From Prevotella sp. (GTDB lineage: Bacteria; Bacteroidota; Bacteroidia; Bacteroidales; Bacteroidaceae): a stretch of DNA of 64,000 bases. This document shows, piece by piece, positions 1 to 64,000 of the stretch (the first letter of the stretch is position 1; each line of letters starts with the position of its first letter). Below the pieces are notes generated by a model. That model saw only the letters and a list, made by a program, of their open reading frames with translations, was not told where the DNA came from and did no database searches. The translations under genes were made by a program, and so were the position numbers. The stretch is from the NCBI GenBank assembly GCA_017561825.1, contig JAFZBK010000067.1:62001-126000 (forward strand), written 5' to 3'.

Positions 1-462
1 GAGGAAACCCACAGCACACATATCGACATTGCTGTCGGAAGCCTCCTTGAGGTAGTCACCTGCCAGCATACCCAAACCGCCTGAATAGATCTTCAGCACC
101 TGGTTGATACCGTACTCCATACAGAAGTAGGCCACTGACGGACGCTTGGCATTGGGCTTTACATCCATGTATTTTCTGAAGAGCTTATACACGTTCTTCA
201 CATTCTTCATGATCTCCTTGTCCTTAACAATCTCTTCCTTGCGGTGATAGCTCAAACGCTCGAGCAGTAGAACAGGATTGTGATTCACCTCTTCGTACAA
301 GTCCTCGTCAAGACTACGCCAGAGCTCACGTGCCTCGTAGTTCCATGCCCACCACATATTATGTGCCAGCTCGTCAAGGCACTTCAACTCTTCAGGAAGG
401 TTTGACTTCACGGCAAACTCCTTCCACAGAGGAGTGTTAGAATAATCTGCTTTAATTTTCAT
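1..462 (-). CDS. glgP: Alpha-glucan (glycogen) phosphorylase, N-terminal part, cut by window edge
   Basis: The frame begins at an ATG (462-460) and stays open to base 1, giving 154 residues. The N-terminus ([13 protein letters not shown]) is followed by [13 protein letters not shown] and then AYFCMEYGI and [12 protein letters not shown], which are typical N-terminal signatures of bacterial GT35 phosphorylases. Family knowledge: the enzyme releases glucose-1-phosphate from alpha-1,4-glucans in the cytoplasm using pyridoxal phosphate. The catalytic C-terminal half lies outside the window. It sits 57 bp downstream of the glycogen synthase gene on the same strand, so co-transcription is likely. 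Confidence 0.9.
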
Positions 463-519
463 ATTCTCTTTATTATTACTTTTGTTTCTATACCTTATTA
501 TATTATTATATAAGTTTCT

Positions 520-2181
520 TTATTTCTGTTTCCGCTCTTCTGCCTTACGCAATGCGAAATCGTATGCCTGCTGGTAATAGACAATGAAATGACTCCACAA
601 GGCTAACTTCGACAATTTGGCGGCGTTGCTACGCGACTTCTCCACCTCTTTCTTGCTCATCGAGGAATAAAGAGCTACGGTATCCTTGATCTCATCGGCC
701 ACCTCAGAGTAGTTGTAATCCGTACGATGGATCACCTTTACGCCATCCTCCAACTCACTGTATCCACCTTTCACGCTGTTGGCCCACAGTCCGAAGCCAG
801 CGAGATCGGTAGTGATACAAGGTACCTTGAAGGCGATGGCCTCCAGCGGTGTATAACCCCATGGCTCATAGTACGACGGATAGATGCACAGGTCGTTACC
901 CAATACCAAGTCATAATACGACATGTTCAGTACACCGTCATCACCAGTCAAGTAACAGGGCAGGAAGATCAGCTTCACCTTATCCTCAGGACGGTTGTGC
1001 ATGTCGAGGAACTTCAGCATGCCCAGCACATTGTCGTGGGTCATGTTATGCAGCCAGTGGGTAATCTCAGGAACGGGCAGCGGTGTGTCATACGACTTTC
1101 CGCTGTTCAGACGCTCCACCAGATCCTGTCGGGGCTCTCCTACCCAACCCGGTACCTCAATGAAAGCCACCACCTGCTTCTTCAGATCCTTGTCACGCAA
1201 CAGTCGATTCATAGCTTCGATATATACGTCCACACCTTTGTTGCGGAACTCGTAACGACCACTTGTTGAAACGATCAAGGTGTTATCATCCAACTGCGTG
1301 CCTAACAAAGCATTTGCCACATCGAGCAAACGTTTACGTGCTGCTCTCCTTTTGTTGGTGAACGTAGCACCTTTGGGAACAAAGTTATTGTCAAAGCCAT
1401 TGGGCAGGACAAAATCTACAGGACGATCAAGCAGTTCCTTGCACTCATTGGCTGTAATATCACTAACCGTTGTGAAGCAATCCACGTAATGGGCGGTCTG
1501 CTTCTCAATGGAGTGTTTGCTCTGCATGTTCAGCTCCCATGACATCTGATCGCCGTTATAGGCAAAGAGATAATCGTACAAGGGCTTGTTGTTTCCGGCA
1601 ATGCTTCTACCAATGCTGGTAGCATGAGTGGTGAACACGGTGCCAACCTCAGGAAGATGTTTGTTGATGTACAGAACGCCCAAGCCTGTCATCCATTCAT
1701 TGCCATGATAGACCACCTTCTTGGAGGCATCAAGATACTTCTTGTAGAAACTCTCCGCCACCAAAGCAGCGGCATAGGAAAACATGGATGCTTCGTCATA
1801 ATCACCATAAGCATGGAGGGAATCCACTTGGTAATCCTCCCACAACCATGTATAGATCTGATCTTTCTGAGCAAAAAAAGGAGTAAAATCTACGAGAATA
1901 GCAATGGGGTTGCCTGGTATGTTCCAACGGCCGACCTTTACTTTCAGTCCTTGTTGAGCTGCTTCAGCTTTCCAATCCGGATACAAATCTGCATCTTCGG
2001 TGAAATAGGGACAGATCTTCTCGCCCCAGCAGTCGGGACCAATGAAGATAATCCTGTCGTTCATCATCTCCTGAAGCGTCTTGGCTCTTGTTGAAAGAAC
2101 CGTATATATGCCGCCAACCTTATTGCATACTTCCCAACTTGATTCAAATATATAGTCGGGAGTCAATTCTCCTTTTGTCAT
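520..2181 (-). CDS. Glycogen synthase, GSY/GT3-like type
   Basis: This 553-residue protein starts MTKGELTPDYIFESSWEVC and continues with NKVGGIYTVLSTRA, which is the N-terminal signature of eukaryote-like (GT3-type) glycogen synthases found in Bacteroidetes. Later motifs are HGNEWMTG, TTHATSIGRS, LPNGFD, and near the C-terminus PSYYEPWGYTPLEAIAF (sugar-nucleotide and acceptor region). It is expected to add glucose from UDP- or ADP-glucose to a growing glucan in the cytoplasm. An in-frame start 11 codons upstream (2214) is rejected because it lies upstream of the promoter -7 box at 2203-2210. It is followed by glgP, and glgB lies near 37 kb. Confidence 0.9.
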   Translation of the reverse strand: MTKGELTPDYIFESSWEVCNKVGGIYTVLSTRAKTLQEMMNDRIIFIGPDCWGEKICPYFTEDADLYPDWKAEAAQQGLKVKVGRWNIPGNPIAILVDFTPFFAQKDQIYTWLWEDYQVDSLHAYGDYDEASMFSYAAALVAESFYKKYLDASKKVVYHGNEWMTGLGVLYINKHLPEVGTVFTTHATSIGRSIAGNNKPLYDYLFAYNGDQMSWELNMQSKHSIEKQTAHYVDCFTTVSDITANECKELLDRPVDFVLPNGFDNNFVPKGATFTNKRRAARKRLLDVANALLGTQLDDNTLIVSTSGRYEFRNKGVDVYIEAMNRLLRDKDLKKQVVAFIEVPGWVGEPRQDLVERLNSGKSYDTPLPVPEITHWLHNMTHDNVLGMLKFLDMHNRPEDKVKLIFLPCYLTGDDGVLNMSYYDLVLGNDLCIYPSYYEPWGYTPLEAIAFKVPCITTDLAGFGLWANSVKGGYSELEDGVKVIHRTDYNYSEVADEIKDTVALYSSMSKKEVEKSRSNAAKLSKLALWSHFIVYYQQAYDFALRKAEERKQK

Positions 2182-2202
2182 TCTATACAAATATAATGCC
2201 TG

Positions 2203-2233
2203 CAAAGTTAACATAAAAATCCTTTATTACCAA
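2203..2233 (-). promoter_or_regulatory. Promoter of glycogen synthase gene
   Basis: On the minus strand a TAACTTTG -7 box (2203-2210) is preceded at the expected distance by a TTG -33 element (2231-2233). This is the Bacteroidetes sigma-ABfr form. It gives a 5' leader of about 15-20 nt and fixes the start codon at 2181. Confidence 0.7.
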
Positions 2234-2262
2234 CTTTCATCTTTATTTTTTCCCGTAAATCC

Positions 2263-2293
2263 TTGATTTCTTGATTAATGTTAGTTATCTTTG
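2263..2293 (+). promoter_or_regulatory. Promoter of small secreted protein gene
   Basis: TTGA at 2263-2266, 19 bp, then TATCTTTG at 2286-2293: a near-ideal Bacteroidetes promoter, divergent from the glycogen synthase promoter about 30 bp away. It supports the start at 2320. Confidence 0.75.
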
Positions 2294-2319
2294 CAACCGG
2301 ATTTTTAATTCTTGACAAG

Positions 2320-2748
2320 ATGAATAAGAAAAGCGTGTTCGTAGTGGTTTTGTTGCTGATGGTTACACTCGGCTGTTATGCACAAAACAGACCAGATTCC
2401 ACCTTTATCGGTAAGATCTATAATGATGAACTCAAGATCAATATTGTGATGAATCTTGTGGATAAGAACGTGACCGTTCCGCAACAGGACATCTTTGGAA
2501 ATGTTGACGGATACATGGCCTGTACAGGAACTGAACATGTGTGGACCATCGTCACATCTGAGGTCAAGGGCCATACAGCACACATCGAGATGATCAACAA
2601 CTACGGCAGTGAGGATGTTTCCGCTACGCTGACACTGGAGAAAGACGGTACTTATACCTACAAGCACGTCTCTGGAAGTACCTTGAAATTCCCTCTGGGT
2701 CAGAAGTGGCATAAGATTCCCTCGAAGTTGGTGTTCAAAAAGAAATAG
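2320..2748 (+). CDS. Small secreted protein of unknown function
   Basis: The product has 142 residues starting MNKKSVFVVVLLLMVTLG, a clear signal peptide ending near CYAQ. The mature part is a beta-rich domain of about 115 residues (FIGKIYNDELKINIVMN, then alternating strands such as SATLTLEKDGTYTYKH), resembling small lipocalin-like or calycin folds, though I cannot name a family. The start is set by the promoter at 2263-2293; an upstream in-frame ATG at 2278 overlaps the promoter. It lies 21 bp upstream of the outer-membrane barrel gene and is probably co-transcribed with it. Confidence 0.7.
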   Translation: MNKKSVFVVVLLLMVTLGCYAQNRPDSTFIGKIYNDELKINIVMNLVDKNVTVPQQDIFGNVDGYMACTGTEHVWTIVTSEVKGHTAHIEMINNYGSEDVSATLTLEKDGTYTYKHVSGSTLKFPLGQKWHKIPSKLVFKKK

Positions 2749-2769
2749 TACGTTTCCTCAGGATTAGTC

Positions 2770-4050
2770 GTGAAAAAGTTCTTAGGGATATTCTTATCGT
2801 TGCTTCCATTGCTGACTGAGGCAGAAGAGCTGGACACACTTCACCACTGGAAATTCCAGGTGAGTGCCATGCCCGGACGTGTTATTGTCATTGACGAATG
2901 GCAGTCGGAATGGATGAGAGACAGGAACAATATGGCTTTCGATGCGAAGATCAGCTATCGAAAGCTACCCCAAGACAGCGACGCATTCGCCAAGGACTAC
3001 GGATATCCCTCACTATCAGTTGGTTTACGGTGGCAGATGAATCACGGTATTACCATGCATAAGGATCCCAGTAGCTCGTGGCCCTATATAGAAGAGGTAA
3101 ACTACGACTCCAAGATGGGAAACATCATCACCTTATACGGACAGTTCAACCGTCCTATCTGGCAGAACAACCGTTGGCAGGTAGGCTACGACCTGAATAT
3201 CGGCGTGGGCTACAGTCATCGGAAATACAATGTGGAGAACAATATCGACAATGAGGTAATCGGTGCCCGCTGGAACATCTTCTTCGGGGCTGGAGCCAAT
3301 GCCAGCTATCGTATAGGAAAGAACTGGGGACTGACGGGTGGTGTTCAGTTCTATCATCACAGCAACGGAGCCATGAACCGTCCTAACAAAGGGGCTAATA
3401 TCCTTTCCCCCTATATCGGTGCCTTCATGTTATGGGATGATGATGCAAAAGCTGATAAGCGGCAGACGGTGAAGTCATTAAATAATAAGGAGAAGTCATC
3501 GAAGGATTATGGCTCACCGTTATATTTGCAGTTCGACTTCTCCGTAGGCTCGAAAACACTGTTGGAAGAATGGATACACACACAGTTTGAGACTACACCG
3601 GATGAGGATGACTACCGTAAAGCCGACTTCAAAAACTATATCACCTATTCGTTCCAGACAGGACTGATGTATCGCTATGCCCGCAGATGGGCTTCGGGTA
3701 TCGGGGCTGACATCTGTTATGGCAATTACCATAAGCAGGCGGAACTATATAATAGCTACAGGGGATACCACGACAAGCTCAGTCCTTGGTCGGTAGGCTT
3801 AGGCATCCGTCATGAGGTATTCTACCACCGACTCTCATTGGCCATGGGTGCAGGCTATTATGTATATCGGAATATGGGTGAGATGGCTAAGGAACTGGAG
3901 AAGCCCTATTATGAAAGAATAGGACTTTTCTACAACATTCCTAAAACGAAGATCAAGATTGGCGGACAGGTGAAGGCGCATCTCGCCAAGGCCGACCTCA
4001 CCGAGTTCACCATCAGCGTTCCGCTATCGTTTCATTCCTCTCCTTTCTGA
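2770..4050 (+). CDS. PagL-like acyloxyacyl hydrolase / outer-membrane beta-barrel protein
   Basis: A 426-residue protein with a GTG start and a signal peptide (MKKFLGIFLSLLPLLTEAEE). Residues 196-198 (HHS) sit in FYHHSNGAMNRPNKGAN, which matches the His/Ser and PN.G active-site pattern of PagL-type lipid A 3-O-deacylases. Aromatic-ended alternating strands run through the whole protein. The second half (from about residue 250) looks like another barrel-type set of strands, so the protein is longer than a simple PagL of about 170 residues. Expected location is the outer membrane, acting on lipid A or a similar lipid. Its 3' end overlaps the convergent purF-like gene by 19 bp. Confidence 0.65.
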   Translation: MKKFLGIFLSLLPLLTEAEELDTLHHWKFQVSAMPGRVIVIDEWQSEWMRDRNNMAFDAKISYRKLPQDSDAFAKDYGYPSLSVGLRWQMNHGITMHKDPSSSWPYIEEVNYDSKMGNIITLYGQFNRPIWQNNRWQVGYDLNIGVGYSHRKYNVENNIDNEVIGARWNIFFGAGANASYRIGKNWGLTGGVQFYHHSNGAMNRPNKGANILSPYIGAFMLWDDDAKADKRQTVKSLNNKEKSSKDYGSPLYLQFDFSVGSKTLLEEWIHTQFETTPDEDDYRKADFKNYITYSFQTGLMYRYARRWASGIGADICYGNYHKQAELYNSYRGYHDKLSPWSVGLGIRHEVFYHRLSLAMGAGYYVYRNMGEMAKELEKPYYERIGLFYNIPKTKIKIGGQVKAHLAKADLTEFTISVPLSFHSSPF

Positions 4051-5462
4051 TCCTGGAAGAAATAGCTGGAACCGTCGAAGCAATGGGTGCAGACCTTACA
4101 CTTGGGTAAACCTATTGCATCAATCAGATTCTCTATCTTGTTGAATTTCACGCTCGTAAGACCTAACCTACGACCGATCTCCTCGACCATTCTCTGGTAC
4201 TCAGGACTATCTGTCTGTGCGTATTTCTCGAGGTTCTTGTTCGCATCGCCTTCGAAGTCCTGTATGATACGACGGGTGATTAACTCCAAGTCGCTCTTGG
4301 ATGCTGTGAACCCGATGAACGGACAGCCATAAACCAATGGAGGACAAGAGATGCGGGCATGTACCTCTTTGGCACCATACTCGAAAAACATCTTGACATT
4401 ATCACGCAACTGCGTACCGCGGACGATGGAGTCGTCACAGAAGACCACGCGCTGGTTCTGCATCAGTTCCCTATTGGGAATCAGCTTCATCTTTGCCACG
4501 AGGTTTCTACGACTCTGGTTTCCGGGAGTAAAGCTTCGGGGCCAGGTAGGTGTATATTTCAAGACCGCTCTCTTATACGGAATCTTATGACCTACAGCGT
4601 ATCCTAACGCGGTTCCTACACCACTGTCGGGAATACCGCAAACACAATCGGCCTCCGTGGTATCTTCTTCACCCATCACCTTTCCTACCTTCTCGCGGAA
4701 ATCCTCTGTGTTGATTCCCTCGTAATCACTGGCAGGGAAGCCGTAATACACCCAAAGGAACGAACAGATCTGTTCGCGCTTGAACGGTTGCTGAAGTACC
4801 TCTACCCCATCAGCCCGCAACCTGATGATCTCACCAGGACCAAGGTCGCGAACAGGTGTATAGTCAAGGTTAGGCAGACTGGTGGTCTCTGTCGTTACGG
4901 CATAGCCATCCTCTTTCTTTCCTATGACAATCGGTGTTCTTCCCAGTGCATCACGGGCAGCAATGATACCGTCGTCGGTGAGAATCAACATGGAACAGGA
5001 GCCTTTTACCTTCTGATAAACCAAGTTGATACCATCTACGAACGTATCACCCATATTGATGAGAAGGGCGATGAGCTCAGTCTGGTTGATTGTGTTGGCA
5101 CTCATCTCACTGAGATGCATGCGTTTTTCCATCAGTTCCTGGGCTATCTCACGGAGGTTATTCACCTTCGCAACGGTAACCACAGCATATCTACCGAGAT
5201 GTGAATTGATCAAAATGGGTTGGGGATCCGTATCACTGATAACGCCAATACCGCTACTGCCGGTAAAGTCATCCAGTTCCTTCTCAAAACGTGAACGGAA
5301 GTAATCTCTCTCCAGACTGTGAATAGAGCGAGAGAAGCCTTTCGTCTGATCGAACGTTACAAGACCAGCACGTTTTGTTCCTAAATGCGAATTATAATCG
5401 GTTCCGTAAAACAAGTCGTTTACGCAATCCTTAACCGATATTGTCCCGAAAAAACCACCCAT
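4032..5462 (-). CDS. PurF-like amidophosphoribosyltransferase lacking the N-terminal catalytic Cys
   Basis: The 476-residue protein has both PurF domains: an N-terminal Ntn-type glutaminase-like domain and a C-terminal phosphoribosyltransferase domain with PDSG, a PRPP loop (VVFCDDSIVRGTQ) and PPLVYGCPF. It begins MGGFFG where canonical PurF has MCGI/MCGIFG, so the nucleophilic Cys that becomes residue 1 is absent. The glutaminase RGQ.SAG motif is also altered to LGTKRAGL. A Cys-rich tail (CKVCTHC) may relate to the Fe-S cysteines of Bacillus-type PurF. It could be an ammonia-dependent PurF or a paralog with another role. Its own promoter is at 5489-5519. Confidence 0.8.
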   Translation of the reverse strand: MGGFFGTISVKDCVNDLFYGTDYNSHLGTKRAGLVTFDQTKGFSRSIHSLERDYFRSRFEKELDDFTGSSGIGVISDTDPQPILINSHLGRYAVVTVAKVNNLREIAQELMEKRMHLSEMSANTINQTELIALLINMGDTFVDGINLVYQKVKGSCSMLILTDDGIIAARDALGRTPIVIGKKEDGYAVTTETTSLPNLDYTPVRDLGPGEIIRLRADGVEVLQQPFKREQICSFLWVYYGFPASDYEGINTEDFREKVGKVMGEEDTTEADCVCGIPDSGVGTALGYAVGHKIPYKRAVLKYTPTWPRSFTPGNQSRRNLVAKMKLIPNRELMQNQRVVFCDDSIVRGTQLRDNVKMFFEYGAKEVHARISCPPLVYGCPFIGFTASKSDLELITRRIIQDFEGDANKNLEKYAQTDSPEYQRMVEEIGRRLGLTSVKFNKIENLIDAIGLPKCKVCTHCFDGSSYFFQDQKGEE

Positions 5463-5488
5463 ATGTGTATATTAATCTTTTGAGGTTG

Positions 5489-5519
5489 CAAAGTTACGAA
5501 AAGTCGAGCGAAATGCAAA
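5489..5519 (-). promoter_or_regulatory. Promoter of the purF-like gene
   Basis: Minus strand TTTG (5516-5519), exactly 19 bp, then TAACTTTG (5489-5496), giving a leader of about 20 nt. The surrounding sequence (GCAAAGTTACGAAAAG then GAGCGAAATGCAAAA) is the same promoter cassette found in triplicate upstream of pheT. Confidence 0.8.
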
Positions 5520-5526
5520 AGGAAAA

Positions 5527-6501
5527 CTAGTTTTTCTTTTTCTCTTTTTTCCGTTGCGACCACAGTTCCCAGCTATTTACGATATTCTGCCAGAGAATAT
5601 AGCAGCCTGGTCCTACTGAGGCAACAGGATTCAAGTAAGTATAGGCTATCCAGATGGCGAAGGCCGTATTCTTCTGACCTAACGCCTGTCCGGCATTGAT
5701 GGTTGAGTTGAAGAAATGACCAACATATTTTCCTACCATGAACTGTACGATACAGAGAATAAGAGAGACAACTGCGATCATCAGCAGTAAGGTGGCAGGT
5801 GAATGACTGTTCACGATATTCTTCACTGTCGTACCTGTTACGATGGCCAAAGAGATTCCCCAGAGGTAGAAGCCTAAGTCGGGAATGCTGATAATGCGCT
5901 GATGGAGCCTATGCATGTGGTGTTTGACAAACCATCCCATGATCAGTGGCACAACAAGGATGAGCACCACGCGTTGGAGAATGATCCAGAACGCTGTGAG
6001 GAAAGTGATGTGCGCACTCTTCTCCACCAATGGAAAGACGATGGGGATCATCAGTGCCGTCACGAAGTTCGACAGGAAGGTGTAGGTGGTCATGGAGTTC
6101 AGGTTTCCTCCGAGTTTGGTCGTGACCACGGCCGCTGCCGCAGCGGTAGGACCGATCACACAGCACAGGATTCCCTCCCACATGATCTTCGTATGAACAT
6201 CACTCGGATCCGTTACGAACAAGATGATGTAAACGATGATGAGGACGAAGAGAATCTGAAACAACGAGATCCAGAAATGCCACGGCTCCAGTCGCATCTG
6301 ATGGAAATCCACCTTACAGAAGGTGACGAACAAGATGAGGAACATGAAGAGCGGCAGGATCTCGTCGAAGATAGGCTCAAAGAACTGGCTCGCCCCCTCC
6401 AGTTCCGGTGTGAAAGCGAAGAAGAAATACAGGAGCGTTCCCAGTCCCATAGAGACTGGTAGCGTCCAGTTTTTCAGAAATCTAACAATCGTTTTTACCA
6501 T
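5527..6501 (-). CDS. Bile acid:sodium symporter (BASS/SBF) family transporter
   Basis: A very hydrophobic protein of about 324 residues with roughly 9-10 predicted membrane segments. It includes the family-like stretch CCVIGPTAAAAAVVTTKLGGN, and later INAGQALGQKNTAFAIWIAYTYLNPVASVGPG with polar residues inside the helices. Family knowledge: BASS proteins move organic anions with sodium; the substrate here is unknown. I chose MVKTIVRFLKNW (6501) as start. An ATG at 6534 is also possible. The still longer frame from 6621 runs into the upstream TSCPD gene and is unlikely. It is the last gene of the pheT-yebC-TSCPD run. Confidence 0.8.
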   Translation of the reverse strand: MVKTIVRFLKNWTLPVSMGLGTLLYFFFAFTPELEGASQFFEPIFDEILPLFMFLILFVTFCKVDFHQMRLEPWHFWISLFQILFVLIIVYIILFVTDPSDVHTKIMWEGILCCVIGPTAAAAAVVTTKLGGNLNSMTTYTFLSNFVTALMIPIVFPLVEKSAHITFLTAFWIILQRVVLILVVPLIMGWFVKHHMHRLHQRIISIPDLGFYLWGISLAIVTGTTVKNIVNSHSPATLLLMIAVVSLILCIVQFMVGKYVGHFFNSTINAGQALGQKNTAFAIWIAYTYLNPVASVGPGCYILWQNIVNSWELWSQRKKEKKKN

Positions 6502-6544
6502 ACCAAAGAAAAAGGACACGAAGCCAAGCCCCATGTCCTTGTAC

Positions 6545-6793
6545 TTATTCAGCCTGTTCCAAGGCTCTCGCCAATTGGTCAGGACAACTTGTATTCTTGT
6601 ATCCGCAGCGGATACCACCAAGTCGTTCCTTGATCTCTTCCACCTTCATGCCGTTCACCAATCGACCGATACCCTGCAGGTTTCCGTTACAGCCGCCGAG
6701 GAACTGCACGTTCCATACACGACCGTCATCGTCGATATCGAGATCGATCTGTTGAGAGCATGTTCCAGAGGTCTTATAGACGATATGCTTCAT
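6545..6793 (-). CDS. TSCPD-domain protein (TIGR03905 type)
   Basis: An 82-residue protein containing GTCSQQIDLDID, LGGCNGNLQGI and a C-terminal NTSCPDQLARAL. These are the conserved cysteines and the motif that gives the TSCPD domain its name; the same domain occurs at the C-terminus of some B12-dependent ribonucleotide reductases. The four cysteines suggest metal or redox chemistry, but stand-alone members have no firm function. Its ATG overlaps the stop codon of yebC (TAATG), indicating translational coupling. Confidence 0.8.
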   Translation of the reverse strand: MKHIVYKTSGTCSQQIDLDIDDDGRVWNVQFLGGCNGNLQGIGRLVNGMKVEEIKERLGGIRCGYKNTSCPDQLARALEQAE

Positions 6794-7524
6794 TATACCT
6801 CCTCCGGCTTCATGTTCGTGTAAACCGTCTGCACATCGTCGAAGTCCTCCAGACGCTCCACCATCTTATCGATGGTCTCACGCTGCTCGGCAGTCACATC
6901 CTTCAGGTCGTTCGGGATGCGGGTAAACTCTGCACCGGTCACCTCAAAGCCATTCTCCTCCAGATGCTTCTGGATAGCACTGAAGCTCTGCGGATCACCG
7001 TAGATGGTGATGCTGTTCTCCTCCTCATCCTCGTCGAACTCATCCTCCACGCCATAGTCAATCAGGTCGAGAATCAGTTCATCCATATCCAGGTCATCCT
7101 TCTTCTTGAAGGTGAACACAGCCTTGTGGTCGAAGAGGAATGCCAAACTACCCTGTGTACCTAAGTTACCATTGAACTTGTTGAATACTGAACGCACGTC
7201 ACCCACTGTACGAGTGGTGTTATCTGTCAGTGTCTCCACGAAGATAGCGATTCCGTGAGGACCATATCCCTCATAGGTCACTTCCTTGTAGTCGCTCTGA
7301 TCCTTACCCATCGCATTCTTGATGGCACGCTCGATATTGTCCTTCGGCATATTCTCGCGCTTGGCATTCGCGATGATGGCACGAAGAGTCGGGTTCATGT
7401 CAGGATCAGGACCGCCTGCCTTTACGGCGATAGCAATCTGCTTTCCAATCTTTGTGAAAGTCTTGGCCATGTGGCCCCATCTCTTAAGTTTCGCTGCTTT
7501 GCGATATTCAAATGCTCTTCCCAT
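6793..7524 (-). CDS. YebC/PmpR family protein
   Basis: The product has 243 residues and begins MGRAFEYRKAAKLKRWGHMAK, followed by FTKIGKQIAIAVKAGGPDPD and MPKDNIERAIKNA, all diagnostic of YebC. The family was named as DNA-binding regulators, and some members have been shown to relieve ribosome stalling at proline-rich stretches. An acidic segment (EEDEFDEDEEEN-like) lies near residue 180. It sits 45 bp downstream of pheT. The gap carries tandem copies of an AATTGAAAATTGA-like unit. Confidence 0.9.
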   Translation of the reverse strand: MGRAFEYRKAAKLKRWGHMAKTFTKIGKQIAIAVKAGGPDPDMNPTLRAIIANAKRENMPKDNIERAIKNAMGKDQSDYKEVTYEGYGPHGIAIFVETLTDNTTRTVGDVRSVFNKFNGNLGTQGSLAFLFDHKAVFTFKKKDDLDMDELILDLIDYGVEDEFDEDEEENSITIYGDPQSFSAIQKHLEENGFEVTGAEFTRIPNDLKDVTAEQRETIDKMVERLEDFDDVQTVYTNMKPEEV

Positions 7525-7569
7525 ATTCTAATTAATTGAAAATTGACAATTGAAAATTGAAAATTAAAA

Positions 7570-10035
7570 TTATCTCAGCTCTGCGTTGAGCTGTTTCTTG
7601 ATATTGGTGATCAGCTTCTGCATGATAGCATCGATCTGCTTGTCACCCATGGTCTTCTCCTCATCCTGGAGGATGAAGTTCACGGCATAGCTCTTCTTGC
7701 CGGCAGGAAGGTTCTTGCCCTCATAGACATCAAACAGTTCCACCTTCTTCAGCAGTTTCTTCTCCGTCTGGTAAGCAATCTGCTCAATGCGTGAGAACTC
7801 CACGTCCTTGTCGATAAGCAAGGCGAGGTCACGACTCACAGCCGGATACTTACTGATCTCTGTATAAGAAACGCTATTCTTACGAACAGCCTTCATCAGG
7901 GCAGTCCAGTTCAAGTCGGCGAAGTACACCTCTGTTTCCACATCACAACGCTTGGCCACCTTCTTGGATACGATACCCATCTCACCCAGCAGCTTACCGC
8001 CACGGTTCTCGATCACCATACCCTTTGAGAAGATGTCACCAGTGCTCTCCTTGAAGACAACAGCACCGATGGACAGACCGATACGACGGAGGATGTTCAG
8101 CACATAGGCCTTCAGTTCATAGAACGAGCTCTGCTCATCAGGATGAGCCCATGAACCTTCCACGCGCTTACCAGTCACCCACAAACCCAGATGCGTTTCC
8201 TCCTTGCAGGCATTCATCGGATTCTCGACATCTGCCCGTTCAGGAGAATAGAAATAGGTGTTACCGAACTCGAAGAACTTCAGGTTCGGGTTCTTGCGGT
8301 TCACGTTATGTGCAATACTCTCCAGACCGCCGAAGAGGATGTTCAGGCGCATCACGTTCAGGTCGGAGCTCAGCGGATTCATGATCCTCACCAGGTTCTC
8401 TGTCTTGAAGCTGTTCTCCAGTCCTTCATAGTAGGCAGCCTTGGTCAGGGAGTTATTCAGAATCTCATTGAAGCCGCATCCTACCAGCTGCTCACCAATA
8501 AGGTTCTCTTGAAGATGCTTCTGGTCCTCATCACCCTTGTTGACAAGAGATGACTTCAGCTGTGTGGGGATCTCCACATTATTATATCCATATACACGAA
8601 GGATATCCTCAACAACGTCACAAGGACGCTGGACATCCACGCGGTAGGCAGGAACAATCAGACTCAGTCCTTCGGCATCCTCCTTCTCAATACGCATCTC
8701 CAGACTGGTCACGATGCTCTTGATGGTCTCCACAGGAATATCCTTACCCACCAACTGGTGTACATAGCTATATTTCAGCTCCACGGGGAAGTCAGGTAGC
8801 GGATTAGGATACACATCCTTGATCTGCATGCTCACCTTACCATTGGCCAGTTCCTTACAGAGGATGGCAGCCTGCTGCAAGGCGTAGATTGTTCCGTTGG
8901 GATCAATACCACGTTCGAAGCGGAAGCTGGAATCCGTGCTCAGACCATGACGACGAGCACTCTTGCGGATCCATGTGGGATGGAAATACGCACTCTCGAG
9001 CACCACGTTGGTGGTTGTCTCGTATGTACCACTACCCTTTCCGCCGAATACACCAGCGATACACATCGGCTCCTCGGCGTTGCAAATGGCGAGATCCTTG
9101 TCAGACAAGCTGTGCTCCACACCGTCGAGCGTCACGAACTTCGTTCCCTCGGGCATGGTCTTCACCACAATCTTATGACCGGTAACCATGTCTGCATCGA
9201 AGCAGTGGAGCGGCTGACCGTATGCCATCATGATGTAGTTGGTGATGTCCACGATATTGTTGATAGGACGAAGACCGATCGTGGTGAGCTTGTTCTTCAA
9301 CCACTCCGGACTCTCCTTTACTTCACAGTCGGTGATGCTCACGCAAGCATAGCGCTTGCAAGCCTCCGTGTTCACAATCTCCACGTCGATGGGCAGAGAG
9401 TTGTCATCAACGGCAAACTTACTGCAGTCAGGACGATGCAGAGATGTCTGATAACCGTTCTGCTTCAGCCATGCATAGAGGTCGCGGGCCACGCCCCAAT
9501 GCGAGAGGGCATCAGCGCGGTTGGCTGTGATATCCACCTCGATGAGCCAATCGCTCTCCAGGTGATAGTATTCAGCAGCGGGAGTACCCACAACAGCATC
9601 CTCGGGTAATACGATGATTCCCTCATGACTCGTTCCCACGCCAATCTCATCCTCGGCACAGATCATACCGTTGCTCTCCACACCACGCAACTTACTCTTC
9701 TTGATGACGAACTCATTGTCACCATCATAGAGCACACAACCCAGATCAGCCACGATCACCTTCTGTCCTGCGGCCACGTTCGGTGCGCCACAGACAATCT
9801 GCGAAGGCTCGCCTTTGCCTAAGTCAACAGTGGTTACATGAAGATGATCGGAATTGGGGTGCATCTCACAGGTAAGCACCTTACCTACATACAATCCCTT
9901 GAGTCCTCCTTTAATGCTTTGTACCTCTTCCAGCGCGTCAACCTCAAGACCCTCGGAAGTCAGCGCATCGCACACTTCCTGCGGAGTCAGGTCAAAGTCA
10001 ACGTACTCTTTCAGCCATTTATATGAAATATTCAT
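7570..10035 (-). CDS. pheT: Phenylalanine-tRNA ligase beta subunit
   Basis: At 821 residues it has the usual length for bacterial PheT. It starts MNISYKWLKEYVDFDLTP, followed by the OB-fold tRNA-binding domain (VGKVLTCEMHPNSDHLHV), the B3/B4 editing region, the core, and a C-terminal anticodon-binding ferredoxin-like fold (KYPAVSRDLALLID, LFDVYEGKNLPAGKKSYA). It pairs with PheS, not in this window, to charge tRNA-Phe. The upstream 250 bp hold three tandem promoters. YebC, TSCPD and BASS genes follow on the same strand. Confidence 0.97.
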   Translation of the reverse strand: MNISYKWLKEYVDFDLTPQEVCDALTSEGLEVDALEEVQSIKGGLKGLYVGKVLTCEMHPNSDHLHVTTVDLGKGEPSQIVCGAPNVAAGQKVIVADLGCVLYDGDNEFVIKKSKLRGVESNGMICAEDEIGVGTSHEGIIVLPEDAVVGTPAAEYYHLESDWLIEVDITANRADALSHWGVARDLYAWLKQNGYQTSLHRPDCSKFAVDDNSLPIDVEIVNTEACKRYACVSITDCEVKESPEWLKNKLTTIGLRPINNIVDITNYIMMAYGQPLHCFDADMVTGHKIVVKTMPEGTKFVTLDGVEHSLSDKDLAICNAEEPMCIAGVFGGKGSGTYETTTNVVLESAYFHPTWIRKSARRHGLSTDSSFRFERGIDPNGTIYALQQAAILCKELANGKVSMQIKDVYPNPLPDFPVELKYSYVHQLVGKDIPVETIKSIVTSLEMRIEKEDAEGLSLIVPAYRVDVQRPCDVVEDILRVYGYNNVEIPTQLKSSLVNKGDEDQKHLQENLIGEQLVGCGFNEILNNSLTKAAYYEGLENSFKTENLVRIMNPLSSDLNVMRLNILFGGLESIAHNVNRKNPNLKFFEFGNTYFYSPERADVENPMNACKEETHLGLWVTGKRVEGSWAHPDEQSSFYELKAYVLNILRRIGLSIGAVVFKESTGDIFSKGMVIENRGGKLLGEMGIVSKKVAKRCDVETEVYFADLNWTALMKAVRKNSVSYTEISKYPAVSRDLALLIDKDVEFSRIEQIAYQTEKKLLKKVELFDVYEGKNLPAGKKSYAVNFILQDEEKTMGDKQIDAIMQKLITNIKKQLNAELR

Positions 10036-10069
10036 TGCAATGATTATTGATATTCTGTAAAAACGGTTG

Positions 10070-10265
10070 CAAAGTTACGAAAAGTTGAGGGCAATACAAA
10101 ACAAATTATTGTTTTTATTGCCGAGACGGAGTAATTTCGCGGATTTATCCGCAAAGTTACGAATAAACGAGCGAAATGCAAAAAGAAAAACAAGTTTTCT
10201 TTTTCATTTCCGAGTGAAAGTAACTTCGGCGAAGCCAAAGTTACAAAAAATTGAGAGCCGTACAA
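10070..10265 (-). promoter_or_regulatory. Three tandem promoter cassettes upstream of pheT
   Basis: Three minus-strand promoters repeat at 82-84 bp spacing: TTTG (10097-10100)-N19-TAACTTTG (10070-10077); TTTG (10179-10182)-N19-TAACTTTG (10152-10159); TTG (10263-10265)-N19-TAACTTTG (10236-10243). Flanking bases are also similar (GCAAAGTTACGAA, then GAGnGCnAT or similar, then CCGAG and AGTAA), so the unit looks tandemly duplicated. Confidence 0.7.
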
Positions 10266-10286
10266 GAAAAAACATGAAAATCAGCA

Positions 10287-11216
10287 CTATCGCACCCTAA
10301 GTTCATCCCCTATCCTCAACTCATACTCAGGACTCAGTTTGTTCATCTTATACAGACTCTTCAAGCGGATGCCATAATACTGCGCGATGGAATACATACT
10401 CTCGCCTGCCTTGACACGATGCGGACGCTTCTTATAGGTTGCCTCGGCCTTTTTCTGTTTCTTCTTAAGCCAGATCATTTCGTTCTCCACGAGTGTATCA
10501 TGGTAGTCGCGTTCGTTGTACTTGGCTATCTTCTTACCGCTGATACCGATCTCCTTACCGATTGACTTAAACGTATCTCCCTTCCTTGCCTGGAGGAAAT
10601 AGTTCTTATTATAAATATGTATGGGATGCAAGAATCCGTCTTGGCGATGCCCCGAGTTCTGTGCCATGAACTTGTCGTAGCTCTTGGCTCGGTCGTACTC
10701 ATAGAGCTTATACAGCTCAATGATGTTGATCAGCATCGGTGCATAGTTCGGGTTCGTGGCATAGCCACACGCTTTCAGTCCGTGTGCCCATCCCTTGTAA
10801 TCTGTTATGGAGAGGGAGAACAGCTGACTATACCGCTGATTCTTGCTCAAAAACTTACTATGATCCTCGAAACTCTCCTGGGCGTTGTTATAAGCACGGA
10901 AGCACTCCTGTTTGGCATCATCATCCTTATAGATGGTTCTACCCGTCCACCCATGACACTTAATACCGAAATGGTTGTTTCCTTTCTTCACCAGTTCGCT
11001 GTTTCCTGCACCACTCTCCAGCAGACCTTGAGCCAAGGTGATGCTGGCAGGAATCTTGTTGCGCAGCATTTGCTCAATGGCCATGTCGCGATACTGGTCG
11101 ATATAGGTCTGGTACCGCTGGTTCCATTTCGCCTGCTGGGCAACGGCATGAACCGAACCTGTTATCAGGAACAGGCACAGCAACCATTTTCCACTATGTA
11201 GAGAGATTCGTAACAT
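10287..11216 (-). CDS. Secreted glucosaminidase (FlgJ-type) with C-terminal LysM
   Basis: About 309 residues from MLRISLHSGKWLLCLFLITG (signal peptide). An N-acetylglucosaminidase domain follows (PASITLAQGLLESGAGNSELVKK, then HFGIKCHGWTG, with the catalytic Glu in LLESG), then a LysM-like region at the C-terminus (HRVKAGESMYSIAQYYGIRLKSLYKMN). It is expected to cut peptidoglycan in the periplasm. An in-frame start at 11264 lies upstream of the promoter and is excluded. The ATG at 11216 is only 6 bases from the promoter -7 box, so the mRNA is predicted to be nearly leaderless. Confidence 0.88.
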   Translation of the reverse strand: MLRISLHSGKWLLCLFLITGSVHAVAQQAKWNQRYQTYIDQYRDMAIEQMLRNKIPASITLAQGLLESGAGNSELVKKGNNHFGIKCHGWTGRTIYKDDDAKQECFRAYNNAQESFEDHSKFLSKNQRYSQLFSLSITDYKGWAHGLKACGYATNPNYAPMLINIIELYKLYEYDRAKSYDKFMAQNSGHRQDGFLHPIHIYNKNYFLQARKGDTFKSIGKEIGISGKKIAKYNERDYHDTLVENEMIWLKKKQKKAEATYKKRPHRVKAGESMYSIAQYYGIRLKSLYKMNKLSPEYELRIGDELRVR

Positions 11217-11222
11217 CTGTGA

Positions 11223-11253
11223 CAAAGGTACGACAAAAACCGCATATAACAAA
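11223..11253 (-). promoter_or_regulatory. Promoter of the glucosaminidase gene
   Basis: Minus strand TTTG (11250-11253), 19 bp, TACCTTTG (11223-11230), a full match to the consensus. The -33 element lies in the T-tract of the terminator of the preceding operon. Confidence 0.8.
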
Positions 11254-11280
11254 AAAAATAACACAAGAATTTGTGTTATT
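11251..11280 (-). terminator. Rho-independent terminator of the sigma-factor operon
   Basis: A perfect 10-bp stem, AATAACACAA (11257-11266) with TTGTGTTATT (11271-11280), has a 4-nt loop and is followed on the minus strand by a run of T. It lies just downstream of the Spy-like gene ending at 11308. Confidence 0.8.
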
Positions 11281-11307
11281 TTTATTTATCTCCTTCCACT
11301 TGGCGGA

Positions 11308-11802
11308 TTATTTCTTTTGTTGATTATTCCTTCCGGGAACATTCCTTCCTGGTATGGGGGCGTTTCTTCCTCCTACCCAGCGGAGAGACTGTCTGTGGAA
11401 GTTATCTTCCGCATTGATCACATCAAAGACCTTGGTAGCAGGTAAAATCTTCAGGAACTTCTCATGATAAGTCTTCTGAATCTCCTTCACCTGCAAATCC
11501 AGTTCATCCCGGCGAAGGATAACCTTCTTGCATTCCGCATTGTCTTTCGGTTTCATATAGCGGTAGCGGGCAGCCTGCGCATATACGGCACGCTGCTTGT
11601 TCATCATCTCCCTATAAACAGGGAAGAAGTCGGCTGCCTCTTTCGGGGTCAGTCCAGCTTCCTTGGTGATGAATTGCTCCAGCTCTTTCTGGAAACGCTG
11701 TGGGTCAAAACGACCTTGCTGTCCTTGTGGCTGTCCCCATTGCTGGGCATAGGCTGCGCAACTCAGCATCATCGTTACCCATAAGATCAATACCTTTCTC
11801 AT
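11308..11802 (-). CDS. Spy/CpxP-like small periplasmic protein
   Basis: The 164-residue product has a signal peptide (MRKVLILWVTMMLSCAAYAQ) and a Gln-rich linker. A helical, charged region follows (FDPQRFQKELEQFITKEAGLTPKEAADFFPVYREM ending FLKILPATKVFDVINAED), with the LTPKEA and ILPATK patterns common in Spy- or heavy-metal-resistance-like periplasmic proteins. The tail is basic and rich in Gly, Pro and Asn. It is the last gene of an operon with an anti-sigma-like protein and an ECF sigma factor, so it may sense or buffer envelope stress. That role is inference. Confidence 0.65.
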   Translation of the reverse strand: MRKVLILWVTMMLSCAAYAQQWGQPQGQQGRFDPQRFQKELEQFITKEAGLTPKEAADFFPVYREMMNKQRAVYAQAARYRYMKPKDNAECKKVILRRDELDLQVKEIQKTYHEKFLKILPATKVFDVINAEDNFHRQSLRWVGGRNAPIPGRNVPGRNNQQKK

Positions 11803-11817
11803 TCAGTACTTCGTTTA

Positions 11818-12219
11818 TCAATTCTCGATCAGATAAGCATAGATGTCCGAATTATCGAGCATGGCATAGTTTGCCATTTCATCGATATAGTATTCGTCAT
11901 TATTAGCGGATTGGGAGTCGGTAGCCTTCTCCATCTTGGCAGTCTGCATCTCAGAAGATGCCTGATGGCTCTGGCTTCCACTCTTATAGAACGTAGCGGC
12001 ACCGAATAACAGCGCTGCGAAGCTTGCAGCAATGGCCAGTCGCCGCATAGGCCTTATCCAAGCCTTCTTCTTGGTATCAGACAATTTCACTTCAATTGCC
12101 GTTGTTTCCTGCTCCGGCAACTGCTGCATGATATCCGTCATAAACTTGTCGAAATACCCTTCAGGCACTTGGAAATGGTTCTGCTGACCAAATTTCTGTT
12201 TGAGTATATCCTCTTCCAT
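11818..12219 (-). CDS. Anti-sigma-factor-like single-pass membrane protein
   Basis: A 133-residue protein with an acidic/helical N-terminus (MEEDILKQKFGQQNHFQVPEGYFDKF), one membrane segment near residues 62-76 (LAIAASFAALLFGAATFY), and a short polar periplasmic tail. The pattern VPEGYFD is frequent in Bacteroidetes proteins encoded next to ECF sigma factors. It starts 2 bp after the sigma gene, so the two are probably translated together. Assignment as an anti-sigma factor rests on context and topology. Confidence 0.65.
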   Translation of the reverse strand: MEEDILKQKFGQQNHFQVPEGYFDKFMTDIMQQLPEQETTAIEVKLSDTKKKAWIRPMRRLAIAASFAALLFGAATFYKSGSQSHQASSEMQTAKMEKATDSQSANNDEYYIDEMANYAMLDNSDIYAYLIEN

Positions 12220-12221
12220 TT

Positions 12222-12800
12222 TTATATAGTTTTTTTATTTGACGTAGAATTCGTTGAATGGTTTAATACATATTCAGATATTTTTTTCACTGCGATATGA
12301 TAAGATGCCTTCAGCGCGCCTTCACTCGTTCCTGTGAGCTTGGACAGTTCGCTGTATTTCATCTCGTCATAGTAGCGTAGCGTAAACACAGTACGCTGAA
12401 CATCAGGCAGTTCCGCGATGGCTTCCTGTAACAGAGCCTGTGCTTCGTCACCATCGAAATAGTCATCTGCCATCAATCTGTTAGCCACCGATAAATCCAT
12501 ATCGGTACTAATTTTATGTTGCTGTTTTCTCAAATGATCCAGACTTTCATTGATGGCGATCCGATAAAGCCACGTAGAAACCTTCGATTTATTTTGGAAA
12601 TCCCCGATGCTGTTCCATGCTTTCAGGAAGGTATTCTGCAGCACATCGTTCGCATCATCATGATCAAGCACGATACGACGGATTTTCCAGTACAGCGTCT
12701 CTGTGTACTGCTGTACGATGATTCCGAAGGCGCGGCGCTGGTTTTCCGGTTCGTCGAGCATCTTCATAATCAGGTTCTCATCATATTGTTGCTTTGCCAT
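12222..12800 (-). CDS. ECF RNA polymerase sigma factor
   Basis: At 192 residues it has sigma-70 region 2 (FGIIVQQYTETLYWKIRRI, DHDDANDVLQNTFLKAW, KVSTWLYRIAINESLDHLR) and region 4 (LPDVQRTVFTLRYYDEMKYSELSKLTGTSEGALKASYHIAVKKI). It should direct RNA polymerase to a specific envelope-related regulon. It follows the L,D-transpeptidase gene by 6 bp and precedes the anti-sigma-like gene by 2 bp. Confidence 0.93.
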   Translation of the reverse strand: MAKQQYDENLIMKMLDEPENQRRAFGIIVQQYTETLYWKIRRIVLDHDDANDVLQNTFLKAWNSIGDFQNKSKVSTWLYRIAINESLDHLRKQQHKISTDMDLSVANRLMADDYFDGDEAQALLQEAIAELPDVQRTVFTLRYYDEMKYSELSKLTGTSEGALKASYHIAVKKISEYVLNHSTNSTSNKKTI

Positions 12801-12806
12801 GCATTG

Positions 12807-14339
12807 CTAATTGATATAGGATTTCAGGTGTTTCTTCAGAGCCCGGTCGTAGCCATATACGTCCTGATACTCCGTCAGCACCCCATCCTGGTTGGGATAG
12901 ACCGTATAGTACGTGATGAAGAGCGGTATCTCCGGCTCTACCTTCACCTGATGGATCAACATGCTCTTGTCAACCATCATACTGGTCTCTATGTCATCAT
13001 CCTGCGCTGCTGCCGGGTTGGCAGTCATGGAATACCTGATCTTCTCCAACAGCTCATCCGAAGGATCCTTCAGCAGGAACTGAGCCAGCCGGAAGGGTTC
13101 CTGTACACGGACGCAGCCATGACTAACTGCTCTGAACGACCGCTGGAAGAACCAGGGCGTGGATGTGTCGTGAAGATATACCGAGTGGTTGTTCGGGAAC
13201 CTGAAGATAATTCTTCCTAAAGAGTTTCCCGGTCCTCCTTCCTGCACGATATACTGTTTCCCTTCCATGATCCTGCTGTACGAGCCGCGGGTGGCATCGA
13301 GTTTGCCTTCTTTCTTGTCGTATATGTACATATTGTTCCTTTTCAGGTAGCCATGACTATAGACAATGCCTTTGGCGATGCTCTGTGGCACGAACCATTT
13401 CGGATTAAGGTCCATGCGCTGGATCCTGCTGGTGAGCAGTGGTGTCTTACTGTGTTTCGTGCCGCAGCCCACCCTCATGGAAAACGAGGAGTCGGGACAA
13501 ACGGCATACAGACGATAGGAAGGCACGTTCACCACCACGTATTTCTTATGCTGCTCGGGTGCATCCACGAGATTCCAACGACTTCGTTCGATATTGCATA
13601 TCGTCGTCATCCGCTGCGCCTCAGACAGCGTGTCCTCTTTCAGTCGTTTGCACAACACGGGATACAGGGCATTCGTGGGTTGTATCTCCTTCAGGAAGGA
13701 AGCCACACTGTCGTGACGGATCTTCCTCATGGCCTTGGCGAAGAAGTTCTCGTCAGGATGTTTCACCTTGATGTCGAACAGATGGTAGTACGTCACATGC
13801 AGCGAGTCGCTATCTTTCACATCGCAGTGGTTCATCACATATTCGGCATTCAGGTAGCCGAAATGCTGACCGCTGCAGTAGCGCAGGAACGCCTTGGTGA
13901 GGTTATACTCCAGTCGGGCGAACACCTTATTGATCTCAGCCACGCTGTCACCCATCTCCATGTTGTGTGCTCTGTTCAAATCGATGGCAAGCTGTTTCCT
14001 GCGGAAGATTCCTGAAGAGATTCCACCCTCCTCCACCTTTTCCAGGTACGCCATCAGGGAATCAGCCCGCTGGTCGATTCCCAGTCTGTCTATCCAGAGC
14101 AAAGGACGGTCGTTCAAGTAATGACTCCGTGTCTGGCGGTCGGCCACCATCGTTCCGCTGTCGGCCTTAGCCAGTTGTCGTAGTTGTTTTCTCACTGATT
14201 GTGCATCCACATAAAAGGCCGACTTTCTCATCTCAGAGAAAGCTTCTAAAGTTAAAGCCTTATTGGGATTCTCTTGTTTTTCCTGACATGCTGTAACGAC
14301 ACATGCCAGGACAAGGAATAGTATGAGTTTTCTGTACAC
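12807..14339 (-). CDS. L,D-transpeptidase (YkuD domain) lipoprotein
   Basis: The 510-residue protein opens with a lipoprotein signal (MYRKLILFLVLACVVTAC, lipobox VTAC). A long N-terminal domain resembles the scaffold domain of large YcbB/LdtD-type enzymes. The YkuD domain follows, with YIVQEGGPGNSLG, and SVYLHDTSTPWFF, and SHGCVRVQ; Cys409 in SHGC is the predicted nucleophile. It makes 3-3 cross-links in peptidoglycan or attaches proteins in the periplasm. It is the second gene of the operon that ends with the ECF sigma factor, its anti-sigma-like partner and the Spy-like protein. Confidence 0.9.
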   Translation of the reverse strand: MYRKLILFLVLACVVTACQEKQENPNKALTLEAFSEMRKSAFYVDAQSVRKQLRQLAKADSGTMVADRQTRSHYLNDRPLLWIDRLGIDQRADSLMAYLEKVEEGGISSGIFRRKQLAIDLNRAHNMEMGDSVAEINKVFARLEYNLTKAFLRYCSGQHFGYLNAEYVMNHCDVKDSDSLHVTYYHLFDIKVKHPDENFFAKAMRKIRHDSVASFLKEIQPTNALYPVLCKRLKEDTLSEAQRMTTICNIERSRWNLVDAPEQHKKYVVVNVPSYRLYAVCPDSSFSMRVGCGTKHSKTPLLTSRIQRMDLNPKWFVPQSIAKGIVYSHGYLKRNNMYIYDKKEGKLDATRGSYSRIMEGKQYIVQEGGPGNSLGRIIFRFPNNHSVYLHDTSTPWFFQRSFRAVSHGCVRVQEPFRLAQFLLKDPSDELLEKIRYSMTANPAAAQDDDIETSMMVDKSMLIHQVKVEPEIPLFITYYTVYPNQDGVLTEYQDVYGYDRALKKHLKSYIN

Positions 14340-14357
14340 GATCAGTGTAGATCAATA

Positions 14358-14666
14358 CTATTTGACGGAGATTTTACGAACCACCTTACCTACCTTCACG
14401 ATGTAGCATCCTTTCGGCAGGCTCAACTCAAAACTGCGCTCGGCACCTTCTACTTTCACGCTCATCACGCGTACTCCAGCCACATTGTAGATATAGAGCA
14501 TCTGTCCGCTGGCGTTGTTCACATGCAGGGTATTTCCCTGCAGCACAACAGTTGGCTGGACAACTTCCTGCTCGATGATCTCAATGGACTGGCTCGCCAT
14601 GACGCTTACTGGTACACCAAATACCAGAGCCGCAGCAAGAGTGATCATGAGTAATCTTTTATTCAT
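14358..14666 (-). CDS. Small secreted protein with type IX sorting-like domain
   Basis: A 102-residue protein with a signal peptide (MNKRLLMITLAAALVFGVPVSVMA) and, after a short linker, GNTLHVNNASGQMLYIYNVAG, then LPKGCYIVKVGKVVRKISVK. This resembles the C-terminal domain (CTD) that ends many exported Bacteroidetes proteins, here with almost no cargo. It stands 18 bp ahead of the L,D-transpeptidase gene and has the operon promoter. It could be a stand-alone beta-sandwich or a degenerate exported protein. Confidence 0.65.
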   Translation of the reverse strand: MNKRLLMITLAAALVFGVPVSVMASQSIEIIEQEVVQPTVVLQGNTLHVNNASGQMLYIYNVAGVRVMSVKVEGAERSFELSLPKGCYIVKVGKVVRKISVK

Positions 14667-14684
14667 AAGCGCTTATATTTTGTG

Positions 14685-14715
14685 CAAATATACATTGTTT
14701 TTATGAATCCGCCAA
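14685..14715 (-). promoter_or_regulatory. Promoter of the sorting-domain / L,D-transpeptidase / sigma operon
   Basis: Minus strand TTG (14713-14715), about 20 bp, TATATTTG (14685-14692). The next upstream gene, rnz, ends at 14762 on the same strand, so this promoter should start a separate five-gene transcript ending at 11251-11280. Confidence 0.65.
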
Positions 14716-14761
14716 CAATTTTTACCATTTTCTCTTCGAAAATAGTAGATTTTAACAGTCG

Positions 14762-15676
14762 TCACAGCTCAAACACATCATTTTCCGCAGTAAGATACGA
14801 TTCAGGGAAGATGGAACGTGCCTCTTTCACGATCTGTTCCTCATCATTATACCTGGCGGAATAGTGCCCTAAGATCAGTTTTTTTACATGAGCTTGCTTG
14901 GCTACTGTTGCTGCCTGCGCAGCCGTACTATGGTGGTAGAGTTCGGCGCGGTCGGCCCTATCCTCGCAGTAGGTACTCTCATGGTAGAGCAGGTCAACCC
15001 CTTCTACCACCTTATATAATTCTGGCATATAACGTGTATCACTACAGAAAGCATAGGCACGAGGAGGATCAGCCGGTGTAACCAAGCGTTCGTGCGGCAC
15101 CTCTTCCCCATCCTCTTTCACCCATCCGGCACCTGCCTTGATGTTGTTTATCTGACTGATGGGAATCTGCAGGTAATCGATCATGTCACGACGGATATGC
15201 GGTAGTGTGGGCTTCTCACGGAACAGATAGCCGCAGCAAGGCACACGATGTTCAAGGGGAATGGTCTCTACGGTCACACTCTTATCCTCGTAGATCACCT
15301 GATGAATGGTTGTTTCCACGGCATGGAACACCACCTCGTACTCCAGTCCGTGGCAGAACATCTCCATCTGAGCATTTAGCATCGGCTCCAGATCCGCTGG
15401 TGCATAGACATGTAAGGGAGCGGTTCGTCCCAGCATACCAAAGGTACTGATCATTCCAATCAGTCCGAAGCAGTGATCCCCATGAAGATGTGAGATGAAT
15501 ACAGCGTGTAAGCGGTTGAAGTTGATGTGTGAGCGCCGCAACTGGATCTGCGTCCCTTCACCGCAGTCGATCATGAACTGCTTGTCGCGCAGCTCCACCA
15601 CCTGCGATGTAGCCATGTGCTTGGGTGTCGGCAAGGCACTTCCGCAGCCCAGAATATAGACTTTGAACGGCTGCAT
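14762..15676 (-). CDS. rnz: Ribonuclease Z
   Basis: The 304-residue product is a metallo-beta-lactamase fold protein with the tRNase Z signature: MIDCGEGTQIQLRRS, then FISHLHGDHCFGL (zinc ligands HxHxDH), then a C-terminal AYHST-like element (LYHHSTAAQAA) and LILGHYSARY. It removes 3' trailers from pre-tRNAs lacking encoded CCA, which fits the two tRNA-Asp genes at 41.7-41.9 kb that carry no CCA. Its ATG overlaps the stop of the upstream lipoprotein gene (TAATG). Confidence 0.93.
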   Translation of the reverse strand: MQPFKVYILGCGSALPTPKHMATSQVVELRDKQFMIDCGEGTQIQLRRSHINFNRLHAVFISHLHGDHCFGLIGMISTFGMLGRTAPLHVYAPADLEPMLNAQMEMFCHGLEYEVVFHAVETTIHQVIYEDKSVTVETIPLEHRVPCCGYLFREKPTLPHIRRDMIDYLQIPISQINNIKAGAGWVKEDGEEVPHERLVTPADPPRAYAFCSDTRYMPELYKVVEGVDLLYHESTYCEDRADRAELYHHSTAAQAATVAKQAHVKKLILGHYSARYNDEEQIVKEARSIFPESYLTAENDVFEL

Positions 15677-16242
15677 TATTTCAGTCGTTTATACGCATAG
15701 ATACCCCGTTCGTTCTCCAAGAACAGACTATCTGCGCCCAGCTCATAGATACTGAACGTATCGGAAGAGAGAACGAGTCGTCCGTTACTGATCTTCCAGT
15801 CAACCAAGGGCTTCGGCTCGGTGATGTTCGACACTACGATACCGCCTTCCTGGATCTCGAACGACTTATCCAGACTGACCCATTTGCCTAAGAGTGTTGT
15901 CAGGTTGATCACCACACTTGCCTTGGCTGGTTCCTCGTCTGTTGCCTCTGAAGCCAGTGTCACAGCCATCCTGTCACCTACGCCCATGCCACCTTTCACG
16001 TTGGAAACGGAGTCATCGTTCACAGCGATATACAAGGTGTCGCCCTGATCGGTGATGAGTTCCAGCGTATGCATGGCGGTGCCGTCGCCGCAACGACCGT
16101 AGATGCTCACGTCTTCCACGGAGTCGATCTCTTCGATGGTCGAATCGTTCTCCACTTCCATCTCCGGCTTCTTCTGCTCCTTGCAGGATGAAACCCAGAT
16201 CAGCGACAGCAGTGTCACAAATACATAAACTAATTTCTTCAT
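15676..16242 (-). CDS. Lipocalin-like lipoprotein
   Basis: A 188-residue protein starting MKKLVYVFVTLLSLIWVSSC, a lipoprotein signal. An acidic segment (EVENDSTIEEIDSVEDV) follows, then a beta-rich domain ending LLGKWVSLDKSFEIQEGGIVV...DSLFLENERGIYAYKR, similar to Bacteroidetes lipocalin-like domains. An in-frame ATG six codons upstream (16260) is less likely because it puts charged residues before the signal. It overlaps rnz by one base. Function unknown. Confidence 0.7.
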   Translation of the reverse strand: MKKLVYVFVTLLSLIWVSSCKEQKKPEMEVENDSTIEEIDSVEDVSIYGRCGDGTAMHTLELITDQGDTLYIAVNDDSVSNVKGGMGVGDRMAVTLASEATDEEPAKASVVINLTTLLGKWVSLDKSFEIQEGGIVVSNITEPKPLVDWKISNGRLVLSSDTFSIYELGADSLFLENERGIYAYKRLK

Positions 16243-16269
16243 ATAATTTTCAATTCTCAATTTTCAATT

Positions 16270-16689
16270 TATCTTTCTACCTCTTTTCTTTGGCGCAAAG
16301 AAAAGATACAAAAGAAACATCCACCCCCACCAAGCCTCCCCCTATATGGGGAGGATGTAACTGATTCCGGGCAGAATCCGCCCTCCATCAGGGTTTTGGT
16401 ATGGCTCACCAGCCTTTGCCCCTTCGGGGTGAGCCATGCGTTCTTTTCCGCTCCTACTCGTCGCTCGTTCATTAAGGTACGCTCAGGGCATCAAAGCCCT
16501 GGCGTTATTTCTTTTCGGCTTGCGCCGTCCTTTGACCGAATCCCTTTGACCTTTGACCGAGTCCCTTCGACCTCCTTACTCCTTACTCCACAATTCCCCT
16601 CCCTTTGGAGGGGCTAGGGGTGGCTCCATTTCCCTCCCTACGGGGGAGGGTCAGGGAGGGGCTCCATCCCCTTCCTCTTGGGGAGGGGG
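16270..16689. repeat. Intergenic block of G/C-rich and short tandem repeats, no gene
   Basis: No credible coding region is seen between the lipoprotein gene and mazG. The block holds several copies of a CCCTCCC...GGGGAGG inverted motif (around 16319-16355, 16588-16620, 16630-16665 and 16668-16695). It also has a CTCCTTACTCCTTACTCC run near 16563-16585 and repeats of TTTGACC-GA (16540-16575). Similar CCCCTCCAAAGGGAGG sequence recurs at 56271-56290, and CTCCTTACTCC-type runs recur at 24190-24235 and 43708-43745. Confidence 0.65.
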
Positions 16690-17544
16690 TTAGGGGGTGA
16701 GGCTCCTCTTCGCTTCCTCCCACAGTTTATCCATTTCCTCCAACGTCATCTCTGTGAGCGGTTTACCGGATTTAATGGAATGCTCCTCCACGTAGTTGAA
16801 ACGACGGATGAATTTCTGGTTCGTGCGCTCCAGGGCATTGTCGGGATTCAGCTTATACAGACGCGCCGCGTTGATCACCGAGAAGAGGAAATCCCCCAGC
16901 TCAGCTGTGGAGCGATCCCTATCCTCTCTGTTCAGCTCCTCCTCCAACTCATTCAGCTCCTCGTGCACCTTCTTCCACACATCACGACGGTCCTCCCAGT
17001 CGAACCCCACATTACGGGCTTTGTCCTGGATGCGGTAAGCCTTGATCAGACTCGGTAGTGCATCGGGAACTCCACTGAGCACGCTCTTGTTCCCGTCCTT
17101 CTCCTTGAGCTTGATCTGCTCCCAGTTCTGCAACACCTGCTCGGCGGTCTTCACGTCAGGTCGCTCAACCTTCGCCTGGAAGCGCGGATCATCCAACGGC
17201 AACGGTTCCTTCTGTCCAACCTGCGAAGGATCATAGATATGCGGATGTCTGAAGATCAGCTTGTCGGCCTGTCGGTTACATACGTCAGCCATATCGAAAT
17301 CGTCTGTCTCAGAACCGATTCTCGCATAGAACATCACATGCATCAGCACATCGCCCAGTTCCTTGCAGATCTCCTTGACATCGTTCTTCATCAGCGCGTC
17401 GCACAGCTCGAAGGTCTCCTCGATGGTATTGGGCCTCAGACTCTCATTGGTCTGCTTCTTATCCCACGGACATTTCTCCCGTAGCTGGTCCAACACATCC
17501 AGCAACCTACCGAAAGCCTCCAGTTTCTCTTCTCTTGTATGCAT
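16690..17544 (-). CDS. mazG: Nucleoside triphosphate pyrophosphohydrolase MazG
   Basis: The 284-residue product has two MazG domains. The first has LREKCPWDKKQTNESLRPN and EEFELCDAL-like EExxE residues (IEETFELCDAL, KEICKELGDVL). The second has NVGFDWEDRRDVWKKVHEELNELEEEL and AELGDFLFSVINAAR. It hydrolyses (d)NTPs to monophosphates as a cleansing enzyme and can affect ppGpp levels in some bacteria. It has its own promoter upstream. Confidence 0.93.
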   Translation of the reverse strand: MHTREEKLEAFGRLLDVLDQLREKCPWDKKQTNESLRPNTIEETFELCDALMKNDVKEICKELGDVLMHVMFYARIGSETDDFDMADVCNRQADKLIFRHPHIYDPSQVGQKEPLPLDDPRFQAKVERPDVKTAEQVLQNWEQIKLKEKDGNKSVLSGVPDALPSLIKAYRIQDKARNVGFDWEDRRDVWKKVHEELNELEEELNREDRDRSTAELGDFLFSVINAARLYKLNPDNALERTNQKFIRRFNYVEEHSIKSGKPLTEMTLEEMDKLWEEAKRSLTP

Positions 17545-17564
17545 CGTCCTTTGTTTATTTCATG

Positions 17565-17596
17565 CAAATGTCGCAATAATTTCGGAAATAGCCAAA
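17565..17596 (-). promoter_or_regulatory. Probable promoter of mazG
   Basis: Minus strand TTTG (17593-17596), 20 bp, GACATTTG (17565-17572). The first bases of the -7 box deviate from TAnn, so this is weaker than others in the window. Confidence 0.5.
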
Positions 17597-17642
17597 TAAT
17601 TAGCATGAAAAGTAAAAAGATAGTAATGTCAATGTATAAGAT

Positions 17643-18572
17643 TTAACATGATAACGAATTCACAATAATGTATAAATAAGAAACGCCACCAACAACTATA
17701 CATGCAATAAAAGCCAACAATAATGGAATCCACCAATACTTCCTTCTTTTGCTACACAAAAGAGTAATAGAACAGACAACACCAATGAACACAAAGAACA
17801 AAGAGGAAATCAATAGTATTACTTTCAAATGATATCCTTGAAAAGGTACAGATTTGTTCTTGTCATTTTTCAACTTTTGAAGATCTTTTTCGGTAGGTGT
17901 GTTGTCATACAAAGTCTTGAATGAATGATACAATTCTGTTAAACGATTCAAACAGCTATAAATCAACGTGCTATCATGCAATTCGACAGCCTTGCATATT
18001 GAGTCTGCAAAGGCTACAAGTTCTCCACAATTGCTGTTATCTTCTGGTGTCCAACACTCTGCTGTATATGGCCATGAAATAAAATCATAGGTTGTTCCAT
18101 CAAACCCCATTCTATCATCAGCAAGGTAAGATGAAGAGAGAACAGCAAACTTCATCATTTGAGAGATTGAATCTACAACAATGGAGGATAATTGTAAACT
18201 ATCTTCTATTATAGTTATCTTCTTTGACTTGGCTGGTGGCCATATTTGTATTTCTGCTTTTCTAAGAATTAGCGTTCCTCCGTCAATTCCAGCTAGACTA
18301 TATTCCGCCTCGAATGAAGGACGTACAATATATGCAAAATTATAATGATGTGGCAATAACAAATTATTGATTTGTAAATCATAATCGTTAAGCATATTGT
18401 TACCATAAAAGATTGCCCCTGTAATGGGTGTTAATCGCGATTGTGCGTAGGCATTTGTAGCACCACACAAACATACGAGGATTAATAATGATATCACTGA
18501 AAGGCTAATCCTTCTGGTTTCTATTGTTTGGAGGAGTCCGACAATTTGTTTATTTTCCTTTCTTTTTACCAT
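17643..18572 (-). CDS. Uncharacterised membrane protein with exported domain
   Basis: A protein of about 309 residues, not recognised. It starts MVKRKENKQIVG with a signal/anchor near residues 24-40 (LSVISLLILVCLCGATNAYAQ). A soluble domain of about 190 residues follows (contains WPPAKSKKITIIEDSLQ, DFISWPYTAECWTPEDNSNCG). The C-terminus has two membrane segments (VILLISSLFFVFIGVVCSITLL and WWIPLLLAFIACIVVGGVSYLYI). An upstream ATG (18620) is possible. The gene is visibly more AT-rich than its neighbours and sits in an accessory cluster, which suggests later acquisition. Confidence 0.6.
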   Translation of the reverse strand: MVKRKENKQIVGLLQTIETRRISLSVISLLILVCLCGATNAYAQSRLTPITGAIFYGNNMLNDYDLQINNLLLPHHYNFAYIVRPSFEAEYSLAGIDGGTLILRKAEIQIWPPAKSKKITIIEDSLQLSSIVVDSISQMMKFAVLSSSYLADDRMGFDGTTYDFISWPYTAECWTPEDNSNCGELVAFADSICKAVELHDSTLIYSCLNRLTELYHSFKTLYDNTPTEKDLQKLKNDKNKSVPFQGYHLKVILLISSLFFVFIGVVCSITLLCSKRRKYWWIPLLLAFIACIVVGGVSYLYIIVNSLSC

Positions 18573-18628
18573 CTGGATAATGTTAGTATTTTTACAGGTA
18601 TAGATGGCATCGCGAGCCATTCTGAAGA

Positions 18629-18657
18629 CAAAGGTACAAAAAAAACAACCAAATCAA
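18629..18657 (-). promoter_or_regulatory. Promoter of the uncharacterised membrane protein gene
   Basis: Minus strand TACCTTTG (18629-18636) with a TTG (18655-18657) 18 bp upstream. It lies between the gene and the 22-bp palindromic array, which begins 25 bp further upstream at 18682. Confidence 0.6.
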
Positions 18658-18681
18658 CAAGGATTTATATTGTTTTAACAT

Positions 18682-18769
18682 CAGTACAGTGACGTGTGTA
18701 CTCCAGTACAGAATGGCGTGTACTGCAGTACAGTGGCGTGTGTACTACAGTACAGAACGCCATGTACTC
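18682..18769. repeat. Four tandem 22-bp palindromic repeats
   Basis: Four units of exactly 22 bp (18682, 18704, 18726, 18748). Each has the dyad AGTACA-N8-TGTACT. Units 1 and 3 share the centre GTGRCGTG; units 2 and 4 have GAATGGCG and GAACGCCA, so there is also a 44-bp higher-order pattern. The array ends in the stop codon of the gene at 18768 and lies 25 bp upstream of the promoter at 18629-18657. The two-turn period and dyads look like operator sites for a dimeric protein. No binding protein is known. Confidence 0.8.
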
Positions 18770-19199
18770 AGTCATTCCAGCAGTAATGCTGCTCGTAAGC
18801 ATCGAAATCAAGATGGGAAAGTCCCAGTTTATTGAGTAAATTGCGTATTACGGTAATGTCCTTGGGCGAGCAAAGGCACTCGCCACGTTTGTGCTCAAAG
18901 TATCTGGTACGTCCGAAATATATCTTCAGACTTTCCATAAACTCCTTGTACTGTCCAGGAAGCATCTGTGCCTTCATGGCGTTAAAGCCGCGGGCATATT
19001 GCTGCACCTCGTCAGGACGATAGTACTCGCACTGATCCGAAGGTTTCGTACGTAGAGGATTGACGATGGTGACAAGATGGTTCTTCTTCGTTAGTACCTG
19101 CATCGCCATCTGGCGCAGACAGTGGTTAGCTACAGGACAATCAGTTACCACACAAAGCGGATACCCATTGGGTACATCTTTAGAATTGATTTTGTTCAT
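18768..19199 (-). CDS. DUF6078-like Cys-rich protein
   Basis: The 143-residue product starts MNKINSKDVPNGYPLCVV. It carries a TDCPVANHCLRQMAM segment with two Cys-containing pairs, then YFGRTRYFEHKRGECLCSP and a C-terminal DFDAYEQHYCW. This agrees with my memory of the Bacteroidetes DUF6078 family (family name from memory). The Cys cluster could bind zinc. A start 14 codons upstream is possible but overlaps the previous gene further. It overlaps the 3' end of the next gene upstream by 20 bp, so both belong to one transcript. Confidence 0.6.
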   Translation of the reverse strand: MNKINSKDVPNGYPLCVVTDCPVANHCLRQMAMQVLTKKNHLVTIVNPLRTKPSDQCEYYRPDEVQQYARGFNAMKAQMLPGQYKEFMESLKIYFGRTRYFEHKRGECLCSPKDITVIRNLLNKLGLSHLDFDAYEQHYCWND

Positions 19200-20016
19200 A
19201 TTGATTATTGTTTTGTTGTTTTTCCCATATATGATGTGCATCAGTAATCACGTATGCCAGCTTTTTCGGTCCGAAGTAGTTCTTCACCCACTTGGCAATA
19301 GCCTCGCTAGGCCAGTTCTCGATACCCACCCGACAAGCCATGTGCTTTATCAAGTGACATTTGAAATAGGTCATCAGCACGCATTCCGCTACCTCCAGGT
19401 CGACTTTATACTTGCGCTGGTAATGATAGAGGAACTCACCAAAATAATTGCTTTGAAGTTGTTCCTGGAAGTATAATTTACACAGTCCGTCGTTGATGCG
19501 CTTGACTGCTTCTTCACTTGGCTTCACATGGAATTGGGGCACGTTGCCTGCCAACAGCACTTTCATATTGATGCCGTTCTTATGGGCACGTAGGTTTTCT
19601 GCTATCCTGTCACGGTCATTAGGATTCACCTGCGCATTGACCTTGCAGTCAAAGATAGCATGTTTGATAGAAGGTTCAATAATCTTCTGATTGTCGGTGG
19701 GCTCGAACCTGTCGGGCACCAGAGGTGTCATAAAGGCCACCATCTGGCCTGTCTCTCTATCACGAACGACACGAAAGCAACCCGACTGTTCTATCAGTGT
19801 TGTTAGTTCTGCATCCTGTTTAAAACCAAGCGCTTTTCGCAACTCGTTGAACTTCTGCTGCGGATAGCAGAGCGTTACAGGATCCATATACTCCACTGCC
19901 CCATCAAACAGGTATCGGATTTTACCGATAGCGTTCCATGACAGTCGTTTAGCTCGCCAATGACGGCAGTAGCTTCTGGCGCTTGTCGCACCCATTGCAA
20001 TGTCTGTTTTATTCAT
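19180..20016 (-). CDS. DUF6043-like uncharacterised protein
   Basis: A 278-residue soluble protein with no signal peptide or membrane segment. Recognisable stretches are AELTTLIEQSGCFRVVRDRETGQ, PLVPDRFEPTDNQKII, and a C-terminal Cys/His-containing segment (VAECVLMTYFKCHLIKHMACRVG). I believe this is the Bacteroidetes family DUF6043 that often accompanies DUF6078, but the name is from memory. Its function is unknown. It shares a transcript with the DUF6078-like gene. Confidence 0.55.
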   Translation of the reverse strand: MNKTDIAMGATSARSYCRHWRAKRLSWNAIGKIRYLFDGAVEYMDPVTLCYPQQKFNELRKALGFKQDAELTTLIEQSGCFRVVRDRETGQMVAFMTPLVPDRFEPTDNQKIIEPSIKHAIFDCKVNAQVNPNDRDRIAENLRAHKNGINMKVLLAGNVPQFHVKPSEEAVKRINDGLCKLYFQEQLQSNYFGEFLYHYQRKYKVDLEVAECVLMTYFKCHLIKHMACRVGIENWPSEAIAKWVKNYFGPKKLAYVITDAHHIWEKQQNNNQYEQNQF

Positions 20017-20057
20017 TTGTCTTATTCATATATAGATTTACCTACTCTACCAAGATG

Positions 20058-20129
20058 TCATAGATGTCGAGACCTATCCCAAATAGGTCTCATCTATGAC
20101 TATAAGTCCCTATTTATAGGATAGGGACT
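20058..20129. other. Two consecutive stem-loops between DUF6169-like and DUF6043-like genes
   Basis: First: TCATAGAT (20058-20065) pairs with ATCTATGA (20092-20099), and inside it GAGACCTAT (20069-20077) pairs with ATAGGTCTC (20083-20091). Second: AGTCCCTAT (20105-20113) pairs with ATAGGGACT (20121-20129). No T-run follows on either strand, so they are not standard terminators. They could be RNA processing or regulatory structures. Confidence 0.7.
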
Positions 20130-20142
20130 ATACGAATAGTCC

Positions 20143-20676
20143 TTATAAAGCATTGTTCGGTGTTTCCCGAATTTCATCATCAATATCAAATAGTAACGAG
20201 ATTGTTTCACAAAACTCTTCTATCGCTTGCGGCAATTTGGGGCATTTCAGACGTGAGAAGATGGCAACAAAGTTTATCTGACCATCCATTCTACCCTCCG
20301 CTGTTTGCATGTAATACTGGTCACGTCTTTCATAGGTATTGAACCATCGTACAAACAAACGATGTCGAAAAGCCTGCTTACCATCACCAGTGGCTGTGAG
20401 ATAAAGAACTACCTCATTGTTTTGCTCAAAGAACTCTTCGATGATAGCGAAGATTGTCTGTTTGAGCTTCTTATCAAGTGGTGACCTGCCATGACGCTCA
20501 TTAGTAATACTAAACTCAAAAGCACCGCTTGGGACGAAGGCATTGTTGAGTGTAAAATCAATGTTGAAAATAGCACCAGAATCGCTTACGAAATAGTAAT
20601 GATTCAGTTTCTCCGGTTTCTGCCACACCCTATATGGGGCATGCAGATTAATGATGTTTAATCTGAGCCTATTCAT
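20143..20676 (-). CDS. DUF6169-like uncharacterised protein
   Basis: The 177-residue product starts MNRLRLNIINLHAPYRVWQ. A beta-rich domain follows, with YYFVSDSGAIFNIDFT, and FEFSITNE, and a helical patch (KLKQTIFAIIEEFFEQNNEVVLYLTATGDGKQ), then FVRWFN. It resembles a Bacteroidetes family I recall as DUF6169. No signal peptide or catalytic motif is evident. It is encoded 25 bp downstream of a small charged protein with which it is probably co-expressed; the pair has a toxin-antitoxin-like size pattern but no direct support for that. Confidence 0.55.
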   Translation of the reverse strand: MNRLRLNIINLHAPYRVWQKPEKLNHYYFVSDSGAIFNIDFTLNNAFVPSGAFEFSITNERHGRSPLDKKLKQTIFAIIEEFFEQNNEVVLYLTATGDGKQAFRHRLFVRWFNTYERRDQYYMQTAEGRMDGQINFVAIFSRLKCPKLPQAIEEFCETISLLFDIDDEIRETPNNAL

Positions 20677-20701
20677 AGTAAAAAGATTTAAGAGAGGATG
20701 A

Positions 20702-20863
20702 CTATGCAAAGATCTCTTCCATTGTCATCCCCGACATTCTCTTTTGATGTATTTCTTCAAGTTCACGTTGTTTTTCTTCCATACGCTGCTTTTTATCTGC
20801 CATGTACTGGCGGAAAGCATTACGGACTTCTTCACGAGTCCTTTTCTTTTTTGTTGTTTCCAT
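20702..20863 (-). CDS. Small charged coiled-coil protein
   Basis: The 53-residue product starts METTKKKRTREEVRNAFRQY and consists almost wholly of Lys, Arg and Glu rich helix, ending GMTMEEIFA. The start is set by a promoter at 20896-20927; a longer in-frame start at 20926 lies within the promoter. It is transcribed with the DUF6169-like gene. Similar small helical proteins often act as partners or antitoxins, but this is inference. Confidence 0.6.
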   Translation of the reverse strand: METTKKKRTREEVRNAFRQYMADKKQRMEEKQRELEEIHQKRMSGMTMEEIFA

Positions 20864-20895
20864 ATCAGAAAATATTAGATGATGATTATCATCTG

Positions 20896-20927
20896 CAAAA
20901 GTACCAATTATTATTGAGATAGCCAAA
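20896..20927 (-). promoter_or_regulatory. Promoter of the small-protein / DUF6169-like pair
   Basis: Minus strand TTTG (20924-20927), 20 bp, TACTTTTG (20896-20903). It gives a leader of about 25-30 nt for the 53-residue protein. Confidence 0.7.
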
Positions 20928-20993
20928 TTATTAGATACTTTTTTACTCTGTGAGTGTCGTTCGTAATCTTAATTAGGGGTTTAACAAATTTCA

Positions 20994-21036
20994 CTGCTCC
21001 AAAATTTGGCTCTTCCTCCTTTTTTTCGTACCTTTG
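20994..21036 (+). promoter_or_regulatory. Promoter of tagaturonate reductase gene with upstream box
   Basis: TTTG (21005-21008), 20 bp, TACCTTTG (21029-21036). The -33 element is inside the 16-mer CTGCTCCAAAATTTGG (20994-21009), which occurs at the identical spacing in the relA promoter at 57348-57363. Confidence 0.75.
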
Positions 21037-21100
21037 TATCCTGAAATCATATTTGATTGATTATATATTGTAACAGACGAACGTTATCATCAAATAAAAA

Positions 21101-22582
21101 ATGAAGCGAATACAAGCACTGAACAGACACACCGCACCCAAAAGCGTGATGCCTGAGAAGATCATTCAGTTTGGCGAAGGGAATTTCCTTCGCGCCTTTG
21201 TTGACTGGATTATCTGGAACATGGATGCCAAGACGAATTTCAATGGAAGCGTGGTGGTGGTGCAACCTATCGAGAGAGGAATGGTTGACTGGCTGAACGG
21301 TCAGGACTGTCTGTATCATGTGAACCTACAGGGACGCATGAATGGCGAACCTGTGAACACCCTCGAACGTATCGATGTGATCAGCAGGGCACTGAACCCC
21401 TATTCGCAGAACGCAGCCTTTATGGCATTGGCCGAGCAGCCCGAGATTCGTTTTGTCATCTCGAACACCACAGAGGCTGGTATCGCCTTTGATGACTCGT
21501 GTAAGTTCAATGACAAGCCCGCCAACAGTTATCCGGGAAAACTGGTGCAGTTGCTGTATCGTCGTTTCAAGACCTTCAACGGCGACCCAACCAAAGGTCT
21601 CATCATCATGCCCTGCGAGCTGATCTTCCTGAACGGTCATCACCTCAAGGAATGCATTTATCAATATATCGAACTGTGGAAAGAGGATCTGGGCAGCGAC
21701 TACGAGTCTTTCAAGCAGTGGTTCACAAAGTATAACTACGTTTGCACTACCTTGGTTGACCGTATCGTACCTGGCTTCCCCCGTAAGGAGATTGCGGAGA
21801 TTCAGCAGAAGATCGGATATAAAGACGACCTGGTAGTACAGGGCGAAATCTTCCACTTGTGGGTGATTGAGAAGCCAGAGAACATGAGTATCGAGGCACT
21901 GCGCGAGGAGTTCCCTGCTGAGGATGCCGGACTGCACGTGCTTATCGCCGAGAGTGAAAAGCCCTATCATGAACGTAAGGTAACCTTACTGAACGGTCCG
22001 CATACCGTACTCTCCCCTGTTGCCTTCCTCTCAGGCGTGGATATCGTGAGGGATGCCTGCAACCACGAGGTGATTGGAAAGTATATCCACAAGGTGCAGT
22101 TCGAGGAACTGATGGAGACGCTGAACCTGCCGATGGATGAGCTGCGCCGCTTTGCCGGGGATGTACTGGAGCGATTCAACAACCCGTACGTGGATCATCA
22201 GGTGACGAGCATCATGCTGAACTCGTTCCCCAAGTTCCAGGCCCGCGATCTGCCAGGGGTGAAGGCCTATCTGGAGCGCAAGGGAAAACTGCCCGAAGGA
22301 CTGGTATTCGGTCTGGCGGCCATCATTACATATTATAAAGGTGGAAAACGTGCTGACGGTACGGATATTATCCCCAACGACGATCCGAAGATCATGAACC
22401 TGCTGCACGACCTGTGGGCAACTGGCGATACGCAACAGGTAACCGACGGGGTGCTGGGCGCTGAATTCATCTGGGGCGAGGATCTGCACAAGGTGAATGG
22501 CTTAGCCGCACTCGTCAAGGAATACCTCGACCTGATTCAGGAAAAGGGAATGCTGGAAGCTGTGAAAAAAATCATCAACTAA
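21101..22582 (+). CDS. uxaB: Tagaturonate reductase (mannitol dehydrogenase superfamily)
   Basis: A 493-residue enzyme with the N-terminal nucleotide-binding region (EKIIQFGEGNFLRAFVDW), FVISNTTEAGIAF, and the C-terminal mannitol dehydrogenase domain (VTLLNGPHTVLSPVAFLSG, DVLERFNNPYVDHQVTSIMLNSFPKF). It is expected to reduce D-tagaturonate to D-altronate with NADH in galacturonate breakdown. This fits a pectin- and xylan-using gut bacterium. A carboxylesterase and a GH8 enzyme follow on the same strand. Confidence 0.85.
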   Translation: MKRIQALNRHTAPKSVMPEKIIQFGEGNFLRAFVDWIIWNMDAKTNFNGSVVVVQPIERGMVDWLNGQDCLYHVNLQGRMNGEPVNTLERIDVISRALNPYSQNAAFMALAEQPEIRFVISNTTEAGIAFDDSCKFNDKPANSYPGKLVQLLYRRFKTFNGDPTKGLIIMPCELIFLNGHHLKECIYQYIELWKEDLGSDYESFKQWFTKYNYVCTTLVDRIVPGFPRKEIAEIQQKIGYKDDLVVQGEIFHLWVIEKPENMSIEALREEFPAEDAGLHVLIAESEKPYHERKVTLLNGPHTVLSPVAFLSGVDIVRDACNHEVIGKYIHKVQFEELMETLNLPMDELRRFAGDVLERFNNPYVDHQVTSIMLNSFPKFQARDLPGVKAYLERKGKLPEGLVFGLAAIITYYKGGKRADGTDIIPNDDPKIMNLLHDLWATGDTQQVTDGVLGAEFIWGEDLHKVNGLAALVKEYLDLIQEKGMLEAVKKIIN

Positions 22583-22605
22583 CCGTTTTTTAATAACAAC
22601 TTATT

Positions 22606-24180
22606 ATGAAAAAATTATTTTTACCGCTCCTGCTCATGGTAGCAGTTTCTGCCAATGCGCAGAACAACCCTGTGTTAACAATTGAGGGTGGTCAGGTACA
22701 AGGCGTATTCGCTGACGATCATCCCGATGTGTATGTGTATCGTGGCATTCCGTATGCTGCTCCTCCTATCAGAGAGAACAGATGGAAAGCTCCGCAACCT
22801 GTGGTACCCTGGAAGGGTGTGAAGATCTGCGACACCTTCGGTCGTCCGAGCTATCAGGCCATTCAGTACACCGGTGGCTACTATACCGAGTGGGGTTATG
22901 GTAAGGAGGCAGCCTTCAGCGAGGACTGTCTGTATCTGAACGTATGGACAAAAGCTCCTGGACAGGTTGGCAAGAAACTGCCTGTGGCACTATGGATCCA
23001 CGGTGGTGGCTATCGTGAAGGCTTCGGTTCTGAACCAGAGTTCGACGGTCAGGAGTGGGGCGCTAAGGATGTGGTGCTCGTATCTATCAACTATCGTCTG
23101 GGTATCTTCGGATTCCTCACCCACCCCGCTTTGGCAGAGGAGAGTCCGAACCATGTATCTGGTAACTATGGTATCCTCGACCAGATCGAGGCTTTGAAGT
23201 GGATCAAGAAGAACATCGAGCAGTTCGGTGGCGATCCCAACAACGTAACCATCTTCGGTCAGAGCGCCGGTGGCGGTAGCGTACGTACCCTTTGTGAATC
23301 ACCTCTGGCTCGTGGCTTGTTCCACAAGGCTGTGATCATGAGTGCTCAGGGTCTGAGCATCCCCAACCCCAACGGTGGTGGTATGATGGGTGGCCGTTAT
23401 GGCGGTGGTTCCATCGAGGATGCAGCTAACAACTCCAAGAAGATGTTCGACTGGGCAGGTATGACCGACTTGCAGAAGATGCGTCAGGCTTCTACCGAGA
23501 CTGTCTTTGCATTGCCTACCATCTATCAGCAGTGGCAGCAGGCTAACAGTCCTCAGCAACAGCAGGGCGGCTTCGGCGGCATGATGCGTATGGGTATGGG
23601 CTATATGCCGATGATCGACGGTTATGTAAGCGTGAAGAGCTTTGACGATGCTACCCGCGAGGGCACATTGGCCGACGTTCCTTATATGATTGGCTACACC
23701 CTCAACGATATGGGTAACATGGCTCCCAACATTGCCGAGTTCTGTAAGGTACGTGCCGAGAAGGGCGGAAAGGCTTGGGCTTACGAGTTCGCTCGTCCGC
23801 TACCCGATGATGGCAGTCATCCCGAAGTCACTCAGCGTCTGCGTGGTGCTTTCCACTCCAGCGACCTCTGGTTCGTATTCAAGAGTCTGAAGCACTGCTG
23901 GCGTCCTTGGACAAAGGGCGACTGGGATCTCTCTGAGAAGATGCTCACCGCTTGGACCAACTTCGCTAAGTACAGCGATCCTAACGGTCCGAAGGGTGGC
24001 GCATGGAAACCTTGCACAGCCCAGAATCCGAATTTTATGGTGTTCAAGCTGAACGATAAGGATGCAGAGGCTTCCTTCTTCGGCGAGCCCGAGACAGCTC
24101 CTCAGCAGGGCGGCTTTGGCTTCCCGGGTGGCTTCGGTGGCGCTCCTGGAGGTGCAAGACCAGCTGCTCCAAGACAATAA
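22606..24180 (+). CDS. Secreted type-B carboxylesterase
   Basis: The product has 524 residues with a signal peptide (MKKLFLPLLLMVAVSANA) and the alpha/beta-hydrolase carboxylesterase fold: VYRGIPYAAPP, EDCLYLNVW, WIHGGGYREGFG (oxyanion hole), and Ser220 in GQSAGGGS as nucleophile. The C-terminus is rich in Gly, Pro and Gln (QQGGFGFPGGFGGAPGG), and there is another Gly/Met/Gln-rich insert near residue 320. Substrate unknown; acetyl or feruloyl esters on plant glycans are plausible. It lies 23 bp after uxaB and is probably co-transcribed with it. Confidence 0.85.
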   Translation: MKKLFLPLLLMVAVSANAQNNPVLTIEGGQVQGVFADDHPDVYVYRGIPYAAPPIRENRWKAPQPVVPWKGVKICDTFGRPSYQAIQYTGGYYTEWGYGKEAAFSEDCLYLNVWTKAPGQVGKKLPVALWIHGGGYREGFGSEPEFDGQEWGAKDVVLVSINYRLGIFGFLTHPALAEESPNHVSGNYGILDQIEALKWIKKNIEQFGGDPNNVTIFGQSAGGGSVRTLCESPLARGLFHKAVIMSAQGLSIPNPNGGGMMGGRYGGGSIEDAANNSKKMFDWAGMTDLQKMRQASTETVFALPTIYQQWQQANSPQQQQGGFGGMMRMGMGYMPMIDGYVSVKSFDDATREGTLADVPYMIGYTLNDMGNMAPNIAEFCKVRAEKGGKAWAYEFARPLPDDGSHPEVTQRLRGAFHSSDLWFVFKSLKHCWRPWTKGDWDLSEKMLTAWTNFAKYSDPNGPKGGAWKPCTAQNPNFMVFKLNDKDAEASFFGEPETAPQQGGFGFPGGFGGAPGGARPAAPRQ

Positions 24181-24260
24181 TTAAATCGGAGTAAGGAGTA
24201 AGGAGAGTTTCCTCCCTACTCCTTCCTCCTTCCTCGATTAACAACTAAGACTAAACGAAC

Positions 24261-25697
24261 ATGAAAAAGAAACCACAACTAGGAATGATGAAATACGTTT
24301 TTTCTTGTTTGACATTGCTGATGCTTTCTGCCAACATGTCTGCAGGTAAATATTACGATGAGAACGGAGCGTACTTCGGTCCGACTACCGAAGATGTAAA
24401 TTATAGCGGTGCCTATTACACTGGCGATTATACCAGTCCGTTCAAGACTTACCTTGGCAAGACTGATGCTGAGATACAAGCCAAGCTCGACCAGTTGTGG
24501 AACCACTATTTCAAGGGTGACGGCAATAGTAAAGTGTATTACGACATAGGTAACGAAGCGTATATCTGGGATGTCAACAACAATGACGTGCGCAGCGAAG
24601 GTATGTCGTACGGTATGATGATCTGCGTGCAGACCAACCACAAGGAGGAGTTCGACAAACTGTGGAAATTTGCCAAGAGCCACATGTGGCACAAGGGCGG
24701 CAATTGGGACGGCTACTTCTCATGGAAATGTAGTACAAACGGATCTGTCGATGACCAGAACTGCGCCCCTGATGGTGAGATGTATTTCATGATGGCCCTG
24801 CTCTTTGCGGCTAACCGCTGGAACGACGCCAGTTATATGGAAGATGCACAGTATATCCTAAAGAAATGCTGGAAGAACAACACAGGTTCGCTATTCAGCG
24901 AATCTCAATATGTTATTACGTTCCAACCATATTATTGCTCAGACTTCACCGACCCATCGTACAACCTGCCCACCTTTGTTGACCTGTTTTCCCGATGGTC
25001 AACCACCAATCAGAACAAGTGGAAGAAGGCTGTCAGTGCAACCCGCAACTACCTCTATAAGGCATCGAACACCAAGTCGGGACTCTTCAGCGACTATGCT
25101 TACTTCGATGGTATTCCGAAGCAGACAAGCTACAATTCTAATTCCCATAGGTATATGTACGATGCCATGCGTTGCGCCATGAACTTCGGCATGGACTACT
25201 ACCTCTTTGGTGTAGATGCAGCAAGACAGCAAGAGATGGCGAAACGCATCATCGACTTTTTTGAACAAGATGGCTATAAGCATGCCCGCTTTAATTGGGA
25301 CGGCACCAATCCATCAGAATCATACACCACAGGAGAAGTAGGATGCAATGCTGTGGCCTGCTATGCTTTGATGAACATACCTGAATACAAAGACATCATC
25401 AAGAAGAATCTGCAGATGGCCTGGAATGTATCACTCATGACTGGACAGTACCGCTACTACGACGGTTTGGTTCACTACCTCGCCATGCTCCACCTATGCG
25501 GCAGTTTCAAGATATGGAAGCCGGCGCCGGAAAGCAACATCAGTACGGGCGGAGTAGATATCCTAAATGAAAATGGACAAATGATAAATGATAAAGCCCG
25601 CAACGACTGGTACACGATTGACGGCAGGAAGTTGAACGCCAAACCATCAAAGAAAGGCGTTTACATTCACAATGGCAAAAAGACCATTGTGAATTAA
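24261..25697 (+). CDS. Glycoside hydrolase family 8 (xylanase / exo-oligoxylanase type)
   Basis: The 478-residue protein has a signal peptide (ending near ANMSAG) and a GH8 alpha6/alpha6 barrel. Glu113 in RSEGMSYGM is the predicted general acid. APDGEMYFMMALLFAA (Asp171) is the second GH8 signature. The last 40 residues (NDWYTIDGRKLNAKPSKKGVYIHNGKK) form a short C-terminal sorting-like domain. Family members cut xylan or xylo-oligosaccharides; the exact bond is not clear from sequence. It is secreted and follows the carboxylesterase gene by 80 bp. Confidence 0.88.
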   Translation: MKKKPQLGMMKYVFSCLTLLMLSANMSAGKYYDENGAYFGPTTEDVNYSGAYYTGDYTSPFKTYLGKTDAEIQAKLDQLWNHYFKGDGNSKVYYDIGNEAYIWDVNNNDVRSEGMSYGMMICVQTNHKEEFDKLWKFAKSHMWHKGGNWDGYFSWKCSTNGSVDDQNCAPDGEMYFMMALLFAANRWNDASYMEDAQYILKKCWKNNTGSLFSESQYVITFQPYYCSDFTDPSYNLPTFVDLFSRWSTTNQNKWKKAVSATRNYLYKASNTKSGLFSDYAYFDGIPKQTSYNSNSHRYMYDAMRCAMNFGMDYYLFGVDAARQQEMAKRIIDFFEQDGYKHARFNWDGTNPSESYTTGEVGCNAVACYALMNIPEYKDIIKKNLQMAWNVSLMTGQYRYYDGLVHYLAMLHLCGSFKIWKPAPESNISTGGVDILNENGQMINDKARNDWYTIDGRKLNAKPSKKGVYIHNGKKTIVN

Positions 25698-25721
25698 TTA
25701 TCAATTTTCAATTATCAATTT

Positions 25722-27245
25722 TCAATTTGTGAAGTATTTCACCGCTTCTCCATCACCATTCTTCAGCACATCTGCAAACGATTGCGGTTTGATGGTGACA
25801 GGACCGTTCATGAATTCGGGGATGTTATAGGATTTCAGGAACTGGCGGTGGTAGTCGGGATTCTTACTGGGCAGCTCGAACGGCTTGGTGCCCTTACCGT
25901 TGGCATCGATATGCGCAATGTACGGACGAGTGTAGTTACCATCGTCACGACGACTGCTGAACACTACCCACTTACCGTTGCTCGACCATGAATGATAACT
26001 CTCTGTGTCAGGTGAGTTCAGTTCGTTCATTGCACGAGCCTCACCCGTCTGCAAATCAAGCATCCACAAATCGGCATCATGGTGCCAGATATGGAACACG
26101 CCATGCTCACCCATGGTGAACATCAAGTAACGACCATTGGCCGACACACGGGGTAAGGTGGCACTCATATTCATTGATGCAGCGTCGTACACCAGTTGTC
26201 GAGGACCGAAACGTTTTGTCTGCGGGTCGAAATCCTTCTTGTAGATGCTGTATTTCACCATATTCATCCTTTTGAGTACCTCGTAGCCCCTGTCCTTAAT
26301 GGTATCAGGAAGCTCAAGATGCGCACTGCAATAATAGAGTGTCTTGCCATCAGGTGCCCAGCAAGGGAACACCTCCATCTCATCCTTGTCATTCTCGATA
26401 TTGGTCACCTCATTACGCTCCACATCGTATGCTATCAAATCGCTTGCCGCATCATACACCTCAATCTTGTTCTTGTCGATGGTGAGGAAGCCCTGGAACG
26501 TATTATTCGTTGAATAGACGATGAAGTTCAGCGTCGGGTGCCAAGCGGGATAGACACCAGCAGAGAGGATCGAGTCGTTACGCATGTTCACCTTCTTCAG
26601 TTTCCCATCATAGGCAATCAATGTACCGCCATGGTACTGACGGGCATGGAACTGCAATCGGTTGGGGTTGTAGTTCTGGTAATGATGACAGTTGATGCAC
26701 TGACCTTTCATCTCCTCGCTACATAACATATTGTCGTAGATCACACTCTCGTTGTAATCCTCCAAACAACGCTGACGGATGGTCAGTTCCTCGTAAGCAA
26801 CGAACGAGGGAGGAATAATACGGTAGCTGATATAGGGATCGATGGAGTCTGGTGAAACGAAGATCTGGAAGGGCTTGAAGCGTGTCCACTGACCTTCATG
26901 GGATGTATATACCTCTACCTGAATGGCTCCGCCCTTGGCCTTATCAGTGAGCTGGCGCCATTTTCGGATGGCAGGACAAGCCTGATCACCACCACAAATA
27001 ATCTCCTCGTCGCCCACGGAATAGCGCACCACCATCTCCTCATTCTTGGGATCCATCTGGAAACTCAGCGGAGCGATGTTCACAGGAACGGTAACATTGA
27101 CATAATCTGGGTAGATTTTGGGATAGCTGTTCGACTGTGTATATTGCGAGGGCACACTGTGACCGCAGGCCGTTAGCATGAATGCGATAACGGTGATAGA
27201 ACATGCTGTGGCAAGACAACTGATATAGGATGACAGAAACTTCAT
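25722..27245 (-). CDS. PD40/TolB-like beta-propeller lipoprotein with CxxCH motif
   Basis: The 507-residue product has a lipoprotein signal (lipobox LTAC, Cys27). The N-terminal domain is followed by GQCINCHHYQ (C183-x-x-C-H187), a possible c-type heme motif. WD40-like/PD40 repeats come next (AWHPTLNFIVYSTN, CWAPDGKTLYYCSAH, RVSANGRYLMFTMG, WSSNGKWVVFSSRR). It is the last gene of an operon with HAD phosphatase, MFS and DUF6057 genes. It is probably anchored in the envelope. The role is unknown; the CxxCH may instead bind metal or be structural. Confidence 0.75.
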   Translation of the reverse strand: MKFLSSYISCLATACSITVIAFMLTACGHSVPSQYTQSNSYPKIYPDYVNVTVPVNIAPLSFQMDPKNEEMVVRYSVGDEEIICGGDQACPAIRKWRQLTDKAKGGAIQVEVYTSHEGQWTRFKPFQIFVSPDSIDPYISYRIIPPSFVAYEELTIRQRCLEDYNESVIYDNMLCSEEMKGQCINCHHYQNYNPNRLQFHARQYHGGTLIAYDGKLKKVNMRNDSILSAGVYPAWHPTLNFIVYSTNNTFQGFLTIDKNKIEVYDAASDLIAYDVERNEVTNIENDKDEMEVFPCWAPDGKTLYYCSAHLELPDTIKDRGYEVLKRMNMVKYSIYKKDFDPQTKRFGPRQLVYDAASMNMSATLPRVSANGRYLMFTMGEHGVFHIWHHDADLWMLDLQTGEARAMNELNSPDTESYHSWSSNGKWVVFSSRRDDGNYTRPYIAHIDANGKGTKPFELPSKNPDYHRQFLKSYNIPEFMNGPVTIKPQSFADVLKNGDGEAVKYFTN

Positions 27246-27256
27246 GGTATGTGGGA

Positions 27257-29125
27257 TTAGTTATAGTTCAATTGATCCATCAGGAAATAATCATAATAAT
27301 AGGTATGTCCGAATGAGGGATACAACAGGTTGCGCACCTGCTCGAGATCCATGCCGTCGTACTGCTCCATCTTCTCCACGATGGCGTTGAAACTACTGAT
27401 CACCTCTTTATCGAAAGGAATGTTGTCGGTAGGACGGTCTTCCAACTGACAGAACAGGTAGGCTGCTTCCTGGTAGATGCGCGGCATCGGATCGTTGGGA
27501 TGGAGTTTGATATACTGCGTGAAACGTGACCAGAACAACTTAGGATTCTTGGTCCACATGGCAGCCAATAGCGTCTGCTCTTGGAAATAGGGATTCTTGG
27601 AATCGAGCTGCGCCAGCAGTCGCATGAGGTATTTCTCGGCTTGACCGCCACTGTCGGAGCCTACACTGTTGTCGTATTGAAGCATATGACAGATTGGTCC
27701 CATGCTCGCGGATTTCTCTATCATGTCCTTACGACCATTCATGGGCTCATACTCATCTGCCCATTTACCGAAATAGCGGGTTTGACGCAACAAACCGAAA
27801 TACTTCTTGGCTACAGCCTCTTCGCCTGTAAGCATGGCACAACAGGCAAGATATTTCAGATACTGTGCCTTCCATCCGAATTCCACCGCCTCTTCGATAC
27901 AGTAGTGATGACACTCGTTGAGCGCTCCGTAGTTGTAGTACAGCATCCTACCGATCATGTTCGACTGCATGATGGGGAACGGGGCATTACTGCTCTTATC
28001 ACCATTGGGGTAATTATAGATATCCGCGGCTCTGCCTAAACGGGTAAGTGCTATGTTACGCATGATGACAATCGAACGCGATGGCATATCCTTCTGCTTG
28101 TCTGCCTCTTTCATCACTCCTTCCCAATCGAGATTCTCCACGCAACGCTGCATGGCAAGTTCATGATGGAAGTTCTCGTCCTTAAACCAGAAATGCCAGA
28201 CACCATATACCAAGGCAATCAACAGAACGGTCTGTGGCAGATATCGTTTAATCTTGGATGAACGCTTCTCCTTCGTTTGTGCTTTCTTCTGACGATGAGT
28301 CACGGTCACAGGCTCTGGCTTGTACCACACCTCACGATAGGTAGCGGCCAGCACCAGATAGAATAGAAACAGCAGAATATACGGCAGGTAATACCATTTC
28401 TCACCTTCTGCGTTCACCTTGAAGAGGGGCAGCCCTGTCCAATAGATATTGAGGATGTTGGTCTGGTAATACACCAAACGGTAGTACAACAACGGGATGG
28501 CAATCACAGATATCAGGCCCACAATCGTATTAAGAATGGCTATTGAGCGTTGTTTCTCCAGTCGCCACGACCATACCGCCATCAACAATACACCCCAGAG
28601 GATATAGGTACCAAAGAGCGGATAGCCGATCACCACGGTCAGGAACAGGAACAAAGGTGCGAGAATACGACGACGTGGCAGGTGTTTGAATGCCCACATC
28701 AGGGCAACAACCACTAATGTGGCGATGGTGGCTGTCCAGAAATACCCCTTCAGCTTAATGACATACATCCAATAGCCCATGCTGATGGCGGTCATCAGCA
28801 GCAAGGCGATGGGAATCAGAAGCAACACCGTCCAACGGTTGGGAATACAGAACACCCGCTTGGTCATCCAAGCCAGCAGGACCCAGCAACCGCACAGCAA
28901 CAACACCCCCAGCCAGGGATAGTAGAAATGCTGCGTGAAGTAAGTTCCCAGATACGAGAGGAAGCCTGCGGAGGTAACCATCATCTCCTTGAAATACAGT
29001 CCTGAATAAAGGAAGAGATTCATCTCCTGCACCTTCCATAGCAGGTTTCGTTCATAGGTAAGCAGTACGACCGCGATGGCCACCAGGGCGATAATCACCA
29101 CGGCGGCAGGTAGTATTCTTTTCAT
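27257..29125 (-). CDS. DUF6057 family membrane protein
   Basis: The product has 622 residues with roughly nine membrane segments in the first 300 residues (e.g. ILPAAVVIIALVAIAVVLLTY, YPWLGVLLLCGCWVLLAW). A large soluble C-terminal region of TPR-like helices follows (AMQRCVENLDWEGVMKEAD, IVIMRNIALTRLGRAADIYNY, LKYLACCAMLTGEEAVAKKYFGLL). I recognise this as the Bacteroidetes family DUF6057; its function is unknown. It is immediately followed (11 bp) by the PD40 lipoprotein gene. A shorter relative is encoded at 35368-36447. Confidence 0.75.
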   Translation of the reverse strand: MKRILPAAVVIIALVAIAVVLLTYERNLLWKVQEMNLFLYSGLYFKEMMVTSAGFLSYLGTYFTQHFYYPWLGVLLLCGCWVLLAWMTKRVFCIPNRWTVLLLIPIALLLMTAISMGYWMYVIKLKGYFWTATIATLVVVALMWAFKHLPRRRILAPLFLFLTVVIGYPLFGTYILWGVLLMAVWSWRLEKQRSIAILNTIVGLISVIAIPLLYYRLVYYQTNILNIYWTGLPLFKVNAEGEKWYYLPYILLFLFYLVLAATYREVWYKPEPVTVTHRQKKAQTKEKRSSKIKRYLPQTVLLIALVYGVWHFWFKDENFHHELAMQRCVENLDWEGVMKEADKQKDMPSRSIVIMRNIALTRLGRAADIYNYPNGDKSSNAPFPIMQSNMIGRMLYYNYGALNECHHYCIEEAVEFGWKAQYLKYLACCAMLTGEEAVAKKYFGLLRQTRYFGKWADEYEPMNGRKDMIEKSASMGPICHMLQYDNSVGSDSGGQAEKYLMRLLAQLDSKNPYFQEQTLLAAMWTKNPKLFWSRFTQYIKLHPNDPMPRIYQEAAYLFCQLEDRPTDNIPFDKEVISSFNAIVEKMEQYDGMDLEQVRNLLYPSFGHTYYYDYFLMDQLNYN

Positions 29126-29126
29126 A

Positions 29127-30293
29127 TTATCTGTTCTTATGTTTCATATACCAGGGGTGTGTCACGAAGTTATAGACCACCAAGGCCACAACGGCCATGA
29201 TGAGACCCACCAGATAGATGTATTTTGATAGATAGGAGTAGCCAAGAAACAGTCCTATGCTGATACCTGTTTCCCATGCCAGAAAGAAAGTACTCTGCGA
29301 GGTACCACGCTGACAATGTCTGCTCAGCTTGATGAAGAACAGCAGGAAACGGGAACCGATGATACCAATGGCGAAGCCGATGAGCACAGGCGGGATGTAG
29401 TTATTCACTACGGCAGTCGTTTGTCGCATCATCAGCAATGAAGCAATGATGAGGAACAGTCCTGTGATGCTCTCACTCTTCAGGTCGGCATTCACAAAGA
29501 CAAACCGCTCTGCCAACAAGGCGAAGAAGAATCCGCACATCATCATCCCATAGAACATGCTCGATAACGGGGTTGACAAAAGGAGTCCGATGATGGTTGT
29601 TATCAACAACAAGTTCACGAACAACAGCCATCCTGAAGGGAGGAAGAAACGGTCGAGCGAGAACTTATAGACCTTATCCTCAGGAGCCTTGAAAGGGAAG
29701 TTGACGAGTTGTATTAACACCATTGATAACAAGCAACATACGCCTGATGATAGAAGAACATATTCAAGATCAAAGAAGCGGTAGATCAGCAACGAGGCAA
29801 CGGGTCCTAACGACATGGCAAACCTGCCGAACCATGCGGCACTGTGGTTCGCCTCTGTGCGCTGGAACGACTCGCACACATCGATGATCAACGTACTCAC
29901 CAACACCATCTGTGCCAAACCGAAAGAGGCTCCTAAACAGAAACGCGACAGACAGACGGCTGTAAGTCCTTCTATCACCGGTAACTGATCGATAACGCTC
30001 AGATAGATAACTGCTATGCAGGCAAGCATCATGAGGATAGCCAGTTGACAGACATGATTTCTGCGGTAGCGTTGCACGAGGTAGTTACAGCAGCCGCCCA
30101 TGAGAAACAGACCGAGTCCGTAGGCACCCATGGCAATACCTGTTGATAAGGCGTCTCCATGTTTCGACAGCCACAGTGGCAATACGGGTATCTGCATATA
30201 GACCGACATGGTGAGCAGCATATTCGCAATAGCCAGTCGCCAGAAGTCATGATGCCAGAGCTTGACATGAACGGGGGTATTTTGTGTGTACAT
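29127..30293 (-). CDS. MFS transporter
   Basis: A 388-residue integral membrane protein with about 12 predicted helices, starting MYTQNTPVHVKLWHHDFWRLAIANMLLTMSV. A conserved central half (PLWLSKHGDALSTGIAMGAYGLGLF, then YLVQRYRRNHVCQLAILMML) fits the loop 2-3 pattern of the major facilitator superfamily. The substrate is not predictable. It starts 5 bp after the HAD gene and its stop is 1 bp before the DUF6057 gene, so it is in the same operon. Confidence 0.85.
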   Translation of the reverse strand: MYTQNTPVHVKLWHHDFWRLAIANMLLTMSVYMQIPVLPLWLSKHGDALSTGIAMGAYGLGLFLMGGCCNYLVQRYRRNHVCQLAILMMLACIAVIYLSVIDQLPVIEGLTAVCLSRFCLGASFGLAQMVLVSTLIIDVCESFQRTEANHSAAWFGRFAMSLGPVASLLIYRFFDLEYVLLSSGVCCLLSMVLIQLVNFPFKAPEDKVYKFSLDRFFLPSGWLLFVNLLLITTIIGLLLSTPLSSMFYGMMMCGFFFALLAERFVFVNADLKSESITGLFLIIASLLMMRQTTAVVNNYIPPVLIGFAIGIIGSRFLLFFIKLSRHCQRGTSQSTFFLAWETGISIGLFLGYSYLSKYIYLVGLIMAVVALVVYNFVTHPWYMKHKNR

Positions 30294-30298
30294 GGTCG

Positions 30299-30946
30299 TT
30301 AGATATTTAGAAGTTTGGTGGATCGATAATCGGGGATGACCAGATCACAAAGCGGTGCAATCAGTTCCGCATCATTGGTAGTGGACAGACCGACCACAAA
30401 CATTCCTGCTGCCCTACCCGACTTCAACCCATTAAAGCTGTCTTCAAACACCACGCAGTCGGCAGGTGCTGCATCAAACCGTGCTGCAGCTCGCAGGTAG
30501 CAGTCGGGCGACGGCTTGCTCTCGGCAAAATCCTCTGAGGTGAGGATGGCATCAAAGAGAGAGGTGAACTCAGGATGGGAAGCGTAAACCGCCTGCATCT
30601 TCGCATTATTACTACTGGTGACGACAGCGGTCTTAACACCTTCTTGGCGCAGTTTCTGGATAAAACTGAGGAAGCCGGCAACGTACGTGAAGGTCATCTT
30701 CGACTCAAAATCATTCAGTCGTTCCGTGATGCTTTCCTGCTCATCCTTTAACTCGCCAGAGAAATGGGCATCGAAAATCTGCGTAAGGGTTTGTCCCTTG
30801 ATGCGGTGCTCCAGTCCTGGCTGATCAGGATGGTATCTGCGACACTGTTCGCCCCAGAAGATAGAATACTGAGGCTCTGTATCGAACACCACTCCGTCGA
30901 GGTCGAACAAGGCTGCTTTAACGCTGATATCGTATATTGATCGCAT
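30299..30946 (-). CDS. HAD family phosphatase (beta-phosphoglucomutase-like)
   Basis: At 215 residues it has HAD motif I LFDLDGVVFDTE, motif II VVTSSNNAK, motif III residues around ESKPSPDCYLRAA, and motif IV VFEDSFNGLKSGRAAGM. The helical cap between motifs I and II fits subfamily I (PGM-like). It should dephosphorylate or isomerise a small sugar phosphate in the cytoplasm. It heads the HAD-MFS-DUF6057-PD40 operon. A possible -7 box (TAATTTTG) lies at 31003-31010 on the minus strand. Confidence 0.85.
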   Translation of the reverse strand: MRSIYDISVKAALFDLDGVVFDTEPQYSIFWGEQCRRYHPDQPGLEHRIKGQTLTQIFDAHFSGELKDEQESITERLNDFESKMTFTYVAGFLSFIQKLRQEGVKTAVVTSSNNAKMQAVYASHPEFTSLFDAILTSEDFAESKPSPDCYLRAAARFDAAPADCVVFEDSFNGLKSGRAAGMFVVGLSTTNDAELIAPLCDLVIPDYRSTKLLNI

Positions 30947-31038
30947 GTCCTGTTTTGATCGTTAATTGTGAGTGTATTTAACCTCACGATGGAAATCACC
31001 TGCAAAATTACACATTTTTAAAATTATAATGAAAAATA

Positions 31039-31070
31039 TTTGCTGTTTTCGTATGATTCTTGTACTTTTG
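31039..31070 (+). promoter_or_regulatory. Promoter of the lipoprotein-rsmG-ruvC operon
   Basis: TTTG (31039-31042), 20 bp, TACTTTTG (31063-31070), 23 bp upstream of the ATG at 31094. Confidence 0.75.
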
Positions 31071-31093
31071 CATAGGTTTTTAGCGGATTTATC

Positions 31094-31906
31094 ATGAAAA
31101 AGTTACTCTATACTTCCATGATGTCTATCATGATGATAGGCATTATCGCATGTGGCGGAAAAGATGCAAGCGGCAACGAAGAGGAAGCGGAACTGGCATT
31201 CGAGAAGATTGTCAGGGATACCACCATCCGACTCTCTAACGATGCTTCGTCACCACAGGCGGAGATTCACCTGAACATCCTCTATGCTACAGGAAAGAAT
31301 GCGACAACAGTGAATGATACCTTGCTGCGCTCTGGTATCCTCACACCCGACTATCTCTCGGCCAGTGGTTCGAAGATGGATGCGGTGCAGGCTGTTGACT
31401 CGTTCATTATCAAGTATGTAGCTGACTATAAGCAGGATTTCGGACGACTCTATGCCATGGATAAGGAACATAGCACATCGTATAATATCCAGTACTCCTG
31501 TAACACCAAGGTTGAGAACGGAAAGAAGAATGTGGTCAACTACATCGCTGAGGTATATAGTTATGCGGGGGGCGCACATGGCGTGAATATGACCCTCGTG
31601 AAGAACATCAACACGGAGACGGGAAAGATCCTGAAGCTGAGTGATGTCTTCGTACCGGGATACAACCAGACACTGACAGACCTTATCGTGGAGAAACTGT
31701 GCAAGCAGTATGATGCCAAGGACCTGAAAGGTCTTCAGGAGAAGGGCTTGTTTATGGATATGGATCCGTATGTGCCAGAGAATTTCATACTGGATGACGG
31801 AGAGATTACGTTCATCTACTGCGATACGGAGATTGCTCCGCATGCCATGGGCGAGATCAAGGTGGAGATTGATGAGAAGGACTTGAAGCAGATCTTAGCG
31901 AAATAA
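31094..31906 (+). CDS. DUF3298 (RsiV-like) lipoprotein
   Basis: The 270-residue product has a lipoprotein signal (MKKLLYTSMMSIMMIGIIAC). The C-terminal half matches the DUF3298/RsiV pattern: VEVYSYAGGAHGVNMTLVKNINTETGKILKLSDVF-like organisation, then a lysozyme-inhibitor-like PYVPENFILDDGEITFIY and APHAMGEIKVEI ending. In Gram-positives related domains bind lysozyme; here the role is unknown. It is followed by rsmG with 1 bp between them. Confidence 0.8.
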   Translation: MKKLLYTSMMSIMMIGIIACGGKDASGNEEEAELAFEKIVRDTTIRLSNDASSPQAEIHLNILYATGKNATTVNDTLLRSGILTPDYLSASGSKMDAVQAVDSFIIKYVADYKQDFGRLYAMDKEHSTSYNIQYSCNTKVENGKKNVVNYIAEVYSYAGGAHGVNMTLVKNINTETGKILKLSDVFVPGYNQTLTDLIVEKLCKQYDAKDLKGLQEKGLFMDMDPYVPENFILDDGEITFIYCDTEIAPHAMGEIKVEIDEKDLKQILAK

Positions 31907-31907
31907 T

Positions 31908-32531
31908 ATGGAGCAGATCCTGAAATATTTCCCACAACTGACGGATACGCAGCGCGAACAGCTGACTGCGTTGTACGATCTGTATGCCGACTGGAACCAG
32001 AAGATCAATGTGATCTCACGGAAGGATATCGAGAACCTCTATGAGCATCATGTGCTACACTCGATGGCTATTGCAAAGGCCATCAACTTCCGTCCTGGAA
32101 CGAAGATCCTGGATTTCGGCACAGGCGGCGGATTCCCTGGCATCCCATTGGCGATTCTCTTTCCAGAGTGTGAGTTCAAACTCATTGACGGTACAGGGAA
32201 GAAGATTCGAGTGGCAACAGAAGTGGCGCAGGCCATCGGCTTGAAGAACTGTCATCCTGTACATCTGCGCGGTGAGGAGGAGAAAGGAACATACGACTTC
32301 ATAGTAAGTCGTGCCGTGATGCCCCTGCCCGACCTGATGAAGATCGTGAAGAAGAATATCTCAAGGAAGAACCAGATCAATCCCCTACCCAATGGTGTCA
32401 TCGTACTCAAAGGCGGTGACGTGCAGGCAGAAATCCAACCGTTCAAGAAGATCGTGGAGGTGCTCGACATCAATATGTGGTTCGAAGAAGAATGGTTCAA
32501 AAAGAAATATATCATCTATTTACCTGTCTGA
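31908..32531 (+). CDS. rsmG: 16S rRNA (guanine-N7)-methyltransferase RsmG
   Basis: The 207-residue product has the RsmG pattern: YADWNQKINVISRKDIENLYEHHVLHS, the SAM-binding loop LDFGTGGGFPGIPLAILFP, and LIDGTGKKIRVATEV, then VSRAVMPLPDL. It methylates a guanosine in the 530 loop of 16S rRNA. It lies inside an operon with the lipoprotein, an MBL hydrolase and ruvC. Confidence 0.95.
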   Translation: MEQILKYFPQLTDTQREQLTALYDLYADWNQKINVISRKDIENLYEHHVLHSMAIAKAINFRPGTKILDFGTGGGFPGIPLAILFPECEFKLIDGTGKKIRVATEVAQAIGLKNCHPVHLRGEEEKGTYDFIVSRAVMPLPDLMKIVKKNISRKNQINPLPNGVIVLKGGDVQAEIQPFKKIVEVLDINMWFEEEWFKKKYIIYLPV

Positions 32532-32548
32532 AATAATCCCCTGCCATT

Positions 32549-33193
32549 ATGCTAAAAATCCAACGTTTTGTGTGTAACCCCTATCAGGAGAACACCTATG
32601 TAGTCAGTGACGAGACCCAGGAATGTGTGATCATCGATTGCGGCGTCTATTTTGACGACGAGCGATTGTCATTGATCGAGTATATCAATAGTAACGGACT
32701 GACGCCCAAGCATCTGCTCTGTACGCATGGTCACTTCGACCATTGTATGGGCAATGATACAGTTTATTATGAATATGGACTGAGACCAGAGGTGAGCAAG
32801 AAGGATGAGTTCCTGATGTCGCACATGGATGATCAGGCCATGTACTTCTTAGGCATGGAGTATGAACGCGACACGCCACCTATAGGAAACTATCTGTCGC
32901 CTAATGATATCATCGAGTTCGGCTCACATCGCTTCAAGGTGATTGCCACACCAGGACATACTCCTGGCGGCATCACGTTCTATTGCGAGGAAGAGAAGGT
33001 GGCCTTTACAGGTGACACCTTGTTCCAGATGAGTATTGGCAGGACCGACTTCGAAGGGGGTGATGATGCTGATATGAGGCACACGCTCAAGGAGGTGATC
33101 GGTAAACTGCCCGCAGATACTACCATCTGGAGCGGACACGGTCCGAAGACAACGATTGGGGCTGAATTGAGAATGAACCCGTATCTGAGGTAA
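32549..33193 (+). CDS. MBL-fold metallohydrolase (glyoxalase II-like)
   Basis: A 214-residue protein with the metallo-beta-lactamase ligands THGHFDHCMGN (HxHxDH), VIATPGHTPGGITFY and FTGDTLFQMSIGRTDFEGGD, ending SGHGPKTTIGAELRMNPYLR. This layout is typical of YcbL/GloB-like hydrolases of thioesters. The true substrate is unknown. It is encoded 17 bp after rsmG. Confidence 0.87.
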   Translation: MLKIQRFVCNPYQENTYVVSDETQECVIIDCGVYFDDERLSLIEYINSNGLTPKHLLCTHGHFDHCMGNDTVYYEYGLRPEVSKKDEFLMSHMDDQAMYFLGMEYERDTPPIGNYLSPNDIIEFGSHRFKVIATPGHTPGGITFYCEEEKVAFTGDTLFQMSIGRTDFEGGDDADMRHTLKEVIGKLPADTTIWSGHGPKTTIGAELRMNPYLR

Positions 33194-33214
33194 GTTACAA
33201 GTGACAAGTTACAA

Positions 33215-33781
33215 GTGAAAGGAGAGAAGATCATATTAGGGATTGACCCTGGAACGAACGTGATGGGCTACGGTCTGATCAAGGTGACAGGCAACAAGGC
33301 GGAGATGATGGCGATGGGCGTCATCGATATGCGCCGTGAGGATGATCCGTATCTACGGCTGGGTAGGATCTTTGAACGCGTTACAGGCATCATTGATGAG
33401 TTCCTACCTGATGAGATGGCCATCGAAGCTCCTTTCTTCGGCAAGAATATCCAATCCATGCTGAAGTTAGGAAGGGCGCAGGGGGTGGCCATTGCAGCAG
33501 CCATCAACCATAGCGTACCCATTCACGAATATGCCCCGATGAAGATCAAGATGGCCATCACGGGCAACGGTAATGCCTCCAAGGAACAGGTGGCAGGGAT
33601 GCTGCAACGACTCCTTCATTTGAAGACAGAAGATATGCCCCACCTCATGGATGCAACGGATGCCTTGGCTGCTGCCTACTGTCATTTCATGCAGGCAGGG
33701 AAACCTGAGAGTGATGCGCACTACCGCGGATGGAAGGATTTCATCAACAAGAACAAGGATAAGGTGAATAACGGATTGTAA
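33215..33781 (+). CDS. ruvC: Holliday junction resolvase RuvC
   Basis: The 188-residue product has the RuvC acidic residues in [37 protein letters not shown], and [15 protein letters not shown]. It cuts Holliday junctions with RuvAB. The best start is a GTG at 33215 ([12 protein letters not shown] follows). It lies inside a short tandem repeat (AAGTTACAAGTGAC-like) between this gene and the MBL gene. Confidence 0.95.
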
Positions 33782-33787
33782 CCCATC

Positions 33788-35278
33788 ATGCAGCGGATCA
33801 TTCATATCGAGAACGGAGTAACACGCCACCCCATGTGGCGGATGGCGAAACCCGTGAACTTCGAACTGCTCGACAAGGAGCATCTGGCCATCATAGGACC
33901 GAATGGCGGAGGAAAGTCGATGCTGGTGGATATCCTCATCAATGCCCATCCGCTGCTGATGCAGGATCCTGCCTACGATTTCTCTCCCAGCACGAAACCT
34001 TTAGCCAGCGACAACATCAAATACATCACATTCAAAGATAACTACGGAGGGGATAACGACCGTACTTATTTTCTGCAACAGCGTTGGAATGCCATGGAGA
34101 TTGACCCAGAGACGCCCACCGTGGGAGCTCTCTTGGAAGAGGCCTACCGCATAAGCGGTGAAGATACGCCTGAACGTCGCGCCCTGCAAAAGCATCTCTA
34201 TACCTTATTCCATTTTGAATCACTGCTGGATAAGTACATCATCTTGTTGTCGAGTGGTGAGATGCGCAAGTTCCAACTGGCAAGAACGCTTCTATCTGAG
34301 CCGCGTGTACTGATCATGGACAACCCCTTCATCGGTCTTGATGCTGAGACACGCGAACAACTCAGGGAACTACTCGTACTGATTTCCCATGAGAAAACCC
34401 TTCAGATTATCCTCGTCTTATCAAAGGTGGATGATATCCCTGACTTCATCACACATGTGGTGGAGGTGAGCAACATGAAGGTAGGAACGAAGAAAACCCT
34501 CCACGAATACCTTTCGTCACGACCTCCCTTCCCTACCCGTGTGCTCTCGTCTGAAAAGGAAAAGGAGATACTATCATTGCCTAATGACGACACGGATGTA
34601 CCTCCACAACAAATCATCAGGATGAACAAGGTGACCATCCAATATGGACCGCGGATTATCCTCAAGGATCTTGACTGGACCGTCCTCAACGGTGAACGGT
34701 GGGCACTCAGCGGACAAAACGGTGCGGGGAAGTCAACCCTGCTCTCACTGGTCTGCGCCGACAACCCACAGAGCTATGCCTGCGACATCACCTTGTTCGG
34801 TCGACCAAGAGGCACAGGAGAAAGTATTTGGGACATCAAGAGACATATCGGGTATGTGTCGCCTGAGATGCATCGTGCCTACCAGAAGGATCTTCCCGCC
34901 ATTCGGATTGTGGCCAGCGGACTGAAAGACTCGGTGGGATTATATGTAAAGCCCACAGATGAGGATTATGAGATTTGTCGGCAATGGATGCGCATCTTCG
35001 GCTTGGAGGGATTGGAGGAACAGACGTTCCTAAAACTGTCAAGCGGTCAGCAACGACTCGTCCTATTAGCGCGTGCCTTTGTCAAAGATCCCCGTCTGCT
35101 CATCCTCGATGAACCGCTGCACGGACTGGACAACACCAATCGTTGTCTGGTAAAGGATATCATCGAGACGTTCTGTCAAAGGAAAAACAAAACAATGATC
35201 ATGGTGACACACTACCAGGAGGAATTGCCTGCGTGCATCACCCACCAACTTTCTTTAACATTGAACTTTGATCTTTGA
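33788..35278 (+). CDS. Two-domain ABC ATPase (ModF/PhrA-like, no membrane domain)
   Basis: The 496-residue product carries two ATPase domains. The first has Walker A GPNGGGKSML, signature LSSGEMRKFQLARTLL and Walker B VLIMDNPFIGLD. The second has GQNGAGKSTLL, LSSGQQRLVLLARAF and LLILDEPLHGLD. It lacks membrane segments and resembles ModF-type tandem ATPases of uncertain role. It follows ruvC by 6 bp. After it there are short tandem repeats of TTGATCTTTGATCTTT type and a TTCAAAATTCAATGTTCAAAG run. Confidence 0.85.
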   Translation: MQRIIHIENGVTRHPMWRMAKPVNFELLDKEHLAIIGPNGGGKSMLVDILINAHPLLMQDPAYDFSPSTKPLASDNIKYITFKDNYGGDNDRTYFLQQRWNAMEIDPETPTVGALLEEAYRISGEDTPERRALQKHLYTLFHFESLLDKYIILLSSGEMRKFQLARTLLSEPRVLIMDNPFIGLDAETREQLRELLVLISHEKTLQIILVLSKVDDIPDFITHVVEVSNMKVGTKKTLHEYLSSRPPFPTRVLSSEKEKEILSLPNDDTDVPPQQIIRMNKVTIQYGPRIILKDLDWTVLNGERWALSGQNGAGKSTLLSLVCADNPQSYACDITLFGRPRGTGESIWDIKRHIGYVSPEMHRAYQKDLPAIRIVASGLKDSVGLYVKPTDEDYEICRQWMRIFGLEGLEEQTFLKLSSGQQRLVLLARAFVKDPRLLILDEPLHGLDNTNRCLVKDIIETFCQRKNKTMIMVTHYQEELPACITHQLSLTLNFDL

Positions 35279-35367
35279 TCTTTATGATTACCTTCAAATC
35301 TTGGCATTAGTGCTTGTTCCTGAGTGTATTCATAAAGTTCAAAATTCAATGTTCAAAGTTCAAAGAA

Positions 35368-36447
35368 TTAGCGGTAGAAATAATAGAACCAATAGGTGTT
35401 GCCGTAGGTATCCCTCACGGCATTCTCACGTTGTTGCTTGCCGGTAACCGACTTCCCCAACTTCAGGAAATCCTCATAGTCGGCATCGGTCACACTGTTA
35501 TGGTAGGTCACCACAGGCGTGTTCGTCTTGTGCGTATAGAGCGTCAGCGCCTCACGGTAGTGCTTGGGGAAGTCGGGCGACTGTATATCATAACACTTGT
35601 AAACCGACTTGGCGAAGCTCAGCAGATCTTTATCCAGCAGGTAGGCACAAAGACGGTAATCATCTGCTGCCTTAGTGGAAGCAAACCGTCTGATCTCAAT
35701 CTCAGGATACATGATCGTGCTTGATGTGCCCATACGAGGAAGCAATGCCTTCGAACCACGCACCGTAGGATACTCGAACAGATGGTCGCCCAAGCCACCA
35801 GTTCGGGCCAAGGCATAGGCTCGCATAAGGAACAAAGAGGGATCCGTGAAACGCGAACGTTCTCCAATCTCCAGCACCTTCTCGTAATTCTCTTTCTTCA
35901 GGCATGACTCTGCTTTCATGCGGTAATGGAACAACTGGTTGTGGTTACTGAAGAGTCCTACAAAAAGGAACATCACCACCATGGTAAGCAGATTCACCCA
36001 CATCATCCTCGAGAAAGGTCCCACATCATTCATCGGCTGTTCATAAGGCTGATACTTTCTGAGCATGATGACAACAACGGTATAGATGATCAGCAGTAAC
36101 GGGGCAATCCACACCCAATGACCCAAGGAGCATCCCTGCTCACTGATCTTCATACCCGTGATGACGGTCAGGAACAGCAACGAAGGGAAATAAGTAAGGG
36201 CATGTGCTCGTTTGTATAACCCCGTTAGGGCGTAGGTTCCCAAGTGGACAAGGTACAAGACGAACGTGATGAGCAAGGCACCAACCCATGACACATAATG
36301 GGTCTTACCGCCAGAGAGCAGATGCTGTTCCACGGCAAGGATGTCTGCCTGATAGAAATACAGGAAGCAGAACGTGAAAAGCAGGAATACTACAGCACAG
36401 GTCACATGTACCAATGACCTGCCGTTATTTACTGAATGATCTTTCAA
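35368..36447 (-). CDS. Short DUF6057-like membrane protein
   Basis: A 359-residue product with about five or six membrane segments (e.g. VTCAVVFLLFTFCFLYFY, WVGALLITFVLYLVHLG, WVWIAPLLLIIYTVVVIML, LLTMVVMFLFVGLF). A TPR-like helical region follows (MKAESCLKKENYEKVLEIGER, LFLMRAYALARTGGLGDHLFEYP) and a C-terminus YGNTYWFYYFYR. Its plan and several phrases resemble the 622-residue DUF6057 protein at 27257-29125, but it is much shorter. It is the last gene of the MORN-glgB run. Confidence 0.65.
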   Translation of the reverse strand: MKDHSVNNGRSLVHVTCAVVFLLFTFCFLYFYQADILAVEQHLLSGGKTHYVSWVGALLITFVLYLVHLGTYALTGLYKRAHALTYFPSLLFLTVITGMKISEQGCSLGHWVWIAPLLLIIYTVVVIMLRKYQPYEQPMNDVGPFSRMMWVNLLTMVVMFLFVGLFSNHNQLFHYRMKAESCLKKENYEKVLEIGERSRFTDPSLFLMRAYALARTGGLGDHLFEYPTVRGSKALLPRMGTSSTIMYPEIEIRRFASTKAADDYRLCAYLLDKDLLSFAKSVYKCYDIQSPDFPKHYREALTLYTHKTNTPVVTYHNSVTDADYEDFLKLGKSVTGKQQRENAVRDTYGNTYWFYYFYR

Positions 36448-36470
36448 TTAACCGGGTATTTACTAAACCA

Positions 36471-38537
36471 TTAATTCTTTTTCAGCACCACTGCCGAACG
36501 GGCAGGGATATACAGTTTCAACCACTCCTTACGATCCTCCACATAGAGCGGATCGAAGTTGGTGAAGTGCGTGATGCTGTCATCAGCAAAGCCAAATCCA
36601 CCAAACTCCTTCGCGTCAGTGTTCAGCACCACATCATAGCTGCCTGTAGGAACGAGGAAGCCATAGTCGGAGAAGGACTGTGTCGGCGAGAAATTGAACA
36701 CGAACACCAGGTCACCACGCATGAAGGCCAGCACCTGATCCCCGTCGTTGTGCCAGATCTCCTGCACGGGGGTCTTCTGGAAGTTCTTCTGACTCTTGAT
36801 CACCTTCAGCATCTCGCGGTCGAAGTCACCTAACCAGTGGTAGCACAGATCCGGATTATCCACCAGGTTCCATTGTCTGCGTGCATACTTATAGCTCCAT
36901 CCGTTTCCTTCGCGGGGGAAGTCGATCCATTCCGGATGACCGAACTCATTACCCATGAAGTTCAGGTAGCCACCGTTGATGGCAGAAGCAGTAACCAAAC
37001 GGATCATCTTATGCAGGGCAATGCCGCGCTCAGCCACACCGTTGATATCCTTCTTGGCGAAGTGCCAGTACATATCCGCGTCAATCAAGCGGAAGATAAT
37101 GGTTTTATCACCTACCAAGGCCTGGTCATGACTCTCGCAATACGAGATAGTCTTCTCGTCAGGACGACGGTTTTTCACTTCCCAGAAGATCGAGCTGGGC
37201 TTCCAGTTCTCATCACTCTGTTCCTTGATGGTCTTGATCCAGTAGTCGGGGATGTTCATGGCCATGCGGTAATCAAACCCGAAACCACCATCCTCGAACT
37301 TCGCTGCCAGTCCTGGCATACCGCTCACCTCCTCGGCAATGGTGATGGCGTTCTTATTCACCTCATGGATGAGCTTGTTGGCCAAAGTAAGATAACAGAT
37401 GGCGTTATCATCCTGTCCACCGTTGAAGTAATCTCCGTAGTTGGTGAAGGCCTCACCAAGACCATGACTATAATACAACATCGAGGTAACACCATCGAAG
37501 CGGAACCCATCGAAATGGAACTCCTTCAGCCAGTACTTGCAGTTCGACAAGAGGAAATGAATCACCTCATCCTTACCATAGTCGAAGCACAGACTATCCC
37601 ATGCGGGATGCTCATGCATGCCTCCTGCGTAGAAGAACTGATTGGGATCACCGGCAAGGTTACCCAAGCCTTCCACCTCGTTCTTAACTGCATGACTATG
37701 AACGATATCCATGATAACGGCTATACCGTTTCTGTGGGCTGTATCAATGAGTTCTTTCAGCTCCTCAGGAGTGCCGAAACGACTGCTGGCTGCGAAGAAA
37801 GAGCTGACATGATAACCGAAGCTGCCATAGTAGGGATGCTCCTGAATGGCCATGATCTGAATGCAGTTATAACCATCCTTGATGACACGTGGCAGCACCT
37901 TTTCCTGGAACTCACGATAGGTTCCCACCTTCTCGGCATCCTGTCCCATACCGATATGACACTCATAGATCAGTAACGGGTTCTTGTCAGGACGGAAGGT
38001 CTTGCGTTTCCACTCATAAGGTTTCTCTGGATTCCACACCTGAGCCGAGAAAATCTTGGTGTTCTCATCCTGTACCACACGCTGTGCCCAAGCAGGGATA
38101 CGCTCCCCTTCTCCACCATTCCAGCGGACGTGCATCTTATACAGGTCACCATGCTTCATGGCCTTGTTGGGGAGTTTCAGTTCCCAGTTACCTGTACCGG
38201 CAATGCGCTTGGCTTTGTATTTCTCATTCTCCTCCCAGTTATTGAAATCGCCCACGAGGTAGATCTCTGTAGCGTTAGGTGCCCACTCACGGAACACCCA
38301 TCCGCGTGCTGTCTTATGCAGACCGAAATAGTCATACCCGCTGGCAAAACTCTCCAAGGTGATCTTTCCCTTGCGTGTCAGCTGGTTGATCTTCCATACG
38401 GCGTGGTCATGACGACCGCGAATAGCCTCTTCAAACGGTTCCAGATAACCGTCGTTCTGTACCAGTCCGATGTGTTTCGGCGCAGCTGTCTTTCTCTGAG
38501 GCGCCTTCTTCGTTGTTACCTTCTTAGTCGTTGTCAT
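36471..38537 (-). CDS. glgB: 1,4-alpha-glucan branching enzyme
   Basis: About 688 residues. It has a Lys/Thr-rich start (MTTTKKVTTKKAPQRKTA), a CBM48 domain (GWVFREWAPNATEIYLVGDFNNW) and a GH13 barrel with YECHIGM, VIMDIVHSHAVKN, FRFDGVTSMLYYSHG (nucleophile Asp) and ITIAEEVSGMPG (acid Glu), then ISYCESHDQALVGDKT. It forms alpha-1,6 branches in glycogen, completing the glgA-glgP set at the left end. The start is the ATG at 38537, since a longer frame runs into the MORN gene. Confidence 0.95.
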   Translation of the reverse strand: MTTTKKVTTKKAPQRKTAAPKHIGLVQNDGYLEPFEEAIRGRHDHAVWKINQLTRKGKITLESFASGYDYFGLHKTARGWVFREWAPNATEIYLVGDFNNWEENEKYKAKRIAGTGNWELKLPNKAMKHGDLYKMHVRWNGGEGERIPAWAQRVVQDENTKIFSAQVWNPEKPYEWKRKTFRPDKNPLLIYECHIGMGQDAEKVGTYREFQEKVLPRVIKDGYNCIQIMAIQEHPYYGSFGYHVSSFFAASSRFGTPEELKELIDTAHRNGIAVIMDIVHSHAVKNEVEGLGNLAGDPNQFFYAGGMHEHPAWDSLCFDYGKDEVIHFLLSNCKYWLKEFHFDGFRFDGVTSMLYYSHGLGEAFTNYGDYFNGGQDDNAICYLTLANKLIHEVNKNAITIAEEVSGMPGLAAKFEDGGFGFDYRMAMNIPDYWIKTIKEQSDENWKPSSIFWEVKNRRPDEKTISYCESHDQALVGDKTIIFRLIDADMYWHFAKKDINGVAERGIALHKMIRLVTASAINGGYLNFMGNEFGHPEWIDFPREGNGWSYKYARRQWNLVDNPDLCYHWLGDFDREMLKVIKSQKNFQKTPVQEIWHNDGDQVLAFMRGDLVFVFNFSPTQSFSDYGFLVPTGSYDVVLNTDAKEFGGFGFADDSITHFTNFDPLYVEDRKEWLKLYIPARSAVVLKKN

Positions 38538-38551
38538 ATATATTATGCTTT

Positions 38552-39661
38552 TCACCTTGATTTCACACCATTGACGTATGTTCCCGTCTCGGTCACCTTT
38601 CCGGTTTTGTCCTTCTCTACGTACTTCCCGTCACGTACATCATCCTTATAGGTTCCCTCAAAGCGGTTACCGTTCTTGTCCTCCTCGATGGCTGCGCCAT
38701 GACGCTTACCATTGTGATAGGTACCGCGGAACTTCGACCCGTCGTGGAAATGAATGATCACTTCACCCTCAACAAGACCGTCCTTGAAGTTCCCTTCAAA
38801 GATGTCACCTGTTGCCTTGGTCAGCTTACCACGTCCGTTCTGCTTGTCATTCTTCCAGCTGCCCACATAGATATCACCGTTCTTCCACGAGAACGTACCC
38901 TGTCCGTTCTTGTCACCTTCGCGGAAAGAACCTGTGTATTTATCACCGTTGGCATACTTGAAGATACCTTCACCTGTGCGTTCGCCATGCTGGTAAGCAC
39001 CCTCATAGCGATCACCGTTCTGGAACTTATAGATACCACGACCGTTCTGGATATCATCCTCCCAGTCGCCGCTGTATTCATCACCATTGGCATATTTGTT
39101 CACGCCCTTCCCAGAACGCATATTGTTGGCCCACATACCATCATATGAACTGCCGTCGCCCCAATCGAAGAAGCCCTTGCCCCATTTCATATCCTCTTTC
39201 CACTCGCCATTGTAATAAGCGCCGTTGGCAAAGGTATATTTACCCTTACCCTCACGTTTGTCGAGTTTCCAGGTGCCGTCGTACTGGTCACCATTATAAT
39301 AATACATGATGCCATGACCGTCCTGATAGTCACGGAACCACAACCCTACATATTTATTATTGTTCATGAAATAGTAGGTGCCACGACCATGCTGCTGGTC
39401 CTGATACCATTCACCCTCGTACTTCTCACCATCGGAGAACGTATAGGTGCCATAACCATGACGCTTCCCTTTCTCGTATTCCCCTTCGTAGATGTCGCCG
39501 TTCTGATAGATGGCACTGCCTTTCCCATGCGGCTTTCCGCCTACCATCTCACCTTTATACTGTCCGCCATCCTTGGTTACACACGATCCCAGCGTAATCT
39601 TCTGGGCCATACATACAGCAGGTAATACCAATAAAACCAGTGTTAATATTTTATGCTTCAC
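38552..39661 (-). CDS. Secreted MORN-repeat protein
   Basis: The 369-residue product has a GTG start and a signal peptide (MKHKILTLVLLVLPAVCMAQ). About 14 MORN repeats of 22-23 residues follow, each like YxGxWxxGxxxGxGxxxYxNGDxY (e.g. YEGEYEKGKRHGYGTY). MORN repeats bind membranes or proteins; the role in bacteria is mostly unknown. It precedes glgB by 14 bp and has a strong promoter at 39687-39717. Confidence 0.85.
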   Translation of the reverse strand: MKHKILTLVLLVLPAVCMAQKITLGSCVTKDGGQYKGEMVGGKPHGKGSAIYQNGDIYEGEYEKGKRHGYGTYTFSDGEKYEGEWYQDQQHGRGTYYFMNNNKYVGLWFRDYQDGHGIMYYYNGDQYDGTWKLDKREGKGKYTFANGAYYNGEWKEDMKWGKGFFDWGDGSSYDGMWANNMRSGKGVNKYANGDEYSGDWEDDIQNGRGIYKFQNGDRYEGAYQHGERTGEGIFKYANGDKYTGSFREGDKNGQGTFSWKNGDIYVGSWKNDKQNGRGKLTKATGDIFEGNFKDGLVEGEVIIHFHDGSKFRGTYHNGKRHGAAIEEDKNGNRFEGTYKDDVRDGKYVEKDKTGKVTETGTYVNGVKSR

Positions 39662-39686
39662 GATTCATTCTTTTTTAATTCATCCC

Positions 39687-39717
39687 CAAAAGTAAGAATA
39701 ATCTTCCATATCGCAAA
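39687..39717 (-). promoter_or_regulatory. Promoter of MORN-glgB operon
   Basis: Minus strand TTTG (39714-39717), exactly 19 bp, TACTTTTG (39687-39694), about 25 bp upstream of the GTG start. Confidence 0.75.
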
Positions 39718-39786
39718 ACAATTCCTTCATTCCTTATCCTTCCTTTTCCTTTCTTAATAATTTTTAGGAACTTTAAAAAGGAACCA

Positions 39787-39821
39787 CGAAAAAAAGAGCG
39801 CAAGTCATGACTCGCGCTCTT
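39787..39821 (-). terminator. Rho-independent terminator of the esterase gene
   Basis: Stem AAGAGCGC (39794-39801) with GCGCTCTT (39814-39821), extended by an AGTCATGACT palindrome in the loop, followed on the minus strand by a run of T (39787-39793). It lies just downstream of the esterase gene ending at 39847. Confidence 0.85.
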
Positions 39822-39846
39822 CGTTTATAATTGGTCGTATAAATGA

Positions 39847-40743
<897 letters not shown>

Positions 40744-40859
40744 TTAATTAGTTGAATAATATATTATATTATTAAGACTATGTTTTCTTCGTTTGGTTTA
40801 ATCAGAAAGTTGACTTGTCACGACAACTATTGATCGGACTGTTGTTTTTGGGGCTTTAT

Positions 40860-40890
40860 TTTGGTAAGTTTGAAAAAAGCATTAACTTTG
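40860..40890 (+). promoter_or_regulatory. Promoter of kdsB
   Basis: TTTG (40860-40863), 19 bp, TAACTTTG (40883-40890), 21 bp before the ATG at 40912. It excludes the longer in-frame start at 40861. Confidence 0.8.
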
Positions 40891-40911
40891 CAATCGATAA
40901 GGAATAACAAG

Positions 40912-41667
40912 ATGAAATACATTGGAATCATTCCTGCCAGGTATTCCTCAACGAGGTTTCCGGGCAAGCCGCTTGCCATGCTGGGCGGCAAGACTGTGAT
41001 ACAGCGTGTATATGAACAGGTGAAACAAGTGCTGGATGAGGCATTTGTGGCCACCGACGACCAGCGTATCTTTGATGCGGTGGAGACGTTTGGCGGCAAG
41101 GCTGTGATGACATCAACGAACCACAAGAGCGGTACGGACCGTATCGAGGAGGCAATACAGAAGATTGGTGGCAGCTATGATGTGGTGGTGAACATCCAAG
41201 GTGATGAGCCGTTTATCCAGCGGTCACAAATTGAGACGGTGTGTCGTTGCTTTGATGACCCCGCCACGCAGATAGCCACATTGGGTAAGCCGTTCAAGGC
41301 CGACCAGCCTTTCAGCGACTTGGAGAATCCCAATTCGCCTAAACTGGTGACTGACAATCGCGGTTACGCCCTCTATTTCTCACGTAGCATCATCCCCTTC
41401 TTGCGTGGCATCAATCGTGAGGAGTGGATGGGACAATTCCCGTTTATGAAACACATCGGTCTTTATGGCTACCGTACAGAGGTGCTGCATGAGATCACGC
41501 AGTTGCCACAATCGTCGTTGGAACTCGCAGAGAGTCTGGAGCAGCTGCGATGGCTGCAGAACGGTTACAAGATCAAGGTGGGTACCACGGATATAGAGAC
41601 GGTGGGGATTGATACGCCGGAGGACTTGGAACGTGCTGAAGCGTGGCTGCGCCAGATTAAAAATTAA
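40912..41667 (+). CDS. kdsB: 3-deoxy-manno-octulosonate cytidylyltransferase
   Basis: The 251-residue product starts MKYIGIIPARYSSTRFPGKPL and has VYEQVKQ, VATDDQRI, TSTNHKSGTDRI, VVNIQGDEPFIQ and GLYGYRTEVL, all hallmarks of KdsB. It makes CMP-Kdo for lipopolysaccharide assembly. Its 3' side ends in a hairpin terminator shared with the opposing tRNA genes. Confidence 0.96.
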   Translation: MKYIGIIPARYSSTRFPGKPLAMLGGKTVIQRVYEQVKQVLDEAFVATDDQRIFDAVETFGGKAVMTSTNHKSGTDRIEEAIQKIGGSYDVVVNIQGDEPFIQRSQIETVCRCFDDPATQIATLGKPFKADQPFSDLENPNSPKLVTDNRGYALYFSRSIIPFLRGINREEWMGQFPFMKHIGLYGYRTEVLHEITQLPQSSLELAESLEQLRWLQNGYKIKVGTTDIETVGIDTPEDLERAEAWLRQIKN

Positions 41668-41700
41668 GAATTAAGAATTAAGAATTATTGAACATAAAAC

Positions 41701-41729
41701 AAAAAAGGAGTCCGATGGACTCCTTTTTT
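41701..41729. terminator. Bidirectional terminator between kdsB and tRNA-Asp
   Basis: AAAAAA-GGAGTC-CGATG-GACTCC-TTTTTT: a perfect stem with A and T runs on both sides, so it can end kdsB on the plus strand and the tRNA-Asp genes on the minus strand. Confidence 0.9.
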
Positions 41730-41730
41730 G

Positions 41731-41805
41731 CGGTGCGTACGGGACTCGAACCCGTGACCTCCTGCGTGACAGGCAGGCATTCTAACCAGGCTGAACTAAC
41801 GCACC
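41731..41805 (-). tRNA. tRNA-Asp (GTC), copy 2
   Basis: On the minus strand it folds as a standard 75-nt tRNA: acceptor stem GGTGCGT/ACGCACC, D stem GTTC/GAAT, anticodon stem CCTGC/GCAGG with loop CTGTCAC (anticodon GTC), T-loop TTCGAGT, and discriminator G73 as required for Asp. CCA is not encoded, in agreement with the rnz gene at 14.8 kb. It is identical to the second copy 33 bp away. Confidence 0.97.
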
Positions 41806-41838
41806 AATGGTTTTGGTCGATCAGATGTATGTGGTTTG

Positions 41839-41913
41839 CGGTGCGTACGGGACTCGAACCCGTGACCTCCTGCGTGACAGGCAGGCATTCTAACCAGGCT
41901 GAACTAACGCACC
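41839..41913 (-). tRNA. tRNA-Asp (GTC), copy 1
   Basis: A second 75-nt copy with the same sequence and anticodon GTC, nearest to the promoter. The two copies form one transcript ending at the terminator 41701-41729. Confidence 0.97.
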
Positions 41914-41942
41914 TTTTACCGCATTGTTCCGATTAGCGGGTG

Positions 41943-41974
41943 CAAAGGTAGATAAATTTTTCCTTTCCACCAAA
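41943..41974 (-). promoter_or_regulatory. Promoter of the tRNA-Asp pair
   Basis: Minus strand TTTG (41971-41974), 20 bp, TACCTTTG (41943-41950), 30 bp upstream of the first tRNA. Confidence 0.75.
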
Positions 41975-41990
41975 AGAAACGAAGGTTTTT

Positions 41991-42512
41991 TTAGAAAAAA
42001 AGTTGAAGGAAACTCACGGGATGATAATCATGCCCATCGAAAAGCCAATCTTTCAAGATAGCAGAACGCTCAAACCCTGCTTTCTGGAACAGTTGGAGTG
42101 ACTTTTCATTCTCCATGTCAACATACGCAAACAGTTGGTGCAGATGGACAATATCACGGGCATACTGTTTGAGTTGTTCGAGGGCTTCAGCACCCAGTCC
42201 TTGATGACGGAACGATTCACGAATCACGATGCCCACCTCAGCCCGATGGTGCTGCGGTTCGAAGTTCACCAAGTCGATGATTCCCACCGACTGCTGCTCA
42301 TCGTTCTCGATAATGAGTCGTACCTGTCGGTCGGTATAGATATCCCCCGTAGCACGAGCGATATAGTCGCGCAACACATAGCGTGAATACGGCACGTTCG
42401 TCAGTCCCACCTTCCACACGTCGGGATTGTTCTCTATCTGGTACAACAGTTCCAGATCCTCTGGCTCCATCGCCCTAAGATGCACTGCCGTCTTCCGTTC
42501 TTTATCATTCAT
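41991..42512 (-). CDS. GNAT family N-acetyltransferase (RimJ/RimL-like)
   Basis: The 173-residue product starts MNDKERKTAVHLRAMEPEDLELLY. It has AEVGIVIRESFRHQGLGAEALEQLKQYA (acetyl-CoA pyrophosphate loop RHQGLGAEA) and NEKSLQLFQKAGFER. It resembles SpeG/RimJ-type enzymes that acetylate amines or protein N-termini; the substrate is unknown. Its ATG overlaps the stop of the glycosyltransferase gene (ATGA), so the two are coupled. Confidence 0.85.
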   Translation of the reverse strand: MNDKERKTAVHLRAMEPEDLELLYQIENNPDVWKVGLTNVPYSRYVLRDYIARATGDIYTDRQVRLIIENDEQQSVGIIDLVNFEPQHHRAEVGIVIRESFRHQGLGAEALEQLKQYARDIVHLHQLFAYVDMENEKSLQLFQKAGFERSAILKDWLFDGHDYHPVSFLQLFF

Positions 42513-43708
42513 CCTATTATTTCTTTCTCCGTAATTAACAGTTTCGTTTGGGGTGAATAGGTGCCAAGACACACTTGTGTCAGAGGCTCTGCCGAGAGGA
42601 TGTCGAGTATGGTATGGTAGCTATAGGCATCGGTATCATAAACCACATAGGCGATATCCTTTTTCTTGAGTTCCTCGATATGATCCAGATGCCCCTGAGG
42701 CAGTGTCGACTCATCCCCAACGAGGAAATCGGCAACCAATCCTTTGACCTTCGCTAACTGCTTACAATCCTCCAAGTGCTGTTCCTTACCAATAAACAGA
42801 TAAAAAGGTTTATCCCCTCGTTTTCGTTCCGTGAATCCCATCATCTTCCGAATACGCTGCGCACTCATCTGCAACAAAGCAATCAGTGCCTTAAAATAGA
42901 TGGCTGCCTTGATGGGGATGCTGAGCAGGAAGGTTGTCTGAGAGAAGTGTTTCCTGAAGAAGATGAGCATGGCATCGTAGAACACATGGACATAGCGGAA
43001 ACTCGATTTCTGCGTACTCTCCCCCTTGTAATGCAGAATCCTGACAGGAAGATACCAGTTATGGAAGCCGCCTTTAAGAATGCGGTACGACAGGTCGATA
43101 TCCTCGCCATACATAAAGAAATCCTCGTCAAGGAGTCCTACCTGATCGAGTGCTGTCCGTCGAACCATACAATAGGCCCCGCTGATGATCTCTATCTCTG
43201 AAGCCTCATCCCAAGGCAGATAACCCATGTAATACTTGCCGAACCGTTTGCTTTTGGGGAATGCATCGCAGAACCCGCCCACCTTATAGAAGGCCGTCAT
43301 CGGCGTAGGTAGCCCTCTCCTACTCTCCCTCGCCTTCTCGCCATTGCTTTTGAGCATCTGCACACCCAAGGCACCTGCATCAGGATGCTGATCCATGAAC
43401 TGGATACATTCGCGGATGGTTTTCTCGCCAACGATGGTATCAGGGTTCAGCAGGAGCACATACTCGCCTTGAGTCTGACGGATGGCCATGTTGTTCGCCC
43501 GTGAGAACCCGGAGTTATGGTTATTGGCAATGATGTTCACCCACGGGAAGCGTTCCTGAAGATACGTCACGGAGTCATCGTGGGAATGGTTATCCACCAC
43601 CACCACTTCGGCATCGATACCCTCGATGGCCTTCTCCACACTATGAAGACACTGCTCCACGTAGTGCTTCACATTGTAATTGACGATAACAACAGTCAGC
43701 TTTTTCAT
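42509..43708 (-). CDS. Glycosyltransferase family 2
   Basis: A 399-residue protein with a GT-A fold: LTVVIVNYNVKHYVEQCLHSV, VVVVDNHSHDDSV, NSGFSRANNMAIRQTQGEYVLLLNPDT (DxD-like NPDT), and FFMYGEDIDLSYRI (catalytic ED). This subfamily (rhamnosyl or WcaA-like) works on cell-surface polysaccharide. An amphipathic C-terminal segment (KAAIYFKALIALLQ) may contact the membrane. A DUF-like tail of about 100 residues resembles a nucleotide-handling domain. Confidence 0.85.
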   Translation of the reverse strand: MKKLTVVIVNYNVKHYVEQCLHSVEKAIEGIDAEVVVVDNHSHDDSVTYLQERFPWVNIIANNHNSGFSRANNMAIRQTQGEYVLLLNPDTIVGEKTIRECIQFMDQHPDAGALGVQMLKSNGEKARESRRGLPTPMTAFYKVGGFCDAFPKSKRFGKYYMGYLPWDEASEIEIISGAYCMVRRTALDQVGLLDEDFFMYGEDIDLSYRILKGGFHNWYLPVRILHYKGESTQKSSFRYVHVFYDAMLIFFRKHFSQTTFLLSIPIKAAIYFKALIALLQMSAQRIRKMMGFTERKRGDKPFYLFIGKEQHLEDCKQLAKVKGLVADFLVGDESTLPQGHLDHIEELKKKDIAYVVYDTDAYSYHTILDILSAEPLTQVCLGTYSPQTKLLITEKEIIG

Positions 43709-43721
43709 TCCTCCTTACTCC

Positions 43722-44150
43722 TTACTCCTTCGTCCTTCCTCCTTCTTCTTCGCATCTCGCCTTACTGGGATACACAAACGGCAGTACCAGTAGCAGGATG
43801 ATGGCCATATAGCCGAAGGAAGTGTTCATCGACATATAATAGAAATCGGTGTTAGCCACCAGGGGAACACCCAACAAGAGCAGTCGCATGATACCATACC
43901 GCTTCATGGCAGGCACTGGCGTTTCATCGAGCTCTTTCCTTACACGCTTGATCTTGAACAGATACAAGGCCAGGGGGATGACCGCCACGGTGATCAGTTC
44001 CATGAACGTTAATATCAGGAACCAATTCTGAGAGCCGAAATCTACTGCTCCCGGCATGATTACCTCCGTTTCATACAGCACCACTAAGATCAAGGCGATC
44101 ACGATGGGTGCAAAGAAATAGACCTTCAAGGTCTTTACTACATTATCCAT
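43722..44150 (-). CDS. Small membrane protein of unknown function
   Basis: The 142-residue product has four membrane segments ([74 protein letters not shown]) and a short charged C-terminus. No family is recognised. It starts 8 bp inside the end of recR on the same strand and is probably co-transcribed with it. Its 3' end merges into a CTCCTTACTCCTTACTCC repeat between it and the glycosyltransferase gene. Confidence 0.65.
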
Positions 44151-44775
44151 TGAATGGTGTACGGTTTAGAATGGAACGTCCTAATGTTACTTCATCGGTA
44201 TATTCAAGCTCATCACCCACGGAGATGCCACGGGCAATCACACTGAGCTTAACATCATACTGTGCCAGCTTGCGAGAGATATAGAAGTTCGTGGTGTCGC
44301 CCTCCATCGTACTGCTCAGGGCGAAGATCACCTCATCAACACCACCTTCTTCCACACGCTTTACCAACGAGTCGATCTCGATATCCGACGGACCGATTCC
44401 CTCCATCGGTGAGATGATGCCGCCTAATACATGATACAGTCCGTGGTATTGCTGGGTGTTCTCGATGGCCATCACGTCGCGGATATTCTCCACCACGCAG
44501 ATCACAGAGGTGTCACGACGCTGATCAGCACAGATCGGACAGAGGTCGGTATCACTGATGTTATGACAAACCCTGCAGTACTTCACTTCCTTCCGCATCC
44601 TACTGATTGCCTGCGAGAACAGCTCCACCTCTTCTGTATCCTGACGGAGCAGATGCAGTACCAGTCGTAAGGCTGTCTTACGACCGATACCTGGTAACTT
44701 GGCGAACTCCTCTACGGCGTTCTCCAATAACTGGGAAGGATATGGTGTGCCTTCGTTGGCAACGGATTGGGACAT
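44143..44775 (-). CDS. recR: Recombination protein RecR
   Basis: About 210 residues with the helix-hairpin-helix [20 protein letters not shown], the four-Cys zinc finger [16 protein letters not shown], and the Toprim domain ([29 protein letters not shown]). It acts with RecF/RecO at gaps in DNA repair. The ATG at 44775 leaves a short leader after the -7 box at 44793-44800; an ATG three codons upstream (44784) is nearly at the transcription start. Confidence 0.95.
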
Positions 44776-44792
44776 AGAATGCAATTTTGGTG

Positions 44793-44800
44793 CAAAGTTA
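44793..44800 (-). promoter_or_regulatory. -7 box of recR promoter
   Basis: TAACTTTG on the minus strand, 18 bp ahead of the start at 44775. A clear -33 element is not seen. Confidence 0.5.
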
Positions 44801-44854
44801 CGAAATTATTCGTGTTTTTTCGTAACATTGCGATAAAAGTCGCGACTTTTTCCG

Positions 44855-44862
44855 TAACTTTG
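44855..44862 (+). promoter_or_regulatory. -7 box of engB promoter
   Basis: TAACTTTG 18 bp ahead of the engB ATG, divergent from recR; the two -7 boxes are about 55 bp apart. The nearest TTG (44828-44830) is 24 bp upstream, longer than usual. Confidence 0.5.
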
Positions 44863-44879
44863 CAGAAAATTTCAATGTT

Positions 44880-45491
44880 ATGGATATTAAGAAAGCAGAA
44901 TTCGTGGTGAGCAACCCCAGTGTACTCACCTGTCCGAAAGACACCAAGCCGGAGTATGCCTTCATCGGCAGGAGCAATGTCGGCAAGTCGAGTCTGATCA
45001 ATATGCTCTGTGGCAGGAAGAACCTGGCCAAGACTTCATCCACGCCTGGTAAGACCCTGCTCATCAATCACTTCATCGTAAACAACGAGTGGTACTTGGT
45101 TGACCTCCCCGGCTATGGCTATGCCAAGCAGAGCAAGACCACCCGACAGAAGCTGGAGCAGATGATTTCCTCGTATATCCTACAGCGTGAACAACTCATC
45201 AACGTGTTCGTACTGATCGATATCCGTCACGATCCGCAGGTTATCGACCGTGAGTTCATCGACTGGTTAGGACAGAGCAATATCCCCTTCTCCATCATCT
45301 TCACCAAGGCTGACAAGCTCGGACCCGTGAAGGCAAAGATGAACGCAGAGGCTTATATGTCGAAACTGGAGGATACCTGGGAGATTCTTCCACCTTATTT
45401 TATTACTTCGGCTGAGAAGAAGACGGGACGCGATGAGGTGCTCGACTATATCGACAACATCAACAAACAGTTGAAGAACCCCACGGAATAA
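44880..45491 (+). CDS. engB: Ribosome biogenesis GTPase EngB/YsxC
   Basis: The 203-residue product is a small GTPase with G1 [11 protein letters not shown]3 DLPGYGYA, G4 TKAD and the family-typical [15 protein letters not shown]. It helps assemble the 50S ribosomal subunit. It is followed by the ABC-F gene after 6 bp. Confidence 0.96.
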
Positions 45492-45497
45492 CATAGT

Positions 45498-47288
45498 ATG
45501 GCTGTTCCCTTCCTTGACGTACAAGATCTCACGAAATCGTTCGGCGCTCAGGTGCTGTTCGAGCATATCTCGTTCAGCATTGCCGAAGGACAGAGGGTTG
45601 GTCTGATTGCGCAGAACGGTACGGGTAAATCCACCTTGCTGTCGGTACTGACAGGTAAGGAGGGGTATGACGACGGGAAGATCATCTTCCGTCGTGATTT
45701 GAAGGTGGCCATGCTGGAACAGTCGCCTGTTTTCGATCCTGACGAGATAGTTATTGATGCCTGCTTTAATCATCAAGGCGAAGAGGAGAAAGTGCTGCGT
45801 GCCAAGCAGATCCTGACACAACTGAAGATCCGCAACCTGCAGCAACCGATGGGACAGCTCAGTGGCGGTCAGCAGAAACGGGTGGCCCTGGCCAACGTAC
45901 TGATTACGGAACCTGACCTGCTCATCCTTGATGAGCCCACCAACCACCTCGACCTGGAGATGATTGAATGGCTCGAAGGCTACCTGTCAAGAGGGAACAA
46001 GACACTGCTGATGGTAACACACGACCGCTATTTCCTCGACAAGGTGTGTAACCTGATTCTAGAACTCGACAACCGCACCATCTATACCTACCGTGGCAAC
46101 TACGCGTATTATCTGGAGAAACGTCAGGAACGGATTGACAACACCCGCGCTGAGATCATGCGGGCCAACAACCTGTACCGACGGGAACTGGAGTGGATGC
46201 GCAGAATGCCCCAGGCCCGAGGGCATAAGGCCCGCTACCGCGAGGAGGCGTTCTACGAACTGGAAAAGATCGCCAAACAACGTCTTGAGGAACGACAGAT
46301 CCGTCTGAAATCACGCAATGTCTATATCGGCTCGAAGATCTTCGAGTGTCAGTATGTGTCAAAAGCCTTCCCCTCAACCGTTATCCTGAAAGACTTTTAC
46401 TATAACTTCTCGCGTTTCGAGAAGATGGGTATCGTGGGTAATAACGGTACAGGAAAGAGTACATTCATCAAGATGCTCCTCGGCTTGGAGCCCATCGACA
46501 GCGGTAAGTTCGATATCGGTGATACGGTGCGCTTCGGCTATTTCTCGCAGGAAGGATTGCAGTTCAATGAACAGCAGAAGGTCATCGACACAATCACCGA
46601 CATTGCAGAATATATCGACATGGGCGGCGGTCAGCACCTCTCGGCCTCGCAGTTCCTGCAGCATTTCCTGTTCACTCCAGAACAGCAGCATAACTATGTC
46701 TATAAGCTCTCGGGGGGAGAGAAACGCAAGCTCTACCTGTGTACGGTGTTGATGAAGAACCCTAACTTCCTCGTGCTTGATGAGCCCACCAACGACTTAG
46801 ACATCCAGACCTTGCAGATCTTGGAGGAATACTTAGCTGACTTCCCCGGCTGTGTTATCGTGGTGAGTCACGACCGCTATTTCATGGACAAGGTGGTGGA
46901 TCATCTTCTGGTATTCAAGGGCGATGGTGTCATCAAGGATTTCCCTGGTAACTATACGCAGTACAGGATGTACGCGGATAGTATGGAACAGAAAGAGAAG
47001 GATGAGAAGACTGCCACGAAACCAAAGAAGAATCCATCCAACCGAACGGAACAAGTTGCTCCAGACAGTGAACGAAAACGACTCACCTACAAGGAACGAC
47101 TGGAGCTGGCGCAACTGGAGAAAGATATTGCCGCACTGGAAGAGCAACAGAAACATATTGAGGAAGCCCTCTGCAGCGGTACCCTATCCGTTGATGAACT
47201 CACAGAAAAAAGCAAGCTCCTCTCGTCGCTCAAGAATGAGATTGACGAGAAGAGCATGCGTTGGCTTGAGCTGGATGAGCTCGCCTAA
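45498..47288 (+). CDS. ABC-F ATPase (Uup-like)
   Basis: The 596-residue product has two ABC domains: Walker A AQNGTGKSTLL and GNNGTGKSTFI; signatures LSGGQQKRVALAN and LSGGEKRKLYLC; Walker B LLILDEPTNHLDL and FLVLDEPTNDLDI. An interdomain linker with RRELEWMRRMPQARGHKARYR and a C-terminal Lys/Glu coiled coil (from about residue 545) match Uup. ABC-F proteins act on the ribosome; Uup has also been linked to DNA or ribosome handling. It lies 6 bp after engB. Confidence 0.93.
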   Translation: MAVPFLDVQDLTKSFGAQVLFEHISFSIAEGQRVGLIAQNGTGKSTLLSVLTGKEGYDDGKIIFRRDLKVAMLEQSPVFDPDEIVIDACFNHQGEEEKVLRAKQILTQLKIRNLQQPMGQLSGGQQKRVALANVLITEPDLLILDEPTNHLDLEMIEWLEGYLSRGNKTLLMVTHDRYFLDKVCNLILELDNRTIYTYRGNYAYYLEKRQERIDNTRAEIMRANNLYRRELEWMRRMPQARGHKARYREEAFYELEKIAKQRLEERQIRLKSRNVYIGSKIFECQYVSKAFPSTVILKDFYYNFSRFEKMGIVGNNGTGKSTFIKMLLGLEPIDSGKFDIGDTVRFGYFSQEGLQFNEQQKVIDTITDIAEYIDMGGGQHLSASQFLQHFLFTPEQQHNYVYKLSGGEKRKLYLCTVLMKNPNFLVLDEPTNDLDIQTLQILEEYLADFPGCVIVVSHDRYFMDKVVDHLLVFKGDGVIKDFPGNYTQYRMYADSMEQKEKDEKTATKPKKNPSNRTEQVAPDSERKRLTYKERLELAQLEKDIAALEEQQKHIEEALCSGTLSVDELTEKSKLLSSLKNEIDEKSMRWLELDELA

Positions 47289-47322
47289 TACTTGAAACCT
47301 GTCACTTGAAACTTGTCACTTG

Positions 47323-48840
47323 TCACTGATGCTGCTCGCGCAACAGGTCGTTAACGGTCTTCACCGGATTGAAGGTGGAAAGCGGTACTTCCACAAACAC
47401 CGTACTCCAGTTACTCATCGCACCGTTCCACAAGCCAGGAAGCTCCAGAGCCTTCAGTTCTTTTCCTCCCTTACTCTTACTGCTGATGAAACCCGTTGTC
47501 TTGTCAACAAATGCAGGCAGATCAAACGGCTCACCCTTGTAGTTCTTCACGGCACAAACCAGATCTACGGGATTGAAGTGCGTACCCTCGGTGAACATCT
47601 TCATGTACGCCTCGTTGGTCTTATCAATCTGACTGCTTTCCAGAATCTGTAACGATACCGTTCCATCCTGGTTGTACGTCAGGAACGGACCGCCACCAGG
47701 CTCACCCACGTTCTTCACGACACCGCAGACACGCATCGGACGGTTCAGCTTCTCACGCAGATAGATCACAAGTTCGGCATCTTCCAGCTCCTTGATATCG
47801 TTCTTACGGCAGCAGAGGTCACGCTGCACAAAGCGGATGATCTCCTCTAACTTCTCGTGGTTATACTGACCGCTGTCGAGCAAGCGCAGATAAGCAAAGG
47901 CTTTCTGCTGCAACGATACCAGTACGCCGGCAATCACCTGCTTGTACTCCACGGTATCACTCTTCAGACGGTCGGGCACCACATTATCAATGTTCTTGAT
48001 GAAGATCACATCAGCATCAATCTCGTTGAGGTTCTCAATCAACGCACCATGACCACCCGGACGGAACAGCAGGGAGCCGTCATCATTCCTAAATGGTGTA
48101 TTATCTGCATTGGCAGCTACGGTATCAGTACTCGGCTTCTGCTCAGAGAAGGAGATGTTATACTTGATGCCGTATTTACGTGCCAGACCGTCTTTCTTCT
48201 CGGCCACCTTCTTCTCAAAGAAGCCGATGTGCTCATGACTCACTGTGAAATGCACGTTGGCCTCACCGTTGCTGGCTGCATAGAGCGCACCTTCCACCAG
48301 ATGTTCCTCCATAGGAGTGCGCGGTCCTTCAGGATACTTATGGAACAACAGCATGCCCTTGGGCAACTGACCGTAGTTCAAGCCTTCGGCACGGAGCATA
48401 TTGGCAGCTACAGCCTTATACTGACCGTCGGCTATCAAGGCCTTGATGCCCTTTCCTTCGTTCTTCAGACAGGCGGCATCCAACGCATCATAGAAGGCGA
48501 ACTTCTCCAGATTATCGAAATACTTCTTCTCGAAATCGGTGGTTGGCACATCATAGGGAGCATCCACAAAAGCGAACATATCCTTGAACATTCTGCTGGC
48601 CGCGCCACTGGCAGGAACGAACTTCACGATCTTCTTCCCCTCTGCCTTATAGGCATTCCAGGCATCAACCATCCGCTGACGCTCCTCTGCATCAGGGGCG
48701 ATGATACCATGCCCAATACTGGCGGCTGCCTCCAGTTTCAAGAACGGGAAACCAGTCTTAAACTCCTCCAACTGCATATTAATCTGCTCTTCAGAAATCC
48801 CCTTCAGAGCTATTTGTTCTAAGTCTTGTTTTGATAGCAT
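47323..48840 (-). CDS. DUF4301 family protein
   Basis: A 505-residue soluble protein with the DUF4301-typical start MLSKQDLEQIALKGISEEQI, a VKFVPASGAASRMFKDMF stretch (P-loop-like), FRPGGHGALIENLNEIDADVIFIKNIDNVVPD and a final SNWSTVFVEVPLSTFNPVKTVNDLL. The FxPxGGAxSRM and GGHGALIENL motifs resemble sugar nucleotidyltransferase-like folds, but the activity is unknown. It is widespread in Bacteroidetes and has its own promoter. Confidence 0.85.
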   Translation of the reverse strand: MLSKQDLEQIALKGISEEQINMQLEEFKTGFPFLKLEAAASIGHGIIAPDAEERQRMVDAWNAYKAEGKKIVKFVPASGAASRMFKDMFAFVDAPYDVPTTDFEKKYFDNLEKFAFYDALDAACLKNEGKGIKALIADGQYKAVAANMLRAEGLNYGQLPKGMLLFHKYPEGPRTPMEEHLVEGALYAASNGEANVHFTVSHEHIGFFEKKVAEKKDGLARKYGIKYNISFSEQKPSTDTVAANADNTPFRNDDGSLLFRPGGHGALIENLNEIDADVIFIKNIDNVVPDRLKSDTVEYKQVIAGVLVSLQQKAFAYLRLLDSGQYNHEKLEEIIRFVQRDLCCRKNDIKELEDAELVIYLREKLNRPMRVCGVVKNVGEPGGGPFLTYNQDGTVSLQILESSQIDKTNEAYMKMFTEGTHFNPVDLVCAVKNYKGEPFDLPAFVDKTTGFISSKSKGGKELKALELPGLWNGAMSNWSTVFVEVPLSTFNPVKTVNDLLREQHQ

Positions 48841-48902
48841 ATTATAGTAGTTTTAATGATTATTTTATTCCGAGACTCAGTCTCTTAGTGTAATTATTTG
48901 GG

Positions 48903-48934
48903 CAAAGATAGTAATAAGTAAGCAATCTTCCAAA
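48903..48934 (-). promoter_or_regulatory. Promoter of the DUF4301 gene
   Basis: Minus strand TTTG (48931-48934), 20 bp, TATCTTTG (48903-48910), about 60 bp upstream of the start. Confidence 0.7.
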
Positions 48935-48961
48935 TTTTTTTTGCTTTTCCTTTAATTCTCA

Positions 48962-48994
48962 CTCGGCATCGCCGCCACATCCTACTTCGTCATT
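48962..48994. repeat. 33-bp intergenic repeat, copy 1
   Basis: CTCGGCATCGCCGcCACATC...TTCGTCATT; the second copy is at 49481-49513 with one mismatch. Both follow a TTAATTCT sequence. One copy lies downstream of the orphan antitoxin gene, the other inside the truncated Abi-like reading frame. Confidence 0.8.
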
Positions 48995-49011
48995 TAAAAT
49001 AATGCCAGATG

Positions 49012-49347
49012 TCACCCCTCAGCAGCAAATTCAGGTTCAAACTCGAAGGCAGGTTTTTCCACAAGTACCTCAATACTCACCTTGCCTCCAAGGCCTTTCT
49101 CAACAATATCGAAAAGTGTAGTCAGAGTGATATTGCTTCCGTCATTCTCCACCTTGGAGATGAAGGATCTCTTCTTGTTGATTCTTGAAGCCAATTCTTC
49201 CTGAGTCATATTCAGTTGTTTGCGGGCCTCACGTATTTTCAGACCAACCCTAAAAGACTGCAATTCGTGCTCAAGCGTATCACGTTCTGCAGACCCCACC
49301 TTACCAAAGACTTCATCTTTGATTTCGTCAAAAGTACGAGTTCTCAT
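49012..49347 (-). CDS. XRE-family HigA-like antitoxin (orphan)
   Basis: The 111-residue product has a helix-turn-helix: LKIREARKQLNMTQEELASRINKKRSFISKVEND, then the HigA-like tail LTTLFDIVEKGLGGKVSIEV. Such proteins usually follow a RelE/HigB-type toxin gene and repress the pair. Here the upstream frame is reduced to 24 codons (49328-49402) and ends 20 bp inside this gene, so the antitoxin seems to have lost its toxin. The transcript should begin at the promoter 49408-49439. Confidence 0.8.
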   Translation of the reverse strand: MRTRTFDEIKDEVFGKVGSAERDTLEHELQSFRVGLKIREARKQLNMTQEELASRINKKRSFISKVENDGSNITLTTLFDIVEKGLGGKVSIEVLVEKPAFEFEPEFAAEG

Positions 49348-49402
49348 TTCTTTTCTCCTTTATATACTCATCATAGGTGATAACAGTTCTAACCTTTTCC
49401 AT
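49328..49402 (-). pseudogene. Remnant of a RelE/HigB-like toxin gene
   Basis: A 24-codon frame, MEKVRTVITYDEY followed by IKEKRNENSYF, opens at ATG 49402 and stops at 49328 inside the antitoxin gene. Its beginning resembles the N-terminus of Bacteroidetes HigB/RelE toxins and its end resembles their C-terminal (EYxKEKRNE) tail. It looks like an internal in-frame deletion that removed the catalytic core. The resemblance is judged by eye. Confidence 0.55.
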
Positions 49403-49407
49403 GGGTG

Positions 49408-49439
49408 CAAAGGTAACTTAAAAATTACATATAACCAAA
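49408..49439 (-). promoter_or_regulatory. Promoter of toxin remnant / antitoxin
   Basis: Minus strand TTTG (49436-49439), 20 bp, TACCTTTG (49408-49415), only 5 bases from the remnant ATG. The promoter overlaps the 3' end of the truncated Abi-like frame (stop at 49418). Confidence 0.7.
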
Positions 49440-49480
49440 TAAATTGATGTTTTTATGTACTTCTTCCCTCTTAATTCTTC

Positions 49481-49513
49481 CTCGGCATCGCCGACACATC
49501 CTACTTCGTCATT
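49481..49513. repeat. 33-bp intergenic repeat, copy 2
   Basis: The second copy of the repeat at 48962-48994, 32 of 33 bases identical, lying in the nonhomologous tail of the Abi-like frame. Confidence 0.8.
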
Positions 49514-49534
49514 CCTAATACCAAATTGAACAAG

Positions 49535-49563
49535 TGATGTCATTGACCTGTCCCCTTGGCATC
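49535..49563. repeat. 28/29-bp repeat, copy 1 (at the Abi breakpoint)
   Basis: TGATGTCATTGACC followed by TGTCCCCTTGGCATC. It sits at the point where Abi_2 homology ends. The other copy, with one C fewer, is at 50085-50112 next to the CRISPR array, in the same orientation. Confidence 0.85.
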
Positions 49564-49890
49564 CATTCTCCAATGCATTAAAGACTAAGATTCGCAGTCG
49601 GCGATCAAAACGATAAAGCTCGATAATGTCCTTGAAATGGATGTCTTTTCTAATGAATTCGTGTTGTTTCTCAGGATCCGCATTGTTCTGGAAGGGGTAG
49701 GTGTAAGCCCGCAGACGATAGTAACTGATGTTAGATAAGTAATTCTTGGTTAGGTCTTCATCGTCAATGATGAGTCCTCTTAACTTTAGTCTTTTCACCT
49801 GCTCTCTAATAGAGATAGGTGATTTCACATAGGGAATTCTCTCCAAATCTTCGTTGATTGTTCTCATACTATTATGATTTAAAACTCGAA

Positions 49891-49932
49891 GACCTCCCGG
49901 GTGCGCTGTTCTAACGGGAAGCGTGGGAGGTC
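49891..49932 (-). ncRNA. Structured leader RNA upstream of Abi-like gene (abiF-RNA-like)
   Basis: On the minus strand GACCTCCC pairs with GGGAGGTC (49925-49932 with 49891-49898), and within it CGCT pairs with AGCG, giving a two-part hairpin of 42 nt. It starts a few bases after the predicted transcription start and lies 23 bp before the Abi ATG. From memory, a conserved structured RNA (abiF motif) occurs next to abiF genes and belongs to that defence system. The match to that motif is by position and shape only. Confidence 0.55.
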
Positions 49933-49942
49933 ATATCGGGTG

Positions 49943-49974
49943 CAAAGATAGGAACTTTTCTTGAAACCTCCAAA
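49943..49974 (-). promoter_or_regulatory. Promoter of structured RNA / Abi-like gene
   Basis: Minus strand TTTG (49971-49974), 20 bp, TATCTTTG (49943-49950). The transcript would begin about 5 nt before the hairpin at 49891-49932. Confidence 0.75.
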
Positions 49975-50059
49975 CAAAATGGAAATTAAATACAGAAAAT
50001 AGTTCCATTATTTTGCACTATGAATAATACAGTCTAAGGATTGGAGGATTTAGAGGATT

Positions 50060-50083
50060 GGGGTACCAGGGGTTTGGTACCCC
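50060..50083. other. Perfect 8-bp hairpin next to the CRISPR array
   Basis: GGGGTACC (50060-50067), 8-nt loop, GGTACCCC (50076-50083). It lies beyond the 3' end of the array relative to crRNA transcription. There is no T-run on the minus strand, so it may slow or mark the transcript end but is not a standard terminator. Confidence 0.6.
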
Positions 50084-50084
50084 C

Positions 50085-50112
50085 TGATGTCATTGACCTG
50101 TCCCTTGGCATC
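50085..50112. repeat. 28/29-bp repeat, copy 2 (beside the CRISPR array)
   Basis: The copy of the 49535-49563 sequence with one base deleted, ending 9 bp before the first CRISPR repeat. The two copies bracket the Abi-like N-terminus, its RNA and promoter. Confidence 0.85.
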
Positions 50113-50121
50113 ATGCAAGGG

Positions 50122-51010
50122 GTTGTTTATCTCTCTTTTCCTACATCAAACCACAACAGTGGCCAGACGCGCCGACTGCGTGACTGGTTGTTTATCTCTC
50201 TTTTCCTACATCAAACCACAACCGTCTGGCCGGTGTCTCTGTCGATGCCCTGGTTGTTTATCTCTCTTTTCCTACATCAAACCACAACTAACTCGCATTT
50301 CAAAGAACTCAATCGGTGTTGTTTATCTCTCTTTTCCTACATCAAACCACAACTTCGCTTTTGTTTCATGTTTCTGATGCAAAGTTGTTTATCTCTCTTT
50401 TCCTACATCAAACCACAACTTTAACTTAAAGTGAACTTCAAGTTCTCCAGTTGTTTATCTCTCTTTTCCTACATCAAACCACAACGCAATACTGAGGGCA
50501 GTGTTTGCCAGGGCGTTGTTTATCTCTCTTTTCCTACATCAAACCACAACTCGCTATTCGTTGAGTATAGAGAAGTAACAGTTGTTTATCTCTCTTTTCC
50601 TACATCAAACCACAACCTTTCGTTCCCAAGTAACCAGCCCCGAAGAGTTGTTTATCTCTCTTTTCCTACATCAAACCACAACCGAAATGTTGAATGTTGT
50701 CTTGGTGGTGCTGTTGTTTATCTCTCTTTTCCTACATCAAACCACAACTTTTTGTTATTGGTTATGAATTTGACTATCGTTGTTTATCTCTCTTTTCCTA
50801 CATCAAACCACAACAATATGGTGTTGCTGCCTTTGCCAACAGTGTTGTTTATCTCTCTTTTCCTACATCAAACCACAACTCGGTAATGGTTTTCAGTTCA
50901 CGGGGTTTCGTTGTTTATCTCTCTTTTCCTACATCAAACCACAACTTCAACATTGATCTTAACAGTCTTGTCACGTTGTTTATCTCTCTTTTCCTACATC
51001 AAACCACAAC
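50122..51010 (-). CRISPR. Type II-C CRISPR array, 14 repeats and 13 spacers
   Basis: Fourteen identical 36-bp repeats start at 50122, 50187, 50253, 50318, 50384, 50450, 50515, 50581, 50647, 50713, 50779, 50844, 50910 and 50975, separated by 29-30-bp spacers. In crRNA orientation (minus strand) the repeat begins GTTGTGGTTTGATGTAGG and ends GATAAACAAC. The orientation is fixed by the tracrRNA anti-repeat at 56024-56045, which pairs with the first half of the minus-strand repeat. The leader side is therefore next to cas2. All spacers differ. No spacer match inside the window was noticed by eye. Confidence 0.98.
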
Positions 51011-51101
51011 CTAGGTTATTTATCTGTCTGTTTCACATGGATTTACACCTGTTTTCCTGCCCAAGAAGTGATTAATGATGTGGTATTACAGGACAAAAAT
51101 A
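51011..51101 (-). promoter_or_regulatory. CRISPR leader with promoter box and degenerate repeat
   Basis: This 91-bp gap between cas2 and the array carries a minus-strand TATTTTTG box (51094-51101) with a TTTA about 18 bp upstream in cas2, a plausible pre-crRNA promoter. From 51015 to 51049 there is a degenerate copy of the repeat (16 of the first 20 bases match, about 25 of 36 with a short gap), only 4 bp from the first true repeat. Confidence 0.6.
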
Positions 51102-51443
51102 CTAAAAAAACTCCAATTGTAAAGGCTCTGTAAGCACTTTTTTCTTCTTTTCCTTTCCCCAGAAGTTCACAATATCTCCATACTGCTTGTCTGTAACGCT
51201 AAGGATACTCACCATCCCTGTTTCTGGGACAAAGGCTTTTACCCTTTTTATATGGACAGCCTGACTTTCATAAGATGCACAGTGCCGTATATAAACAGAG
51301 TATTGCAACATCACAAAACCATCTTTCATCAAATTCTTCCGGAATAGTGATGCTATCTTACGCTCTTTCTTTGTTACGACAGGCAAATCAAAAAACACAA
51401 ACAGCCACATAATATGGTATGCATTTAGACGGACTTCACTCAT
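51102..51443 (-). CDS. cas2: CRISPR-associated endonuclease Cas2
   Basis: The 113-residue product has the Cas2 ferredoxin-like start AYHIMWLFVFFDLPV (catalytic Asp in FFDLP) and the basic KKERKIASLFRKNLMKDGF. It forms the spacer-integration complex with Cas1. Its ATG overlaps the cas1 stop by 4 bp. Confidence 0.95.
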   Translation of the reverse strand: MSEVRLNAYHIMWLFVFFDLPVVTKKERKIASLFRKNLMKDGFVMLQYSVYIRHCASYESQAVHIKRVKAFVPETGMVSILSVTDKQYGDIVNFWGKEKKKKVLTEPLQLEFF

Positions 51444-52327
51444 GTTATCATTGGTAAAGACAATTTATCCGTTTCTCCTTTATACATTCTGAGCAGCGAT
51501 GCTGTTGTAAGCGACAGTGCATTTTCCAAAGGTCGAGTCACCTTACCCATTTTTACATCTGAGAATAACACCCTTAATAGGACACCTTTAGCCTGGTTAT
51601 CAAGTTCACTGACAGCACTATCATAATATAGATGATAGACTAATTCATCCACAAACGGACGATAGGGTTCCATCACATCGTCAGCCAAAGGGAACGCATT
51701 ATACCGATTACGGTGAAATACGCCAAAGGCAGGATATAACCCAGAGCCTATCAATGCACGAGCCACAGCTGCACGCAGTATGGTGTACCCATAATTCAAC
51801 AGGTTGTTGGGGGACTGCCCCTCACGGTCTCTTTTGAATCCGTCATCAAAGATACGTCCCCAGTATTCCCTTGCAGCTGCACCTTCACGATTATCTGTAT
51901 CGCCAGACTTCACATTCATATAGTACTGCTTCAAGACATCCCCATTCTTGCCAACCTTATTTAATAATAATGCTTGATTTTTGATCTTACATTCTACCAG
52001 TTGTTTCCAGATATTCTTTTTCATGGGAGCCGAAGCATCAATCTGGTATTTATAGCTTTCCTGCTGAGTAGTATTACCATCCAACGTCATCAGCATAGTC
52101 TTAGGCATCTGTTTCTTGTCGCAGAAGACAACTGACACATTGTTTTCAGCAAGTTCGTTTAGTAAAGGTACTGATATGCTAACCTGCGGATTCTCAATTA
52201 CCACAAAACCAATATCCTCAATGGGCCTTATCACAGTATCCTTATTGTCCTTAAAGGTAATGACCATCTGCTGGTCTTTTAAGGATAAATATACGGGCGA
52301 AGAAAACATCAATGTTTGCTTTATCAT
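51440..52327 (-). CDS. cas1: CRISPR-associated endonuclease Cas1 (type II)
   Basis: At 295 residues, with IKQTLMFSSPVYLSLKDQQMV at the start. The catalytic metal ligands are the Glu in NREGAAAREYW, the His in FGVFHRNRYNAFPLADD and the acidic residue in DVMEPYRPFVDE. It is the integrase for new spacers. It overlaps both cas9 and cas2 by 4 bp, so all three are translated as one unit. Confidence 0.97.
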   Translation of the reverse strand: MIKQTLMFSSPVYLSLKDQQMVITFKDNKDTVIRPIEDIGFVVIENPQVSISVPLLNELAENNVSVVFCDKKQMPKTMLMTLDGNTTQQESYKYQIDASAPMKKNIWKQLVECKIKNQALLLNKVGKNGDVLKQYYMNVKSGDTDNREGAAAREYWGRIFDDGFKRDREGQSPNNLLNYGYTILRAAVARALIGSGLYPAFGVFHRNRYNAFPLADDVMEPYRPFVDELVYHLYYDSAVSELDNQAKGVLLRVLFSDVKMGKVTRPLENALSLTTASLLRMYKGETDKLSLPMIT

Positions 52328-55300
52328 ATCATCCTCCTTATCTCTCCTAAATCATTAATCTCAAAATCTACACCTTGGACAAGAGCTTTGAATTGAGTGT
52401 GAAGAAGCATTATACCTGGTCTGAAATCAGCATCGGCTTTAAATGCTCCATTAGTAATCTTAACATCCGAACTAGGTCGTGCATCTTGATGGTGTATCAT
52501 ATTTATTCTTCCATATGTATTTGATGATACGACCAAAATGGACATCCCCGTCACCTTATACAATCTCTTTAGAAGATTCTTTCTATCCAATTCCCAAACT
52601 TCTTCATGACTATTCTCATAAAGCAACACCATAGTACCAATCTTCAACTTATACCTAAGATCATAGCCGCTTTTACTATAAAGAGGAACTAGCTGGTTAT
52701 CCGTTGGTTTCTTGTCATTACTACGACGATAATAATTAGCCGCAGTAATGTTATTAAGCAGTTCAAACTCCCGTTTCTCTTTTCCCTTCTTATCGTGCCC
52801 GACATAAATTGCCATCATATAATTACGATCGTTCTGCACATGGTATTGACGTTTATAGTCATGTCTTGATTGGTCACGTTGCTGGCGAATATGGATGGGT
52901 CGGGTGACGGAACCGGTGAACACACGTACTTTCTTGATGGGAATCTGCTTATCTTCATTCATCCAAATTGTCTTTTCTAAAGCATTCTTCAATGAGCCAT
53001 GAAGCAGAATGGCATTCTCAACCTTTGAGCGCACCTCACCATCAACAATGTTCTTCACATCCTTCTCGTCTAATCCGTCAAGACTTTTGCGAACAACATA
53101 CTTAATATCCCCATCCACTTCTATAGCCCCATAATAAGTATCATTATGCAACGATGCTCTTGCAGTATCTCCTTGTGTCAAAACCTTTCCACCATGAGTA
53201 TCACGAACATATCGTTTGGCTTGCTTGGACATATTATCCTTTGAATAATGTGCTATCAATAATTCGTCTTGAATCTGCTTAATATCATTGACAAAGGTTG
53301 GCCAAGGTTTCTCAAAGACAGGTTTCTCTCCCCTATTATACTTGTATTCGTCAGACTGATGATAGAACTGGGCCAACTTATCATACGCAACTTTATCAAT
53401 ACAAGCTATCGTAATAGCATCAATGCAATGATGAACATGGTTCACACGCTCTTTCTTCGTATACTCTTCTTGGATACCCCACATCTTTCTGAAATCAGAA
53501 GTGGCAATACTCTTCACAATATACACATGCTTGAATACTGATTTTAGATATAGGCGGGCATAACGGGAAATAACGCTGATATCTGTACCTTGACGACGAG
53601 AAAATCCCTCAGGCACTTCCGTCATAGTAAATCTCTCATACTTACCACGCCAGTAATCCCGCTTTAAAGACAATAAATGGCGACGTCTAATCTTTGAATC
53701 TTTCTCTTCTTTGCTCGAAGCTCCTTTCGTACTTATCTTTCTTATCTGTCTTCCAAACTCTTCGTATCGTTCTTTCCATTCTGTAATTCTGTTAAGTATC
53801 TCATCGTGCTCAGCCAGTTGAGTAGGTATTTTTGTCTTTTTCACATCTCGATTATATCTACTACTACAAAGGGTTAGATTCATCTTCGTGCTATCACCTC
53901 CAGCACTGCGAGGAATAGTATGTTCAATGTCATATTTTGGATTATCACCTAAAAAATCTGTAATACGGATTTCTTCGCCAGTATAAAGGCATTTGTGATT
54001 TTGTTCTTCCCATAACTGGTATTTTAGAATATCCGAATCAGAAGGACTTTCAACATACTTTTCTATTTCCTTGCGACACTTTTCTCTATCTCTTTCATTT
54101 TCACGTTGCCATGTCTGAATGGCCCAGCGACGATTTGCATCGTTCAGGTCACGCGAGAACTCAATATGTATCTTTGTCTCTGGCGTAATAACCCCCTCTT
54201 TCAAAAGTCGATTTACCACTTTACGTAATCTGAACAATGAATGCATTGCCATCGGATTCTTGACACTGCTGATACGGGGCGACCCTAACTGGTATATCCC
54301 TTCATCATTAGGACGCTGGCGTGGATAAAGATCCATCATTGAGGGATGATACAATTTCTTCAGGTCTGCCTCATCCACATGATATTTATCCGTCAAGAAT
54401 CCTTTCACGCATTGTTCCAATGTCACTCCGTCTATATTGTTCTTGTCATAGGAGTGCATCACCTCTATCACATTTTCTATAGCGACATCCCGCACTTCCT
54501 TAATACCCCAAACATGCTGAGGAAGAACCTCAATAAGATTGGCAAGGAATACTGCCTCTGAATATATCAAACCATAATCACGCATATAGGGAAGAATCTT
54601 ACGAATGGCCTTTAGGCTGAGGGCGGCATAATCGTTAGGCATTGAAATCTTACTAAACTTCTCTGCTTGTTCATCATCCAATTGCAGACGGTTAATGGCG
54701 AACTCCTTCAACTTCTCATCATCATCATAGAAGAATAAAGCATGCCAAATGTCGTTCATGATTTGGAAACGTGTCTTGTCCTTAGCAAGTGTATATACCT
54801 CACATACACCAGCCAGCCAATCATCACCGAAAATATCTTCCAGTTGGGCATTTACAACAGACCCTGAAACCAGAGTATCCATCTGATAGTTGAACTTATA
54901 AGGCTTTTCTTCATTGCTCTTATAGTAACAGTAGTTATTCTTTCCTACCAGTTTCTTGGCAATGTCTTCAAATGGGAACGTCCGCTTTGACTTACGTTTG
55001 AACAGAGGAATAATCATTCCCTTCTCTTCGTTAGTCAGAGCTCTTTCAGCTTGTTCATACAGGGTATTGGTTTTTACCTTGATGTTATTGATGAAAGCAT
55101 ACATACGGAAGTCCTCATACAAAGGATGGGATGACGGACAACGAGGTTTGCCTTTCTCAAACGTACATATGCCGACCTGTCCTTTCTGTGATTTTAGCGG
55201 ACGTTGGTCGAAGATGGCTCGTTCTAAATCCTTTGTCAGTTTCTCGTCAAGTTCCTGCTTGGCACATATTGCATGAAACTCTTTCAGATAGTGCTCTTTA

Positions 55301-55935
55301 CGGGCAGTATAGTGGTTTCTTATCTTCTCACCCTTTTGATAGAGTTGATAGAAATATTCGCCGAGATATTCGCAACCTGCTTCTCTTATTTGTTCAGTCA
55401 GAGAAGAAATATCCTTCATCACTTCACCTTCTGACTCCTTTGTCGTTTCCTTACGATTGCTTAAAAATCCTCGCCTTTGGTTCAAATGGTACAATGCACG
55501 TCCCAATATATAACGTTGGGCTATATCTGTCAAGTCCAGTTTCTGCGTAAGACAGATGTGTCTGAACGTGTATGGATTGGTATTGGTCTTATCCTCAGTT
55601 CGTTGCCACTCCATAAACAACTCATTGTCGGGATATACCTTTTTCAGCCTCCATTCTCGAAGACTTGATTTTGGTAAAGGAGGACACAAATGGTTTTCGG
55701 TTAGTATTGTCAGTAGTCGTATTTTCCTTATCTTTCGCCGCCAGTAGTGTTTACGCACAGATCGATGTTCTGTCCGCTCTGCAGCTTTTGACGACTCGAT
55801 TCCCTTTTCAATTTTAACGCCTTCGGAGAATATGTTAGTACCCTTTGCTACAAGTTTGGTTCTCCCTTCTTCCTTATCTACTACAGCCCATCCAAGACTA
55901 TTTGTACCTGTGTCAATTCCAAGAATTCTTTCCAT
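52324..55935 (-). CDS. cas9: Cas9 nuclease, type II-C
   Basis: The 1203-residue product has RuvC-I Asp8 in GIDTGTNSLGWA, an Arg-rich bridge helix (AAERTEHRSVRKHYWRRKIRKIR), RuvC-II Glu592 in HIEFSRDLND, HNH His672 in DIEHTIPRSAGG, and RuvC-III His836/Asp839 in HHCIDAI, so all nuclease residues are present. The C-terminal 360 residues form the wedge and PAM-interacting region. The length is intermediate between compact II-C (about 1000-1100) and long Bacteroidetes Cas9s (about 1400-1500). No csn2 or cas4 is present, which defines II-C. The gene has a promoter at 55965-55995 overlapping that of the tracrRNA. Confidence 0.97.
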   Translation of the reverse strand: MERILGIDTGTNSLGWAVVDKEEGRTKLVAKGTNIFSEGVKIEKGIESSKAAERTEHRSVRKHYWRRKIRKIRLLTILTENHLCPPLPKSSLREWRLKKVYPDNELFMEWQRTEDKTNTNPYTFRHICLTQKLDLTDIAQRYILGRALYHLNQRRGFLSNRKETTKESEGEVMKDISSLTEQIREAGCEYLGEYFYQLYQKGEKIRNHYTARKEHYLKEFHAICAKQELDEKLTKDLERAIFDQRPLKSQKGQVGICTFEKGKPRCPSSHPLYEDFRMYAFINNIKVKTNTLYEQAERALTNEEKGMIIPLFKRKSKRTFPFEDIAKKLVGKNNYCYYKSNEEKPYKFNYQMDTLVSGSVVNAQLEDIFGDDWLAGVCEVYTLAKDKTRFQIMNDIWHALFFYDDDEKLKEFAINRLQLDDEQAEKFSKISMPNDYAALSLKAIRKILPYMRDYGLIYSEAVFLANLIEVLPQHVWGIKEVRDVAIENVIEVMHSYDKNNIDGVTLEQCVKGFLTDKYHVDEADLKKLYHPSMMDLYPRQRPNDEGIYQLGSPRISSVKNPMAMHSLFRLRKVVNRLLKEGVITPETKIHIEFSRDLNDANRRWAIQTWQRENERDREKCRKEIEKYVESPSDSDILKYQLWEEQNHKCLYTGEEIRITDFLGDNPKYDIEHTIPRSAGGDSTKMNLTLCSSRYNRDVKKTKIPTQLAEHDEILNRITEWKERYEEFGRQIRKISTKGASSKEEKDSKIRRRHLLSLKRDYWRGKYERFTMTEVPEGFSRRQGTDISVISRYARLYLKSVFKHVYIVKSIATSDFRKMWGIQEEYTKKERVNHVHHCIDAITIACIDKVAYDKLAQFYHQSDEYKYNRGEKPVFEKPWPTFVNDIKQIQDELLIAHYSKDNMSKQAKRYVRDTHGGKVLTQGDTARASLHNDTYYGAIEVDGDIKYVVRKSLDGLDEKDVKNIVDGEVRSKVENAILLHGSLKNALEKTIWMNEDKQIPIKKVRVFTGSVTRPIHIRQQRDQSRHDYKRQYHVQNDRNYMMAIYVGHDKKGKEKREFELLNNITAANYYRRSNDKKPTDNQLVPLYSKSGYDLRYKLKIGTMVLLYENSHEEVWELDRKNLLKRLYKVTGMSILVVSSNTYGRINMIHHQDARPSSDVKITNGAFKADADFRPGIMLLHTQFKALVQGVDFEINDLGEIRRMI

Positions 55936-55964
55936 AAGAAGTATTATTATGTTAAAAGATGCCG

Positions 55965-55995
55965 TAAAGATACGGATTTATTTTGAAAATACAAA
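55965..55995 (-). promoter_or_regulatory. Promoter of cas9-cas1-cas2
   Basis: Minus strand TTTG (55992-55995), exactly 19 bp, TATCTTTA (55965-55972; last base A instead of G). Its -33 element lies inside the spacer region of the divergent tracrRNA promoter. Confidence 0.65.
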
Positions 55996-56012
55996 ATTAT
56001 TCTCTATATTTG
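55982..56012 (+). promoter_or_regulatory. Promoter of tracrRNA
   Basis: TTTG (55982-55985), 19 bp, TATATTTG (56005-56012), a full consensus match; transcription is expected from about 56018, just before the anti-repeat. Confidence 0.75.
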
Positions 56013-56017
56013 CACTC

Positions 56018-56101
56018 AGTAAGATTTCCTACATCTTATCACAATAAGGCCATCATGGCCGAAGGGTAAAACCTATACTCCCGCTTCGGTGGGAGTTTTT
56101 T
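56018..56101 (+). ncRNA. tracrRNA
   Basis: An anti-repeat at 56024-56045 contains TTTCCTACATC, identical to the plus-strand CRISPR repeat, and then a partial match (A.CACAA). It is followed by a nexus-like hairpin GGCC-ATCAT-GGCC (56048-56060) and a terminator hairpin ACTCCC...GGGAGT (56077-56096) with a C(UUCG)G tetraloop and T-run. The order anti-repeat, nexus, terminator is that of II-C tracrRNAs. Its 5' end is predicted from the promoter. It is divergent from cas9. Confidence 0.88.
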
Positions 56102-56340
56102 CTTAATAAGACCTTAATAAGACAATGAATAGACATTATCCATAGCACATTGTTTATTGTTTATTTTATTGCTTGCAAATATACAGAACAATTATAATCA
56201 ATATTATGGAATAATCAGCGGGAGATTTTTGTGTTGAGGCAAAATAAAAGCCGCACTCCGAGCCACCACCAACCCCTCCAAAGGGAGGGAGAAAGAAGGC
56301 AAAAACGCACATGTTTCTGATACCTATGGTTTCGTGCTAC

Positions 56341-56450
56341 AAAAACATAGATATTGGAGCCTAAAAACATAGATATTGGAGCCTAAAAGCATAGGTATTG
56401 GGGCCTAAAAGCATAGGTATTGGAGCCTGAAAGCATAGATATCGAGATGC
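56341..56450. repeat. Five tandem 22-bp repeats
   Basis: Units at 56341, 56363, 56385, 56407 and 56429, each close to AAAARCATAGRTATTGGRGCCT. The first two are identical and the last is diverged. A weak sixth unit may precede them (56319-56340). No coding potential is seen. The surrounding gap 56102-57382 contains no credible gene. Confidence 0.85.
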
Positions 56451-56495
56451 AAAACCTAACAATCAAAATTTGAAAAAAAATTGTCGTTTCTGGAA

Positions 56496-57016
56496 TTTAC
56501 CTACATGTTTTACCTTATTTTACTATTACTCAGTGCGTTGCGAGAATTTCAAACTACATGGAAACTACATATAACTACATGCTACCTACATGTTTTGCCA
56601 CAAATTGCCCTATAAAACCATAGAAACTGTGGCACTAACAGGTAGAAAGTACGTCACTCTCTGACAGTCAGAACGTCACTCTTACATAAATTCTCTAGAG
56701 AATTTGTGCGCAAACAGCATGGTTACAAGTAGTAAGTGACGTAGTTGTTCATATATTCTCTAGAGAATTTGTGCGCAAGTAGCATGGTTACAAGTAGTAA
56801 GTGACGTAGTTATTCATAAATTCTCTAGAGAATTTCATAGCAAACGACTAAGATACTTATCGAGAACACCATGGTTCCTGTCGTTTATACCCATCATACC
56901 ATGTAGTTTGCATGTAGTTATATGTAGTTTCCATGTAGTTTGCATGTAGGTTAAATGGTTCACAATTCACTGTTTTACAGTTGGTTAAAACAAAACCATG
57001 TAGTTATGTAGGTAAA
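56496..57016. repeat. Nested inverted-repeat element with phased ATGTAG boxes and three palindromes
   Basis: The outer arms are TTTACCTACAT (56496-56506) and its complement (57006-57016). The inner arms are a perfect 32-bp inverted repeat at 56551-56582 and 56910-56941. The right arm has ATGTAG at 56901, 56912, 56922, 56933 and 56944 (10-11 bp apart); the left arm has the mirror CTACAT at 56554, 56565, 56575 and 56586. Between the arms, palindromes with core ATTCTCTAGAGAAT centre at 56696.5, 56761.5 and 56826.5, i.e. in 65-bp direct repeats. ACGTCACT lies left of centre and AGTGACGT right of it, twice each. No gene, transposase or known family is recognised. Confidence 0.85.
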
Positions 57017-57239
57017 AATCACAATCAAAGAAATAAAACGAGCTTTTTCTTTGTATGGTGCTCGTTTATTTGAACTTTGGCTTCGCCGCGTACCTTTGGC
57101 TTCACCGAACTTACTTCCGTTAACTATGTTTTCCTCTGTCACGACTCAGCCATTCAAGTATACTTGATGGCATTCGCTGCTCCATCGGTTCGGAAAAACC
57201 CAAATATATTTGGACCATTCGTCCTATTTTGCAGCATCC

Positions 57240-57361
57240 CAACAATGAAATACAAGCATTTCTTTGTATTCGCTGCTCCAAAATTTATCTGATTGATGAG
57301 TTTTGTCACGACTCAACAAATGAAATGCAAGCATTTCTTTGTATTCGCTGCTCCAAAATTT
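57240..57361. repeat. Two direct repeats upstream of relA
   Basis: Copies at about 57240-57286 and 57314-57361 share AATGAAATRCAAGCATTTC and TTTGTATTCGCTGCTCCAAA. A weaker third copy lies near 57130-57185 (CACGACTCA...ATTCGCTGCTCCA). The second copy supplies the -33 region of the relA promoter. Another possible promoter (TTTG 57069-57072, TACCTTTG 57091-57098) lies further upstream. Confidence 0.75.
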
Positions 57362-57390
57362 GGTTTTTCACTCACTAAATCGTAACTTTG
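57348..57390 (+). promoter_or_regulatory. Promoter of relA with upstream box
   Basis: TTTG (57359-57362), 20 bp, TAACTTTG (57383-57390). The box CTGCTCCAAAATTTGG (57348-57363) is shared with the uxaB promoter at the same spacing. The promoter lies inside the longer open frame starting at 57339, so the gene starts at 57411. Confidence 0.8.
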
Positions 57391-57410
57391 CAAGCAAAAC
57401 CAAAACCAGT

Positions 57411-59645
57411 ATGGATGAGAAACTGATTTTCACTGAAGAGGAAAGGACGGAGACACTGGCTCTGCTGCAGGAACTGTGCGCTATGCTCAACACCTCCCTC
57501 ATGGAAGGGGATGAGGAGAAGATTCATAGTGATTTGCTGAAAGCGATGAACAGTGACTGCATGCAACGCGATGTGTTCGGTTTGAACCCCATTCTGGAAA
57601 GTCTGCATACTGCCATCATCGCCGTTGAGGAAGAAGGACTGAAGCGCGATGGTGTGCTGGCCATCCTGCTCTATAACAGTGTGATCAACGGCGTGGATGA
57701 CCTTGCTCAAATCCAAGAGAGATATGGTGAGTCGGTAGGTGTGATCATCCACGGTCTGGTACGCATTCAGGAGCTCTACAAGAAGAACCCTGTTATTGAG
57801 AGCGAGAACTTCAGGAACCTCCTGCTGTCGTTTGCCGAGGACATGCGTGTGATCCTGATCATGATTGCCGACCGTGTGAACCTGCTACGTCAGATCCGTG
57901 ATACGAAGAACGAGGAGGCCAAACGACAGGTCAGCGAGGAGGCCAACTACCTGTATGCTCCCCTCGCCCACAAGTTAGGTCTGTACAAGCTGAAAAGCGA
58001 ACTGGAGGATCTCTCCCTGAAATACTTGGAGCATGATGCCTATTACCTGATCAAGGAGAAGCTGAATGCCACAAAGAAGAGTCGTGACGCCTACATCGAG
58101 AAGTTCATCAAACCTATCGATGAGAAGCTCCGCGAGGCCGGTCTGACGTATCACATGAAGGGTCGTACGAAGAGTATCCACAGCATCTGGCAGAAGATGA
58201 AGAAGCAGAAATGCGGTTTTGAGGGTATCTACGACCTGTTCGCCATCAGGATCATTCTGGAGCCACCCGTTACTGATCATCCCACACGAACACAGGAGGT
58301 GTCGATGTGCTGGCAGGTCTTCGCCATCATCACCAATATGTACCAGGGTAACCCGAAGCGGTTGCGCGACTGGCTTACCGTGCCCAAGAGCAATGGCTAT
58401 GAGAGTCTGCATATCACCGTACTCGGTCCTGAGAACAAATGGGTGGAGGTGCAGATCCGTACGCAGCGCATGGACGAGGTGGCCGAACGCGGTCTGGCTG
58501 CCCACTGGCGCTATAAAGGCGTGAAAAGCGAGGAAGGGGGTCTTGACGACTGGCTGAACAGTATCCGCTCCGCCTTGGAGAACAACGAGAACTCGTTGCA
58601 GATGATTGATGAGTTCAAGATGGATCTGTATGAGGACGAAGTGTATGTGTTCACCCCCAAGGGCGATCTCTTTAAGTTCCCCAAGGGAGCCACGGTACTC
58701 GACTTTGCCTACCATATCCACTCACGGGTGGGTAACCAGTGTACCGGTGCCCGCATAAATAATAAGGTAGTGACGTTCCGCCATCAACTGCAGTCGGGCG
58801 ACCAAGTGGAGGTGATGACATCCAGTAACCAGACACCCAAGCAGGACTGGCTCAATGTGGTGAAGACCAGCAGGGCGAAATCGAAGATCCGTCTTGCCCT
58901 GAAAGATATCCAGGTGAAGCAGGGAGCCATGGCGAAGGAGATGCTGGAACGGCGACTGAAGAACAGGAAGATTGAGATCGAAGAGAGCGTAATCAATCAC
59001 CTGATTAAGAAGTTGGGTATCAAGGAGACACGCGAATTCTATAAACAACTGGCTGAAGGTACGCTCGACATGAATACCGTCATCGAGCGGTACGTGGAAG
59101 TACAGCAGCATGACAATGGTACGACTCCTACCCTGCCCGTGCAGAGTGCCGATGAGTTCGTGTATGAGCATCCTGATGAAGAGATGACCTACGGCAGTGA
59201 TGACGTGATCATCATTGACAAGAATCTGAAGGGTGTTGACTTTCAGTTAGCCAAGTGCTGTCATCCCATCTATGGCGATAATGTCTTCGGCTTTGTCACC
59301 ATCAACGGAGGTATCAAGATCCACCGCATCGACTGTCCTAACGCCCCCGAGCTGCGCAAACGGTTCGGCTACCGTATTGTGAGGGCCAAATGGAGCGGTA
59401 AAGGACAGGTGCAGTACTCCACCACCCTGCGCATTATCGGTAACGATGATATCGGTATTGTGAACAATATCACCAGCATCATCTCCAAAGAGGAGAAGAT
59501 CGTGATGAGGAGTATCAACATCGACAGTCATGACGGATTGTTCAGTGGTAACCTCGTCGTGAATATCGAAGATACCAGTAAGCTGGATGCCCTGATCAAG
59601 AAGCTCAGGACAGTGAAGGGTGTGAAGCAGGTGGTGAGACTATAA
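57411..59645 (+). CDS. relA: RelA/SpoT-type (p)ppGpp synthetase with degenerate hydrolase site
   Basis: The product has 744 residues from MDEKLIFTEEERTE. The N-terminal HD domain has lost its metal motifs: HD is YN at 88-89 and ED is IN at 92-93 (LLYNSVING). The synthetase domain has GRTKSIHSIWQKM, YDLFAIRIIL and GYESLHITVLGP. TGS (DEVYVFTPKGDLFKFPKGATVLDFAYHIHS), the zinc-finger-like region (AKCCHPIYGD) and an ACT domain (GNDDIGIVNNITSIIS) follow. It should make (p)ppGpp in response to starvation and not degrade it. A second, hydrolase-active RSH is expected elsewhere. Confidence 0.93.
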   Translation: MDEKLIFTEEERTETLALLQELCAMLNTSLMEGDEEKIHSDLLKAMNSDCMQRDVFGLNPILESLHTAIIAVEEEGLKRDGVLAILLYNSVINGVDDLAQIQERYGESVGVIIHGLVRIQELYKKNPVIESENFRNLLLSFAEDMRVILIMIADRVNLLRQIRDTKNEEAKRQVSEEANYLYAPLAHKLGLYKLKSELEDLSLKYLEHDAYYLIKEKLNATKKSRDAYIEKFIKPIDEKLREAGLTYHMKGRTKSIHSIWQKMKKQKCGFEGIYDLFAIRIILEPPVTDHPTRTQEVSMCWQVFAIITNMYQGNPKRLRDWLTVPKSNGYESLHITVLGPENKWVEVQIRTQRMDEVAERGLAAHWRYKGVKSEEGGLDDWLNSIRSALENNENSLQMIDEFKMDLYEDEVYVFTPKGDLFKFPKGATVLDFAYHIHSRVGNQCTGARINNKVVTFRHQLQSGDQVEVMTSSNQTPKQDWLNVVKTSRAKSKIRLALKDIQVKQGAMAKEMLERRLKNRKIEIEESVINHLIKKLGIKETREFYKQLAEGTLDMNTVIERYVEVQQHDNGTTPTLPVQSADEFVYEHPDEEMTYGSDDVIIIDKNLKGVDFQLAKCCHPIYGDNVFGFVTINGGIKIHRIDCPNAPELRKRFGYRIVRAKWSGKGQVQYSTTLRIIGNDDIGIVNNITSIISKEEKIVMRSINIDSHDGLFSGNLVVNIEDTSKLDALIKKLRTVKGVKQVVRL

Positions 59646-59653
59646 AGGACGGA

Positions 59654-60268
59654 TTATCCCAAGTGAAGCTCCGCCAGTCCTTTTTCCGTACAGATACCTT
59701 TGAACACGATGTTGACATAGTGCTTGTAGATCTCGCTGATGGGGAACTGCTCGTACATCTTGGTCATCATAACATGGTTCATCACCGCATCGCTCATGCT
59801 TGAAACAATCTCGTAGTTGATATCACTACGGAAATACCCATGTTCCACACCGCTTTGCACAAATCGGATGGAATGAGATCGCCGCTCCTCATGCTGATCC
59901 TGCAGGAACTTGACCACACGACTGTATTTCTGCAACTCACTGAAGAACAAAGGATTGATCTGTCCTAAGTGAAGGAGGTTCAGACGGATCACTTCCATGA
60001 CGATTTCCATCTCGTTACGGGCATGCTCTGAGAACTGACGAAGATGTTCCAAACGGAGCTGGTGTTCGTACTTGACACCTTCGCACAACAACTGTTCCTT
60101 GTTTTCGTAAATCTCATACAAGGTACGCTTGGAGATGGATAAGGCCTGCGCGATATCATCCATCTTCACTAGCTTGATGCCTTGACGCTTGAACATAGTC
60201 ATGGCCGTAACAAGAATCTTTCCTTTCAATTCCTGACGATAGTTTGTTTGCGTATTGTTCTTCAGCAT
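59654..60268 (-). CDS. TetR-family transcriptional regulator
   Basis: A protein of about 204 residues starting MLKNNTQTNYRQELKGKILVTA. It has a TetR helix-turn-helix (MFKRQGIKLVKMDDIAQALSISKRTLYEIYENKEQLL) and a ligand-binding C-terminal domain. The longer in-frame starts (60337, 60373) lie upstream of the -7 box at 60308-60315. It is divergent from the malic enzyme gene and shares its 155-bp control region, so it may regulate that gene or itself. Confidence 0.85.
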   Translation of the reverse strand: MLKNNTQTNYRQELKGKILVTAMTMFKRQGIKLVKMDDIAQALSISKRTLYEIYENKEQLLCEGVKYEHQLRLEHLRQFSEHARNEMEIVMEVIRLNLLHLGQINPLFFSELQKYSRVVKFLQDQHEERRSHSIRFVQSGVEHGYFRSDINYEIVSSMSDAVMNHVMMTKMYEQFPISEIYKHYVNIVFKGICTEKGLAELHLG

Positions 60269-60307
60269 GGCAGTAGTATTTACAAGTACATATCTTCGCT
60301 TCAGGTG

Positions 60308-60315
60308 CAAAGATA
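60308..60315 (-). promoter_or_regulatory. -7 box of the TetR gene
   Basis: TATCTTTG on the minus strand, 40 bp before the chosen start. The -33 element is not clear. Confidence 0.5.
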
Positions 60316-60336
60316 AGTTTTTTTTTATTAAACTCA

Positions 60337-60366
60337 TTTGTTTCACAATTTTTTTTCGTACTTTTG
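60337..60366 (+). promoter_or_regulatory. Promoter of malic enzyme gene
   Basis: TTTG (60337-60340), 18 bp, TACTTTTG (60359-60366), about 58 bp upstream of the ATG. Confidence 0.7.
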
Positions 60367-60424
60367 CACCCAATTATTCATTACACACGTATTGGTGAGA
60401 AGATTGTTATAATAATATACAGCT

Positions 60425-62725
60425 ATGGTTAAGATTTCAAAAGAAGCCGCCCTCGCCTATCATGAGAACGGCAGACCAGGTAAGATTGAGGTGAAACCCA
60501 CCAAATCGTACAGAACACAAACAGATTTAAGTCTGGCCTATTCGCCAGGTGTAGCCTTCCCTTGTCTTGAGATACAAGAGAACCCCGACACTGCATACAA
60601 ATATACCGATAAAGGTAATCTGGTGGCAGTCATCAGTAACGGTACAGCCGTACTCGGACTGGGTGACATCGGTGCCATGAGCGGAAAGCCCGTGATGGAA
60701 GGAAAAGGATTGCTTTTCAAGATCTACGGCGGTATTGACGTCTTCGATATTGAAGTCAATGAAAAAGACCCCGAGAAGTTCTGCGAGGCAGTGGAGAAGA
60801 TTGCCCCCACCTTCGGTGGTATCAACCTGGAGGATATCAAAGCTCCTGAGTGCTTCTATATTGAAGACCGCCTGAAGAAATCGCTCGATATTCCCGTGAT
60901 GCATGATGATCAGCATGGTACGGCCATTATTTCTGCCGCCGGACTGAAGAATGCGCTTGAGGTGAACGGTAAGGATATCAAGAAGGTACGCATCGTGGTA
61001 AACGGTGCAGGTGCCGCTGCTATCTCTTGTACCAAGCTGTATATGGCCTTGGGTGCCCAGAAAGAGAATATCCTGATGCTCGACTCCAAAGGCGTTATCA
61101 CCAGCGACCGTCCTAACCTCAATGAGCAGAAGAAGTTCTTCGCCACCGACCGTCGTGATGTACACACACTGGCAGAGGCCGTGAACGGTGCCGATGTGTT
61201 CGTAGGACTGTCGAAGGGTAATGTGCTTACCCAGGAGATGGTGAAGACCATGGCTAAGGATCCTGTGATCTTTGCGCTTGCCAATCCTGTACCAGAAATT
61301 TCCTACGAGGATGCCATGGAGGCTCGTCCTGACACGCTGATGGCCACAGGTCGTACCGACTACCCCAACCAGATCAACAACGTGATCGGTTTCCCCTACA
61401 TCTTCCGTGGTGCCCTAGACGTACACGCCACCGCCATCAACGAGGAGATGAAGATGGCTGCCGTACATGCCATCGCCGATCTGGCCAAGCAGCCAGTGCC
61501 CGACGTGGTGAACGATGTGTATCATGTGAACAACCTCACCTTCGGTCGTGAGTACTTCATTCCCAAACCAGTGGATCCCCGTTTGATCACCGAGGTGTCT
61601 GCCGCTGTGGCCAAGGCCGCCATCGACAGTGGTGTGGCCCGCAAGAACATCGAGAACTGGGAGGAATATAAGAACTCACTGTCCGTGTTGTTAGGTCAGG
61701 AGACCAAGCTCACGCAGAAGCTCTATGCTACCGCCGCTGCGCATCCGCAACGCGTGGTCTTCGCAGAAGCCGTTCACCCCACCATGCTCAAGGCCGCCGT
61801 ACAGGCCAAGGCAGAAGGTATCTGTCAGCCAGTACTCTTGGGTAATGAGGAGACCATTGAGAAGCTGGCTAACTCGCTCGACCTGAACCTGGAGGGTATT
61901 GATATCGTCAACCTCCGTCATCCCCGTGAGCAGGAGCGTCGTGAGCGCTATGCCCGCATCCTTACCGAGAAGCGTCAGCGCGACGGCTACACCTTCCAGG
62001 AGGCCAACGATAAGATGTTCGAACGTAACTACTTCGGTATGATGATGGTGGAGACCGGTGAGGCAGATGCCTTCATCACAGGTCTTTATACTAAGTACTC
62101 CAATACCATCAAGGTGGCTAAGGAAGTGATTGGCATCCGTCCTGAATACAAGAACTTCGGTACGATGCACATCATCAACTCGCCCAAGGGAACCCTTTAT
62201 ATCTCCGATACGTTGGTGAATGCCAACCCAACAACGGACATGCTCGTGGACATCGCCAAGCTCTCTGCCACCACCGTTCGTTTCTTCAATGAGAAACCCA
62301 CCATCGCTATGGTCAGTCACTCCAACTTCGGTAGCGACGGTAGCGAGGGATCACGTAAGGTGCGTCTGGCAGTAGAGAAGATGCAAGAGGATTATCCTGA
62401 TCTGGTGATTGATGGTGAGATCCAGTTAGGCTTCGCGCTCGACAAGGAGTTGCGTGATAATCTGTATCCTTTCACCCGTCTGAAGGGCAAGGATGTGAAC
62501 ACCTTGATCTTCCCCAACCTCACCAGTGCCCGTTCATCATACAAGATGCTACAGGCTTTGGATGCCGATGTGGAGATCATTGGTCCGATACAGATGGGTC
62601 TGAACAAGCCGATCCACTTCACCGACTTCGGCTCATCCGTACGCGACGTGGTGAACATCACCGCCGTAGCCGTGATTGACGCCTACGTGGAGAAGATCAA
62701 GAACAGATTGAATGGAAAACTATAA
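60425..62725 (+). CDS. maeB: NADP-dependent malic enzyme with C-terminal phosphotransacetylase-like domain
   Basis: The 766-residue product has the MaeB two-part layout. The malic enzyme part has [63 protein letters not shown] and [15 protein letters not shown]. From about residue 430 there is a phosphate acetyl/butyryl transferase-like domain ([52 protein letters not shown]). It converts malate to pyruvate and CO2. The C-terminal domain usually acts as an allosteric, acetyl-CoA-sensing part. Confidence 0.95.
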
Positions 62726-62729
62726 ATGA

Positions 62730-64000
62730 CTACTGTTGGTCATTCTCTAGCGGGATATCCTTGAACAGGATATCCCGTTGCATTTTCAGATAGTCCTTCC
62801 GCTGACGAATGGCTTTCATAACCAATGGGGATTCCAATGGTTTGAAGTCGGTCATCAATTTCCAGTTACCCTCCGCCTCAAGACGGTCGATCATCATACC
62901 AATGCTTAGGTTGGCTGTTGACTCCGCTGGCTGATACACCGCCTCTGTACCCTTTTCGTCGTTGGTCATCTCTGACAACAGATGAACGCGCGTCAGATAC
63001 TCCAACAGATCATGGGTGATACGGATAGGGATATTCGTGGCCAGCTTCAGTTCCAAGGCCGTATAAGGCTTCTTCCCTTCTTCGAAACGACGACAGATGA
63101 GCGTCATCAGATACGCACTGAGCAGCAGTTTGTACCGATGACTGAGATCATCAGTGCTGGCCCTGAAGGCGAACTTCTCCAGATTCTGGTTAGTATAAGC
63201 CAGTTCCGCGCCAAACAGACAGATGGTCCATGAAATCTGCACCCAGAGCATGAACAAAGGTAAGGCGGCAAACGAACCGTAGATGGCGTTATAACCCGTC
63301 ACCCAGATTTGCGAATGGATATACACCAGCTGTAATCCCTGCATGGCCACACCAGCGAGGATGCCCGGTACAATGGCGCTCCTCACCTTCACCTTCGTGT
63401 TGGGCATGAACACATAGAGGGCGATGAACACACCCGACATAATAACATAAGGTAAGAGGCGTAGCACGAACCGCAAGGTAGGACCTACGATGATACTCTC
63501 TCCAATCCCATCAGCAAAGGTAGCCATCATAATGGAGATACCCGAGGTGACCACGATGATGATCGGTGCCAGCAGGAACATTCCCATATAATCAGTGATG
63601 GTACGGAAGATGCTTCGAGGTGTGTTCACCTGCCAGATATCATTGAAAGCCTTCTCGATGTTACTGATCAGCATGATCACAGTCCAAAGCATGAACAAAA
63701 GACCGATTCCCAAGAAGATGCCACTCTTGGTATGTACCAGGTAGGAGTTGACGAAGCCGATGATGGCCTCAGCTACCTGCGGTTGTGAGGAAAGAGCCTC
63801 ACGGAACCACGACTCGATATATTTATTGTATCCGAAGCCACGAGCAATGGCAAACACCACCGCCATGATGGGCACGATAGCCAACAGTGTGGAATAGGTC
63901 AGCGCAGCGGCAGAATCCATCATTCGCTTGGTAGTGAAATACTCCACCGCCAGTAGCACCTTCTTGATGATCTCATAGAAAAGGTAGCGAACCGGTGAGA
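62730..64000 (-). CDS. YihY/BrkB-family membrane protein, 5' end beyond window
   Basis: The frame is open from the stop at 62730 to the last base. About 423 residues are visible, and the upstream reading (RYLFYEIIKKVLLAVEYF) suits the family's N-terminus, so the true start is outside the window. It has about six membrane segments and the family-typical DSAAALTYSTLLAIVPIMAVVFAIARGFG and FLLWVQISWTICLFGAELAYTNQN. A C-terminal soluble part resembles a winged-helix region. Its role is uncertain (often mislabelled RNase BN). It is convergent with maeB, 4 bp apart. Confidence 0.88.
   Translation of the reverse strand, partial: SPVRYLFYEIIKKVLLAVEYFTTKRMMDSAAALTYSTLLAIVPIMAVVFAIARGFGYNKYIESWFREALSSQPQVAEAIIGFVNSYLVHTKSGIFLGIGLLFMLWTVIMLISNIEKAFNDIWQVNTPRSIFRTITDYMGMFLLAPIIIVVTSGISIMMATFADGIGESIIVGPTLRFVLRLLPYVIMSGVFIALYVFMPNTKVKVRSAIVPGILAGVAMQGLQLVYIHSQIWVTGYNAIYGSFAALPLFMLWVQISWTICLFGAELAYTNQNLEKFAFRASTDDLSHRYKLLLSAYLMTLICRRFEEGKKPYTALELKLATNIPIRITHDLLEYLTRVHLLSEMTNDEKGTEAVYQPAESTANLSIGMMIDRLEAEGNWKLMTDFKPLESPLVMKAIRQRKDYLKMQRDILFKDIPLENDQQ

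Follow-up and report, generated by a model that had tools for sequence, protein, structure and literature searches.

A symmetric noncoding element in Prevotella and its relatives upstream of PrimPol-VapE primase-helicase genes

A symmetric noncoding element lies between a Cas9 gene on the minus strand (52324..55935) and a RelA/SpoT gene on the plus strand (57339..59645, listed from TTG, with an ATG at about 57412) in a 64-kb stretch of Prevotella DNA, here called the window. The two genes are given for context only. What is the element, and what could it do? A first-pass annotation made from the sequence alone knew of no family with such a plan. The possibilities it raised were a site of partition or replication, a large operator, a source of structured RNA and a MITE-like element.

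Architecture of the element

The symmetric dyad is real, and all of the sequence features described in the annotation were found in their places. The outer 11-bp inverted repeat (56496-56506 and 57006-57016) is exact. The inner inverted repeat is perfect, as described, but it is a 33-mer (56550-56582 and 56910-56942) and not 32 bp long. It sits within a pair of 48-nt segments that are 92% complementary. The inner left arm carries four CTACAT boxes spaced 11, 10 and 11 bp apart (56554..56591, plus strand). Five ATGTAG boxes, spaced 11, 10, 11 and 11 bp apart, form the inner right arm (56901..56949, minus strand), which is inverted relative to the left arm. Chains of at least three identical 6-mers at 10-12 bp spacing are absent from the rest of the window, and none was found in three mononucleotide shuffles of it.

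The core contains 22-bp-like units with ACGTCACT at 56651 and 56673 (56625..56690, plus strand) and three 65-bp direct repeats (56685..56879, plus strand). The direct repeats start at 56685, 56750 and 56815, and the second and third are 94% and 63% identical to the first. They contain three ATTCTCTAGAGAAT palindromes located 65 bp apart (56690..56703, 56755..56768 and 56820..56833) and AGTGACGT at 56735 and 56800. The direct repeats, the palindromes and the mirrored boxes ACGTCACT and AGTGACGT of the annotation are all confirmed. No ATTCTC-NN-GAGAAT site other than these three palindromes occurs in the 64 kb. Their number is peculiar to the window copy: ten other aligned places of the same family lack one 65-bp unit, and palindrome 2 is located within the unit that is in excess in the window copy only.

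AT-rich gaps separate the outer boxes from the inner ones. The left gap (56508..56549) is 68% AT, compared to 53% for the window, and is the part that diverges most between copies. The right gap (56951..56995) is 73% AT. The outer left box TTTACCTACATG (56496..56507, plus strand) is half of the 11-bp outer inverted repeat and is found in nearly all two-ended copies. The outer right boxes CCATGTAGTTATGTAGGTAAA occupy 56996..57016 (minus strand). In most aligned copies conserved sequence continues past the 11-bp repeat, for about 30 bp on the left (AATTTTGAAAAAAATTGTCGTTTCTGGAA type, 56466..56495, plus strand; absent or different in the copies on contigs C61 and C48) and about 12 bp on the right (AATCACTCT type in several copies, 57017..57028, plus strand). 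This indicates that the element extends beyond the 11-bp repeat.

A dispersed family and its linked gene

A copy count, proposed in the annotation, revealed that the element is not unique. Its own genome (2.98 Mb in 69 contigs, 88% complete) contains 11 places of the window family, on contigs C23 (the window), C31, C41, C45, C32, C20, C48, C61, C1, C35 and C59. The copies on C1, C35 and C59 are truncated by contig ends. Seven two-ended, gene-less copies are 87-94% identical to each other (21 pairs). Random drift in the repeats, which the annotation regarded as the sign of a sequence without function, is not what these copies display: the boxes are almost invariant while the spacers drift. Only one of 72 box sites varies between copies (71 are invariant; diversity 0.003). 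The diversity is 0.026 in the palindromes, 0.10 in the core and 0.20-0.23 in the gaps. The conservation of boxes and palindromes relative to the rest of the element was matched in 0 of 9999 permutations.

Many copies are located in intergenic regions between divergent genes, as in the window. The orphan copies retain the full two-armed plan, including the outer boxes, and no common theme is found among their neighbors. A blastn search with the element found no match in phage or plasmid collections. A search of 39 other genomes, of which 23 belong to the genus, gave partial matches in three, all from the genus. The exact core 24-mer has no match in genome_contigs.

The copies at C48:10294-10754 and C59:17566-17839 (L018 and L015) have more than 80 bp of right flank in common, and both adjoin a HigBA-like toxin-antitoxin pair (HTH_3; Gp49 in C59). 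A larger unit therefore seems to have been duplicated.

The C61 copy, whose left outer end is unlike those of the other copies, is located immediately upstream of a PrimPol+VapE (BT4734-like_N/VapE) primase-helicase gene. An HU-HIG gene is located on its other side. The primase-helicase gene is the only PF08800 gene detected in this 88% complete assembly. Its product contains PF08800 and PF05272, with a PrimPol match at 4.4e-30 and a VapE helicase domain, and also matches phage DNA helicase/primase families. Profile matches relate its N-terminal domain to CRISPR-associated PrimPols. The only solved sequence relative of the protein is the VapE-like chain 7pds_A, which we take to be a SaPI replication protein.

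Elements upstream of related genes

The link to the primase-helicase was tested independently upstream of related genes. Scanning genome_contigs with the protein encoded next to the C61 copy yielded 67 loci, mostly in MAGs of rumen Prevotellaceae. One of them (L186) has no upstream DNA and was left out. Inverted phased boxes with a score of at least 4 are found in 55 of the 66 upstream regions (at least 5 in 49, at least 6 in 42). At a score of at least 4, they are found in 0 of 1320 dinucleotide shuffles and in 0 of 83 other noncoding segments from the same loci (29.6 kb). In the 55 loci the plan is one of inverted arms whose boxes follow each other at about 11 bp, with locus-specific letters. 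The 11 regions below the box score include two with less than 500 bp, plus L147 with 436 bp. A 22-bp periodicity of at least 0.68 is present in 41 of the 66 upstream regions, 20 of the 1320 shuffles and none of the 83 control segments. At least one ATTCTC-NN-GAGAAT-type palindrome is present in 44 upstream regions and in none of the controls. By position, 35 loci have two palindromes and nine have one. The two palindromes are 65 bp apart in 34 of the 35 loci and 66 bp apart in L149. That no family with this plan was known holds for the literature searched, in which no title among the open papers found describes such elements beside BT4734/VapE genes. It does not hold for genomes, in which the plan stands upstream of these 55 of 66 related genes.

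The geometry of arms and gaps was analyzed in 49 loci (17 of the 66 were left out). Of 254 steps between boxes, 237 measure 11 bp. Both sides carry an outer box in 31 loci, and the left side does in 38, where about one is expected by shuffling. The AT content is 0.74 in the stretches just outside the inner arms and 0.61 in the core, and is higher in the former in 48 of the 49 loci. The numbers of boxes in the two arms are unequal in 34. The long complementary arms would fit the structured RNA of the annotation, with the dyad transcribed and acting as a long hairpin. However, we consider this very improbable because of the unequal box numbers and because an Rfam covariance-model search of the window returned two tRNAs only and no family over the element.

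The nearest relatives of the gene within the genus (for example L048, L049, L065, L066 and L067) also have symmetric elements upstream, with other boxes. In Bacteroides and Parabacteroides records (L120, L121 and L122), 22-bp palindrome arrays were recognized, partly by eye, upstream of BT4734/BF3469-family genes. With distant PF08800 genes (29 loci, L072 left out), the association is weak or absent. The 22-bp periodicity beats all 200 shuffles, made by a simple block shuffle, in eight of the 29, and strong box arms are found in three. The upstream regions in L064 and L073 have a strong 21-bp periodicity instead of a 22-bp one. In L119 (4815-4902, a plasmid of Bacteroides sp. CACC 737), only a 42-nt hairpin is found, between a small ORF next to the HU gene and the BT4734/BF3469 gene.

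An HU-like ORF adjoins 30 of the 66 genes, upstream and divergent in 25 and downstream in five. Among 54 loci (the other 12 have short flanks and were left out), the palindrome is present in all 25 with HU and in 12 of the 29 without it (Fisher p ~1e-6). The presence of the same palindrome in the promoter of the HU gene was considered and rejected (0 of 25 HU genes of the test set). By eye, a palindrome was seen near the HU gene in L049, and a degenerate form of it in L046.

The element in L046 is located between divergent HU and primase-helicase genes, as it is in 25 of the 30 loci with an HU-like ORF, and many window-family copies, the window copy included, also lie between divergent genes. 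Such positions are compatible with the large operator of the annotation. The boxes and palindromes would let the primase-helicase or its HU partner repress its own gene, and the scattered copies would be a regulon or titration sites. An autoregulatory site would yield the same static pattern. However, the orphan copies keep the complete two-armed plan and the outer boxes, which is beyond the needs of an operator, and their neighbors are of no common kind. The box-framed AT-rich gaps, seen in 48 of the 49 loci, also argue against an operator, and we regard it as unlikely.

Gene-less copies are not restricted to the genome of the window. Cognate copies without a gene, resembling the element beside the resident gene, are found in genomes G007 (C15), G018 (C167), Prevotella sp. 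ne3005 (G040; C19 and C6) and Prevotella sp. tc2-28 (G041; C26 and C25). No second copy was found in G020. Genome G018 has about 40 further places with nothing but the core 22-bp repeats in common; in the ones inspected (L078, L080, L083 and L084), the inverted arms consist of other direct repeats (CTTCCAC, GGTCACAC, GGGGAGGAT and GTAACCGAT). A tblastn search with two primase-helicases covered 30 loci, including the window and loci without the gene; its only hits were L216 and L218, both of which carry genes of this kind. The window element is almost certainly an orphan copy of this primase-helicase-linked family.

In several pairs of loci (L124/L132, L154/L155 and L159/L182), homology extends from the element to the stop codon of the gene, and the flanks differ. 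In several others (L161/L188, L179/L181 and L148/L171), the flanks are shared too. This indicates vertical inheritance as well as displacement.

The MITE-like element of the annotation would be non-autonomous and belong to an ordinary transposon whose transposase is not seen here, and its link to the primase-helicase would be an old capture. With a length of about 0.5 kb, no gene, an 11-bp terminal inverted repeat and 11 dispersed places, the element does resemble a MITE. In addition, a 9-bp repeat ACAATCAAA flanks the window copy. It is the one candidate target-site duplication among eight two-ended copies, whose true edges are uncertain. The other seven have no consistent duplication, and transposition with target duplication was not favored. 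Among the ORFs within about 4 kb of the 66 loci, no recurrent integrase, transposase or other recombinase was found. The plan is kept upstream of one gene type across species while the box letters change, which also argues against a MITE. A parent transposon with the same ends was not found in the genome (88% complete); the linked gene encodes a primase-helicase and is located outside the ends. We consider an ordinary MITE unlikely. The annotation was nonetheless close with both its replication site and its MITE-like element: the element is dispersed and gene-less, but the linked gene is not that of a transposase and the duplications are inconsistent.

Box-protein co-variation and a candidate replication origin

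The box types across loci include CCTACAT, CGACATA, TGACATA, ACATACAC, CTACTTT, CCTCCACT and others. Box letters co-vary with residues 33-140 in the N-terminal part of the protein, as shown by computation on 61 loci (12 of 73 loci have no scorable box and were left out). The distance between boxes tracks the distance between proteins, with a Mantel r of 0.53 (0 of 999 permutations, which ignore the tree). Residues 33-140 contribute beyond the rest of the protein, with a partial r of 0.46 (0/999), or 0.45 within clades (0/999); the GAC-box proteins are one group, and shared ancestry is not fully removed from these tests. For the C-terminal residues 700-740 the partial r is 0.22 (1/999), or 0.18 within clades (13/999). 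The helicase part has a negative partial correlation with the boxes. At residues 33-140, four-fold sites give a partial r of only 0.10, and those in the next two stretches give 0.15 and 0.20. Linkage to the nearby element is therefore not a sufficient cause. It was rejected as the cause of the N-terminal co-variation, since the silent sites there correlate no more than those in the next stretches.

The fast diversification of box letters between loci, together with an N-terminal domain related to CRISPR-associated PrimPols, might indicate a role in defense. The boxes would imitate phage or satellite origins or titrate them, and an arms race would drive box diversity. However, phage and plasmid collections contain no similar DNA by blastn, and the boxes fit the resident protein and not a phage. 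A defense or decoy role is thus improbable.

We favor the element being an iteron-type recognition site of the PrimPol+VapE module, probably a replication origin, and assign this a probability of about 60%, reasoning by analogy with SaPI Rep. Initiators of SaPI-type iteron origins are VapE/SF3-like helicases, some of them fused to a primase, and the domains of the protein here agree with this. By the same analogy, the boxes would correspond to iterons and the AT-rich gaps to unwinding sites. The primase-helicase may bind to one face of the helix at the boxes in both mirrored arms and open the AT-rich gap between the outer and inner boxes. It would then unwind and prime outward, and the element would act as a replication origin. 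The HU-like partner probably acts at the 65-bp-spaced palindromes.

According to the accessible text of the source (PMC7581432), SaPI Rep helicases recognize iterons adjoining their own genes, and SaPI5 Rep contains primase and helicase domains. The SaPI origin with Rep/PriRep and SCCmec Cch2 with its putative origin are similar to the arrangement here, with iterons beside the gene for a self-loading helicase (PMC7581432). As in SaPI5, helicase and primase are fused, here as PrimPol+VapE (PMC7581432). Judging from the same text, AT-rich stretches adjoining the iterons are a further SaPI-like trait, and cognate recognition between protein and repeats may be another, indicated here by sequence co-variation only. 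Unlike SaPI origins, which are downstream of the gene, the repeats here are upstream. They are arranged as two mirrored arms that enclose a palindrome core, and the box letters are locus-specific, which differs from SaPIs as described in that text. Also unlike SaPIs, which are islands with an integrase and genes for phage interaction, the 66 loci have no recurrent integrase within about 4 kb, and copies lacking the gene are dispersed along the chromosome.

These gene-less copies suggest that replication-origin-like repeats have spread without their gene. It is less likely, but conceivable, that the origin itself is the mobile unit, a two-armed iteron origin that would be copied and inserted anew although it has neither a transposase nor an integrase. 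Chromosomes might then be sprinkled with orphan origins, and the box code might co-evolve with the N-terminal domain of the primase-helicase, which is equally tentative. The most tentative part of our favored reading concerns the orphan copies. The single resident gene may act on them in trans, and they may have arisen when the origin over-replicated and the extra copies were inserted by host recombination or by a borrowed recombinase.

An unexplained dyad can now be treated as a protein-DNA code open to testing, with dozens of natural box variants and their cognate primase-helicases. The BT4734/VapE genes, which are abundant in Bacteroidales, would also gain a function. Should the element be an origin, these chromosomes would contain many additional origins, which might be conditional. 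Should it move, a mobile element would have a primase-helicase as its only linked enzyme, and we know of no described transposition mechanism of this kind.

A gene with flanking cis-elements and many gene-less copies elsewhere in the genome is also the arrangement of REP/RAYT. REP units are moved by a Y1 transposase and take the form of short single-strand hairpins, whereas the family here has double-strand box arrays and a primase-helicase. The BrickBuilt and 464/PgRS MITEs of Porphyromonas gingivalis, another member of Bacteroidales, are likewise dispersed and intergenic, with an internal tandem repeat of 23 or 41 nt, according to the accessible text (PMC4596501). The periods here are 22 and 65, and the ends are of TTTACCTACAT type instead of their IS5-like terminal repeats (GAGACC...). 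Neither phased inverted box arms nor a primase-helicase partner is described for them in that text (PMC4596501). By profile, the partner protein is of the kind of the Bacteroidetes PrimPol (VirE_N)-VirE helicases and the class B CRISPR-associated PrimPols, as classified in the accessible text of PMC8211822; related PrimPol-VirE fusions are treated in PMC5862659. The accessible parts of these two papers describe no cis-element or dispersed copies.

The window element abuts a separate dispersed family, which consists of a tandem array of AAAAACATAGATATTGGAGCCT type with 22-bp spacing (56341-56450) and a leader (array and leader, 56316..56471, plus strand). The array and leader have 12 matches in the same genome. 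This genome also contains elements with the same plan and other boxes, located via weak matches to the window element. They are of the TTAGTAGGGGA type (L019, L020 and L021) and the ACATACAC type (L022; also on C44, C43, C24 and C15). On C44, C43, C24 and C15, a window-type leader precedes ACATACAC-box elements instead, and copy C20 has a leader similar to that of an ACATACAC element on C62. Leaders and box modules are thus exchanged. In the ACATACAC-box element of L022 (850-1260, on C62), the gap region too forms a long inverted repeat that is nearly perfect, which is not the case in the window family.
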